DNA of 64,000 bases from Diprion similis (lineage: Eukaryota; Arthropoda; Insecta; Hymenoptera; Diprionidae), in assembly GCF_021155765.1 (NCBI RefSeq), contig NC_060116.1, positions 9,486,001-9,550,000 on the forward strand, written 5' to 3'. The notes beneath the pieces were generated by a model. The model did not search any database, had not been told where the DNA came from, and saw nothing but the letters and a program-made list of their open reading frames with translations. The position numbers were made by a program, and so were the translations under genes. Positions 1 to 64,000 of this stretch are shown piece by piece (position 1 is the first letter of the stretch; the number at the start of each line of letters is the position of its first letter).

Positions 1-273
1 TTGGCTAATTGGAACCCCAGGAACTCAAAAAACACAATAAAAAGAGCGTAGAACCAACAGCAGAGAAATGACGATGAAAATCTGCAGTTTTTTGGCTGTA
101 ACTTTTGATCCGTTGCTCGCAGCGTATTGGGACTGCGCTCAATCGATTTCTCTCGCGAAATTACGTCGGAATAGTGCCTCCATAAATTCATTGCAGCACT
201 TTCCAAAGTGGTCGAAATTTTCGCCAAAAATCCAAAGGGGTTAGCCTTACTTTTTTTGCAATTTTTGGACCCG

Positions 274-1404
274 AAAATTTCTGGTCTCCGAATTGATTTG
301 TATGACCGTTTCTTGGCTAATTGGAACCCCAGGAACTCAAAAAACACAATAAAAAAAGCGTAGAACCAACAGCAGAGAAATGACGATGAAAATCTGCAGT
401 TTTTTGGCTGTAACTTTTGATCCGTTGCTCGCAGCGTATTGGGACTGCGCTCAATCGATTTCTCTCGCAAAATTACGTCGGAATAGTGCCTCCATAAATT
501 CATTGCAGCACTTTCCAAAGTGGTCGAAATTTTCGCCAAAAATCCAAAGGGGTTAGCCTTACTTTTTTTGCAATTTTTGGACCCGAAAATTTCTGGTATC
601 CGAATTGATTTGTATCATCGTTTCTTGGCTAATTGGAACCCCAGGAACTCAAAAAACACAATAAAAAAAGCGTAGAACCAACAGCAGAGAAATGACGATG
701 AAAATCTGCAGTTTTTTGGCTGTAACTTTTGATCCGTTGCTCGCAGCGTATTGGGACTGCGCTCAATCGATTCCTCTCGCAAAATTACGTCGGAATAGTG
801 CCTCTATAAATTAATTGCAGCACTTTCCAAAGTCGTCGAAATTTTCGCCAAAAATCCAAAGGGGTTAGCCTTACTTTTTTTGCAATTTTTGGAGCCGAAA
901 ATTTCTGGTCTCCGAATCGATTTGTATGATCGTTTCTAGGCTAATTGGAGCCCCAGGAACTCAAAAAACACAATAAAAAAAGCGTAGAACCAACAGCAGA
1001 GAAATGACGATGAAAATCTGCAGTTTTTTGGCTGTAACTTTTGATCCGTTGCTCGCAGCGTATTGGGACTGCGCTCAATCGATTTCTTTCGCTAAATTAC
1101 GTCGGAATAGTGCCTCCATAAATTCATTGCAGCACTTTCCAAAGTGGTCGAAATTTTCGCCAAAAATCCAAAGGGGTTAGCCTTACTTTTTTTGCAATTT
1201 TTGGACCCGAAAATTTCTGGTCTCCGAATTGATTTGTATGACCGTTTCTTGGCTAATTGGAACCCCAGGAACTCAAAAAACACAATAAAAAAAGCGTAGA
1301 ACCAACAGCAGAGAAATGACGATGAAAATCTGCAGTTTTTTGGCTGTAACTTTTGATCCGTTGCTCGCAGCGTATTGGGACTGCGCTCAATCGATTTCTC
1401 TCGC
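274..1404. repeat. Duplicated 1,131-bp block inside the satellite, copy A
   Basis: Compared base by base with 8074-9204, this stretch (about 3.6 units) is identical, including rare variants such as TCATCGTTTC near 615, TTCCTCTCGC near 771, CCTCTATAAATTAATTG near 801 and TTTCTTTCGCT near 1084. Identity breaks at 273 on the left and at 1405 on the right. Confidence 0.9.
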
Positions 1405-4400
1405 GAAATTACGTCGGAATAGTGCCTCCATAAATTAATTGCAGCACTTTCCAAAGTCAACGAAATTTTCGCCAGAAATCCAAAGGGGTTAGCCTTACTT
1501 TTTTTGCAATTTTTGGACCCGAAAATTTCTGGTCTCCGAATTGATTTGTATGACCGTTTCTAGGCTAATTGGAGCCCAAGGACCTCAAAAAACGCAATAA
1601 AAAAAGCGTAGAACCAACAGCAGAGAAATAACGATGAAAATCTGCAGTTTTTTGGCTGTAACTTTTGATCCGTTGCACGCAGCGTATTGGGACTGCGCTC
1701 AATCGATTTCTCTCGCAAAATTACGTCGGAATAGTGCCTCCATAAATTCATTGCAGCACTTTCCGAAGTGGTCGAAATTTTCGCCAAAAATCCAAAGGGG
1801 TTAGCCTTACTTTTTTTGCAATTTTTGGACCCGAAAATTTCTGGTCTCCGAATTGATTTGTATGACCGTTTCTTGGCTAATTGGAACCCCTGGAACTCAA
1901 AGAACACAATAAAAAAAGCGTAGAACCAACAGCAGAGAAATGACGATGAAAATCTGCAGTTTTTTGGCTGTAACTTTTGATCCGTTGCTCGCAGCGTATT
2001 GGGACTGCGCTCAATCGATTTCTCTCGCAAAATTACGTCGGAATAGTGCCTCCATAAATTAATTGCAGCACTTTCCAAAGTCAACGAAATTTTCGCCAAA
2101 AATCCAAAGGGGTTAGCCTTACTTTTTTTGCAATTTTTGGACCCGAAAATTTCTGGTCTCCGAATTGATTTGTATGACCGTTTCTTGGCTAATTGGAACC
2201 CCAGGAACTCGAAAAACGCAATAAAAAAAGCGTAGAACCAGCAGCAGAGAAATGACGATGAAAATCTGCAGTTTTTTGGCTGTAACTTTTGATCCGTTGC
2301 TCGCAGCGTATTGGGACTGCGCTCAATCGATTTCTCTTGCAAAATTACGTCGGAATAGTGCCTCCATAAATTAATTGCAGCACTTTCCAAAGTGGTCGAA
2401 ATTTTCGCCAAAAATCCAAAGGGGTTAGCCTTACTTTTTTTGCAATTTTTGGACCCGAAAATTTCTGGTCTCCGAATTGATTTGTATCACCGTTTCTTGG
2501 CTAATTGAAACCCCGGGAACTCAAAAAACACAATAAAAAAAGCGTACAACCAACAGCAGAGAAATGACGATGAAAATCTGCAGTTTTTTGGCTGTAACTT
2601 TTGATCCGTCGCTCGCAGCGTATTGGGACTGCGCTCAATCGATTTCTCTTGCGAAATTACGTCGGAATAGTGCCTCCATAAATTCATTGCAGCACTTTTC
2701 AAAGTCGTCGAAATTTTCGCCAAAAATCCAAAGGGGTTAGCCTTACTTTTTTTGCAATTTTTGGACCCAAAAATTTCTGGTCTCCGAATTGGGTTGTATG
2801 ACCGTTTCTTGGCTAATTGGAACCCCAGGAACTCAAAAAACACAATAAAAAAAGCGTAGAACCAACAGCAGAGAAATGACGATGAAAATCTGCAGTTTTT
2901 TGGCTGTAACTTTTGATCCGTTGCTCGCAGCGTATTGGGACTGCGCTCAATCGATTTCTCTCGCAAAATTACGTCGGAATAGTGCCTCCATAAATTGATT
3001 GCAGCACTTTTCAAAGTCGTCGAAATTTTCGCCAAAAATCCAAAGGGGTTAGCCTTACTTTTTTTGCAATTTTTGGACCCGAAAATTTCTGGTCTCCGAA
3101 TTGATTTGTATGACCGTTTCTAGGCTAATTCGAGCCCCAGGAACTCAAAAAACGCAATAAAAAAATCGTAGAACCAACAGCAGAGAAATGACGATGAAAA
3201 TCTGCAGTTTTTTGGCTGTAACTTTTGATCCGTTGCTCGCAGCGTATTGGGACTGCGCTCAATCGGTTTCTCTCGCAAAATTACGTCGGAATAGTGCCTC
3301 CATAAATGAATTGCAGCACTTTCCAAAGTCGTCGGAATTTTCGCCAAAAATCCAAAGGGGTTAGCCTTACTTTTTTTGCAATTTTTGGACCCGAAAATTA
3401 CTGGTCCCCGAATTGATTTGTATGACCGTTTCTGAGCTAATTCGAGCCCCAGGAACTCAAAAAACACGATAAAAAAAGCGTACAACCAACAGCAGAGAAA
3501 TGACGATGAAAATCTGCAGTTTTTTGGCTGTAACTTTTGATCCGTTGCTCGCAGCGTATTGGGACTGCGCTCAATCGATTTCTCTCGCAAAATTACGTCG
3601 GAATAGTGCCTCCATAAATTCATTGCAGCACTTTCCAAAGTGGTCGAAATTTTCGCCAAAAATCCAAAGGGGTTAGCCTTACTTTTTTTGCAATTTTTGG
3701 ACCCGAAAATTTCTGGTCTCCGAATTGATTTGTATGACCGTTTCTTGGCTAATTGGAACCCCAGGAACTCAAAAAACACAATAAAAAAAGCGTAGAACCA
3801 ACAGCAGAGAAATGACGATGAAAATCTGCAGTTTTTTGGCTGTAACTTTTGATCCGTTGCTCGCAGCGTATTGGGACTGCGCTCAATCGATTTCTCTCGC
3901 AAAATTACGTCGGAATAGTGCCTCCATAAATTAATTGCAGCACTTTTCAGAGTCGTCGAAATTTTCGCCAAAAATCCAAAGGGGTTAGCCTTACTTTTTT
4001 TGCAATTTTTGGACCCAAAAATTTCTGGTCTCCGAATTGATTTGTATGACCGTTTCTTGGCTAATTGGAACCCCAGGAACTCAAAAAACACGATAAAAAA
4101 AGCGTAGAACCAACAGCAGAGAAATGACGATGAAAATCTGCAGTTTTTTGGCTGTAACTTTTGATCCGTTGCTCGCAGCGTATTGGGACTGCGCACAATC
4201 GATTTCTCTCGCAAAATTACGTCGGAATAGTGCCTCCATAAATTCATTGCAGCACTTTCCAAAGTGGTCGAAATTTTCGCCAAAAATCCAAAGGGGTTAG
4301 CCTTACTTTTTTTGCAATTTTTGGACCCGAAAATTTCTGGTCTCCGAATTGATTTGTACGACCGTTTCTTGGCTAATTGGAACCCCAGGAACTCAAAAAA

Positions 4401-7400
4401 CACAATAAAAAGAGCGTAGAACCAACAGCAGAGAAATGACGATGAAAATCTGCAGTTTTTTGGCTGTAACTTTTAATCCGTTGCTCGCAGCGTATTGGGA
4501 CTGCGCTCAATCGATTTCTCTCGCAAAATTACGTCGGAATAGTGCCTCCATAAATTAATTGCAGCACTTTTCAAAGTCGTCGAAATTTTCGCCGAAAATC
4601 CAAAGGGGTTAGCCTTACTTTTTTTGCAATTTTTGGACCCAAAAATTTCTGGTCTCCGAATTGATTTGTATGACCGTTTCTTGGCTAATTGGAACCCCAG
4701 GAACTCGAAAAACACAATAAAAAAAGCGTAGAACCAACAGCAGAGAAATGACGATGGAAATCTGCAGTTTTTTGGCTGTAACTTTTAATCCGTTGCTCGC
4801 AGCGTATTGGGACTGCGCTCAATCGATTTCTCTCGCAAAATTACGTCGGAATAGTGCCTCCATAAATTAATTGCAGCACTTTCCAAAGTGGTCGAAATTT
4901 TCGCCAAAAATCCAAAGGGGTTAGCCTTACTTTTTTTGCAATTTTTAGACCCGAAAATTTCTGGTCTCCGAATTGATTTGTACGACCGTTTCTTGGCTAA
5001 TTGGAACCCCAGGAACTCAAAAAACACAATAAAAAGAGCGTAGAACCAACAGCAGAGAAATGACGATGAAAATCTGCAGTTTTTTGGCTGTAACTTTTGA
5101 TCCGTTGCTCGCAGCGTATTGGGACTGCGCTCAATCGATTTCTCTCGCAAAATTACGTCGGAATAGTGCCTCCATAAATTAATTGCAGCACTTTCCAAAG
5201 TGGTCGAAATTTTCGCCAAAAATCCAAAGGGGTTAGCCTTACTTTTTTTGCAATTTTTAGACCCGAAAATTTCTGGTCTCCGAATTGATTTGTACGACCG
5301 TTTCTTGGCTAATTGGAACCCCAGGAACTCAAAAAACACAATAAAAAGAGCGTAGAACCAACAGCAGAGAAATGACGATGAAAATCTGCAGTTTTTTGGC
5401 TGTAACTTTTGATCCGTTGCTCGCAGCGTATTGGGACTGCGCTCAATCGATTTCTCTCGCGAAATTACGTCGGAATAGTGCCTCCACAAATTCATTGCAG
5501 CACTTTCCAAAGTGGTCGAAATTTTCGCCAAAAATCCAAAGGGGTTAGCCTTACTTTTTTTGCAATTTTTGGACCCGAAAATTTCTGGTCTCCGAATTGA
5601 TTTGTACGACCGTTTCTTGGCTAATTGGAACCCCAGGAACTCAAAAAACACAATAAAAAGAGCGTAGAACCAACAGCAGAGAAATGACGATGAAAATCTG
5701 CAGTTTTTTGGCTGTAACTTTTGATCCGTTGCTCGCAGCGTATTGGGACTGCGCTCAATCGATTTCTCTCGCAAAATTACGTCGGAATAGTGCCTCCATA
5801 AATTCATTGCAGCACTTTCCAAAGTGGTCGAAATTTTCGCCAAAAATCCAAAGGGGTTAGCCTTACTTTTTTTGCAATTTTTGGACCCGAAAATTTCTGG
5901 TCTCCGAATTGATTTGTATGACCGTTTTTTGGCTAATTGGAACCCCAGGAACTCAAAAAACACAATAAAAAAAGCGTAGAACCAACAGCAGAGAAATGAC
6001 GATGAAAATCTGCAGTTTTTTGGCTGTAACTTCTGATCCGTTGCTCGCAGCGTATTGGGACTGCGCTCAATCGATTTCTCTCGCAAAATTACGTCGGAAT
6101 AGTGCCTCCATAAATTCATTGCAGCTTTTTCCAAAGTGGTCGAAATTTTCGCCAAAAATCCAAAGGGGTTAGCCTTACTTTTTTTGCAATTTTTGGACCC
6201 GAAAATTTCTGGTCTCCGAATGGATTTGTATGACCGTTTCTTGGCTAATTGGAACCCCAGGAACTCAAAAAACACAATAAAAAAAGCGTAGAACCAACAG
6301 CAGAGAAATGACGATGAAAATCTGCAGTTTTTTGGCTGTAACTTTTGATCCGTTGCTCGCAGCGTATTGGGACTGCGCTCAATCGATTTCTCTCGCGAAA
6401 TTACGTCGGAATAGTGCCTCCATAAATTCATTGCAGCACTTTCCAAAGTGGTCGAAATTTTCGCCAAAAATCCAAAGGGGTTAGCCTTACTTTTTTTGCA
6501 ATTTTTAGACCCGAAAATTTCTGGTCTCCGAATTGATTTGTACGACCGTTTCTTGGCTAATTGGAACCCCAGGAACTCAAAAAACACAATAAAAAGAGCG
6601 TAGAACCAACAGCAAAGAAATGACGATGAAAATCTGCAGTTTTTTGGCTGTAACTTTTGATCCGTTGCTCGCAGCGTATTGGGACTGCGCTCTATCGATT
6701 TCTCTCGCGAAATTACGTCGGAATAGTGCCTCCATAAATTCATTGCAGCACTTTCCAAAGTGGTCGAAATTTTCGCCAAAAATCCAAAGGGGTTAGCCTT
6801 ACTTTTTTTGCAATTTTTGGACTCAAAAATTTCTGGTCTCCGAATTGATTTGTACGACCGTTTCTTGGCTAATTGGAACCCCAGGAACTCAAAAAACACA
6901 ATAAAAAGAGCGTAGAACCAACAGCAGAGAAATGACGATGAAAATCTGCAGTTTTTTGGCTGTAACTTTTGATCCGTTGCTCGCAGCGTATTGGGACTGC
7001 GCTCAATCGATTTCTCTCGCGAAATTACGTCGGAATAGTGCCTCCATAAATTCATTGCAGCACTTTCCAAAGTGGTCGAAATTTTCGCCAAAAATCCAAA
7101 GGGGTTAGCCTTACTTTTTTTGCAATTTTTGGACTCAAAAATTTCTGGTCTCCGAATTGATTTGTACGACCGTTTCTTGGCTAATTGGAACCCCAGGAAC
7201 TCAAAAAACACAATAAAAAGAGCGTAGAACCAACAGCAGAGAAATGACGATGAAAATCTGCAGTTTTTTGGCTGTAACTTTTGATCCGTTGCTCGCAGCG
7301 TATTGGGACTGCGCTCAATCGATTTCTTTCGCTAAATTACGTCGGAATAGTGCCTCCATAAATTAATTGCAGCACTTTCCAAAGTCGTCGAAATTTTCGC

Positions 7401-8073
7401 CATAAATCCAAAGGGGTTAGCCTTACTTTTTTTGCAATTTTTGGACCCGAAAATTTCTGGTCTCCGAATTGATTTGTACGACCGTTTCTTGGCTAATTGG
7501 AACCCCAGGAACTCAAAAAACACAATAAAAAGAGCGTAGAACCAACAGCAGAGAAATGACGATGAAAATCTGCAGTTTTTTGGCTGTAACTTTTGATCCG
7601 TTGCTCGCAGCGTATTGGGACTGCGCTCAATCGATTTCTCTCGCGAAATTACGTCGGAATAGTGCCTCCATAAATTCATTGCAGCACTTTCCAAAGTGGT
7701 CGAAATTTTCGCCAAAAATCCAAAGGGGTTAGCCTTACTTTTTTTGCAATTTTTGGACCCGAAAATTTCTGGTCTCCGAATTGATTTGTATGACCGTTTC
7801 TTGGCTAATTGGAACCCCAGGAACTCAAAAAACACAATAAAAAAAGCGTAGAACCAACAGCAGAGAAATGACGATGAAAATCTGCAGTTTTTTGGCTGTA
7901 ACTTTTGATCCGTTGCTCGCAGCGTATTGGGACTGCGCTCAATCGATTTCTCTCGCAAAATTACGTCGGAATAGTGCCTCCATAAATTAATTGCAGCACT
8001 TTTCAAAGTCGTCGAAATTTTCGCCAAAAATCCAAAGGGGTTAGCCTTACTTTTTTTGCAATTTTTGGACCCA

Positions 8074-9204
8074 AAAATTTCTGGTCTCCGAATTGATTTG
8101 TATGACCGTTTCTTGGCTAATTGGAACCCCAGGAACTCAAAAAACACAATAAAAAAAGCGTAGAACCAACAGCAGAGAAATGACGATGAAAATCTGCAGT
8201 TTTTTGGCTGTAACTTTTGATCCGTTGCTCGCAGCGTATTGGGACTGCGCTCAATCGATTTCTCTCGCAAAATTACGTCGGAATAGTGCCTCCATAAATT
8301 CATTGCAGCACTTTCCAAAGTGGTCGAAATTTTCGCCAAAAATCCAAAGGGGTTAGCCTTACTTTTTTTGCAATTTTTGGACCCGAAAATTTCTGGTATC
8401 CGAATTGATTTGTATCATCGTTTCTTGGCTAATTGGAACCCCAGGAACTCAAAAAACACAATAAAAAAAGCGTAGAACCAACAGCAGAGAAATGACGATG
8501 AAAATCTGCAGTTTTTTGGCTGTAACTTTTGATCCGTTGCTCGCAGCGTATTGGGACTGCGCTCAATCGATTCCTCTCGCAAAATTACGTCGGAATAGTG
8601 CCTCTATAAATTAATTGCAGCACTTTCCAAAGTCGTCGAAATTTTCGCCAAAAATCCAAAGGGGTTAGCCTTACTTTTTTTGCAATTTTTGGAGCCGAAA
8701 ATTTCTGGTCTCCGAATCGATTTGTATGATCGTTTCTAGGCTAATTGGAGCCCCAGGAACTCAAAAAACACAATAAAAAAAGCGTAGAACCAACAGCAGA
8801 GAAATGACGATGAAAATCTGCAGTTTTTTGGCTGTAACTTTTGATCCGTTGCTCGCAGCGTATTGGGACTGCGCTCAATCGATTTCTTTCGCTAAATTAC
8901 GTCGGAATAGTGCCTCCATAAATTCATTGCAGCACTTTCCAAAGTGGTCGAAATTTTCGCCAAAAATCCAAAGGGGTTAGCCTTACTTTTTTTGCAATTT
9001 TTGGACCCGAAAATTTCTGGTCTCCGAATTGATTTGTATGACCGTTTCTTGGCTAATTGGAACCCCAGGAACTCAAAAAACACAATAAAAAAAGCGTAGA
9101 ACCAACAGCAGAGAAATGACGATGAAAATCTGCAGTTTTTTGGCTGTAACTTTTGATCCGTTGCTCGCAGCGTATTGGGACTGCGCTCAATCGATTTCTC
9201 TCGC
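8074..9204. repeat. Duplicated 1,131-bp block inside the satellite, copy B
   Basis: Second copy of the block at 274-1404. The offset is 7,800 bp, exactly 25 units, so the exchange that created it kept register with the repeat. Confidence 0.9.
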
Positions 9205-9914
9205 AAAATTACGTCGGAATAGTGCCTCCATAAATTAATTGCAGCACTTTTCAAAGTCGTCGAAATTTTCGCCAAAAATCCAAAGGGGTTAGCCTTACTT
9301 TTTTTGCAATTTTTGGACCCGAAAATTTCTGGTCCCCGAATTGATTTGTATGACCGTTTCTAGGCTAATTGGAGCCCCAGGAACTCAAAAAACACAATAA
9401 AAAAAGCGTAGAACCAACAGCAGAGAAATGACGATAAAAATCTGCAGTTTTTTGGCTGTAACTTTTGATCTGTTGCTCGCAGCGTATTGGGACTGCGCTC
9501 AATCGATTTCTCTCGCGAAATTACGTCGGAATAGTGCCTTCAAGAATTAATTGCAGCCTTTTCCACAGTCTTTGAAATTTTCGCCAAAAATCCAAAGTTA
9601 GCCTTACTTTTTTTGCAATTTTTGGAGCCGAAAATTTCTGGTCTCCGAATTGATTTGTATGACCGTTTCTTGGCTAATTGAAACCCCAGGAACTCAAAAA
9701 ACACAATAAAAAAAGCGTAGAACCAACAGCAGAGAAATGACGATGAAAATCTGCAGTTTTTTGGCTGTGACTTTTGATCCGTTGCTCGCAGCGTATTGGG
9801 ACTGCGCTCAATCGATTTCTCTCGCAAAATTACGTCGGAATAGTGCTTCCATAAATTAATTGCAGCACTTTACAAAGTCATCGAAATTTTCACCAAAAAT
9901 CCAAAGTGGTTAGC

Positions 9915-10808
9915 TTCTCATTCCGAGCCTAAAATCATGTGTTCCAGACCTGATATATATGACCCTTTCCGGACCTTTTGGATCTCGACGAAAGTGAAAA
10001 AACATCTAGAATATTGCGGGATTAGCGGTTGTGAAAATACGAAATCTGATTGGTTTCTGCCTTGCATTCACGATTCGTCATTCACACTCAGGTAATTGAG
10101 ACCACCTGTAATCGCGTTTCTTGCCAACACACACATGGTGTTTCATATGATACATCCAATACAAATTTGTCACGCATCCCATTATTAATTAATCTTAGCA
10201 TTATCTTATCGTAAATAGAGAATGACTATCAACACTAAGCGCACCAGCACTTCACATATACCTGTTTCTAGTATTTTGAAGCCGGTAATCTGACCGGGCG
10301 TGGTATGGTTGTTGGTAATTGAAAAGAATGAAATCGAGTTTGGGATCATCGATTCATTGATACTCTTTATTTCACTTAGGATGGAAGCAGGGTAAGTGGT
10401 GCAAGCCTAATATTATTACATCTGCATTGACAGAATCACTAGGTTCCACGATTCTCGCCAATCAATGTTTTTGTGTCGAGGACAGTAGAATCCAAATGGC
10501 ATAAGTATGATACTTTTTTTGTAGATTAATAGCACAAAGTGTAACTAACGAATTAACTATTCAAAGTATGTCCAAATCATATTCATTGTATATAAAATAC
10601 TTTCGTATCCTACTCTTAAGTGGAAACCATATTTTACAAATTCAAGACATGCAATTGATAGAAATCATGAACTTGAATAGTTGTCTGAATTCATACATAT
10701 ATTATGACCTTATATTATACTAAGACCAAAATATGAAATGGCAGTTTTATAACAACCTGACACACTGCTGACCTGACATCACTGCAGACTTGAAGGTCCT
10801 AACGTAAA
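9915..10808. other. Boundary between satellite and the NARS 3' end, no coding sequence seen
   Basis: Single-copy AT-rich DNA between the decayed last satellite unit and the stop codon of the asparaginyl-tRNA synthetase gene. The right half is probably the 3' UTR of that gene, which runs leftward. Confidence 0.6.
10366..10371 (-). terminator. Candidate polyadenylation signal for NARS
   Basis: TTTATT on the plus strand reads AATAAA on the minus strand, about 440 bases after the stop codon. Position fits, but other weaker signals exist between it and the stop. Confidence 0.4.
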
Positions 10809-13321
10809 TTAAGGGCGACAACGCTCTAAAAATCGAGGATAGAGACAGACTTCTCGAATATGGTACCTATTCAATAACCAACAAATAAATCTCTCTAATC
10901 CTAATCCATAACCACCATGAGGACAGGATCCGTATTTACGCTGCAACAAAAATCATATGCTCTTCATTCTTGTCAGTGGAACGTGAGCAATATTTGCACC
11001 AATGTTCAGTACTACACACCTGATCGGTATACCAGTAATAAGGTGAAGGGTCGATGTTTTCTCGCTGATACCCCTTCATGAGTTCTTCATAGTCCCAAAT
11101 ACGCATTGAGCCTCCAACTATTTCACCAACATTTGGTAAGAGTACGTCAACGGATTCGGTCAAACGTACATCTTCCGGGCATTTTTGCATATAGAAGGAT
11201 TTTATCTCAGTTGGGAAACGACAAAGCATTATTGGTTCGTTTAATTTATCAGTCATTTCTCTTTCTGGCTTTTCAGGAATATCCTGTAATAAAATAAAAA
11301 TATTTTACACCATCTACCGCTAGGTAACGTCTGAGTGTTATTCCAACCACAAAAAACGATGTTACCTCTCCAAATTCGTAAAAACTACCATCTTCTTTGG
11401 TAATGTTGTTTACTTTCAGGTATTCAATAGCATCAGTGTAGTTCATGCGTTTAAAGGGTCGTTTTGGAACTTCAAATTTAGGATTGAGCTCCTTAACAAG
11501 AGAACCTAGTGGTGATTTTAGTACACGGTCAACAACATCACAAATTAAATCTTCGAGCCGATCCAGGAGGTCATCAAATGTAATAAAGGGGCACTCTGCC
11601 TCAACATGAGTATACCTGTGAACGTTATCAATGAGACAATCAATAGGATCATTCAGCAATGATAACAAGCATGGACGAATTAACAAATTAATTGAGGGCA
11701 TTATTTATATACTCTGCAAGATGTCGACGTGTTCTAGACTGCTCGGCTCTGTAAGACTGTGCAATGCAGTAGACATCACCCATGGCTGGCAAACAAGTTT
11801 CAAGATAAAGCTGAGAACTTTGCGTCAAGAATGCCTCTTCTCTGCAATAAGTTTACAAGAATTATATCTCACGTTTGATTGATTAGTCGTATTTACACGT
11901 TAAATGAAAGCATTTGTCATAGTGAAAAACAATCTCACCCAAAGTAATCAAGTTTAAAAAGTGTGGATCCCCCTTCCACTTGAGTCTGGACTAATGTGGG
12001 TGGCGTTACCTCACAGTAGCCTCGGTCACTGTAATGATCTCTGAATGCCTGTGTCAATACAGATCTCATCATCAAAACTCGTGACGTCTGTGGACAAAAT
12101 GAAAATAAATCTCAATAAGAACTTGTTGTGTACTGAGTGAAGTAAGTTATACACGTATAATAGATGTTGTAAAAACTATACTCACGTTCTCGCCACGTAT
12201 CATGATGTGGCGATTGTCTAGCTGTACATCTGACTGGGCCTCCTCGTTTAAAATTGTTTCTGCTCCACCAGCTGGAGCGGATCCAATTAGTTTCCAGAAA
12301 TCAACATGAAGTTCATGGCCACCGGGAGCCTGAAAAATAAATATAAAAATATAAATGACCACGACAGATACACGATTTTCCAAAACAGTTCATTAATTGC
12401 ACAAAACTATATGGAAATCAAATTATTAACCCTCTACTTACGACTTTGCCTTCCGGTACCGTTTTCAAAGTACCGAACAACTCCACAGCAGACTCAGTAC
12501 TCAAAGTGAGAGCGTCGTAAGTTTGGCACAATTTGTTGTTTAAAACACATTGCAAAAAGCCAGTCCCATCTCTCATGGTAATAAACATAAGCGCCTTACC
12601 TGAAAATAATGTATTTAATAACAATGCAATTAATGCAGACAACTTAGTGAGTGATTATCATAAGATTCCAGATGTAGTTCACAAAAATTCAATCGAAGCA
12701 AGGAGATCTGATTAATCTATAGTGATATTAAACATAGGTATCCCAATAGTATTATAAAAAGAACAAGACCTTGACGTCTTAAGCGATGCACCCAACCACA
12801 AATTTTTACACGTTGATCCCTGTTAGCAGTGGCATCTTTGATTTTGACACGTTTTGCCACTGGAAGAGAGGCGTCTTCAACTATAATAACTGATTTTGCT
12901 TCATCTAAGTTCCTTGATCTATTTTCCTCATCTTCCACTAACTTCTTCTGCTGATCAGCGGTTTTATACTGCTCCCTCATCCAAATCTTTGTTATCTTCT
13001 TCAACTGAGATTTTGCAGCAGGCTCATACTTTTCGCCTTCCGTTTTCGCATCCTGATATATGGTCGGAAAAGGCTCCTTGCCAGCATGGCGCATTGCTTG
13101 CAAAATTGTTTTGAATGGCTTGCCTTCTGTTCCATCACCAGTTTCATCGCTACCAGCTTTTTCAGATGTATATATACCATCTGCAAACAATTTCATAATA
13201 ACCTGTGGATATAGTCCAACGGAACCTGATTGTTGAAAATTGGTAAATGAATATGTGATTACATAGAGGAAATTCGAGAAAACTCACCAAGGGACAGCTG
13301 GGATAATTTTTGCTCCGGCAT
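10809..13321 (-). CDS. NARS1: Asparagine--tRNA ligase, cytoplasmic (class II)
   Basis: Charges tRNA-Asn with asparagine in the cytosol. Coding exons on the minus strand: 13288-13321, 12770-13180, 12442-12599, 12186-12329, 11939-12087, 11713-11841, 11366-11615, 11020-11283 and 10809-10940. They sum to 1,671 bp (556 aa; human about 548). The order seen is an appended N-terminal domain ([16 protein letters not shown]), a lysine-rich linker, the anticodon-binding OB fold ([17 protein letters not shown]), motif 2 ([21 protein letters not shown] split over two exons) and motif 3 in the last exon (GYGLGLERF), ending FLERCRP. I chose the ATG at 13321 in a 34-bp first exon (starts [11 protein letters not shown]) spliced to the acceptor at 13181, giving [11 protein letters not shown]. 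An in-frame ATG at 13196 ([13 protein letters not shown]) gives 550 aa but sits in what looks like the intron end. The donor at 12769 (GTCTTG) is weak. Family identity is certain; only the N-terminus is open. Confidence 0.95.
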
Positions 13322-15349
13322 TTTTCACCTAAACACAAAACGAATCAAAAAGGTGAATGAAATAATTTAAATAAATAACGAGTACTTGTCCACTACGTCT
13401 AAGAGCCTGATGGCATGGTTTTTGGTACAAATTTCAAGTTATAACTTCAGTGATTATTTCGGGTACTGTCTTAATATTTTTATTGCAATTTTTACATGAC
13501 ACGCATGAGCTATTCTCGAGTCAGACAAATATTAAACTTATAATTACAGAGTTATCGAAACAATTTATCAATGTGCCATATGTTGGTGAGTTCTGGCTGA
13601 ACGGAACTATATACATATATCGAAGATTCAGACCACGATGGCTCTGAAGAATTGAGGTTAGGTTTGCAGAACACTGACATAAGAAATTGGAAATTTAAAA
13701 AGTGACGCAATTCGGCAATCCACTTGGTACAAGCGTTTTCTGTGTCGGCACTCGCCAATGGGAGTACATAACAAATAGTCAAAGGCAAAAATTATACGAG
13801 CTGCCATAATTTTATACTAAATTTTTCAACAACATTCAAGAATAGGAGTTGATTGCAGATACGATTATTGATTTCTACCTATGGCATATAATGTTGACAC
13901 AATATCGTTGATAACTTATTCAATTTCACAAAGTTTGATTGTTTTTACCATTAAGTATATCAATGAAGCATGTAAACGAATGAAACTAGCTATTTAGTCA
14001 ACAGTACGTACCTGATTGTGAAACCTGAACCGCCTTGCAATTGAAGAATCAAAAAACCTGCTCAAGTGCTCACCAACGAGAGTTCCAATTCTAGGGAGAG
14101 TTCCTCTTACCACGTATTAACCGACAGTGAGATGCCACGCCGTGCCCTGTGGTCGGAATGTGGCAATAACCAAGCTGAATCTGCAAAATGAAATAACTGA
14201 TGCAACACAGCATCAAATTTACAATGAATCAGTGCAAAACTGCATATAAAAGTACGAAACTCCGCAGATTGTCTAGGCATCTGTTTGATAGAAAAACATC
14301 TCAATTAATATATTAATACGTCAAAACTGAAGGAGTGACGTGCACACATTAGTTCAAGATTTTATTGCAAATTGTGGCGTACACACCTGTGAAATGAATT
14401 CAAATTCAGCTGATTACGAATTCACGACTCGTGTGGTCTAAGACTGCACGCATTCAAATTGGAGTTTTCTGTCTTATCGACAGATCGCAACTCCTGCTGC
14501 ATCTAAAAGTAGAGACATTGTGCGGAGTGACATCTACTATATTAACGGGCTTGGATGATTATGTAAAAACTATTGTATCCGTCGGGTCGATCGTTGTCGA
14601 AGCTTCAAGGGTTCTATCTCTACTTTCCGTTTCGTCTAGTCCGCGGTTCTACCCTGCCAGCTGTGCGAGAAAACATACGTGAGGAGTGTGAACATTTTTT
14701 ATTTTTTCATATTGATATTCTCGAGCGATTTATACAAGGTGTGAAGCAAATATTAAACTGTAATTTCATATTCTATACAATATAAGAGATCGGATACTGT
14801 CGAGTCGTCGAAGACGGTCGTGGCACCCAAGAACGAGGAAACTTGTATCGCCTTTTGTATCTCTTCTTCCAGCCATACTTGAGGACAATAATAGATTTGG
14901 CTGGAACCTACTGGCTGATTAAATAAATAGGATTGTCTCTCTCTCTATCTATGCATGCCGCCATGTATATATAACTGCGACTAACACAATAGGCACTGTC
15001 CTACATGCCTTAAATTGTTCATGTAGATCTTATGAAAGAAGACACATAACCTCATAACAATACATCACCCCGTTTATCGCCTTACCGTCGTTATACATGA
15101 TTATTTGACGTAGAAGTAAATAGATTTACTGTAATTTTCTCGACATAATTATACTGTTATACAATATGCAATTAATTGCTCTTTTTAGAACAACGTCATT
15201 GTTCAGAGATACAATTTTATACCATTCGCTTAATTAATCTTGGATATTTTGTGGTATTTTTCCTGTATTACAGTCAGTAAGCCAGGCACCTAATTTTATC
15301 ATAACTTACCTGATTTTTCAAATTTAATTTATACTTACAGTTGGGGATC
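13322..15349. other. Divergent promoter region between NARS and the BTB zinc-finger gene
   Basis: About 2 kb of AT-rich DNA holding the start regions of both genes, which point away from each other. A splice acceptor (ATACTTACAG, ending at 15340) just before the BTB start codon shows that this gene has an upstream noncoding exon, which I could not place. No protein-coding exon is convincing here. Confidence 0.55.
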
Positions 15350-18336
15350 ATGGAAAGTCAGCAGCAATTTTGCCTACGTTGGCACAATTTTCAAAACACT
15401 CTTCTCAGCTCATTACCAAAATTGCTGGATGGAGGATATTTAACAGACGTCACCCTGAGCGCAGGCGGAAGGCAGATTCGAGCTCACAAAATCATTCTCT
15501 CCGCTTGCAGCTACTATTTCAAGGAGCTGTTCAAGGTGTGTATTTTATTTTGTTTTAATATTTCCGACATATTGTTATGCCATTAATTACTATGGCAATA
15601 CTAAAGAATATGTCAAGTAAGATAATAAAAAAAATGTACAATAAAGTCAATAGTGCGCAACTGTACGAAAGTATAGTATCAAATATTCCTACTCAATGAA
15701 ACATGTTTTAGGATTTCAGTATCCAGCAGCATCCAGTTATAGTACTTCCAGGAACAGAGTATGCAGACCTATGCGCATTGGTAACATTTATGTATAATGG
15801 AGAAGTGAACATCTACCAAGAACAGCTGCCAGCAATCTTAGCTATGGCAGACACCCTTCACATTCGGGGATTAGCTGATATTGCTGGGGTAATGTTCGCC
15901 TCTATAATTTTCTACTTTCACATTACTCATACATTTTTAACAACATTTTTACTCTTTCCTAGTTCTGATGCTAGTCATACATACATATATGTACTTATCT
16001 CTAAAGGTAAAAGTAATGAACATTCATATTGCAATAGCAACAGCAGTTAATATCAGTGAAATGAATGCGTGTATTCCAAAACTCAAAAGTACGTTCAATT
16101 CCAACTGATATTTGGCTATACTTCACATTGTGAATCATATATTTTGTACATATCGACAAAATTTGCATCTCATGATACTATTATGTACATACATACACAT
16201 ATATTAATATCATGCTGTTGGTTTTATTCGACTAAATACCTTCTCCTGCATGCTGAATCTAAACCTGATGGCCTATTGCAATAAAATCATTTTTCTTTCT
16301 TCTGTCAAAAAAGGTAACCCAACAATGTTACCAAGCAACAACACATTATTATTGGTTTCTGATCAAAAAGTTATTCTGTTCAAAGAAGCAAGTATACTAA
16401 ATTGGAGTGTGGAGGACACGATTGAAATAAAATATTTTTGTATTCTTGTCTACTTCACCTTTGATGTGAGGTATACTAATCGACTTTGGTACACGATGTC
16501 TACGTACCACGCGTAACATTCGGGCAATAGTTCACGTGTAAATCAACTTGCTGTTTCCATGTACCAATTACCTCTTGCAATGACAGCCATTAGAGTATGT
16601 TAATGTATAACGAACAAAGGACACGTGCTTGCTTCCTTCCTAATACAAAATATTATCCTATAATTGTGTTGTTTTATTCAGGTCACTTAAACACATTCAC
16701 TGTCGTTCCTCGAGAACTACTTGACGAAGGATTAATCTGGTACATAACATACATACATGCATCAAAGGAACGATAATGAATAACAAACGATATCCACGAG
16801 ATCAAGGTCGTTGTGTGTTTGCCACTAAATGCAAGTGGATGCATCCCATGGAACTTTACCCCATAGAATGAATTTACAGGTATAGCTAAATCGGCTTATT
16901 TCATTGATTTCCATCATTTTTACCTGCGGTACGATATAATTTACATTTCCAATTTAGTATAGTGCCAGATGAATGTATCAGATTTAAAAAGGTTCGGCCT
17001 TGGAGGCAGAAATATACTTGAACATCAGCGGTCCTTTTCAATAGCATCTCATTTCTTTAATTCCAGTAAATTTTAAATTTCACCAGGCCACCCAGTTTTT
17101 ACGGGGATTTCATGTAAAACTTCAAATATTAATGTAACATAAAAAGATTCATTGGCGTTATGCAGTAGTAAATTTTTATATTACTGATTTTCCGCCTGTG
17201 AAGAATAAGCCAAAATTTGATGTAATGTATTCACTCAATTACTTCTGATACCTTTCGAATGTCCATGATTTTTTTCACCATTCATTCATCATTCTGACAA
17301 GCATGCATATTTTTTCACATCCCAATGCGTAACTGTGATAAACTATTATGTTTTTCACTTCATCATTCGTATTCATAAATACATTCGGTTTCAGTGTGAT
17401 GAAGACAAATATTGTTTTAACTATGTAATAATAACTCGCGTAAACTATTATTATGAATAAATGATGCATTGATTTGAGTAATTAAGTCAATGAAAAGCAC
17501 ATCCAAATACTCTAATCACACAATTTAATTCCAATTCAAATTTTCCAGCTGCAATGTATACTGTGAAACGCCAATGCTACTTCAAAATATTATAGAAACA
17601 GCACGACCATTTCTCATCTAGAAACGAAAAACTTCACCTAGGTATATTTCTATTGCAGAAGGAACCTAAACCTGATAATGGTGCTTACATTCGATCTCCG
17701 TTTTTGGATCGAGAAAAGGATTCGTTGGAGACAATACCCACAGCAAATTTAAATGAGAATTCAGTACACCTGGCTAAAGCACAACCGGTATCCGCAGCGC
17801 TGTTACCCAATAATCTCGAAGAGGAATCGTCAAACGAACAGCAAGATACGCCATATAGTCTCAAGATAAAGCCTTACTATTCCATAAATGAGAAATTGAA
17901 TCAAAGAGAGAAAAAATCTTTTAGTACTAATATTCAAACGTCCACAAATATTGATAAAAATGTTCGCATTGATGAATCTTTGAACGAATGTACACCTCTC
18001 ACCGAAGACAATAATTCTTTGCTCACCAATTCAAAACCCCCTTCAGTTTTAGAATCCGATAATCCTAATTTTGGTTTTCTAACTGCATCGATAATAAACA
18101 GAAGCGCTTCACAAGCGTGTAACAAAACTAGCGTTACGTGTCTAATTTGCGGGAAGCAATTGAGTAACCAATATAATTTACGTGTTCACATGGAAACGCA
18201 CAACAACAGTTCATACAGCTGTACCGCTTGCCCACATGTGTCACGTTCTCGCGATGCCCTAAGAAAACACGTTTCCTACAGACACCCTGTTGCCTCTCCC
18301 CAAAAACGCCCAAGATGCAGTTCAACTAAACCCTAG
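15350..18336 (+). CDS. BTB/POZ domain protein with two C2H2 zinc fingers (TTK/lola-type)
   Basis: A probable nuclear transcription regulator. Exons 15350-15535, 15712-15888 and 17659-18336 total 1,041 bp (346 aa), all joined in phase 0. Residues 1-121 form a TTK-type BTB domain: FCLRWHNFQNTLL at the start, then LTDVTLSAGGRQIRAHK, LSACSYYFKELF and FMYNGEVNI. A low-complexity polar linker rich in Asn and Ser follows. Near the C-terminus come two fingers, C-x2-C-x12-H-x3-H (CLICGKQLSNQ...) and C-x2-C-x12-H-x4-H (CTACPHVSRSR...). BTB dimerisation with DNA-binding fingers is the family pattern of lola, tramtrack and broad. The ATG at 15350 follows a splice acceptor by nine bases. The 1.8-kb second intron could hide alternative zinc-finger exons, as in lola, but I see none. 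Exact orthology is not resolved. Confidence 0.88.
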
Positions 18337-18450
18337 GGAACAATTGGTTTTCATAGACTCAACTCTGTCCCAATAATCCCTCGCCTACAGTTCCTCGATG
18401 CCTCTAGTGTTCAAATTGTTATAGTTTTCTTGTTATTGTTAAAATATTTT

Positions 18451-18456
18451 AATAAA
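18451..18456 (+). terminator. Polyadenylation signal of the BTB zinc-finger gene
   Basis: AATAAA 115 bases after the stop codon on the coding strand, in an AT-rich 3' UTR. Confidence 0.6.
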
Positions 18457-19553
18457 GACAACTTAGAAGTACAATTATTTATTGCCTTGTATAAATGGAA
18501 TTGTATCCAATGTTAGGTTGAAATTATTGAACCGTATCATTGTCATTCGAATATTTTTCACTCAGTATTATCAATCATCATGCTTACACGTGTGGAGTTA
18601 TAAATATTATCCAAACGTGTACTCATATTTTTCAAGAGAATAATTGGGGTTTGGCTTTGAAAACAATTATTCTGCCTCAACAGAGTGGAGTTCACACTCT
18701 TGATAGTTTGTATTAAAATCAAATTAACTGCATGCAATACTTATTTGTTTACAATGGGAAAAGACAACTGAAAAGAAATTAGTGATTTGTGACTCTTCCA
18801 AACGTCCAAATTAGTTTTCATGGTCACAATATTCAATATATAATTTCACTATGCAGTAATTATTGCGTTATTAAGCTGAGGTGTGATTTACATATGAAAT
18901 GTTAAAACCAAAATTTATAAACTAATCCATTAATTCCCGAATCAATCAAATTTAATGTATATCATTTTTGTGTCACAGTTTTCATAAAAATGAGGTTCGT
19001 TGTCTTGTCCCTGCGAGTTACTCGAATTATATTTCAGAAAAAATGGACATCAGTTTTCTGAACCTGAAACTCTGTCAGATCATTATGTATACTCAGATTA
19101 TGTTAACCCTATGGAATGAAATTATAGATAATTATTTACGATTGCTGTTTTAAAATATTGAAGAAAAAATACAAATTTTGACTCCTTGTATTTCTTCAAA
19201 AATAGAAAGTGAAAAACAAATAAATGAAGTTATAACACGAATGCTTGTCAAAAATCATTTTTTTGTATGTTTTTTCTTCAGTTTCATTTTTAAATATAAT
19301 TAAAACATTTCTTATAATGCCAGACATTAAAATAATGTTTCATATAATAGAGGTGTGCTCACAAATATGTTAACACATAGGTTTAGGTATAATTTATTGT
19401 ATATCAAGAATTGTATTCAAAAATAATATACAATATTTGTAAGTTACGAATTAAATAAATAAAATGCATCTAAAAAACCATCAGAGTGACGTGCGTTCTG
19501 GATTAAGTTGATTAAACTACCTCTCGAATGAGATAGTGTTAATTGACAGTTAA
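18457..19553. other. Convergent 3' region between the BTB gene and flare
   Basis: AT-rich DNA with no coding signal. It holds the 3' ends of two genes that run toward each other. A minus-strand AATAAA (plus TTTATT at 19393-19398) could serve flare. Confidence 0.5.
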
Positions 19554-22500
19554 TTATATTTTTTCCACACGCCATATTTTAGTGTTGCAATCCTGACCAA
19601 CAGATATCAACGTTTCATCATCAAGCCATACCAAACGAGTAATTTGACTTTGCGGATGGGCATCTGAAATGAATAATAGCATAACGCATAGAATCGTCAG
19701 TGATATAATCATTGTTTTGACTAACTTTGTCTTCTATTCATAAATTGTTTTAGAAATGATTGGTGACAAATCATACCAAATAAGTAACATTATTTGTGAA
19801 TATAACATCACTTACTGAGAATCAAGAAAATTAAGCAATTTTGCTTGCCTGAATGAATTAATTTTCATAACCGATATTTGGATGTTGCAACAACTAGTTA
19901 CAATTTCGGACTATATAAGAAGATTTCAAAAAATTGTGATAATTGCTTTGAATCATTCATACTTTAAATTAGTTTTATCAGTTAAATCATATTAGATACT
20001 CACTCTTAATGATGGTATGCTTGGCAGGACTTTCCACGCTCCATATAATAATCGTAGTGTCAAGACTGCCACTCGCTACATGAAGAGAATCAGGTGACCA
20101 CGCAACAGAATTTACTCTTGCATTATGGAAGCCCCACTCCTTGTTATGTGCTAGCTGTAAAAGTTCGATCGAATTGTAATGTACGAGATTAATGATCGAT
20201 TACAAAAGTCATGCAAAGCTTAGTGTATAAAATCAAAGCTGTTCGTGCAGGAGTAACAATACTGTGCTAGAGATATAATAAGAAAAATTCGCACGCAGAT
20301 ATACGATTCAAATCTGGTTTATATTCAAGTTGGATACTAAAGTAACAGGCAATAACTATGCTATATAATTGTATTTGAGGTATCTGGATTTGGGCTAATC
20401 ATTACTGTAGCGAAGGTACAGACTGAATAATTATTCAACAAAATGTGTGACAAAAACCTGAATATATATGTAATGAAAGAGCATGCGAGTTGTCTGTGAA
20501 ATCTGATAGCAATATAACATTACCTTCTGATGATCCAGTAGCATTGGTGTATTGCAAAATGGGAACAAAGGTGTTTCAGTACTAGCATTGTGTAATGGGC
20601 GTTTATATTGAATTGCACTAAAATTAATTGTTACAAGATTGGGTAAAAATTTAGTTAGTGCAAGAAAATTGACTGAAACTTTGCCCATGTTTACTCTAAG
20701 TACCTAATTTTTGGGTTGGATATTATTTACAATATAATAGAAGCAGTGATTCAAAAGCTTAGAAAATCATGATTTTCTCCAAATTACCGTAATATGGTTT
20801 TAAGGCTGTGATTGTATTACCTTGTATTCAGGCAGCGCATACAGTATCACTTTTCTGTTGGCATCACAGACGACAAGATATTTGTTATCAGGACTGTAGG
20901 AAGCATCGGTAACTGGACCAAGATGTTGTAGTTCAGTTTTTGGAGAAAGGTTGGTTCCAGATAATTCATAAACATGAGCCTAAGTCAAGAGAATGTATAA
21001 CATAAGTATGTATTTCCAGATTGACGATAAAAAGGATGAAATATCGGTTAGAGTAAAATTATTAGAAAATATGCTCTGGGATAATATTCTACCAATATAA
21101 TTCACATCTATAATATTTTACCTTATTATCAGTTGTACCACCAACTGTTACGTCACCATTTTCCTGATTGATCGTGACGCAAGATGGTTCAAAATCAACT
21201 GAAAGACTTGATACTTTTTTACCATCTTGAACGATCGTTATCTGTAACAAATGAGTCGAATATCAAATTTCATTAGAGTATAATTTTGGATGGACTATTG
21301 GTATTATTTATAAAATAAATTCAATATTTTTATGGAACACCACAAACCTGTCTGACGGAAACAGTGACAACGATATCTCCGTAAATATCAAGACCTCGTG
21401 GCTGGGAGTCTAGTTTAATTGAGGCCCCGGTATAAGTATTAGAGGATACATCGACAATCTTCAGACTGTCATCGATACCACAAGTGTAAAGTTTATCCCC
21501 AGCAGCTTTCATTCCATTCATTTGATTACCGTGTCCTTGTCCTTGAACACGATCATTTTCACCTGACTCAGCATTCCAGTTAGTAATGTAACCATCGTGG
21601 GAACCTGTGTAAATTGTGCTCCTGTCGGTACTCAATGCTAATACCGTGATTGGTTTGTTGTGTCCCTGAAAAATGTTCGAACAATTCAATGAAATTTTTC
21701 AGACTAAGATGAAATAAGGTCATTGTAAAGTACAACTTTCCAAACAAACAATTATGAAACTACAAATGAAACTACAACTAGTCTTACCTTGATTACTCTC
21801 AATGGTTTGTCGGGATTGTTGATGTCTAGGTAATTAATGAATCCGCTCAATGATACACTCAGCAAATGGTTGCCTTGCCATAAACAGCTGACCTACGGAA
21901 AATAAATGATGATGCGACAAGAGTAAGAATTATTACAAGGATAACAATATCAATATATAATTATTATCCATCAATATAAATTACTATTTTTCTGAACAAT
22001 ATGTACCTGCTGATCATCTACAGTTGAGCCTAAATTAAACTCGCTAATAAGCGATCTTGTTTCCACATCCCAGAGCTTACACGTTTTATCCCCCGAGGCA
22101 GTGAGAAGCTGTGTACCATCTGGCTTCCAGGCAACCTATTGAAGGATACGTAATTCTCCTTCTTATTACACTTTCTATTTTATGTTTGGCGTTAGAATTA
22201 TAATCCTCTCTATGTACTTCATACTGCATACATTTTATTATTACATAAGAGAAACATATTTGTATTATGATTATTGATGAATGCAATAAACTGAGCAGAA
22301 ATTCTTACGCCGTAAACTCCTCCTTGATGCGCAGGAGAGCCAACTTCGCCAACAAGATCAGATGTGGTACCATCGTAGATGAAAACTTTTCCATCAAATC
22401 CCGCTGACGCAAATAGATTGCCAGATGGAGAGTAACGAACAGCCTGAACAAATCTACCGTGATCTTGTTTGGTCATCCTGAAACCCAAGAATATCCAACA

Positions 22501-24861
22501 ATTGAGTATGAAGTTCATTTTTTCTATTATTTTCCTACCTATTTCATACAATCTTTATCAAGAAAGAAAGCTACTAGTGTCAGATAAAATAAAATAGAGT
22601 AGCTCACTTGAACTTGAACGGTGGACCTTCAAATACAGCAATTGTGTTATCTTCACTCCCAGTAATAAGTCTGAATGGTCTTGCTGGTCTGAAGTCGCAA
22701 GAATTAATCGACTTGCTCTGACCTGATATTTCTCCCACCGACGTTCCTGTCTCAGCCATAAATACATGACCAAATCTAAAAACCATATATGAAAAAAATT
22801 AGGCGGAACAATTTCGAACAAAATATTTTCACCTGATGCCAATTTTCAAACACACTTACCTTTCTCTACCCTCGCCAACAACCACCATACGTTGGTTATC
22901 CGGAGACCAAGCTATATCTTTAATGGGTCCCCCGATAGGGTGAAATTCATTTTTGAGGATATGTTCTTTGTTCACGGTATCCCAGATGCGAACCTTCCCT
23001 GATTGATCTGAAGCGTATCGAAGTTTAAAGAAGCAATTAATGATTGGTGATAATTAGAAACTTTTTTGTCGATAATTGAGAAATTACCTACCACCAGACG
23101 CTATGTAAAAACCACTAGGTGAATATTTGGCAACATTCACCGGGCAAGAATGTTCAGTGTAAACATCAGCGATAGCTGGGTTCTGTAATAATAGATTAAG
23201 TTGAATAAAATTTTAGATTTGTCAATGATATGAGATCATATGCATGCATACAAGTATGTGAATTAAAAAATAGTACCAGATAGTTGTGAATACGATTGGA
23301 AAAAGTATAAGCCAAAGAGTAAATAGAGAATAGTATAATTTTTCACGATCAATATCGACTATCAGTCACGCAGCAATACTCACATCGATGTTCCTAATAA
23401 TAACACTGTTTCCATTGGTATAAAGAAAATTTTTTCCCTTTGGATCACTGCCGAGTACCAAAGGTTGACCTCTTTGCGTACGTGGCAAAGTTGCAAATAT
23501 GTATTCTGAAATGCGATATTTACTTATGTATAAACCGGCACAATCACGAAACATTGCGATGTACTAATATACATACATATATCAAAAGGTGACATAGTGA
23601 GAAATTGTATATGACATGAAATTACTCAATTCCATTAAAAATCTACCAATTGTAAATTGTTCATTAAAGAAGGTACATGTTAAAATACGAATATGAAAAT
23701 GCAGATAGATAAGGAAATTAATTTCTCTCAATAATCACCCTGAAATTAAACGAGAATAAGAATGTTTTCCTTTTTAGATTTATTGTCTACAATTAACAAT
23801 AATTATACACATACTGCTATTACAAAGTCTCTAAAACTCGTACTGAATTGCTTACAGTAAAATATCAGATACACTGATTTTAATTGTTTTACATATTTGA
23901 GTTGATAACTCAAAATTAGTTCGATAATATTACAGACAGATATTTTTTAAGTGACGACATAAAATACTATAAGATTGCAGCATGGAGTAATTATAATTTT
24001 AGATGAAGAATAACCTGATATTTGTTAAACAATAGTCAAGCCGCGAGAATATGTATTTATTTTTTTAATTAAGATTTTAGCTTTCTGGGGAAGCAATGGA
24101 CCACAGTGTATAAAAGACTGTAGAATGAATTGTAAAACCGCTGATCTGTGAGACATTCTCTAATAATCCAATTAACGTGTTTGGAATACTACTTGGGAAT
24201 GTCTTGACAGGCAGTTTCTAATTCATAGCATAGCAGAAAACATCAGCAACCGTGTACCAATAATTGATCATTGTTGTATTAAATTAGAACCAAAAGCTAA
24301 ATATGTTTCTCAAAAGATTTAAATAAACATGACAACAAAAGTGAAGATACATTTAGAACCTCTAGTATCAAAACGAAGATCAGAGATATGTAATTCCTTA
24401 TTTTAAACTTGGCACCAGTTCTCGTTTCCCATCTGCCTGTAATATGTTTAACAGAATCTAGAACGGTATTCGAATTCGTCGTTTATCTTTTGCACAATAT
24501 CCAGAGCCGTTTGAGCTCGTTATAAGTTGACTCATATTCGATATTATCACTCGGAAGTATACTCTTTATCAGTTCAGCAATTCGTGCAATGCATGGATAA
24601 CTACCGTCGCTTTATGCCTTTGTTTCTCTCATAAATTAACAGCACCTCGAAATAAACAAGTTCGAAATTCATCTTGAGTAATAATTCGCATAGATGAAAC
24701 ACACTCGGTTTGCACGAGAGAAGAGATGCGGTAGATTAGGTATGAACGGTAAACTGCTACGACCGAGAGATCCGAGAAGGCGGTGAACGTAAATAGCGAA
24801 CACAATGAGTGGTGATCTTGCGGAAAGCTTGAAAATACTACTTACTCGTTTCATATGACAT
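19554..24861 (-). CDS. flr: Actin-interacting protein 1 (WD-repeat protein flare/WDR1)
   Basis: Works with cofilin to disassemble actin filaments in the cytoplasm. Coding exons, 5' to 3': 24846-24861, 23384-23505, 23092-23182, 22860-23007, 22608-22775, 22309-22477, 22007-22135, 21788-21892, 21348-21665, 21122-21241, 20821-20979, 20004-20154, 19554-19663. They total 1,806 bp (601 aa; human WDR1 606) and all phases close. It begins [20 protein letters not shown] and ends in WD blades: KIRIWD-like [51 protein letters not shown] and the final TKIWRVEKI. The full length with paired WD blades fits the two seven-bladed propellers of the family. The first coding exon is only 16 nt and is separated by a 1.3-kb intron; it completes the codon at residue 6. 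Strong match to the insect flare proteins as I know them. Confidence 0.95.
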
Positions 24862-25559
24862 TTCTACCCTCGAATGTCTCGCGACCGGCCGCTAATTAGT
24901 ATGAAAAATACGTAAACCCGGTGAATCTTCACACACGGGCTTGATTTGTCACCTGAGTCACGTATCAGTCGCGTATCACCACACAACCACCTCTCCCCCA
25001 CTTTCGCATCTGGTATATTTGTCCCGCCCTTCGCCTTATTTGGTTGGATCATGAACTATGTGAATAAGAATACGTGAACGCAGACTTGAGAACTACCGAA
25101 ACCTGGTGGCGATTGCTAGTACTAGAATACGCGGTTTTCAATCCCCGCCAAAAAAGCCAATTTAAATTAAGCCAATTCAATATTCCTTTCACGTTTTACA
25201 GCAAGACAGAGGGGATTGAAGGTTCTTTTTTGAATTTCGAAAGGACTGGCAAACCAGTGCAAATATGCAATTGAGTTTCTTCAGAGTGTGTGATACATTG
25301 AGACGAAATTTCAATAGCAGTTTTGCCATCGACTGAAGATATAAATACATGCGTAGACTCATGATATATTCTTCCGTCAATGGTACATGTATCGTCAGTC
25401 AACACTTTAGTATTAAGACATGTAAGTGGGGGGAAATTACTAGAGAATTGGGTATTTACACTTTTTATTCGATCAGTATTACGGGAATAACGTTGGTGTA
25501 GCAAACTTACTATCAACCGGGCAATAGCTGAAACTGTATCAGATTACAAAGTCCTGGGT
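24862..25559. other. flare promoter and 5' UTR region, next to the GNL2 3' end
   Basis: About 700 bases between the flare start codon and the GNL2 stop codon, both genes on the minus strand. It must contain the flare transcription start. I see no TATA box I would trust. Confidence 0.5.
25464..25469 (-). terminator. Candidate polyadenylation signal of GNL2
   Basis: TTTATT on the plus strand (AATAAA on the coding strand) about 90 bases after the stop codon. Confidence 0.5.
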
Positions 25560-27734
25560 TTATCTTGTCTTCGGAACTTTTCTGTTTCTATTTCTGTTCT
25601 TTACATTTGTGACTTCGTAGAAGTCGCTTCCTATTTTCTTTCTTTTGTTTGATCTCTCTATAGCTCTTCTTTGCTTACTAGTCAATTTCTTTTCATTCGG
25701 GTCTGTTTTTCCTTTTTTCTTTGGTTCATCAGAGATGCTGAATGTACCGCTGCTGGACGTCGTCTTAAGCTGCCCCACTTCACTGTCACTAGAATCGTAC
25801 TCTTCTTCTACAACATCGAAGGCACTTTGCATCAAGCTATCTTTCTCAGGTCCAAAATACGTCTTATCATTGTTTAATGAAGCATTCGCTCCTTTAGCAT
25901 TTGCTGACGTTTTGTATTTTTTACTTTCAGACTTTTCCACGTCATTCTTCTCTTGGTGTAACGACCCTTCCTCACCATTATCTTCTTTTTCTTCTTCTTC
26001 TTCTTCTATTTCAGATTCGCTAGGCGGCTGGGAGTCATTGGCAGAAATGACTGAACTTGTATTATTATCCTGATCATCGTCCTGAATAGTTCCAGTGTCA
26101 TCAGCAAAAACATCTTTGTTGTCTTCGCTTGAAAATGTCAAACCAATTCTGATCTTCCTGTAATCTTGGACAACATTGAGTAATAATTTGGCAGGTTCTT
26201 TCACTGCCTCATTTTCAGTTTCCTCATTTTTATCAGAAGTAACATCTTCGTTTGTTTCATTCGATATATCAGCAACAGGCGTCTCTTCCATTGCCTTTCT
26301 AGGTAATGGATTTTCAAATCCCACAGGTGGAACAAAGAACGGAAGCTTTCCACGCTGCCAGTCGTTAAGAACCATTCGTGCTACTATTGCTACATCAGGT
26401 TCTCCACCTTTTAACAGTTTACCAGTCCGACGTGCTAGTTTTTCCAAGAAGTCTATATGATCTGTCCATCCATCAAGTTTGTAAGTCTTACGCATATATT
26501 CAGGTTTCACTCGTTCCAATACACACGATATGTAGTCTTCGGGGTTGGTAATGAGTTCAACCCTAACAACGCCTTTCAGAACTTTCTCCGTATCCGTTTC
26601 AGCGGAAGGATAAACAACACCAGGACAATCGATGAGGTATATGCGCCGCATCAGCGTGATGTATTGCCATACCTTGGTTTCTCCGGCAATCGGTGCAACT
26701 TTGCAGACTTTCTTAGATCTCAGAGTATTTATGATAGAACTTTTGCCTGTATTTGGGTAGCCTATGAAGCCAACACTGATTTGTTTCTTATCTCCATGCA
26801 GCTTTGCAAACTGACGTAGGAGATTAATCAACGAACCCTTTCCAAACGGATGGGTTAACGAGGCATGAAAAGCAAGGGTTGGATGCTCGGCACTTAATAT
26901 TGCCACCCATCTCTGTGTGACCCAAGTTGGTACCAAGTCGACCTTGTTCAATATGAAAATTAAATGTTTATGGGTCTTTTCAGTTTTTAGATATTTTTCT
27001 ACAGGTGGAGATCGAGTTCCCATCGGATCTCTGGCATCCAAAACTTGAATAACAACATCGGATGAGTCGATTACTTTGTACAGTTCATTCCAAATTCTTC
27101 TACTTTGACCTGCAGCCATGACCCAGTCTCTCTGTGCATCTCGTGTCCCATCATCTGGTCTGATCAAATCATGATCTTTAGTGTCTTTCTCAGAGTTATA
27201 TTTTTCCTCCTTCTCCTTAACGTGAGCCTGCATATCATCATACGTTGTAATGGGCAAATTAGGTCGCTTTCTAATTTTCTTTGGTCCAAACACATTTTGG
27301 AAACTCTCTGTATCGAGCAGATGTACCCTGGCATTAGCAGCTTTTTGTTGTAGCAAAGTAACAGGCAATCTGGTCTGTTTCATCACAACCTGATACGGAT
27401 CTTTCATCGCTGTTCCTAGTTCACTTTGGAACTTTTGAAGAGCATTCTGAGAAACGACACGCGAATTTCCAAACCACCTTTGACTAGGCTCGACTCGGGA
27501 AACTGTGCCAGATGCATGCCATCCTTGAAATGGCGCTGGGCTTATAATTTTACCAACTCTATTACGCTTTGGTTTCGAATTACGATACATCTGCAGCCTT
27601 TTAATTGTCGCCTTCGTTCGAGGCTTCGCTACGCCTTTAAGCCCTTCAGTCGATCTTTCAGGATTCATACTATGCCCCGATCTGTTGAATCCCTCCTTCC
27701 GCGGAGCCTTACTAGCAGAGTGTGATTTCGCCAT
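25560..27734 (-). CDS. GNL2: Nucleolar GTP-binding protein 2 (NOG2/Ngp-1)
   Basis: A circularly permuted GTPase that acts in the nucleolus on the maturation and export of the pre-60S ribosomal subunit. The CDS is a single exon of 724 aa. The NGP1 N-terminal domain comes first ([19 protein letters not shown]). The GTPase motifs follow in permuted order: G4 NKVD at about 263-266, G5 ([11 protein letters not shown]) near 290, G1 GYPNTGKSS at 325-333, G2 GETK near 351 and G3 DCPG at 369-372. The C-terminal third is acidic (a Glu run, [11 protein letters not shown]) and then strongly basic ([14 protein letters not shown]). I chose the ATG at 27734 (MAKSHSASK) over the one at 27752, because a splice acceptor (CTTTTTCAG) ends six bases before it, so the longer form would begin inside a 5' UTR intron. 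Confidence 0.96.
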
Positions 27735-29788
27735 TTTTTTCTGAAAAAGCATACCAAAAATAAAATAAGATTCAGGCCTTATTAGTATTGATGAAACAAT
27801 TATTACTAGGTTATGTCAAATAAAGTTAAATAATATAGTAGCTTTTTCTCCAGTTTAAACGCATTTTTAAAACGAAGTTATTCAAAGCTAGCTTTGTGAC
27901 ATTTGTATATCACGTTTCGTTGGAAACGTTGTCAGATATTACAAATAAATTTAATATTGACATTAAAAAACGCGTGTTACTTAACTTAACCTCAAAACCG
28001 CGTGATGCTCATACGCAAGGCGTTTTGACACCGATTAATTCTTACTGTCTAACTAAAATTGTTAAAATTAATAATTACCTGATTCAAGTATTAAGTTCCC
28101 AAATTACAAAATAAAGGAGCACTAAGTGCTACGCCAACGATAATATTTCTACCCTCAACGGCCACATGTAAGGTTAATGTTACTTTTGAATCTTTGATAT
28201 TCGTCCACAGCTGCCTTCTGGCGGCCAGTGCTTGCTGCACGTGGCATCAGCAAATCAGCATAGCGGTGGCTGAAGCATGAAATTATTCTGGTAGAATACG
28301 CATCCCCGCACACATAAGATCGTCATCATCTGAGGATCCATACTATTTTGTTGAAACAAACGTTGACTGAAAGTATCAATGCATTTTCTCAAATTTTCTC
28401 CATCGCATTCTGGGGTAGAGAAAAATACCTAAAAAAAAATTATGTTATTATATGATTATCTAGACATCAGAGTTTACAAACAGTGTGATTAACTAGAACT
28501 GGAAATATGTTTTTGTTAGCATCAAGTGTAACGTAGATATATGTATGCACATCGAAAAATATATTTCCAAGTTGTAATTGCGGAACGATTTAATTTCGCT
28601 AATTTTCAGTTTCACTAATAGCTTATTTATATTCGTAATGTAAAATTTAAATTGAAGCAACCAAATTTATCCTAATGAGAAAAGATTCCAAGAGATTCAG
28701 ATTCAGAAAGTTCTCAGAAGATCCTCCTTTGATGGATAGTTTAACAAAAAGGAAAATGTAAGAGTAAAAAACCTACCAGCTACTTCCTACTGCTCAAAGG
28801 CAAACATCCCGAGCAATTATAGGAACCCAAAGAGTGATCATAAGCTACAGTTATCACTGCCATTCTGACCTACACAAACATCATTTATGAATGACTACCT
28901 TGCAGAATAAAAAATCTATAATCTCCGAAATAGAATAATTAATAACTTCGGACATGTTACTTTCCCTATTGTTGCAGCCTATAAAGTATAAACAATTGTA
29001 TTTAACACCGTGATGCTATTTTAATTTACTCACAATCAATTCATCTCCAAGTACCTTGCAATTGGGGACCTTTTCAGCACTTTAAATTTCGATCTCGTCC
29101 GTCTATTAATCGTTGATTTGGTGGTACATCAAAATCTGATTATTCAATCCATAAGTTTGTATACATCGATATTCACCACCAATATTCACTCACAAAAATA
29201 CATATGCAGCAATTTTTCTTTTTCTATGAAGTAGGCTATACGACGAAATAAAACCGCAATGTTTCCAAATCATTGGAGACAAGGTATAAGAGCAGAATTA
29301 ATAGATACCCAGGAAGTAACTTTTTTCAAATTGATATCAGTTAAAGCCAGAAAGTGATTAAACTGATGATACTATATAAAAATCAACAGTAACAATCTGA
29401 TATACATTTTTGCGTTGTTGAATGAAAGTAAACGCCTGGAACTCGATCGAATAATTTTAACATTAAAAGTTCTTGGTCGGGCTGTTTGATACAGACGTAT
29501 CAATCATCGTTTATGACTTTCAGCTATCATCGATCATAACAGAGGTATTTTTTCAAGTCTTTAGAGTATCGATGCGGTTTCATAACTGTTGTATATACTG
29601 TAGCTGTCGTATAATATGTACACTGGACGCCCTTGACATTATTTTACGACGAACACAACATCACACAATAATATCAATTAAATTCCAGTATTGCGAGGCG
29701 CATTAATCGTTCGCAAAGTGTGACAATACACTTGAATTGAGTAACGATTTATTAACAGTAAATATGACATAATTCGGCGATCCCTATC
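27735..29788. other. GNL2 upstream region and spacer to the protease gene
   Basis: The first few hundred bases should carry the GNL2 promoter and its noncoding first exon. The rest is AT-rich with no exon I recognise. A plus-strand open frame at 27896-28114 lacks an ATG and resembles no family. Confidence 0.5.
29748..29753 (-). terminator. Polyadenylation signal of the trypsin-like gene
   Basis: AATAAA on the coding strand 36 bases after the stop codon, typical of compact digestive-protease transcripts. Confidence 0.6.
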
Positions 29789-31491
<1,703 letters not shown>

Positions 31492-31538
31492 GTTTCTGAA
31501 TCAAATTGTACGACAGACATTATTTCTATTCTGTTCGG

Positions 31539-31546
31539 TTTTTATA
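31539..31546 (-). promoter_or_regulatory. TATA box of the trypsin-like gene
   Basis: TATAAAAA on the minus strand, 48 bases upstream of the start codon. This places the transcription start about 20 bases before the ATG, a short leader typical of strongly expressed insect proteases. Confidence 0.7.
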
Positions 31547-33984
31547 CCCGCGATCTTATCTCGAACGGAGATACATATTATCGTGTGTCAGAAAAGCAGT
31601 CGATCACGCGCGATTAAGTGAGTCTGTATTTTGAAATCTAAAGCTTGTGGTCCGGGTTAATTTTTAATTGTGTATCGAAATAAGGGGAATTCGGTACGAG
31701 ATTTTCTTATACGACCCTATAATTCAACCCATGATCTTTCCGATTTGAAACATTTCATGAACAGCCTCGATACTTTTGGACATAAGTATGAATGTACCGA
31801 TTTGAAATAAAACAATTTTTTACGTTTATGTGGAAATGTGATACACTAGGCATGATGTGCGACGTATGTTGTAATTTGAAAGAAGGTATATTATACGGAA
31901 AATATACATCGATAGGATCGGTAATATTTTTGTCATACAGTGTACTTAATGTCTACTGCGATATAGATATACAAAATTAAAAGATGGGCAAAAGATCTCG
32001 CAAAACCGTTTAAATGTCGGAAGGTAAATGATACTGATAAATATGATTACGCGTTTAATTGATTGACTCAGATTGTAGATCGTTGAAATCATGACTGGTA
32101 TAATACGTAACATGTGTAGAAAGAAGCATAACAATGAGCTCGTCTCACTATTATGATGTACCTACAATGATTTTTCAGTGATTATACAAATGTTATTTTA
32201 TATTTATATTTATTTATATTTTACATCTTACTCTAGTTTCTTGCGGGAAGCTTTAGTTCTTTCCAAATTCTCGAATAAGGTCACCAATCATTCAACGCGG
32301 AAAAGAGAGGTGAAATCATTTTCGTTTTGCATAATTATTTTAATAATTATTTCTTACATATCAATAAACGATTATAAATTTGACAGTTAAAATGTTAAAA
32401 CATTGGAAGATTCAATATGACCACGTACAGATTTATTCAGAGTTATTCCAAAGTTTCCAAAATACGTGTAACGGTACATAGGAGCTAATGTTCAGTCGAA
32501 ATGACGGTGAAAAGTTAATTAAATTATGTTATTACGTCATTACTTCAATTAACTTATAAATTTTAATACACACACAACATATCATGCCTACACTTGCATG
32601 GCCACGGAATTCTTCCTTCACCTTATATCGTAAAAATTCAAACCCTGTGAGAATTCTTGTTTCGTAGTATAAAAAATCAGTGCATCAAAAAAAGTGGTCA
32701 CCAGGAGAATGAGTTTTACATCAAATTAACATATGGCACACTAATCTCATATAATTAAGTATGATTTCATAAATTTACTTCAGACTCTTCGCGAATCGCA
32801 GATCAAAGCTTTCAGCCTAGAATTGTTATTTACCGTAATACAGTGATCATGTTAAACAATAAGCAAAACTGTAAAATGGTAACTGAAAAGAATCCGATGA
32901 CTGAATTTTCGACGATAAGGTAAAATATCTGGCGAAAATTCGAATCACAATTAATTAAAAACTTTTTATTTCTTTAACCAAATTTATTTTATTCATCATA
33001 ATATTTTGAACGTCAACCGACTATAATATCATTTGCAATGATCTGATTCGTCAATTTTGCCTGCGTTACGTAGCAGGAAAGGAAAACATGACCGCAATTT
33101 CCTTTCTTGCTTGAACAATTAGAACGCATGATCGCGAGTAATGAGTAAAATTATGCACTGGTAATTGTAATAGGATTTAGCTACGTATTATTAATAGTGG
33201 CTAACACAAGGCCATAAAATGTCACATCTCATTTATCTGGCTTGCGTCACATGAGATCATTATTTCCACACATTCATCGTGGAAAGTATTTTCAATTGAA
33301 AAAAAAAAAAATTGTGGAAGGAATTTCTTAATTATGCAATATCTAACAGCAATCAACGATGATTTGAGCAAATAATCAATGTATCAACTTAATTCATCAC
33401 ATAAATGTTAATTATTTATAGATTTCATATACCATTTGATGGTACATAAAATTTTTGTTCATGTGATGTTATACATATTAAGTCGGTTCTTACGTCTGGT
33501 ACAAAGCAATAAATAAATAACTAACGACTTATCGTAAAAATAATTCAATCATGTTCCAAGCTCAGAAATCTGAGTTAAACATGGGAACTAAAAAACAGGA
33601 ATGTGGTGAATTTTCAAGTAATAATTTCTTTGACACAGTAGCGAAAGGAAAAAAAAAAAAATAAGAACAAACTATGTACGCATTTTCACTACTGCATCCT
33701 GATAAATTTCTCGATTCATTCAATTCAAAAGTGCAACATCATTCTCATCATGAACAATATTCAACTTATTTGAAATTATGAATACATTCGGAATGAAATC
33801 TATACGCTGGCATGTACAAATGATTCCCCCCCCCCCCCCCCCCCCCCCCCCGCCTCAAATATTGATAAAATTTAGAAATAACATAACGATGATGATCTAG
33901 ACTTCAAAATTCCAAATATCGAAAGCCCTGTTACAATCAATTGCATATAATAACAACTTGCGCGGCTTGTCGGCAGTAAATAAT
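31547..33984. other. Spacer between the protease promoter and the membrane-protein gene
   Basis: AT-rich DNA without a recognisable exon. The right part is likely the 3' UTR of the membrane-protein gene and includes a 26-base C run. Confidence 0.5.
33826..33851 (-). repeat. 26-base C run, read as poly-G in the transcript
   Basis: Uninterrupted cytosines on the plus strand, starting 134 bases beyond the stop codon of the minus-strand gene. It probably lies in the 3' UTR as a G run. Confidence 0.9.
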
Positions 33985-36900
33985 TCATTTATGGTTGCTT
34001 GAGCAGCATCCCGAGTTTATCACATTCAAGTTGACATTGGCCGAAATGAATGTGGCAGAGGGCGGATTCGGATTAGCGTTACTATGTTCAGGACGCGGTG
34101 GTGTGGCCGATGGCCCATTATTTTCTCTACGTTCTTGGCCGGACGATGAAGGGGTAGGACACCGAGTAACAAGGTCTAGGGTCATATTCATTGTGTTCTC
34201 AGCCTGTTCAGCGGAAATACTTGCAAAGGGTCTGTCGGCAACAATGGTCGAAGTAGTTTGTCTGGAAAAACAAAAATTCTTTTATCAATTCGTAGAACGA
34301 TTGTACAAGAGTATACGAGAAACATCCTAAGCTTTCTAATCAAAGGTTTGATATTTTTTCATTACTTGAGAAGCTCATTAGTCAAAGGTGAATTTTTGGC
34401 TGTATAAAAATCAAGATAAGGGATTTCGATAGCTGACTAGAACAAAGTTTTAATGGTAACAATCCTCACCCAGGCGTCCAAACACTCTGGATGGTTTCTT
34501 CTTCTTGTATTTCTAAATTCGTTGTTAGGGTTGCCGGGCTTTCTTGAGAATCATAATTTGGATCCGCATTAACCCAATCTGGAGGATGACAGGCTTGCGC
34601 CTTTACTGGCTTATCCACCATCATAGCACCGGGATAAGCAGTAGATTTCTTTGCTTGCAGCGGTATACGTTGTTCATTATACATATCCCCATAATTATCT
34701 GAAACAACGGAGTAAACTTACACGATGATTTTTTTAAATCTAATCCATTTTTTTTTACCTCTACGTTTGACCAAATACAGACAGTGTAAATGTCCGTTCA
34801 CTACGTCACATTTATGCAAACTATGGTTTTATTTATTAGAAGAGCAATTGTACTTAAACGAAAATGTAGGAAAAATGGCATGTCTGTGTTAATTCGGATG
34901 CCTCATTGCATAAAAAAATCACATAACCATTTACCTGGTATAACTGCAGCGTTCGTACTATTAAAGTACGAAAAATCGTCGACATAATGTCGTTAAATAA
35001 TTTCTTATATAAATGGCAGCTCGATCCTTGCAGCATTTGGAAAAAAAGCAAGAGTCAGTTGACGTACACTTGCGGAAAAGTTGAATATCACTGGCTATAA
35101 TGATAATACAAATTTTTTTTCTGATCAAATAATGAAATGTATTTTACTCACTGTTGTTTGCTGATGCAGGAGGTGCAGTTGGTTCTAGAACCGAAACTGC
35201 ACATTCGAGATCACCCGAGTAACATTTTTCGCAACATTTCACTTTAACTGAAACAGAAAAGCAAATATTTATAATTCAATAACGACTTCGAAAAACTGGA
35301 TATGAAAACAGTAATTGATAAAGAAACTTACTCCAAAGGTGTGTAAGGTAAATGATGATTATAACAGATATGAGACAGCCGATTAGTCCCCATATCAGAG
35401 CAGTCATGTTAAACGGATACTGATTTCCGTCATTTTTTTTGCATGTAGTTGCCTCTTGGCCGTCCGTGTTGACTTCCGCGGAAAAACTGTAGCGAAAAAA
35501 TAGAACTAGAGTAACCGTTGCGCTAAATAAACTCTTGAAGGTTGAGTACTAAATAAGCGCTTTACGAATAATTGCATCAAGCGTCTATTCTGACATGATT
35601 TTGCGCAAGAAAATTTTTTAAAGCTTGACAGGGCGGCCAAATTATGAAAAGTTTCGAAAACAGATTAATTTGGGGCTTGACGATGCTTTCGATTGAATAT
35701 TTGTCAAAAAATATCTCACGCGGCAAAGTTTTTTTTTTTTTTTTTTTCTTATTAAGCATTAGAAACGTAAAATGTTATTGAAAGCCTATATAACTATGTG
35801 AACATTAAAGTGAGAAAATATGTAGATTTTTCACGTATCGCTTACCCAGGAAGACAAGGACCGCATTGCTTGGCATCGCGGGCTTGTGTTGAACCATTCC
35901 GCCTGTCATATGAGGCACATTTGGTATAGTTGACGCACTTTTTTGACGTCTCATAGCAGTACTGATGTTGTGAACAATCGGCATCGACTCTACAGGATTC
36001 GGCCGCAGTTGCTATTACCTGTAAAAGTACAAAATTGTAGAGGTATATCCTGGATTTGGAACAGGTAGCAAAAGCAACAATTTACGGATATTGTTTCTAA
36101 TCGTAAATCTAAAAATACAGATTAGACATAAAACTAACCGCAATGGTTAGGTACGCAGTCGTGGATGTATGATTTCAAAATTCAATTTTTCTCCTGCACA
36201 TTGCTGTTGTTCTCTGCAGTTTGCAGCGGTTCGTCGCAATCATGGTCAGGAATATTTATCAGTAATATTCCACGTTTCTTCGTCCGATGAGAAAGAAAAT
36301 TCTACGCAGTGACGAATCGATTTGCAAATATAACATATATACCTACATATAAATTTATAAATACAAGGGTGCGGATTTTTTCGAGGATATTTTTGGAACG
36401 GCAGGAGACTCGGTCGAGCAGATATGTTCCAAAAATAATTTGTTTGGATCGGTGTGATTTTTCTTGAAGAAAAAAGAAAAAAGAAAAAAAAAAATAACGT
36501 TAAATAGAAATTAAATAAACCGGCGACTGAGTTAACACAATAATAACTAACTTCGATAACGCATATATACTTAATTAGAAAGCGAATTGCAAGTAAGGAG
36601 GACATCTAGCGTGTGGTGTATAATATAGTACGATTAACACACCGATAAAGATTCAGTAAGTGATCAACACCGCACAGCGTATAACGAATGAGCAAACGAA
36701 AGTGATTAAAGTGTTACGTTGGTTGGATATGTATACAACATATGTATAAGTAAGGTCAGGGATTGCTGGGTTTTATATACCGAGTGCTCAATGTCACCAG
36801 TAGCATGCGGATAACAGTGCTCACAAGGAGGTGCCATACGCGTGAGGAGTAAACGTGACGCAATGGTTATGACGCATCGGAGAAAGTTTTATTTGAAATA

Positions 36901-39900
36901 ATAGATGATAGATAATAGATAATAGATAATAGTCTAATAGTCATCGTCGAGATAGATCTACGAGATATAATACGTCCAGTGCGAGGTAAGAAACGCAAGT
37001 TCAGTCATCTACAAGTTGCAATTATGCAGATAGTCATATTTTTCGTTGAAAACGTTAAATTATACATATAAGGAATTGGCGAGGATCAATGATCTGCAAT
37101 TTATTGAATGAAAAAGTTCCCGGTTTTTTTCCCAGAATTTAATAGTGTGACGTAAGCAGATACCTACTGATAGATTTCAAGATCAAGGCTTTTGTTAATT
37201 TTAATATTTCATATAATTATATATTAAAATATATTCAACATATAATTGTTTAATTATTCAATTTCATTTCATACAAATGAATGTGAAGTTTTATTTTTTC
37301 ACGCCATCACGATGCATGTACGAAATTACTTACTACTACTCGATGTCTTTCATAATTGACTAGAATAATTGGAAATAAAAAAAAAATTAAAAAAAATTAT
37401 TTGAAAAATTATTCGAACGAAAACGTAGTGAGATTAGGCAATTAGTACAGCGTTTGAACCCCCAAATTAACAGAATTAAGGCATTGTTTGCCAGAGAGAT
37501 GGCGCAAAACACTGCAGTGTGAGAACATGTATTCTAAAGACGACGTGACATGATTTTGTGGCTATCTCTTATTCGGATAAAAATAGCTTTTAGATGAAAC
37601 TTGAGTACAAGGGAGACCGGGGCACACACAATATCCAATGGAACCATGTGATTACTCCTGTGATTATCCCCACCTCTACAGGGCGTGAAAAAATAATGGT
37701 TATCAAAAAATCCAGAGCTTAACTGCTACAGGATGCAGACAAAACCGTGATAATCATAAAATTTTCTTTCGCTCTATCTTTTCAAGTTGCATAAAGTGTC
37801 TCAGATCTTCTTATAATCCCGCCACAATTACCAAATCCAATATAATAATTATGCGATATTTTCTCTATGGCGAGTCAGTATAATTATAACTGCACGATAT
37901 ACCCAATTTGTTAATGCCCTAAATCCGATTCTTGCCTATAACGAATGAAAAAAAAAAAAAAAATACAAGTCTATTACATTAATAAATATTACATGATTGC
38001 ATATGAATATTCTTGTTGTCGCAAACCAAAACGATTTTCATAGTTTCGCAATACCGCGAAAAATCCACTTATTTCTAACGCATCATCCACGCTTGACCTA
38101 CTTTACTACCTTGGTGTGATATTCTGCAGGCTCTTAGCCAATCGAGGTGACAAAGAACAAAGAGAAAGAAAGCAATAAAAAATCAAACACTCAGTGAATA
38201 TGAGATATATAATAGAGAGCATCGGACGACGACGAGCATCAAGGGCAGGAAGAGAAAAGAAAAGAAAAGAAGAAGGTGAAAAAGGACAAAATATTCATGA
38301 TGGTTAGGCTCAGTGTCTGATTCCAAGATTCCAAACTACGCGTTACTGTTACTGCTGTTGTTATTATTATCATTATTATTATTATTATAACATGGTACAT
38401 CGATGCCGATGAGGAATATTATATTTAAACCTACTGCCCACGTGACGAGCTACGCTTGCATACAACACACGTTATTGTTATTATGATTTACACCATTGTT
38501 GTTATTATTCGCGAGGGCTCGAGATAAGTGGTTGTACGTAATTGTGTAATATGAAAACACTACAGACACGTGTATACAGGGCGCATTCCACGGCGAAATG
38601 GTGAATTTCTCCTTTTTTTTTTAGTTATATTTTTGAAAAAAAAAGAATTTTTCTACTAAAAGGTTTTTTCTAAAGAAGAAAATGAAAAGAAACTTTGCCA
38701 TGGTAAAAGTTGATTAAAATTATGCACGTGCGTAATATATTGTTCATCACGCGTTGCTCAACTAAACAGCATAGATTTGATATTAATTATAATATGCACT
38801 TCATTTGCAGTATGCATTTCCTCTGATTGTAGAGTAATATCAGATTTCGTATATTGTTTATACGCATGTGTAATATCCAGTCAAATATATATATATATAT
38901 ATTGATATATAAATGACATAATATTCATCCCAGCAACGTAATTTTGCAGGTTGAAAATATATAATGCATCAAACCGGATGTTTCTGGCAATCTGCGTGCC
39001 TACGTAATATACGTATATAATGTAACACTTCATTTCCCTTCATTTCATTTCATTTCAACTTGTACACATGTACCTATGTATATACATATACACACATACA
39101 AACATACATCGTGAAATTATCGTACAGTTTTGTACCGCGACTCCGTCCGCAGATAATAACGAAAGCGTGGCTTTTTTCGACGCCATTTTGGAACTTTTGT
39201 GCCGCGTCATGGTCATGGATTATAATTCCCACCCTGCGTTGAGCGATAAGAGACTCCAATGCCACCTCATTTCGTTTTGGCAGCCCTGATGAAAATTCCT
39301 ACCCCAATTGAAAGATATACGAGCATATCGTATAATATCGTACAGGAATCGTTCATTTTCTTCAAAAATTACAGTGTCTTCAACATTTTCTTACTGAAAG
39401 GATAAAAATGAACATTGGCCGTTGATATAAAACATACAGACCTACATACTGTAACGACAATTTATTTACACCTCTTATTATAATTTGTTTTTTTTTTAAC
39501 CGGTTGTCGACCGTCGTTTCTTTTTATCTTAGGAGTCGGCAAAGATATTGACATTATACCTACTTAATGTGGCTCCTGCCGTGGCAGAGTCCAAGAAATA
39601 TGTCTATAATTGTGCGTGTGTGTGCGCGCGTGTCTCTCTCTCTAAATATATATGTATATATATATGTATATTCCTCTTCTTCAGCAACGCCTGCACGATA
39701 TAGTTTCAAGGGAAATAATACACATGAACACGGGCACACACGTTTATATACATACATACATACACACACACACGTATATTTTTGACCTTGAAACTATACG
39801 ATGCAGCGTTGCCGAAGAAGAGGGACCTACTCTTATACAGTTGTCATATTACCCGAATACTTAAAGACACTGTATATTAAGTGTACACTGTTATACGTCT

Positions 39901-40965
39901 CTATTTATATCGCGTCGATGGTGCAGCAGAGCTGTGAAACTCGAAATCCATTGGAGGTAACAATTTTATCGTGTACGGTGACGCATTAACGCAGAATTGT
40001 TGCCCGATACCAACGAACACAATTAAGCGAAATTGTGCAAAGGCGTATCGAAGATTTTTCAGAACTGCATAAATAAACGAATGATTATTTATTTGGTGAG
40101 CGTAGAGGCAGCAGGTATAATGAAATGCCTCTGCATTAGCGAATATGATAATATGTATATAATATCATATAAAATAATATATTTTCTTTGTTTCAAGTTA
40201 GAGATACCTCTACGCGTGTATATATACATATATATATATATATACACAGTAACTTGTGCCGTTGCATGTCAAAACTATTGTAATTACAGACAGGTCCAGG
40301 GGTGTTGATTATCTCTTTGTCTGCGCGCGGCGCGTTTCATATTTCATAAACGAATTGGTTTAATCGGTTGATAATCATGCGCTAAGGGAACTCGCGCGCG
40401 TGAACCATATACCTACATGCGAGTATATATGCGTGAGTCACCCCCCTTGCAGCTTCTAGAGGATTCTCGAACGTTCTAGGTGCCAAGTGGACACGTTACA
40501 TACGTACAGTAATGTTCATCGATGCATGCACTGTGGCTAACTTTATTTTTTCCAACTTTTGTTTCTTTTCTACTCGTATTTTATGTGCCTATGGCCGGTG
40601 AAACAGTGATGATGTACATGCGTTGTACACCGTGAGCAGAAATTTACCACAATTTTATTTGCGTTGCAGGTAGATTTTGCAGAGAAGATGCTACATTTTT
40701 CGGAATATTTTTTTTTTTTGCTTTTGCATATAGAATTTTTTTACATCAGTGATGCGTAGGCTTTGATTATAATTATAATAATAACTCAAGACGCAGTCAA
40801 AGAATGAGGAAAATCAGAAGGAAACAAAATTGGAATATCAACAATATCACATTAAAAGTGATTACATAGGTTTTGGTTGTTCTTGTTGTAAAAATATTTA
40901 TGCAACAATACGTATCATCCACTTACCAAAAAAACAAATGCGACGAATTGTACTACGGAAGCCAT
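33985..40965 (-). CDS. Single-pass type I membrane protein with a cysteine-rich ectodomain (possibly TNF-receptor-like, grindelwald type)
   Basis: Exons 40927-40965, 35846-36018, 35332-35486, 35152-35247, 34470-34698 and 33985-34261 total 969 bp (322 aa) with consistent phases. A signal peptide starts MASVVQFVAFVFLVIATAAE. The ectodomain, to about residue 98, has eight cysteines (SCRVDADC, HQYCYE, KKCVNYTKC, QCGPCLPGF, TTC) and Asn-glycosylation sites NYT, NGS and NMT. One membrane segment (LIWGLIGCLISVIIIIYL, about 101-118) is followed by a Cys-rich juxtamembrane stretch (VKCCEKCYSG). The roughly 200-residue cytoplasmic tail is disordered and rich in Pro and Asn. The spacing and CGPCLPGF recall a TNF-receptor cysteine-rich repeat, and Drosophila Grindelwald has this architecture, but I cannot confirm it; an unrelated insect receptor is possible. 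The start codon has a strong context (ACCATGG). A 4.9-kb first intron holds simple repeats and a hairpin. Upstream exons are listed separately. Confidence 0.8.
36771..36779 (-). promoter_or_regulatory. Possible internal TATA box
   Basis: TATATAAAA on the minus strand inside the large intron, about 750 bases before the second coding exon. It would suit an alternative promoter for a form with a different N-terminus. The surroundings are AT-rich, so chance is a real alternative. Confidence 0.25.
39673..39824. repeat. Inverted repeat with 40-nt arms and about 72-nt loop
   Basis: Left arm 39673-39712 (CCTCTTCTTCAGCAACGC...) and right arm 39785-39824 are reverse complements apart from one substitution, two single-base bulges and a small mismatch near the middle. 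The loop is rich in CA/TA steps. It lies in the large intron of the minus-strand membrane-protein gene. The fold resembles a pre-microRNA with an oversized loop. Confidence 0.75.
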
Positions 40966-41000
40966 GGTAACCCCCGTGGCTGAAGGTATTTTTCCGAAAT
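40966..41000 (-). other. 5' part of the exon carrying the start codon
   Basis: A splice acceptor (GTTTCAG) ends at 41001, so the first coding exon starts at 41000 and has 35 bases before the ATG at 40965. This leader has no stop in the frame of the ATG (it reads FGKIPSATGVT), so a coding exon could join it. Confidence 0.6.
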
Positions 41001-41830
41001 CTGAAACAATGCGTAAATCCACACGTATGAAACAACCTGCAGAGTTGCATTGAAATTATAGTAATCACGTAAGCGTATCGGAATAGTTTTAATTTTCTGC
41101 ACACATTTTATTCATCGCAAATATGCACCGAGGGATGGAAGAAAAATACATGGCGTTGGACTGGGGAAACGAAAGTGAAAAATAGTTCTCAATCTTATAA
41201 TTTGATAATCTTCCCTTCTGACTTCCAGCGTACGGAATTCAGTTTAACTTATAAAAATGAATTCTCGTTCAGTCGAACCTGAAGACAATAACATTTTATT
41301 TTCTTTTTGTACAAATGTGAATTATTCAGAGAAATTACCTACATACATCGAAAAATGCATATTATTTGAAAAACTGTAAGCTTTTGTTGTATAAACTTTA
41401 TGTTTCACCTGTAGGTCTGAAAAATAATTGAACAAAGTTGAATCTTCTACGTATATAGAAATGAAGAATGATTTTTTTTCTCTAAAAGACCCATACAATT
41501 GCCACACTGTGATATTTTACGAAATCATCACCTCTTATCACGTCCGGTGAAGCAGGAGATTGGCAAAAAATAAATAAAAATTTTACACATAATAATTATA
41601 TAGCCGAACTATTGGCAGAGCTTATTATTACAAGGCTAATATTCGTAATACCAACGGAACAGATAATATATATATACCCATTGCAATAAATAAAAATATG
41701 ATGATGAAGTTGGTGACGTCACACTGTACCGATCTATTTTTATAAAAAATGGAGGAAAAATTGTTACTCGTTGCACCTTTAGTATATTACGCGCGCGCAC
41801 ATGCACACACACACACACATACACACACAT

Positions 41831-42260
41831 AATTCTAAAGACGGTTTGAGCATGTGTAGAAGTGCTGAGGAGTAACTGTGAATTATTTGAGAATTTTCAT
41901 AAGCTTTCAAGAAACAAAAAGTAAGGACATACACGACTCACCTGTGTACGGAGCAGGAAAAATATCCTGTGTGTGTGACTGAGGTTTCATTTTAACACTA
42001 CAATTTTTTCCTCATCGTCGCTATATGTATATATCTGCCGCACGGTTTTCGTGTTTATGTATACATGTAGCTACGATGGGGAAAAAATTGTAGTGTTAAA
42101 ATGAAACCTCAGTCACACACACAGGATATTTTTCCTGCTCCGTACACAGGTGAGTCGTGTATGTCCTTACTTTTTGTTTCTTAAAAGCTTTTGAAAATTC
42201 TCAAATAATTCACGATTACTCCTCAGCACTTCTACAAATGCTCCAATTGTCTTCAGAATT
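41831..42260. repeat. Long inverted duplication, 204-bp arms, 22-nt loop
   Basis: Left arm 41831-42034 and right arm 42057-42260 pair position by position (paired coordinates always sum to 84091) with no indel. I count about 13 mismatches, nearly all in the outer 80 and inner 20 bases. From 41911 to about 42011 the pairing is perfect. I see no target-site duplication or transposon ends. It lies upstream of the membrane-protein gene. Confidence 0.93.
41942..41990 (-). other. Candidate alternative first coding exon of the membrane-protein gene
   Basis: On the minus strand an ATG at 41990 opens MKPQSHTQDIFPAPYT and ends at a strong donor (ACAG then GTGAGT) after 41942. Splicing to the acceptor at 41001 gives a seamless frame: ...APYT-D-FGKIPSATGVT, then MASVV. 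An in-frame TGA lies four codons upstream of the stretch before the ATG, so this would be the true start of that form. It adds 28 residues in front of the signal peptide. The exon lies in the left arm of the inverted duplication and has an identical mirror copy on the plus strand. Confidence 0.45.
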
Positions 42261-42639
42261 GAATATTCCATGATTTTGTAATAAGCCCGGTGCTAACCTC
42301 TCTGGCTTTCGAAGATAATTCAAGGGGACATTTTTTGAACGACCCACCTGTGTGATGGAGGGTTGAATCATCTTTCTCCTTTTCTAATATCTTTAATCAC
42401 GTAGTATTGCATGTATATAAGAAAACAAAAATGTATATTCTTGGACCGATTCACTGGGATTTTTAAAAAATTCATAGACGTGGCTAAAAAAGGTGCGAGC
42501 ATGAGAAAAAAATTCACTGGTTAGACTCTATAGACAAATGAATATTGAAAGCGAACGATAATTGTGTAGAAATAGTTTATATTGTTCTATATTTTTATTC
42601 CGTAATTTTTTGGCCGCAGTTTAAAATTTTCCAGTTTTA

Positions 42640-42668
42640 TGATGATGATGATGATAATAATAATAATG

Positions 42669-42714
<46 letters not shown>

Positions 42715-42734
42715 CAACAACAATAATAATAATC
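42640..42734. repeat. (GAT)n/(AAT)n/(AAC)n microsatellite
   Basis: A run of trinucleotides: GAT copies, then AAT with interruptions, then AAC and AAT. Confidence 0.95.
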
Positions 42735-43939
42735 ATAAACTCTGGGCAGGTTGAAATTAAGTTGAGAAAGCACCTGCTCTAGAATCCTTTGAAACTGAAT
42801 TTTACAATACTTTTACGGCCTTCTGGAATTGGCATTTCAATGAAATCGAATGTTTCAAAGTCAGATTCGTGATGACTGGTTTCAAGAATTCTACGATTAG
42901 TCAATACTACCCAATTAAGTAACTCCGCTGTAATCTGAATTACTCTTAAAAATATTGAGAAAAATTAATTGAAATGGGACGTCCCGTGTGTAACTAATTT
43001 AAATAGGAATAACGAGGGTGTATGAGAAAAACATGTGTAATAATAATTTATACTTGATAAACAAGACGGTAACTTCCGCGAAGCGATATTTTTCAAGGCG
43101 GAAAACGTTCCTACTGCACATAGATTATTGCGGTAAAGTTTACATGTAAGTTTACTAAAAACAGATACTCACCGTTAACTTAACACAAGTAACGTAATTA
43201 AGGCTGTAGCTGATGTATTTAGTTAATCGAACGCTTTCAGAACTGCGCCTGAAACTCTCGTCTTTAGAAAAACGTTCGTACGGATTGACGATTGCATCAG
43301 CAATTGTTAAGATGAAATGGTGGTCGGTTGACGGTGCAAAAAAACGGTTTGATTTCAGGGAGGTAAGCGCAGGTAGATTTAAACGTTAAGTGTATAAAAT
43401 CGGTGATGTGTGTGAAAATGATTTAGAAAAAATTCACCCACACACAAACATATTCAAAAAACAAATCATCGCTGCTTTGAATTGCGAAGCAATGCAGCTA
43501 TTGCCTGCACTACGGTTACGGTTTAAAAATCGGATATAGTTAATTGTTAAAAGCGAAAAACAAGTCGCACTAAATCTAGAACATCAGGAATGTACGTATG
43601 CATTTGCGGATGTACCGGAGTGGAAATGTTTCCTGCTCGATTATGCGATACCACAGATTCCTCGCCACGCGCGACTCCGCGGTAAACACGAACGTCACAA
43701 CACGTTTGCAGCACGTGTGGTGGATGTGTAAGAAGATTAAATGATATAATCAAAGGGCTCGACACGTCGCTGCAAGATAGGTACCTCGGTTTTAGGGATT
43801 CGTGTCAAGACCTGTCGATGCATGTGTCGACGAGCCCGGTGCATCGGACGAAATCGGTAAAACGTTCGAATGACGTTTAGAAAATCTTACAATTAGGAGT
43901 AAAGGAAAAAGTTCATGCAACGTATAGTCGGTAGCTTAC

Positions 43940-44010
43940 CTTTATCACTGCCGTTTCTGCGGTGTACTTATAATTTGCAAAACTTTAAAACTGTTCTTTC
44001 ACACTTGTCA
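43940..44010 (-). other. Probable noncoding first exon of the membrane-protein gene
   Basis: A good donor (AAAG then GTAAGC) ends an exon at 43940 on the minus strand. The upper limit is not visible; I give an approximate end. Transcription starting here would run through both arms of the inverted duplication before the first splice. Confidence 0.4.
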
Positions 44011-44579
44011 GAGGAAAGCACTTGTCGTTTGAAACACTTGTCGTCTTGGAAGTTGGTATACAACTGAAAGATCGCGTGGACCGTGGAACTGGATACAGCG
44101 CCTGGATGATTCATCGCGCGTTAGACTTGTCACGACTTGTCTGCGGGCAGGTGCAGTGGGGGTGGGTGTTGTGTTTTTCTCAGCCAATCAGAGGCCCGGA
44201 CGAGTATCGACCGCAGGCTCGATCCATCTCGACCTTGCAGTTCGATCTTCTCGATCTTCCACCCCTGGTTACCGCTGACCGCAGCCAGGGTGCCCGAAGC
44301 TTTTAGACTAGATGATGCGTTTACGCGCTCGTAATTGCATTGTCTGTTGCATCGACCCGCCGTGATTATGGGTAAAGCGAGATTTCGCCTGATCATATTA
44401 TTGTTGACATGGTTCAAAGCGAGGTAATCTAATTCCTCGTCTATTCAACGGATGTAATTGGCTAATTGAATCCAAGGAAAATTGAGAATTGAACATCTTT
44501 CGATTCAACAAGGAAAACATTTTCAGGAAGTGCATATGCACTATATGCGCATTAATTTAGGGTCACACTTGCAAATTTT

Positions 44580-44593
44580 GTTACCATAGCGAC
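44580..44593 (+). promoter_or_regulatory. Candidate X-box (RFX site) for CFAP161
   Basis: GTTACC, two bases, AGCGAC fits the Drosophila Rfx consensus RYYVYY-N(1-3)-RRHRAC at every position. It lies 1.6 kb before the CFAP161 start codon, farther than usual, unless the gene has an unseen noncoding first exon. Confidence 0.35.
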
Positions 44594-44939
44594 ACCTAGC
44601 CAGTTGAATCAGAGGCGCTCGTTCAGAATGCACGAATCTGTAGGTAAGATAGGCTTCTTCAATACCGTCCGTTGGTTTCGTCACACCAACTGAACGGTAA
44701 GTGACACTGACACTCTTGAAGGAACGGCTATATAGAGTTTGTGGTATAGGCACGTGGACTAATAGTCCAGCCAAAATAGGTATGGATTAAGAATATTTGG
44801 CTCGTGGCTGCATTTTGGTTTACGACGGGTTTTCGACCTTCAGGAACTCAAGACTTAGATATTTGAAAGAAATCAGCTAAGGAAATTAAAAAATTACAAG
44901 AACATGGCAAGCTGGCAAAAGCGGATGATTCTTAAGGTG

Positions 44940-45522
44940 CCGCTGACCTGACTTGAAAATATCAAATCGTGACGTCATAAATACGTGCAGCGCCTCTGAA
45001 CGTTGAACGGTGAACTAAGGCCGCTGATTTCATTGGCTTGTTCTGTTAGACCCAACCAATGATGTCAGTTACAGATCGAAACATACTTCTTGTGGACCAT
45101 AAACGGGCTGCTGTCACATGAAAAACGCGTATACGAATCGAGCCATGTTTACAAAAAAATAACTGATAGTATAAGTTTTCCCGGATAACGTGTGTGCTTT
45201 TGTACGTGTGAATCTCCCTGGCGAGGGTGAAAGAAATTGTGGAACAGTGCAATCAGTGAATATTCAACATGCGGTAGTTCCGATCGGCCATGTTTGTTGT
45301 CGCGTGATTTTATTCACTTCATCATTCTTTATTATAAACATTATCAGCGATTTGCCTGAGCAGTGACTGAGATTCACACGTACACTATTATTCAAGCTAC
45401 GATTTAAAATATTTCCAAATAAGATTCATACTCTCGTTATCGCAGGATTCGTATAGGCGTTTTCACCCAATTTCCCCGCTTCTGACGTCACGAAATATAT
45501 ATATGACATGCCAGGTCAGCGG
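44940..45522. repeat. Paired inverted repeats carrying CRE sites, 505-bp spacer
   Basis: CCGCTGACCTG and TCGTGACGTCA occur 16 bases apart at 44940-44977. In reverse orientation the same two 11-mers occur 18 bases apart at 45483-45522. Each arm contains the full palindromic CRE TGACGTCA (44970-44977 and 45483-45490). It may be the remnant of a short terminal-inverted-repeat element. Confidence 0.55.
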
Positions 45523-46190
45523 GGCCTACAGACCCTATGATGATTCTGTAGTTGAAATTACTGCAATTACAAAAAAATACTGACCTGGGCTGACGTAGAA
45601 TTTTACAAATAATTTGATACCATGCCGACATCTAGGACGGTGCAGAAGAGCGCGGATCGAAAGGAACTGTTTTATCGGCGGAGTTTGTGTACCGGCAATT
45701 TCTCTCGTCTCCCACATTCAACGTCACCCGTTGTCCCTGCATAGCTTCGACTGCAAGTAAAGTAGACTTCTTCAGTCCTCGTTGATGCATCTGCCAATAA
45801 GAACATCGATAAAAATGCAAGTAAGAATGGTAATACGGGTAAGAGGTAACTGGACACATCGCTTGCATTTGCGCGATAGTCGCTGCTAGGGATAGATGGC
45901 AGACCTCAGATTGTGGCCAGCGGGAAAATTTTTGAAATACAAACGATGAATCTAAGGGTGTTTGAAAATATTTCATGCGCATGAAGTATGTTAGAAATAC
46001 ATGAACTAGAATATCTCGTTCAAATCAATGAATAACCTTGCGTACGAGAGGGGAAAGTACAATACTAACCCCTAATTTGATTTCAATTTAATTCTGTTAA
46101 ATTTTAATATAATTGTGTTGGAACAGATATTCTGTTCGATTCTCAAGTCACGTATACCGGTGTGGCAGAATAAATTCTTCAAATTACAAA

Positions 46191-47541
46191 ATGTACAGTT
46201 CAAACGTGCGGTGTGGAAATTGGACTGAGAATATTGCTCTTTCGGAGGTATAACTTGAGCGTTTAAATTTGCAAGTTTCATCCAATGTACCGTCAACGAC
46301 AGATACCAAAAGGGTCTCGTTTCCGTTCTACGAAAGGGTCAGCACCGCGCATCAGTTTATTAATACTTTCTTGTTGCAGGAAAAGTTAAAATTATACGTA
46401 TTGAAGCGGGACCGGGAAGAGCTTCTGGTGCAGCACATGAGAAAAGTCTTTGCGAACGTATTCCGTGAGGTGCAGTTGGCTAAACCTGACAATTTCATAA
46501 CGTTTGGTAGCTGTGTCCAACTCCAGGCACCAGACATGCCGGGTTTCCCACCGAGAAGCAAGTACAATAATTACGGTGTTGTTCTGGCCGGTACGATGAA
46601 CGAACGCGACATCGATTCTGCTCATCACTTCCTCGACGGCTGTTCACTCGTTTGCTCGCCAGTCCTGATACCCTGCGTCCGAAATACGTTCGTCATCAGA
46701 CCCGTCGATTGTCATCATCGCGAAGGCGACAATCTTATGTTCGGTCAAGCATTCCTCTTGCAGGTAATCCTCAGGTAACACTTTTTCGTCGAGTGACTTT
46801 GGAAACTAAATAAACAGCTTCCATCGTAGATCGGATATTGATTAGAAAGACATTTATGTAAAGAGATTGTTTCCCCAGAATGACTTTGCTGATGTAATTC
46901 AGATACAGATTTAACATTAACAATAATCTCCAGTCTAACGGCATCAAAATATGTCTTTAAAACCAAAGGTTCAACATGTTCTAGTCACTGGAATCGAATT
47001 AATAACTTTATTACTACTAATCACCTACCAATTAGCTAATGGTCGTTTTCATCATTCACCAATAGCTGATAGAGTCTGGTCGTGAACCTCTCTACGTAAG
47101 GGCAGAGACTCCTACAGTTAGCTCAGCCCATGGTCCCATGGAGCACAACCCAGTAATGTTGAGCAACAATGCAGACTGTTACGCCAAGTGGAAGGTTCTC
47201 TACTGGGACCCTAACATGAGGTTCGAGACTGCGGGCGCACCATTTCCACCCTCGACCAGGTTAGTTGACGACCGAGAAGCCGTGCGTAGATTCGAGCACT
47301 ATTCACCTATTTTTTAACATGAAATTGAACTTTCAGAGTAGTCATCTGTCACGTAATGACTGGGTTGTGCCTGGCCGTTGAATACTGCCAATGGTACTTG
47401 ACCATCTTTGGAACCGATTGCGGCGTCTCGGTTCACACATACGCCGATGTCCACAGGCGAGAGACCGCCGAGTGCCTGTGGATGTTCGTCACGGAGAAAT
47501 CTTCATCGGAAAACGCCGAATGTCCTGCTGGTTCAGGTTGA
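46191..47541 (+). CDS. CFAP161: Cilia- and flagella-associated protein 161
   Basis: A microtubule inner protein of motile cilia and sperm axonemes. Exons 46191-46247, 46380-46763, 47066-47259 and 47337-47541 total 840 bp (279 aa; human about 301). It begins MYSSNVRCGNWTENIALSE, which parallels the GVRIGNWNED start of the vertebrate protein. Other family landmarks seen are FITFGSCVQLQAP, CVRNTFVIRPVD, LMFGQAFLLQ, YAKWKVLYWDPNMRFETAG and VVICHVMTGLCLAVEY. There are no known catalytic residues; the family role is structural. In insects, motile axonemes are limited to sperm and mechanosensory neurons, so expression there is expected (inference). The match rests on remembered family sequence, and the exon phases support the model. 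Confidence 0.88.
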
Positions 47542-47780
47542 CCAAACACGTAATCGAGAAGAGATGAAAAAGCATCTAGAATTAGGAAGAGTGTACATGA
47601 TGAGCATAAAATGACTGTGCATTTTTCGTAAACTTGTTGTTGTTTGAGAGAATCGCACAATCTGCATGCTTGGAATGTGACGTGTTCTTTCTTCTTCCTA
47701 AGTCCTTAGGCTCGCATCGATCGCTGTAGGATGCGGGTAATTAGTCAGCCGGCCATATTAAGGACGGCCTGTAAGTACGT

Positions 47781-47786
47781 AATAAA
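47781..47786 (+). terminator. Polyadenylation signal of CFAP161
   Basis: AATAAA about 240 bases after the stop codon on the coding strand. Confidence 0.5.
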
Positions 47787-50700
47787 TGCTTTATTGGTAC
47801 CATATAATCAGGCAATTAAGAAATGAGAAAAAAAAAAACAGCTAAGGCTCGCGCGTGTCCTGCAGCCAACGGCGGTATAATTACGTTAACGAGCTTACAC
47901 TTGAGAATTTATGGTTAACCAATGGATGATACTAATTTTTCCCTCCCTTCTTGCTCCGCACGGAAACCAATGACGATAAGGTCGTCTCCCGGCGCCCGGA
48001 TTCCTTATCACGAGGGTTCGTTTCAGCCAATATTCGAAAGAATTATCCGTTCACGAATCACGAACAGGACTCTGCCGACAATAAACACATAAATAACTGC
48101 GCCGCTGGCCAAAGTCAGGAGCCGGTGCAGGTGGCGTCCTCAGTTCTTAATTACTTGCTGCAGCCAGCAACCCCGGGTACCACTCAAGTTTTGTCCTCGT
48201 CAAGGTTGATTGCTCGTTCAGCTTTATTGCTGGTAACACAACAGCCCCCGCACCTCATAGTCATCGAGGGTAGCTAACTACGTTCACTGGTAATTAGTTA
48301 CGTGACTATTATACGGGGAGAGATTTTCAATTGGAAATTTCAGACGACACTCGATGCTCCGGATCTTCGGCAAGTAGGTATATGTAATGAATTAGTGTTG
48401 TAGTATGAAATTGATCGTCCAAGTCTATAAAAAAAGGAGGAATAATTTGGAGGGGGAGAGAAGTGAGTAATCTTTATACAAGGATAAAAGTTAGGAGAGA
48501 AAAAAAAACGTCCAAAAATCTGCAGTAATGTTATTTGAGACAGTTAAAGTGAAACGAATAAAATATCACTATTGCTACGTGATAGAAATGAATCTAAGAA
48601 AATGAAAATAACGGAAGCAAAAATGTCGGGTGTCGAATGACAGAAGCTCGTAAGCGCCATCTTACGACCTTTTGCTGTTGAAACAGATAAAAGGGCGTAT
48701 ATATTTTTTTAATCGCTTAAAACATGAAAATATGGTTAGAAACGTTGAAATTGTACAACAGTTTGATTACCTATACAAATCGCAAAGCTGGAATAATTCG
48801 AATAGTTTGGAAAATCAGAATCGTTAGAATTATTCAAATTAATCAGTATATAGTTCGACAATATACAGCTCCTAGAAACCACTGAATAATATTTCACGCT
48901 AAACACGATAATAGTATGAGTAGATTAATAACGATTTCATTATTATTTACGGGGGTTAGTGTAACCGTTGAACCTAAAATTAAAATTATTCGAAAAATTC
49001 GAATTACTCGAAAAAGTCCGAAATCGGATCCAATTATTCGTGATCTCGATTTATTCGCCTATCCCTACCAGTAGGAATATTGTTTAACAAGTGTTTTCCA
49101 TTCGATGCTGTAAATTTTTGTCTTTTACATTCATTCATCCGTAATTGACACTTCCGCAACGACGAAGATGACCTCCTCCTTGTTCGCCGAGCTAAACGGG
49201 TCCCGTTCGGCTTGAGGAGCAAGCGAGAAAGAGATGAACAGGATGAGACCGAGGCGAAGACGCCGGGCGTCGTCACTCGTCCATCTTACTTATCAACTCT
49301 TCAGCTTCTAGCCAGCCGCACCCCCGCCACCTTAGAGCTATACCACCTTCAACGAAATCTCGGGAAGCAGGCGTCGACCAGCCAGCCGTATACGTCCGAC
49401 CAGCCAACCACTTTACATATTTAAATCCGGTCGTTTATATTGTCTGTCAAGCTTACGAGCAAATTGGATAGCCTTAATTTAACTTTTAAATCTAACCCCG
49501 CGTCACTAGATTTCTCGGATTGGCTACATTTGTTACATTTGTTTGGGGGTTCCCCGGGGGACGAGAAAACGGGAGCCGAGGATCGCGCCGCGCCTTCACC
49601 GCCGCAAATGCGCCGCGGTTTAACCGCGCGATGCTCTATCGCAGACCCTCGCCTCCTATAAAATCCCGCGATACCATCTCGCTCGTCTCACGTTTTCGCA
49701 GTCTCCCGATGCAGCTTAGAAATTTTTTTACCCCGTGGTGGTGAGGCTTGCCCCTGTAACAAGGAGGGAAATTTTCAGAAATTTTCGCTAGGGATGGTCG
49801 GCGGAATGACTTAACGCGCGTTTTCCTCCACCCAACTATTCCGCACTTCATCGAACCGCAGCGATCATGCGGCTGAAAGCTGAGTGCGTCGGGCTGGGTG
49901 CCAAAAAATTCGCCAACCGCATCCGGAATCAAGCGGAAAGTGGAAGCCGGAGACGCGAGACTCGCACGGTTTGGCCGAGGACCTCTAGAACTCCGAAGAA
50001 ATACTGCGAACCTCGTGAGCTCGTAATCTAATAAGCGTTGAAAGGCGCATTAGCCAAAATTTACTTAGAGAGTGTAGGGTGCGGAGAGTGGCCATCGGGG
50101 GTGGGCGACACTCGGTCGCTGTATCCTGACGAAAGTACCGCGGTAATTCACACTTGCCGCGACGTTAACACGACGTTGGGGAAACTTTATCGAGCCAATT
50201 TGCAAAATTGTAAACCACAAGGTTGCACTGTCCCGCAACACCGAGAACTTCCCAGCTGATACATTACCCGTCGTTTCAAAATTTTCCCCATACTTATCCG
50301 AAACTCTGAAGAACCTGCAGTCGTATATTTCCTCACGTCTCCTTTGTGCGAGTTCTTCCGCTTCCGTATTATTATATACATAGAGATAGATCCGCGCGAC
50401 GTATTGGTTAGCCATTCCAGCTGTATACAGGCTATTCCCTAGGGAGCGTCGCGGTATTTCGTCCACCTATCATCCTGTTTTACGGGTGTCAATAACTGTC
50501 GGTAAAGCTCGGTAATACAAAGTTAGAATTTACCGCGACGTCCCACGCTGCGAATACGTCCATGTTATGCCGAAGAAGCGTTCAATCTCGGGTTATTTGA
50601 TACGAGAGTGAAACGATGATAGTCATTGGATTGTCCGATTGTTAGTATAACAGGTTATTTTAGTATACACGGGAATTGCTGGGCAAACGAATTTTGTAGA

Positions 50701-51484
50701 AAGAAACAAACGAAGAAAAAAAAAAAAAAAAAAAAATGGAAAAAATTTACCGTTCCGCAGCGATTGCTGAAGATATTCATATTTCCGATGACGACGCGGG
50801 CGTTACACGCACAATTACCAACTTTCGGTTGTATCACGGTGAATGCTCACGGCCCCATCCTTATCCCCAAAACCCGTACAGTGAGTGGTCCTAAGCAGAA
50901 GAAGCATGGAAGTTGCATCCTGTCGTTTGTTAACTTTCATCTGATAATTAATCACGGGATTTTGAGCGACAGCAAAGACCGTTCCAAATCCGCTTGACCC
51001 GGACGAGATATTATTATATAAGGCAGGAAATATCTTCGTTGAAACTTGTTTGCGGCTACCAGTTCGTCGGTCTCGCTTATAAACATATATAACATTGTGA
51101 GACTGTGAGGTGGGGACTTCTGAGTTTTGACAATGCAGCGGATTCTCGAGTTAATCGAACTTAGAATGAAATCACGCTGGCAAACACTCTCGCCGCAAGG
51201 ATAATAATTTTCCGTCAGCGAGAAAAGAGACGGCATATATAATATTTTCGGTAGGATAAGATCCTGCAGACGGGAACCGAGCAGGAAAGGAATGAATCCA
51301 CATCGACGCAGGTACGAGTATGATTTAATGGTATCCCGCATGTGTCGAATAGCGGGGTTTTCCCTAAAGTATCCAATTTTATATTCTGAAAACGGACGAA
51401 CGAGCTGATCCCATAAGCCCTCCCGGGTCCCGCGGCTGGAAGTGTGCGGGGTGCCGGGAGAGCTGGACCATCTACAGGAGTGGC

Positions 51485-51527
51485 GAGGAGGAGGAGGAGG
51501 AGGAGGAGGAGGAGGAGGAGGAGGAGG
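51485..51527. repeat. (GAG)n microsatellite
   Basis: Fourteen near-perfect GAG triplets on the plus strand. They explain the apparent poly-Gly, poly-Ser and poly-Pro frames at this site. Confidence 0.95.
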
Positions 51528-53237
51528 CGAAGGAGGTGAGAGGAGAGGAGAGAAGAGCTGGTGCGGATTCACGCGGGCATCGGAGAACCGCGTGGTCATC
51601 GATATCACTGATACATCGCCGATACGTCGTCGGGAACATCGGGAGCAGCATCCGTCGGTGATTGATCACCGGTCACGTCGCCCCTGCAGACCTGCATATA
51701 GCTGCCACCGGCTCCAAGTAGCCGCATGTCGTGGTGTCGAGCCGCGAGCTACGAACGAACACGGAAACCGCGGATACAGGTAGCTGGTATCCGTTCCAAC
51801 AGTTTCGTAACGATTCTGTGCTACTCGCGTTGCTGCGGATCCAGGTGCGCTGATGCAGCTGCTTAATCATTCGCTGCAGGTTGGATAGCATAGATCCAAA
51901 CTAGACAGACGTCTCCGAGGAAGGATTACATAGGGTTTCACCTCGCAGATTGGTGTAATCGAGTTTATACAGTAATCGCTTTCTGCGGTATGAGCATGGC
52001 AAAGGAAAAGGATTCGTTCCCCGAGCTGATGAAGTTCAGATTTAACTCGTGAAATTGCGTGGTGACATTTTTGTCCTTTATGTCTGATCGTTATTTCTAG
52101 TTCACCATTTTGCAAAAACTTGTTACACAGTTTCGAAACCATACTAGAAAATGTGTTGGAATATTTTGGACCATGAGATCACAGGATATGCCTACAATAG
52201 AATGTAAGGCTGAATATCGGATCTGACGTCAGATCAATTTGCTGCAATTTCAAAAACTCCAACTTATACAAGTGTATAGATCCACACAGAATTATGACAT
52301 ATTGCATGTCAAAAATCGGATACCGAGGATAACGCGGCGAGCGTAATAAAGCTCGGACTGAGAACTGGGTTTAACATCCGTGTGAAGGACATCTCGTTGG
52401 TATGATGTTGATGGGTGTGTGAAAAAGGGAGCCAATTATACCGTCCCATCGTAATTACCCGCTCTGCAGTTAACAACACACCGACGTGCTGGAATATTTT
52501 TGTAAAAAGGGTCGTACGTACGTAGGTTCTAGTCTCGTCTTCCTTTTTTCACGGGAAACCTTTATAGGTCCATATAACTCGGCATACAAAAGTTCCCCGT
52601 AGATAGTCACACGGTGTCTAGATCGGGTTGTGCGGAGAAGCTAAGTTGACGTGGACGGTCCTACGTGGAGGACCTCCGTCAGGTCAACGAGCATATATCC
52701 CCGCACATGTATAAACGTCCGTGGAAACTGTGAAAAATATCAAGACGCCTCGACTGTCCGTCGTATATTATACCTAGCCGGGGGTTGAGGGCGAACGGCC
52801 GAAAAGGCGGGGGTGAGCGGCGCTTCATTGAGCCTGACAGACGTTGTAAAACATTGGAAACGCGTAAGCTGACCATTACTCTTAACACCATTGGAAAAAG
52901 AGATGAAGTGAACATAAAAAATGAAAAATAAAAAAAACATAAAAAATGAAAAAATAGAACAAATGTACACGCATGTCCCACGCGTCCCTATAATCTGTAT
53001 ATTACACTACATGTATATTTATACTCGTACTTTACGTATGTGTATATTATTTTATGTGACAGTCATACGTCATTTATATCACAGCAGGGGCAGATCTCGA
53101 ATTACGATATCGTGTATTGGTAATAACTGTGTGAGACCAGGTAAGTTACCATGGTCACCATAAAACTGAGAGCCATGGTACATACTCGTTTCTGTTGACA
53201 ATGAAATTCCTCTTCCCGCGTTTATAATCAGACGTTG

Positions 53238-53286
53238 AGAAAGAAAGAGAGAGAGAGAGAGAGAGAGAGCGAGGGGGGGGGGGGGG
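53238..53286. repeat. (GA)n followed by a 14-base G run
   Basis: A GA dinucleotide tract to about 53270, then GA and uninterrupted G from 53273 to 53286. Confidence 0.95.
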
Positions 53287-54370
53287 AGAGAAAATGCGGA
53301 TGTTATGTATATATGATGGGTGTGTAAGTATTGCCGTTTACCGTGATGCCGAGAATATCGTGCCGCGAGAAAGGGAAGAATAAAAAAAATTCTGTTACAT
53401 TTTAATATTGACTTTATAGAGGAAGATATTGCCGCATGTGTTACCTAACCGAGTCGAGTTGCGGTGGGAGTGATACGTTATGGTTATGTAGATATCCATA
53501 TATACATAGAGATACTTTCATATATACTGTTATACTTATATACAGTAGCCATATCCGTAGAAAATACGGAACAGGGCAAGATATATACGCGGTGGAATAA
53601 TTTACAGCATTTATTTCCTCCGTCACTGCATATCCGGCGCACATCCGGTTACCCACCACCATGAGAACGGCCAAGTTTCACTTGTCCGTTTATATAGGTA
53701 TGTATAAAATCTCCGAAAAGAGAAGCTTCGAGTCTGCAGAAGCACTTTCCCTATCCTAATACCCGCAGCGTTGTTTTTCATCGATACCACATCCGCAGTG
53801 GTGGCCGCAAAAGTATGGAAGTCGAATCTGCAGGGATGAAAGCGAGGGCTAAAAGCTATACCGCTGCTTAGGTGCGGCGGAAGCGGGGGTTTAGAAGGAG
53901 GGAAAAACCCTGGCATGGCGAAGAGGAAGACCCGGAGACGATGGTGGCAACTGGCTTGTGTCCGGTCCACGACTTGTCCCGGCATTACCATATCATTGAA
54001 ACTTGTAAGAATTCAATTTGTACGGCACACGTGGCCTCCGTTCGGGATGGGACGAGATGAAGGGATATTTGCAGATGGTGCCTTTCCCCGGGGGCGTTAG
54101 GATGGGGACCCGCCTGGACGGACCGGCTGAAATCGCGCAACCTCGATCGGCGAACACCGACGATCAGGAGTCCGATTTGTCAGGGTTCATTCCCAGGTGG
54201 GAATGTCCATGGGATAACGGAAGCGCGCTGTGAAAACAGTGAAAACGGTGAAAACAAGGAAGAGGGTGCCGCCGAGAGAATTTAATATTTTAGACTCGAC
54301 CATGATGAATCGTCTCGAAATAAATCTTGTAAACGTGCGTACAAGATAGTTTGCAAAGTAAATTTCTCTT

Positions 54371-54384
54371 CCCCCCCCCCCCCC
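54371..54384. repeat. 14-base C run
   Basis: Uninterrupted cytosines on the plus strand. Confidence 0.95.
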
Positions 54385-57300
54385 TCCAGTTCACCTGAAT
54401 CAAGTTAATTTTTTCTCAATTATCATAGCGTGTAGGTATTTATCTCACGAAAATGAATTTACGATCGGAATAGCGTTGATGTATCTATATACACGCCACT
54501 TTATGCTTGTTTCCCTGCGGTCCTTTTTTTTTGTCGTATTTTTTTCTCCCCCGTGTTCGATCCTCGAAAGGCGACGGTTAATAGGTACAGCTGTTAAAAT
54601 TAAAGAACCTAATTCAACGATTTTATGCCCGATCATTAGGCGACGATCATAAGCTTGCGTATAGGTGTAATACTAATTCGTGTTACAGCGTTACCTCAGT
54701 GGACTTGGAGTATCTGCAGTTACAACGATTGTTGAATGATTGTCACGCCATCCTTCTCTCGTTTCCTCGACTTAACGTGTCGAGTTAGTTCAGTTCATCA
54801 AAAGTATCCCGGCCTGCGGCATAAACGTGCAATTAACCTCAAAAGATCAGCTGTCTTTTCAGTTCAACGCCATATTGCTTAATCAAGCCCGCGTATTTCG
54901 AATTGCAATGTAACCGCGGCGAGGTATCGAAAGGTAGGAGAGAAAAAGTGTGGGAGTATCGGTGGGTCAGAGGAACAAGTTAATAATAAGTAGAATTTCT
55001 CCGTTTTATTTATTACGCGGTGGATATAAAGCGGAGTAGAACCCGAAATGAAAATATACAAGATATTCGGCGACAGGTGCAACCACCATAAAACGGTTCT
55101 ATATCCGTACGCCGCACGGGATAATAGAAAGCACTATAAAGCAGTATAAATCCGGTTGGATATTGAATGGTTGCTATTCCGTGGCCTCGTAGGTGTGCGA
55201 AGGTGAAGGTAGTAGGTATATCTACACGAGTATCCGTCACACATGCACAGCTCCACACGACGTTTGCACACACGTCTGCGTATATAAAGCTAAAATTGGT
55301 TTAGACTACGGATAGCGATAAGGTATATATCTGCCCTATCGAAACCCATTATTATAATCTCTCGGAGTCTGCCCGTGCGATCCGTACAATCACGATACGC
55401 ATTCTCCGAGAGAAAGAGGGAGAGATAGAGAGAGCGAGAGAGAGAGAGAGATGAGAAACCACCTTATGCGCGGAATGGTTTAGCGTCTGGCTTTACGGCT
55501 TTAAAATATTGAGCCAGCACGCATGGTTTTCATTCGTACATCATGCTAATGTCGACTGTATCATTTCTTAGAAAGCGTGCAACGTGCGACCGTATAGGTG
55601 CAATGGAAATCAGCAAAGAGGATCAGGAGCTTCGGAAATAAGAAAGAAACAAATAAAATAACAAATTCTTCATTTCAAGCGTAGAAAACTTTACTTCGAG
55701 GGGAAGCTGATTCGTGTAACAACAAATTCTGACAAATTATACAATTGCCGCGGTGATACTTTGCTGGATAGGTGGGTAGGTGTACATACCTTGTACTCAA
55801 AGATGCCGGCATAACAAGGCTGCATTTATATGGATAACAAGGCTTAGGCATCTCAAGATCTCATTAGGAAACGCAAATCCGTGCGATTGCGAGAGCTGCT
55901 GGCGGCGAGGCGGCGTGTATAGCTTCGAGTTCCCGAGCTTGCCCCGCAAGGCATTTAGCATATTTAACCCTGCAATTCAAGCAATCCAACTCCGGATCCA
56001 GATTCTGATTAAGCGAGCGCGTCGACACGCGACCTGATTTATAAAGCGAGTAACTTTCCACCGTCCGTGCTTATATATATATTTGTACATATATATATAT
56101 ATTCATCGTTGCGGATGAAACATTCGGGCGATATGGGCGGTCGCAATAAACGTTATTCGATTACGACGAATTGCAGCTCGAGTTCTTCGTGACCCCGCGA
56201 AACAACGCAATACGTTTCGGCAGCAATGAGCGCAGATATTCCTCGCGGAAAGTCATAAAACCGCGTAGAAATGAAAATTCGTAGTCTTCTTGGAGAGCGT
56301 GAGGCGAGGTGGGGTGAGGTGAGTACGTGTGTGTGTGCGTGTGTAGGTATGTATACATGTGTATTACACGTACGTATGTGTTGTACAGAACTACAGACGC
56401 TTGTACAGAAGGGTGGCGAAGTGCCGGCGTCTCCTGGATCGCCCGCTGGGTCTATAAAGCAGATCCATATGTATACGTGTGCGGCCATAAGTCAAGCATA
56501 AAACTTGTTATTTATTGGACGGTAGGACAGCTCGAAAGAGACGTTTTCTTTTCAATAACGAGCTATTCTGGTAATAAAAGGATACAATTAAAAATCACAT
56601 CAGACGAATCTTTCCTCCGCTCTGCAGCTATACGCGTTATATGTTTTCCATTCCGCAGGCATGCCGTCGTTGCTGAGTATGTTGAGTATATCTATGTCGA
56701 CTTAAAATCAAATTTAACGATTTCTCATTCATTTTATACCGTCCGAATATCGAAATGAATTTGCCAATTCGACGTCTTGAAGATATAATATAAAGATATA
56801 AAGAAAACTAGAAAATATACTCCAGTTGATTTATTTTTCACACGTACTTATACAGACTGTCGTTAATCACGCGGAGAAAGGATTGGCTAAAGTTGCCAAG
56901 TACGGTAGGAAAAATATTTTTTTGATTCTAAGAAACCTTGTTTAATTCGACGAAAAAGTAGACAAAACAATAATTTCTGTTACAAAATAAAACCACACTT
57001 GTTTTGATTAACGAAACATTTCTTTTGTCATATTTAATCGCAATGTTTGGTAAATGTAACAATTTTTTGTGTGTTAAGCTCCTTTACGAAAGAACAATGA
57101 ATTATTACCACATTTAGTAGTAAATTGTCAATATCATGCTTTGAAACGTGTTTTATTTAATTCGCCTGTATAATTTGTGTACGTTAACTTCACAGCATAT
57201 AAATAAAACCTTTTACTTATACAACGAATTCCTATATCGTTATACAGTAGATAGAATGATTATTTGAAACATTTTTACAGTTTCATAAAACAAACCAAAG

Positions 57301-58808
57301 CTGTACAATCAATGTTTATAATCTATCTGGTATGATTTTACTCATCGGGTGCCTTGCAGTTTATTATTATTCCTTTTTCGATAAATATCGATATATATTT
57401 TTACGCAAACTACTGTAATTGAAATGCATATTCCAGAGTGAAAATGATCCCTGACTTGTGAACTTCGACTTTCAGCATGAATGGCAGTGTTGCTCTAGCC
57501 CCTAATTTTCCAGCCCTTGACGGTGTAAACGAAAGGAAACGGAATTCAAGCAAACCTGCCTTGACGCAGGACGATCTAACCTTACCCGACCTAACCTTAC
57601 GTTACACCGATAATTTACAACCCATTTACAGAGGCGCCTGTTGAGTTTCATACGTTTATTTATGATAAGGACCAAGTAAAGTCGTGACATTAAATTTGTC
57701 CGCCTTTTGTCATACGCGGTTGTTAAATTGCCGCATATATAATTCCGTATGTATACCTACAACAACCAATAATAATAGCTATTATACGAATTGCACGTGG
57801 GGGTCATTTTAAAGTTTCAGAGATCCCGACGTGATATATCAAAACTGCCTCAAACCCCGACTCTCGACTATATATTTTACGATAAAATTGCCTCGCGTGG
57901 TCTTCACGAGTTTAATATTCGAGCGCTCTCGTAATCTATACTTAATTCTTCTTCCGTGGCGTTCCTTGCATTAATCGCCTCACGATCCTAATTTCCTCGG
58001 TGCTAAATATCAGCACTAAAATTCGTCACGAAGCTTCGAAATACTCGTAACAAGTCTCTGCCCATGTTCGTCAAATGATTTCTTTCTTTGCTTCTTCTTC
58101 TTCTTCTTTTTCTTCTTCTTCTCCATGAACAAAACTTGGCAATCGTTCTACACGAAGTACCAAAGTTTCGCCATCGAAGAGTATAAAACTGTCAGCAGAA
58201 AACAGCGCGGAAGACACGGAGAGTCGACGGCGGGGAAAAGGGTGATAAAGGTGTAGAGTATGAAACGAGGAACGAAGGGCTGAATAAGGAGGGCGAATAA
58301 ATGGAGCAGGACGATACACATAAAGCAGCCGTGTGACGGGCAATCTAACCGGATAGCCGAGGCACGTATCGCGCATACAATTTGTTCCGTGGTTGGAATA
58401 TGCGAATATCGCGTAAATATACATCCACCACCCTCATAGACGTCTTCTTGACTTCTCTGTTTCTCGACGTCATTCCGCAGCTACAATCGGCGAAACCAAT
58501 TCAAGAAACCAATCGAAGAAGCGCGGTCTTACAAGGTTCGCATGCTTTTTGGAATCTGGAATTGCCTGACTTTTACAAGTATTTCAACGTGAAAATACGA
58601 TCTTTCCAGTAACTTTGAAGAAACATGTCGCTGATTGATGAAAAATTTTTTTTGTATGGGCAGGGCGGGCAAAATGGAGTACCCTTAGAATTAAAAAAAA
58701 AAAAATACCCTCTGATATCTGAAAATCACTTCTATTTTCTTTGATTAGAATTAAAAAAAAACGATTTAGCATATTTGAGTCCTCGAAAACTAAGTATTTC
58801 ATTAAGTA

Positions 58809-58832
58809 CCCCCCCCCCCCCCCCCCCCCCCC
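58809..58832. repeat. 24-base C run
   Basis: Uninterrupted cytosines on the plus strand, similar in length to the run at 33826-33851. Confidence 0.95.
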
Positions 58833-61800
58833 GTCTTGCTCCCTAGTCCCGTACATTAGTACTAATAATTACGTACCGAGTAACTATCTTACTCGCTGAC
58901 TGTTGATTTAGAAACAATAGTTAGGGATTTTCCGTAAGAGATAAACGAAAGAAGAATTGGTATTAAGTAATATATACAATGTGTAGAGTGTATGAAGTGG
59001 TGCGACGAAACTAAATTTTGAATGCAATCTTTAAGTATGTTGTGAACGAGTTTATTTCTTCGACAAACTCAAAATTCCTGTCTTACACGGTTAGAAGAAA
59101 ATTGTCCCAGCAGATGCGGTAAAATTTTTGGGCTGATTTAACCATTTTTTAATGTATTACTAAGTGAAAATAAAAGTAAAAAGTGCAAATCAAATGTTGA
59201 AACGGCAATTTAAACGTTAAAATGACAACAAAATGTGTCACATTTACTGAACAGAATTGTAAGAAATAACTCAAACATAAAGTGGACTTGTTGGAGACAT
59301 TATGTTTAGTTAAATTTGTCCGAAAGTGTATTTTCTAAATACCCTAACTCTTCCCTGCAGTAAGAAATTCCCTGAGTTTCCCCGGTTTTCTAGGTATCTC
59401 CTACGCGTACGGACAACCGGCCCTTTTTAGACTCCGGAAAATCCCTCACGTGAAAACCGGGATCCCCCGAAAACCGGAAATAATGTACAAAGTAATTAGG
59501 GACGCGGTCACGGCCGTTGTTCGGGGCGCGACATTTACATAGTTATTAAATCGCGCGACCACCGAGCAGATACGGTTCCTCCTGGTCCTTCGATCCCGCC
59601 ATTTCGCTCGGGGGCCGAAGGGCCGGCCATTAGATGCGCGTTAGATCCTGGATAAGCACTTGTTTATGGCAAGAGTCGGTCCATTGCTCCATTGCTCCAT
59701 TGCTCCATTAGTCCCGCTCCTACATCGTCGGCTAAACTGCATCTGGTTCGTCGTGCAGGTTGGAGGATCCTCCAATTATTTCTGCCCATGAAAGGGTATA
59801 AGTTGGCAAAAAAGTGACTGAACATTATGCGTTTTTCTTCCGCTGACCAAAAGCAGATTCGCGATTTTTGTATCGGTGCATAGTCGGCCGTTTTTTTTTT
59901 ATTTTTGTCTCGCTTAATTTTCACCCCCGAAGGGGGGTGGCTACTATGCTGAGGCTCCTGTCTCACCTACGACCTCCGGGTGTAGATATATTAATCCATA
60001 AGCTGGGGACCGACCGCGCGGACGAAATCCTGCAGCACCGTATGTATACTGATTGGTTAATCTGATAAAATCTCTCGGTGAAATTTATGTGGTCAACCAA
60101 AACAGTGCAGTCTGCTACACCGGATCGCTTCGCGCAAAACATCGCACCTATTAGTGTGCATCACGGTTCTGTATTGTAATGTGTGTGTACAATGTGCATT
60201 ATACATCTACGGATTCCCATTGCAGGTCGCCATGGGCATCGCGCCACGCCATACTTCATCGGCACGTCAATTTCCTTTAAAAAGAATCCCGTGATGGTTA
60301 TGATATAACTGCTGCAAGACTATTTTCTCTAAAAAGTTCTCGTTCAATTCATTTGCTATTATACTGTGGATTAAATTGGTAAAAAGTCTCGTATATTCTT
60401 GGCATTTCGCCTTTTATTCTTAATTAGTACGGGTTTTTAGAATTATAGATTTCTATTTCACCCTCATTTCCTGAAGACGAATTTCAAAGCTGGTTGTATA
60501 CGTGCACATGGAAATAAAAAATACTGGAAACGGTTTGTGTGGTTATTTTTTCGCGAATGGACGTACAGACAACACGTACGGATTGACTGTACTGTACAGG
60601 CTGCGCATCCGTCATTTCTAGATTATAAATAACACGTTATTATCCAAAATATGATCACCGTCGGTGAATTCTACCGGTCATATCGACGGTGAAGTCTGTA
60701 TCGGTTCTGCTACTGGTGCTGTGCGTTGCCGCATTTTATCCGGCATGTCCGACTTTGATTGGCCAATCCGATACAATCCAGAATGAATTTATGACTATAC
60801 AACAACCAGTCATCCCGCAACGCTCGTAATGCTCTCTCGCCAAAGCGACGTACGTTTTCGTTCGATATCATTTCCATGCGACAGAAAAATAAATATATAC
60901 GGATTAATATGCAGGCACATTTTTTCGTGTACCTATAGGTATATTTTGAGCAGATCGAGAGTTGATACGGATTGAAAAAAATCAACGTTATTCTATCGAA
61001 TTTATAATCTATTCTCTACTGCTTTTATTTTCATTATTTACCTTAACCGAAATTTACAGTTTCGAGTACAAAATGAAAAAGTTTAGTATGCGTGATCATT
61101 CTTCTCGATTATGATCACTCGTGTTACATTATTGATAATTGTGCAACGCTAAATCGATGTCAATCACTTATTTAATCGAAAAAGTGTATTTACTGATAAA
61201 CAATGGATTTAATGTACAGTACTAACCAGAAAATTTGGTATTGCCAACTATAACACTGGTTAACAGTGGTTTTCTTGCCTTTGATATTTGGGTGGTCTTA
61301 TAGTAAGATTTGATGTCAACGACCCTAAAAGTAAGCGCAGTTTTTCGAAATTGGTTCCAGATATTTATTTTACCGACATTTTCATACATTACCTACTCAA
61401 AAAAACAATATTTAAATGAAAATTAAGATATTTTTTTCAACATCTCATCTTCGTCATATAAAGAATTTTTTTTTTTTAAATGCCACACAACTTGACAAAA
61501 AAACAGATTTTTGTTAGTTGTCCTGATTTTTTCCATGAACCTTGGTGTTTGAGAACGTATAATCTACGAATGAAATCATACGTAAATTCTATATTCTCAA
61601 GCACCAAAATTCACGGTAAAAATGAGTGCAACAAAAAAAAGTTTTTATCTTGTTATGCTGTGTAATCACACAAAATACTAGTTTGTGCCAAATTTTCTTG
61701 TGATTGTAACAATACTAAATCTTCCATTATAACGACATAAATTTTTTAGTGACTGTGAGAAATAAAATTCTTATCAGCGATGGACAGTCAAACCGTTATT

Positions 61801-64000
61801 CGTGAATTTCCACGTATTTGATACAAACTGCAAGCATGATGCAAGACACTTCGTCAGTTTCATAAACATATTTCTACACCTGTGTATATTGCTTGTTCCC
61901 TTACACTGTATGTACATGTATAATTCTCGTAGGCTAAAATGGCTGTTGCGTTAATTAAGCAATGTGAATTTATCTCACTTATTAAGTCAGGAAGCCGCAC
62001 TGCACCCCTTCCAAGGGCCGGGGGTGACCCTCTTCGCCCTGCGCCCATCCCTTAACCCCCGCGTCGTAAATCTCCCGCGGCTCCGCAACACAGGGACAAG
62101 CCAACAACGGGCAACAAAGCCTCGTCTCTCTCTCTCTTTCTCTTTCTCTTTCTCTCTACCTCTCTCGTTCTCGCTCGGCTGGTATTTTCGCCGAACGCGA
62201 AAACCGCCGTGACTGCGCTTGTATTCGTAATTAATATGGGGCTTAAAACGTCAAGATACTCCACCGGTTATAATGCCGCTGGTATATACACCCCCTGCGT
62301 GTGTACACGCCGACTCAACCCCATCCCACCCCCGCCTCTCCACCTCCGCTACACGCCTTCATAAAGTAATAATTGTTTGTCCCAGGATTCTGCTAGGCAG
62401 CGTGTCTTACGCCGCCCCCTCCCCCCTTCACGATCCATGTTTATTGCCCTTTGTAACTTATATTTGTTCACTTTTGCCGAGTATCTAAACTCCCACTCCC
62501 ACCTCCTCCCTGTAATGGCTCTTCACCTAGGTTCCCTCGCTCATTACATCTGAGTGAAATTTTCTCGATATTTCGTGTCTCCCCTCTTTACTTTTCAAAA
62601 TCATAAGTATACGTTGACTTAAATACAAAAAAAAAAAGAACATTCACTGAGAAAAGAGTTTATTTATTGTTAAAAAACGTATATTTGGATATGGTGAAAT
62701 AAATTTTTTCTTATTATTATCAAATTTTTTCCAAATAAGCCGTTTCAAAAATAGTGAAAAAAAAAAAAAAAAAAAAAATGACAAACGATTCGTTTCCAGA
62801 ACACAATAACTCATAGAAATCGATCAGAAAATTACTGTCTTACATTTTCCAAAGTATTTCTCCGGAGAAATGTTTCCCACGTCTGTATACGCTTGCATTA
62901 ATTGCCTGCTCTTAAGCCCGCCCGGCGAAAGTGAGGAAGAGATGAATGCATGATCTGGGAGTGAACGAGCTTATCACCCGAGGCTAGAATGCATGCATGA
63001 ATGCATGAATGCATATCCATGCAGCGAGCTGTTAATAGCGCGCTCTGACGTTGCATGCAGGGACCGTAATACTCTGCATGTATGATTAGGTCTACTTGGC
63101 GGCATAATACTTGACTTGACACTTTAGGATACGATTTGCAAAATGATTATTAATTACAAGATTTTCCCCCGTCGCCTGAGTCTCTTTCGAAACGTACAGG
63201 AATGGGAATCGTATCGATCAATGAATGAAAAATCGGAAGACTCCAGTTTAAACTGGGCCATGTCTCGTGATTCTTGACCACCGAATTACGCGGTGGACGA
63301 CCGCCTCCGAAGCTGGTCTCATCGGTCATCATTAGCGTGCCCTCAGCGCATCTTTGCCGCCAGGTGCAGGTCGACCTGGAGCCTGCAGTAGGTATTCATG
63401 AAGGATTATTCGACGCGGATGGCGGGTGAAAAAAAGGGCCCGAGTATGATACGCAGTCACCGACGAAAGAAGAACGACGGGTGGATCGCTTTTGTCCCAG
63501 GATTATCGCGATGATGACCGCCGGCTCTTTTACGCGGTAATGCGATTTTAATGTTTATTAAATGTACGAGCTTTGTGCCCTCATCCCCCCCTCTCTCTGT
63601 CAGGCCTGCTTTAACCAATACAGCCCGCAACTCGAGTCTATTTTCGTGGTTAAATTATAAAATATGGCGAAGGATGTCTGACCTTGAACCCGAGTTCTCG
63701 AGCTCACAGAGATCAGCGCTCTCCTTCCAACGCATCTTCTCCTCGCACGTCACATATGTATATTTATCTTTGTTGATATCCTGTGCAGTTATTCCTGCAC
63801 ATTCGCCGGACTTTCGCAGATTTTAGTTCTTGTTACGTGGAGGTATTCGTTTTTTTTTTTTTTTTTGAAATTCTTATTTGCGTAAAAGAAGAGGAGAAAA
63901 TACTATTGAGATTTTGCGATGGATCAACGCACTTGGGGAAAACTGTTTGCTTATCAACGAAATCTATTTGCAGACGTGCGTGTTTTGTAGAAAATGTTTT

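Follow-up and report, generated by a model that had tools for sequence, protein, structure and literature searches.

We propose that the long hairpin at 41831-42260 of a 64,000-nt window of the Diprion similis genome (the whole stretch analysed, C12:9486001-9550000) is very probably a neutral feature, formed when part of a decayed MITE was duplicated in inverted orientation along with its flank, and that its arms were later homogenised. Without evident function, it seems an ordinary product of DNA copying and not a gene-silencing device. This removes the tempting claim of a “self-silencing exon”, and illustrates cleanly how the end of a decayed transposon, together with a fold-back copying error, can mimic a gene start mirrored on itself; the element family acts as an internal record by which changes can be assigned to each arm.

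The inverted repeat comprises two 204-nt arms, 94% complementary, with 13 mismatches and 0 gaps between them. The geometry reported in the first-pass annotation (two gapless 204-bp arms, a 22-nt loop and a matched core of about 100 bp) was recovered in full, the core measuring 103 bp. The hairpin and the sequences adjoining it are made up as follows.

41790-41830, plus strand: CG/CA-type simple repeat immediately outside the left arm, where the switch back may have landed.
41831-42034, minus strand: left arm, which repeats 42057-42260 in inverted orientation (45 bp of flank and 159 bp from the element 5′ part).
41909-42011, minus strand: left-arm side of the 103-bp perfect core.
42035-42056, strandless: spacer (loop) of 22 nt.
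42057-42260, plus strand: right arm, regarded as the original copy, contiguous with the complete element.
42057-42101, plus strand: 45 bp of non-element flank within the duplication, no copy of which was found outside the hairpin.
42080-42182, plus strand: right-arm side of the 103-bp perfect core, a presumed homogenised tract.
42102-42366, plus strand: decayed MITE-like element of 265 bp including its TTAA-like borders (TGAA...TTGA), with the 3′ end CCTGTGTGATGGAGGGTTGA.

Four of the mismatches lie next to the loop, at arm positions 3, 11, 16 and 23, and the other nine in the outer part, from position 127 to 198, leaving the perfect core between them. The 430 nt fold as RNA to -330.1 kcal/mol, whereas 100 shuffles average -92.36 (sd 6.16), giving a z of -38.59. 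In a gapless search (minimum 40 nt) of window positions 9900-64000 this was by far the strongest of the inverted repeats listed, the remaining 18 inverted pairs having arms of 40-47 nt and being mainly simple repeats. A search of the whole window for known RNA families (miRNA and others) gave 0 Rfam matches at the gathering score.

A dispersed, decayed element occupies 42102-42366; its 5′ part supplies the right arm, and the rest runs 106 bp past the hairpin. We searched the insect's own genome (269 Mb, 60 contigs) with 42057-43200 and obtained at least 14 matches, the window itself and the left arm included. These revealed at least 10 other element loci (on C2, C3, C4, C8, C9, C10 and C11), aligned over 179-266 bp at 75-83% identity, and the same query also gave one 69-bp match and one 31-bp match, the latter lying outside the hairpin. 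Aligned copies have common ends of the type TTAACCCTYCRTCACACAGG ... CCTGTGTGAYGGAGGGTTAA, inverted over about 20 bp, and are bordered by TTAA or variants of it, decayed in the window copy to TGAA (5′) and TTGA (3′). The 3′ terminal 20-mer, allowing up to 2 mismatches, was found at 12 places (the window copy is among them, and two are both ends of a single copy), against 0 for a reversed control. With up to 5 mismatches allowed per end, paired ends 228-277 bp apart were present in six copies, that of the window and those at L011, L014, L016, L017 and L020 (5 of the 10 loci), and a single end in L012, L013, L018 and L019; L015 combines one end with two more end-like matches, some 1.05 kb off past an inserted 830-bp palindrome. 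The identical search of shuffled loci yielded 5 end-like matches in 727500 bases.

These features suggest that the element is probably a short non-autonomous DNA transposon, a piggyBac-type MITE. Such MITEs have, by definition, TTAA borders, and the 265-bp window element resembles them in being short and dispersed, with inverted ends (CCCTYCRTCACACAGG) and TTAA-like borders; it differs in its strong decay, and in having no autonomous partner with the same ends among 24 loci with piggyBac transposase matches. PiggyBac transposases do occur in this genome (at least 24 matches to PF13843), but none of the 24 loci (L054-L077), searched within about 1.5 kb on each side, carries the end pair of the element, one of them (L056) giving one single end-like match; thus the piggyBac-type label rests on the borders and the end motif. 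A MITE would be expected to have its ends in common with an autonomous element of its own genome, although this is no strict requirement.

This dispersed family bears directly upon what the first-pass annotation had taken for a candidate first exon of a neighbouring minus-strand gene, mirrored by the second arm and perhaps able to tune or silence that gene. The ATG and the donor-like ACAG|GTGAGT on which that idea was founded exist as described (minus strand, ATG 41990-41988 and donor GT 41941-41940; plus-strand mirror, ATG 42101-42103 and GT 42150-42151), but they are no evidence of an exon: the plus-strand ATG straddles the junction of flank and element, the donor-like motif is transposon sequence, reading ACAGGTGGGTCGT and similar in other copies, and the 49 nt from ATG to donor would encode 16 codons. 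There is therefore no reason to call this stretch an exon; it is a dispersed transposon end plus its flank. Silencing or tuning of the gene itself fares no better, as nothing was returned by genome searches with the arms beyond element copies, simple repeats and the hairpin, and the non-element part of the arms (query 42035-42101) matched only itself and the left arm, although absence of a match does not prove rarity. We reject a mirrored exon, which we consider scarcely credible.

The left arm is best understood as a local inverted duplication and not as a second insertion, because it has copied the 45 bp of flank and lacks the 3′ end of the element, stopping inside it without the last 106 bp and the 3′ terminal repeat. 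What we find, two colinear, closely spaced arms copied across a sequence boundary, is what defines such a duplication. A foldback transposon, or a head-to-head insertion of two copies, would likewise place element sequence in each arm; however, the arms of a foldback transposon should lie wholly within a multi-copy element, and these share 45 bp of non-element sequence for which no other copy was found, while the left arm ends within the element and has no outer terminal repeat. Either form of this explanation is very improbable, and we reject both on account of the shared flank.

Assemblies can contain palindromes produced by fold-back read artefacts, and such a read might be held responsible for this one also. 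Against this, the arms differ from each other at 13 sites, and comparison with the element family assigns changes to the left and right arms alike: taking the family as outgroup, the 9 outer mismatches comprise 5 left-arm changes, 3 right-arm changes and 1 site changed in both. (The 4 loop-side mismatches fall beyond the element, where there is no family sequence by which to assign them to an arm.) The private changes on both arms therefore make the hairpin neither an assembly fold-back, the chance of which we put at practically nil and which we rule out, nor a very recent structure. The first-pass annotation had also suggested a very recent inverted duplication kept identical by gene conversion; the duplication stands, as does a core of the kind that conversion would leave, but “very recent” does not agree with the 13 differences found over the 101 arm positions that flank the core.

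The distribution of those differences suggests that the core was later homogenised, by template switching or by gene conversion. When 13 mismatches were placed at random 200000 times, a mismatch-free run of at least 103 was left in 216 cases (P about 0.001). Where the core overlaps the element the arms never mismatch, and both differ from the family at 14 of the 74 called sites; the outer part has 9 arm mismatches, with 2 such shared departures among its 78 sites (Fisher P 2.7e-5, using the 6 copies which keep the 5′ end). With all 10 copies the shared departures in the core numbered 13/74 (Fisher P 4.2e-5), and under a coarser alignment they came to 9 of 58 called sites in the core and 2 of 78 in the outer part. 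There is, then, a tract without private changes inside diverged arms, with the caveat that it belongs to the 5′ portion of the element, a variable stretch in which copies are 38-80% identical to the window copy as against 78-91% in the outer part. Since the core lies in this most variable part, and its departures are more frequent than those in the element remainder outside the hairpin (9 of 105 sites), some of the shared departures may be older than the duplication or due to difficulty of alignment; the missing private changes are the sturdier sign of homogenisation. The perfect core may, alternatively, have been kept by selection.

Template switching between the arms of inverted repeats is a documented cause of homogenisation, as extracts of two studies describe (PMC8604942; PMC3820800), the first of which also cites homogenisation of long inverted repeats. 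The quasi-palindromes treated in those extracts resemble the present hairpin in being close inverted repeats with a perfect tract within diverged ends, but the yeast arms described in the extract of PMC8604942 are of 7-16 bp, whereas those in the window are of 204 bp with a tract of 103 bp.

Taking the partial inverted duplication as our preferred reading, we suggest the following course of events. The short non-autonomous DNA transposon, its superfamily presumed, would have inserted at 42102-42366 and then decayed, as the family alignment shows. A replication fork moving leftward may then have paused just beyond the 5′ end of the element, where the nascent strand could have folded back, leaving a 22-nt loop, or have switched strand, and copied 204 nt before copying returned at the CA repeat, so producing the left arm. 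The geometry is plain from the arms, and we infer fold-back or template switching by a leftward nascent strand from it because the complete original lies to the right, the loop has only 22 nt and the left junction is at the CA repeat (genome matches for 41790-41830 are themselves simple repeat). The arms would next have collected independent mutations, which the family comparison shows, and a later template switch or gene conversion between them would have erased the differences over about 103 bp, as their distribution suggests.

A functional alternative is that this is an hpRNA locus, at which Dicer-2 siRNAs made from a putatively transcribed hairpin would silence transcripts carrying this transposon family. 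The long inverted repeat, foldable as RNA, that such a locus needs is present as a 430-nt near-perfect hairpin; its RNA, if transcribed, would fold into a long duplex. The genome has three matches, at two loci, to the Dicer dimerisation domain, and 4 of the 14 other loci that we tested (L011, L012, L015 and L018) have exact runs of 21-23 nt in common with an arm. There is also a precedent in Drosophila simulans, where an extract of PMC10317233 describes hp-ODox2 as an hpRNA with transposon-derived arms (BS2/Jockey). In length of inverted repeat, and in the occurrence of transposon-derived arms, our hairpin resembles the Drosophila hpRNA endo-siRNA loci of that extract (PMC10317233), but it differs from them in that exact runs shared between its perfect core and any of the 14 other loci reach at most 13 nt. 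The shared runs of 21 nt or more all fall within 42215-42260, in the mismatched outer part of the arm. Nor do the 9 arm-to-arm transitions, counted by hand, show a clear bias towards keeping G-U pairs on one strand (6 plus-strand and 3 minus-strand cases), and in the biased set of 52 loci that we scanned other long palindromes, of lower identity, are by no means uncommon. We consider an hpRNA locus very unlikely. A still narrower version, in which the minus-strand gene carries the hairpin in a 5′ intron and the two are transcribed together, the hairpin being a nascent hpRNA with siRNAs against MITE-bearing transcripts and with a core preserved by selection for a long duplex and not by neutral conversion, seems to us more doubtful yet.

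To the left of the hairpin, at 33.9-36.1 kb, are minus-strand exon-like stretches, one cysteine-rich and one with a hydrophobic segment, and the hairpin would lie either upstream of this gene or in its 5′ intron. A donor-like GATAAAG|GTAAGC near 43.94 kb on the minus strand could end a first exon, making the hairpin intronic; equally, a TATA-like box near 36.78 kb could start the gene downstream of the hairpin. In the latter region (36605-36780, minus strand) the box (GTATATAAAA) stands upstream of an ATG at 36605 which opens a reading frame, and a weak donor in that frame would join it in phase to the cysteine-rich stretch (acceptor near 36018), so that 36605-36780 is a possible alternative start of the gene. 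The cysteine-rich stretch (35845-36081, minus strand) may resemble the insect TNF-receptor-like protein Grindelwald; nothing in it scored above the Pfam cut-off, a PDB sequence search gave 0 matches at E up to 1, and the name was dropped. Elsewhere in the window, Pfam matches mark an NGP1-type GTPase at 25.6-27.8 kb, trypsin stretches at 29.8-30.6 kb and a CFAP161-like stretch on the plus strand at 46.3-46.8 kb.

Our palindrome scan covered 177268 bases in 52 loci, after removal of contained ones, and three of these loci overlap the present hairpin; they were picked by their matches to the hairpin, its flanks, the piggyBac transposase or the terminal repeat, and are not a random sample. The other long palindromes in them, all less alike than the hairpin, are given here; there are shorter ones besides.

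L015, 1690-2519: palindrome of 830 bp, 82% between halves, which interrupts an element copy and has end-like matches on its far side.
L031, 189-1380: palindrome of 1192 bp, 81% between halves, with ends TAYTAGGGTGATTTTTTTTGAACGAC.
L032: palindrome of about 330 bp, 77%.
L057, L060 and L061: palindromic pairs of 234-256 bp, 76-78%.
L012: palindrome of 136 bp, 71%.
L053: separated inverted arms of 213 bp, 75%.

The L015 palindrome has a shorter relative in L011 (at 283-520), and is therefore itself a repeat family. That of L031, with no relative among the scanned loci, looks like another foldback or long-TIR element.

Two simple features of the window were also seen. There is a run of 26 C at 33826-33851, and positions 1-9914 hold a 312-bp unit repeated in tandem about 31.8 times (97% matches), lying about 1 kb from coding-like stretches; this satellite, with at least 335 matches scored, is found elsewhere on at least C1, C3, C4, C6, C7, C8 and C14, at 94-95% among the matches listed.
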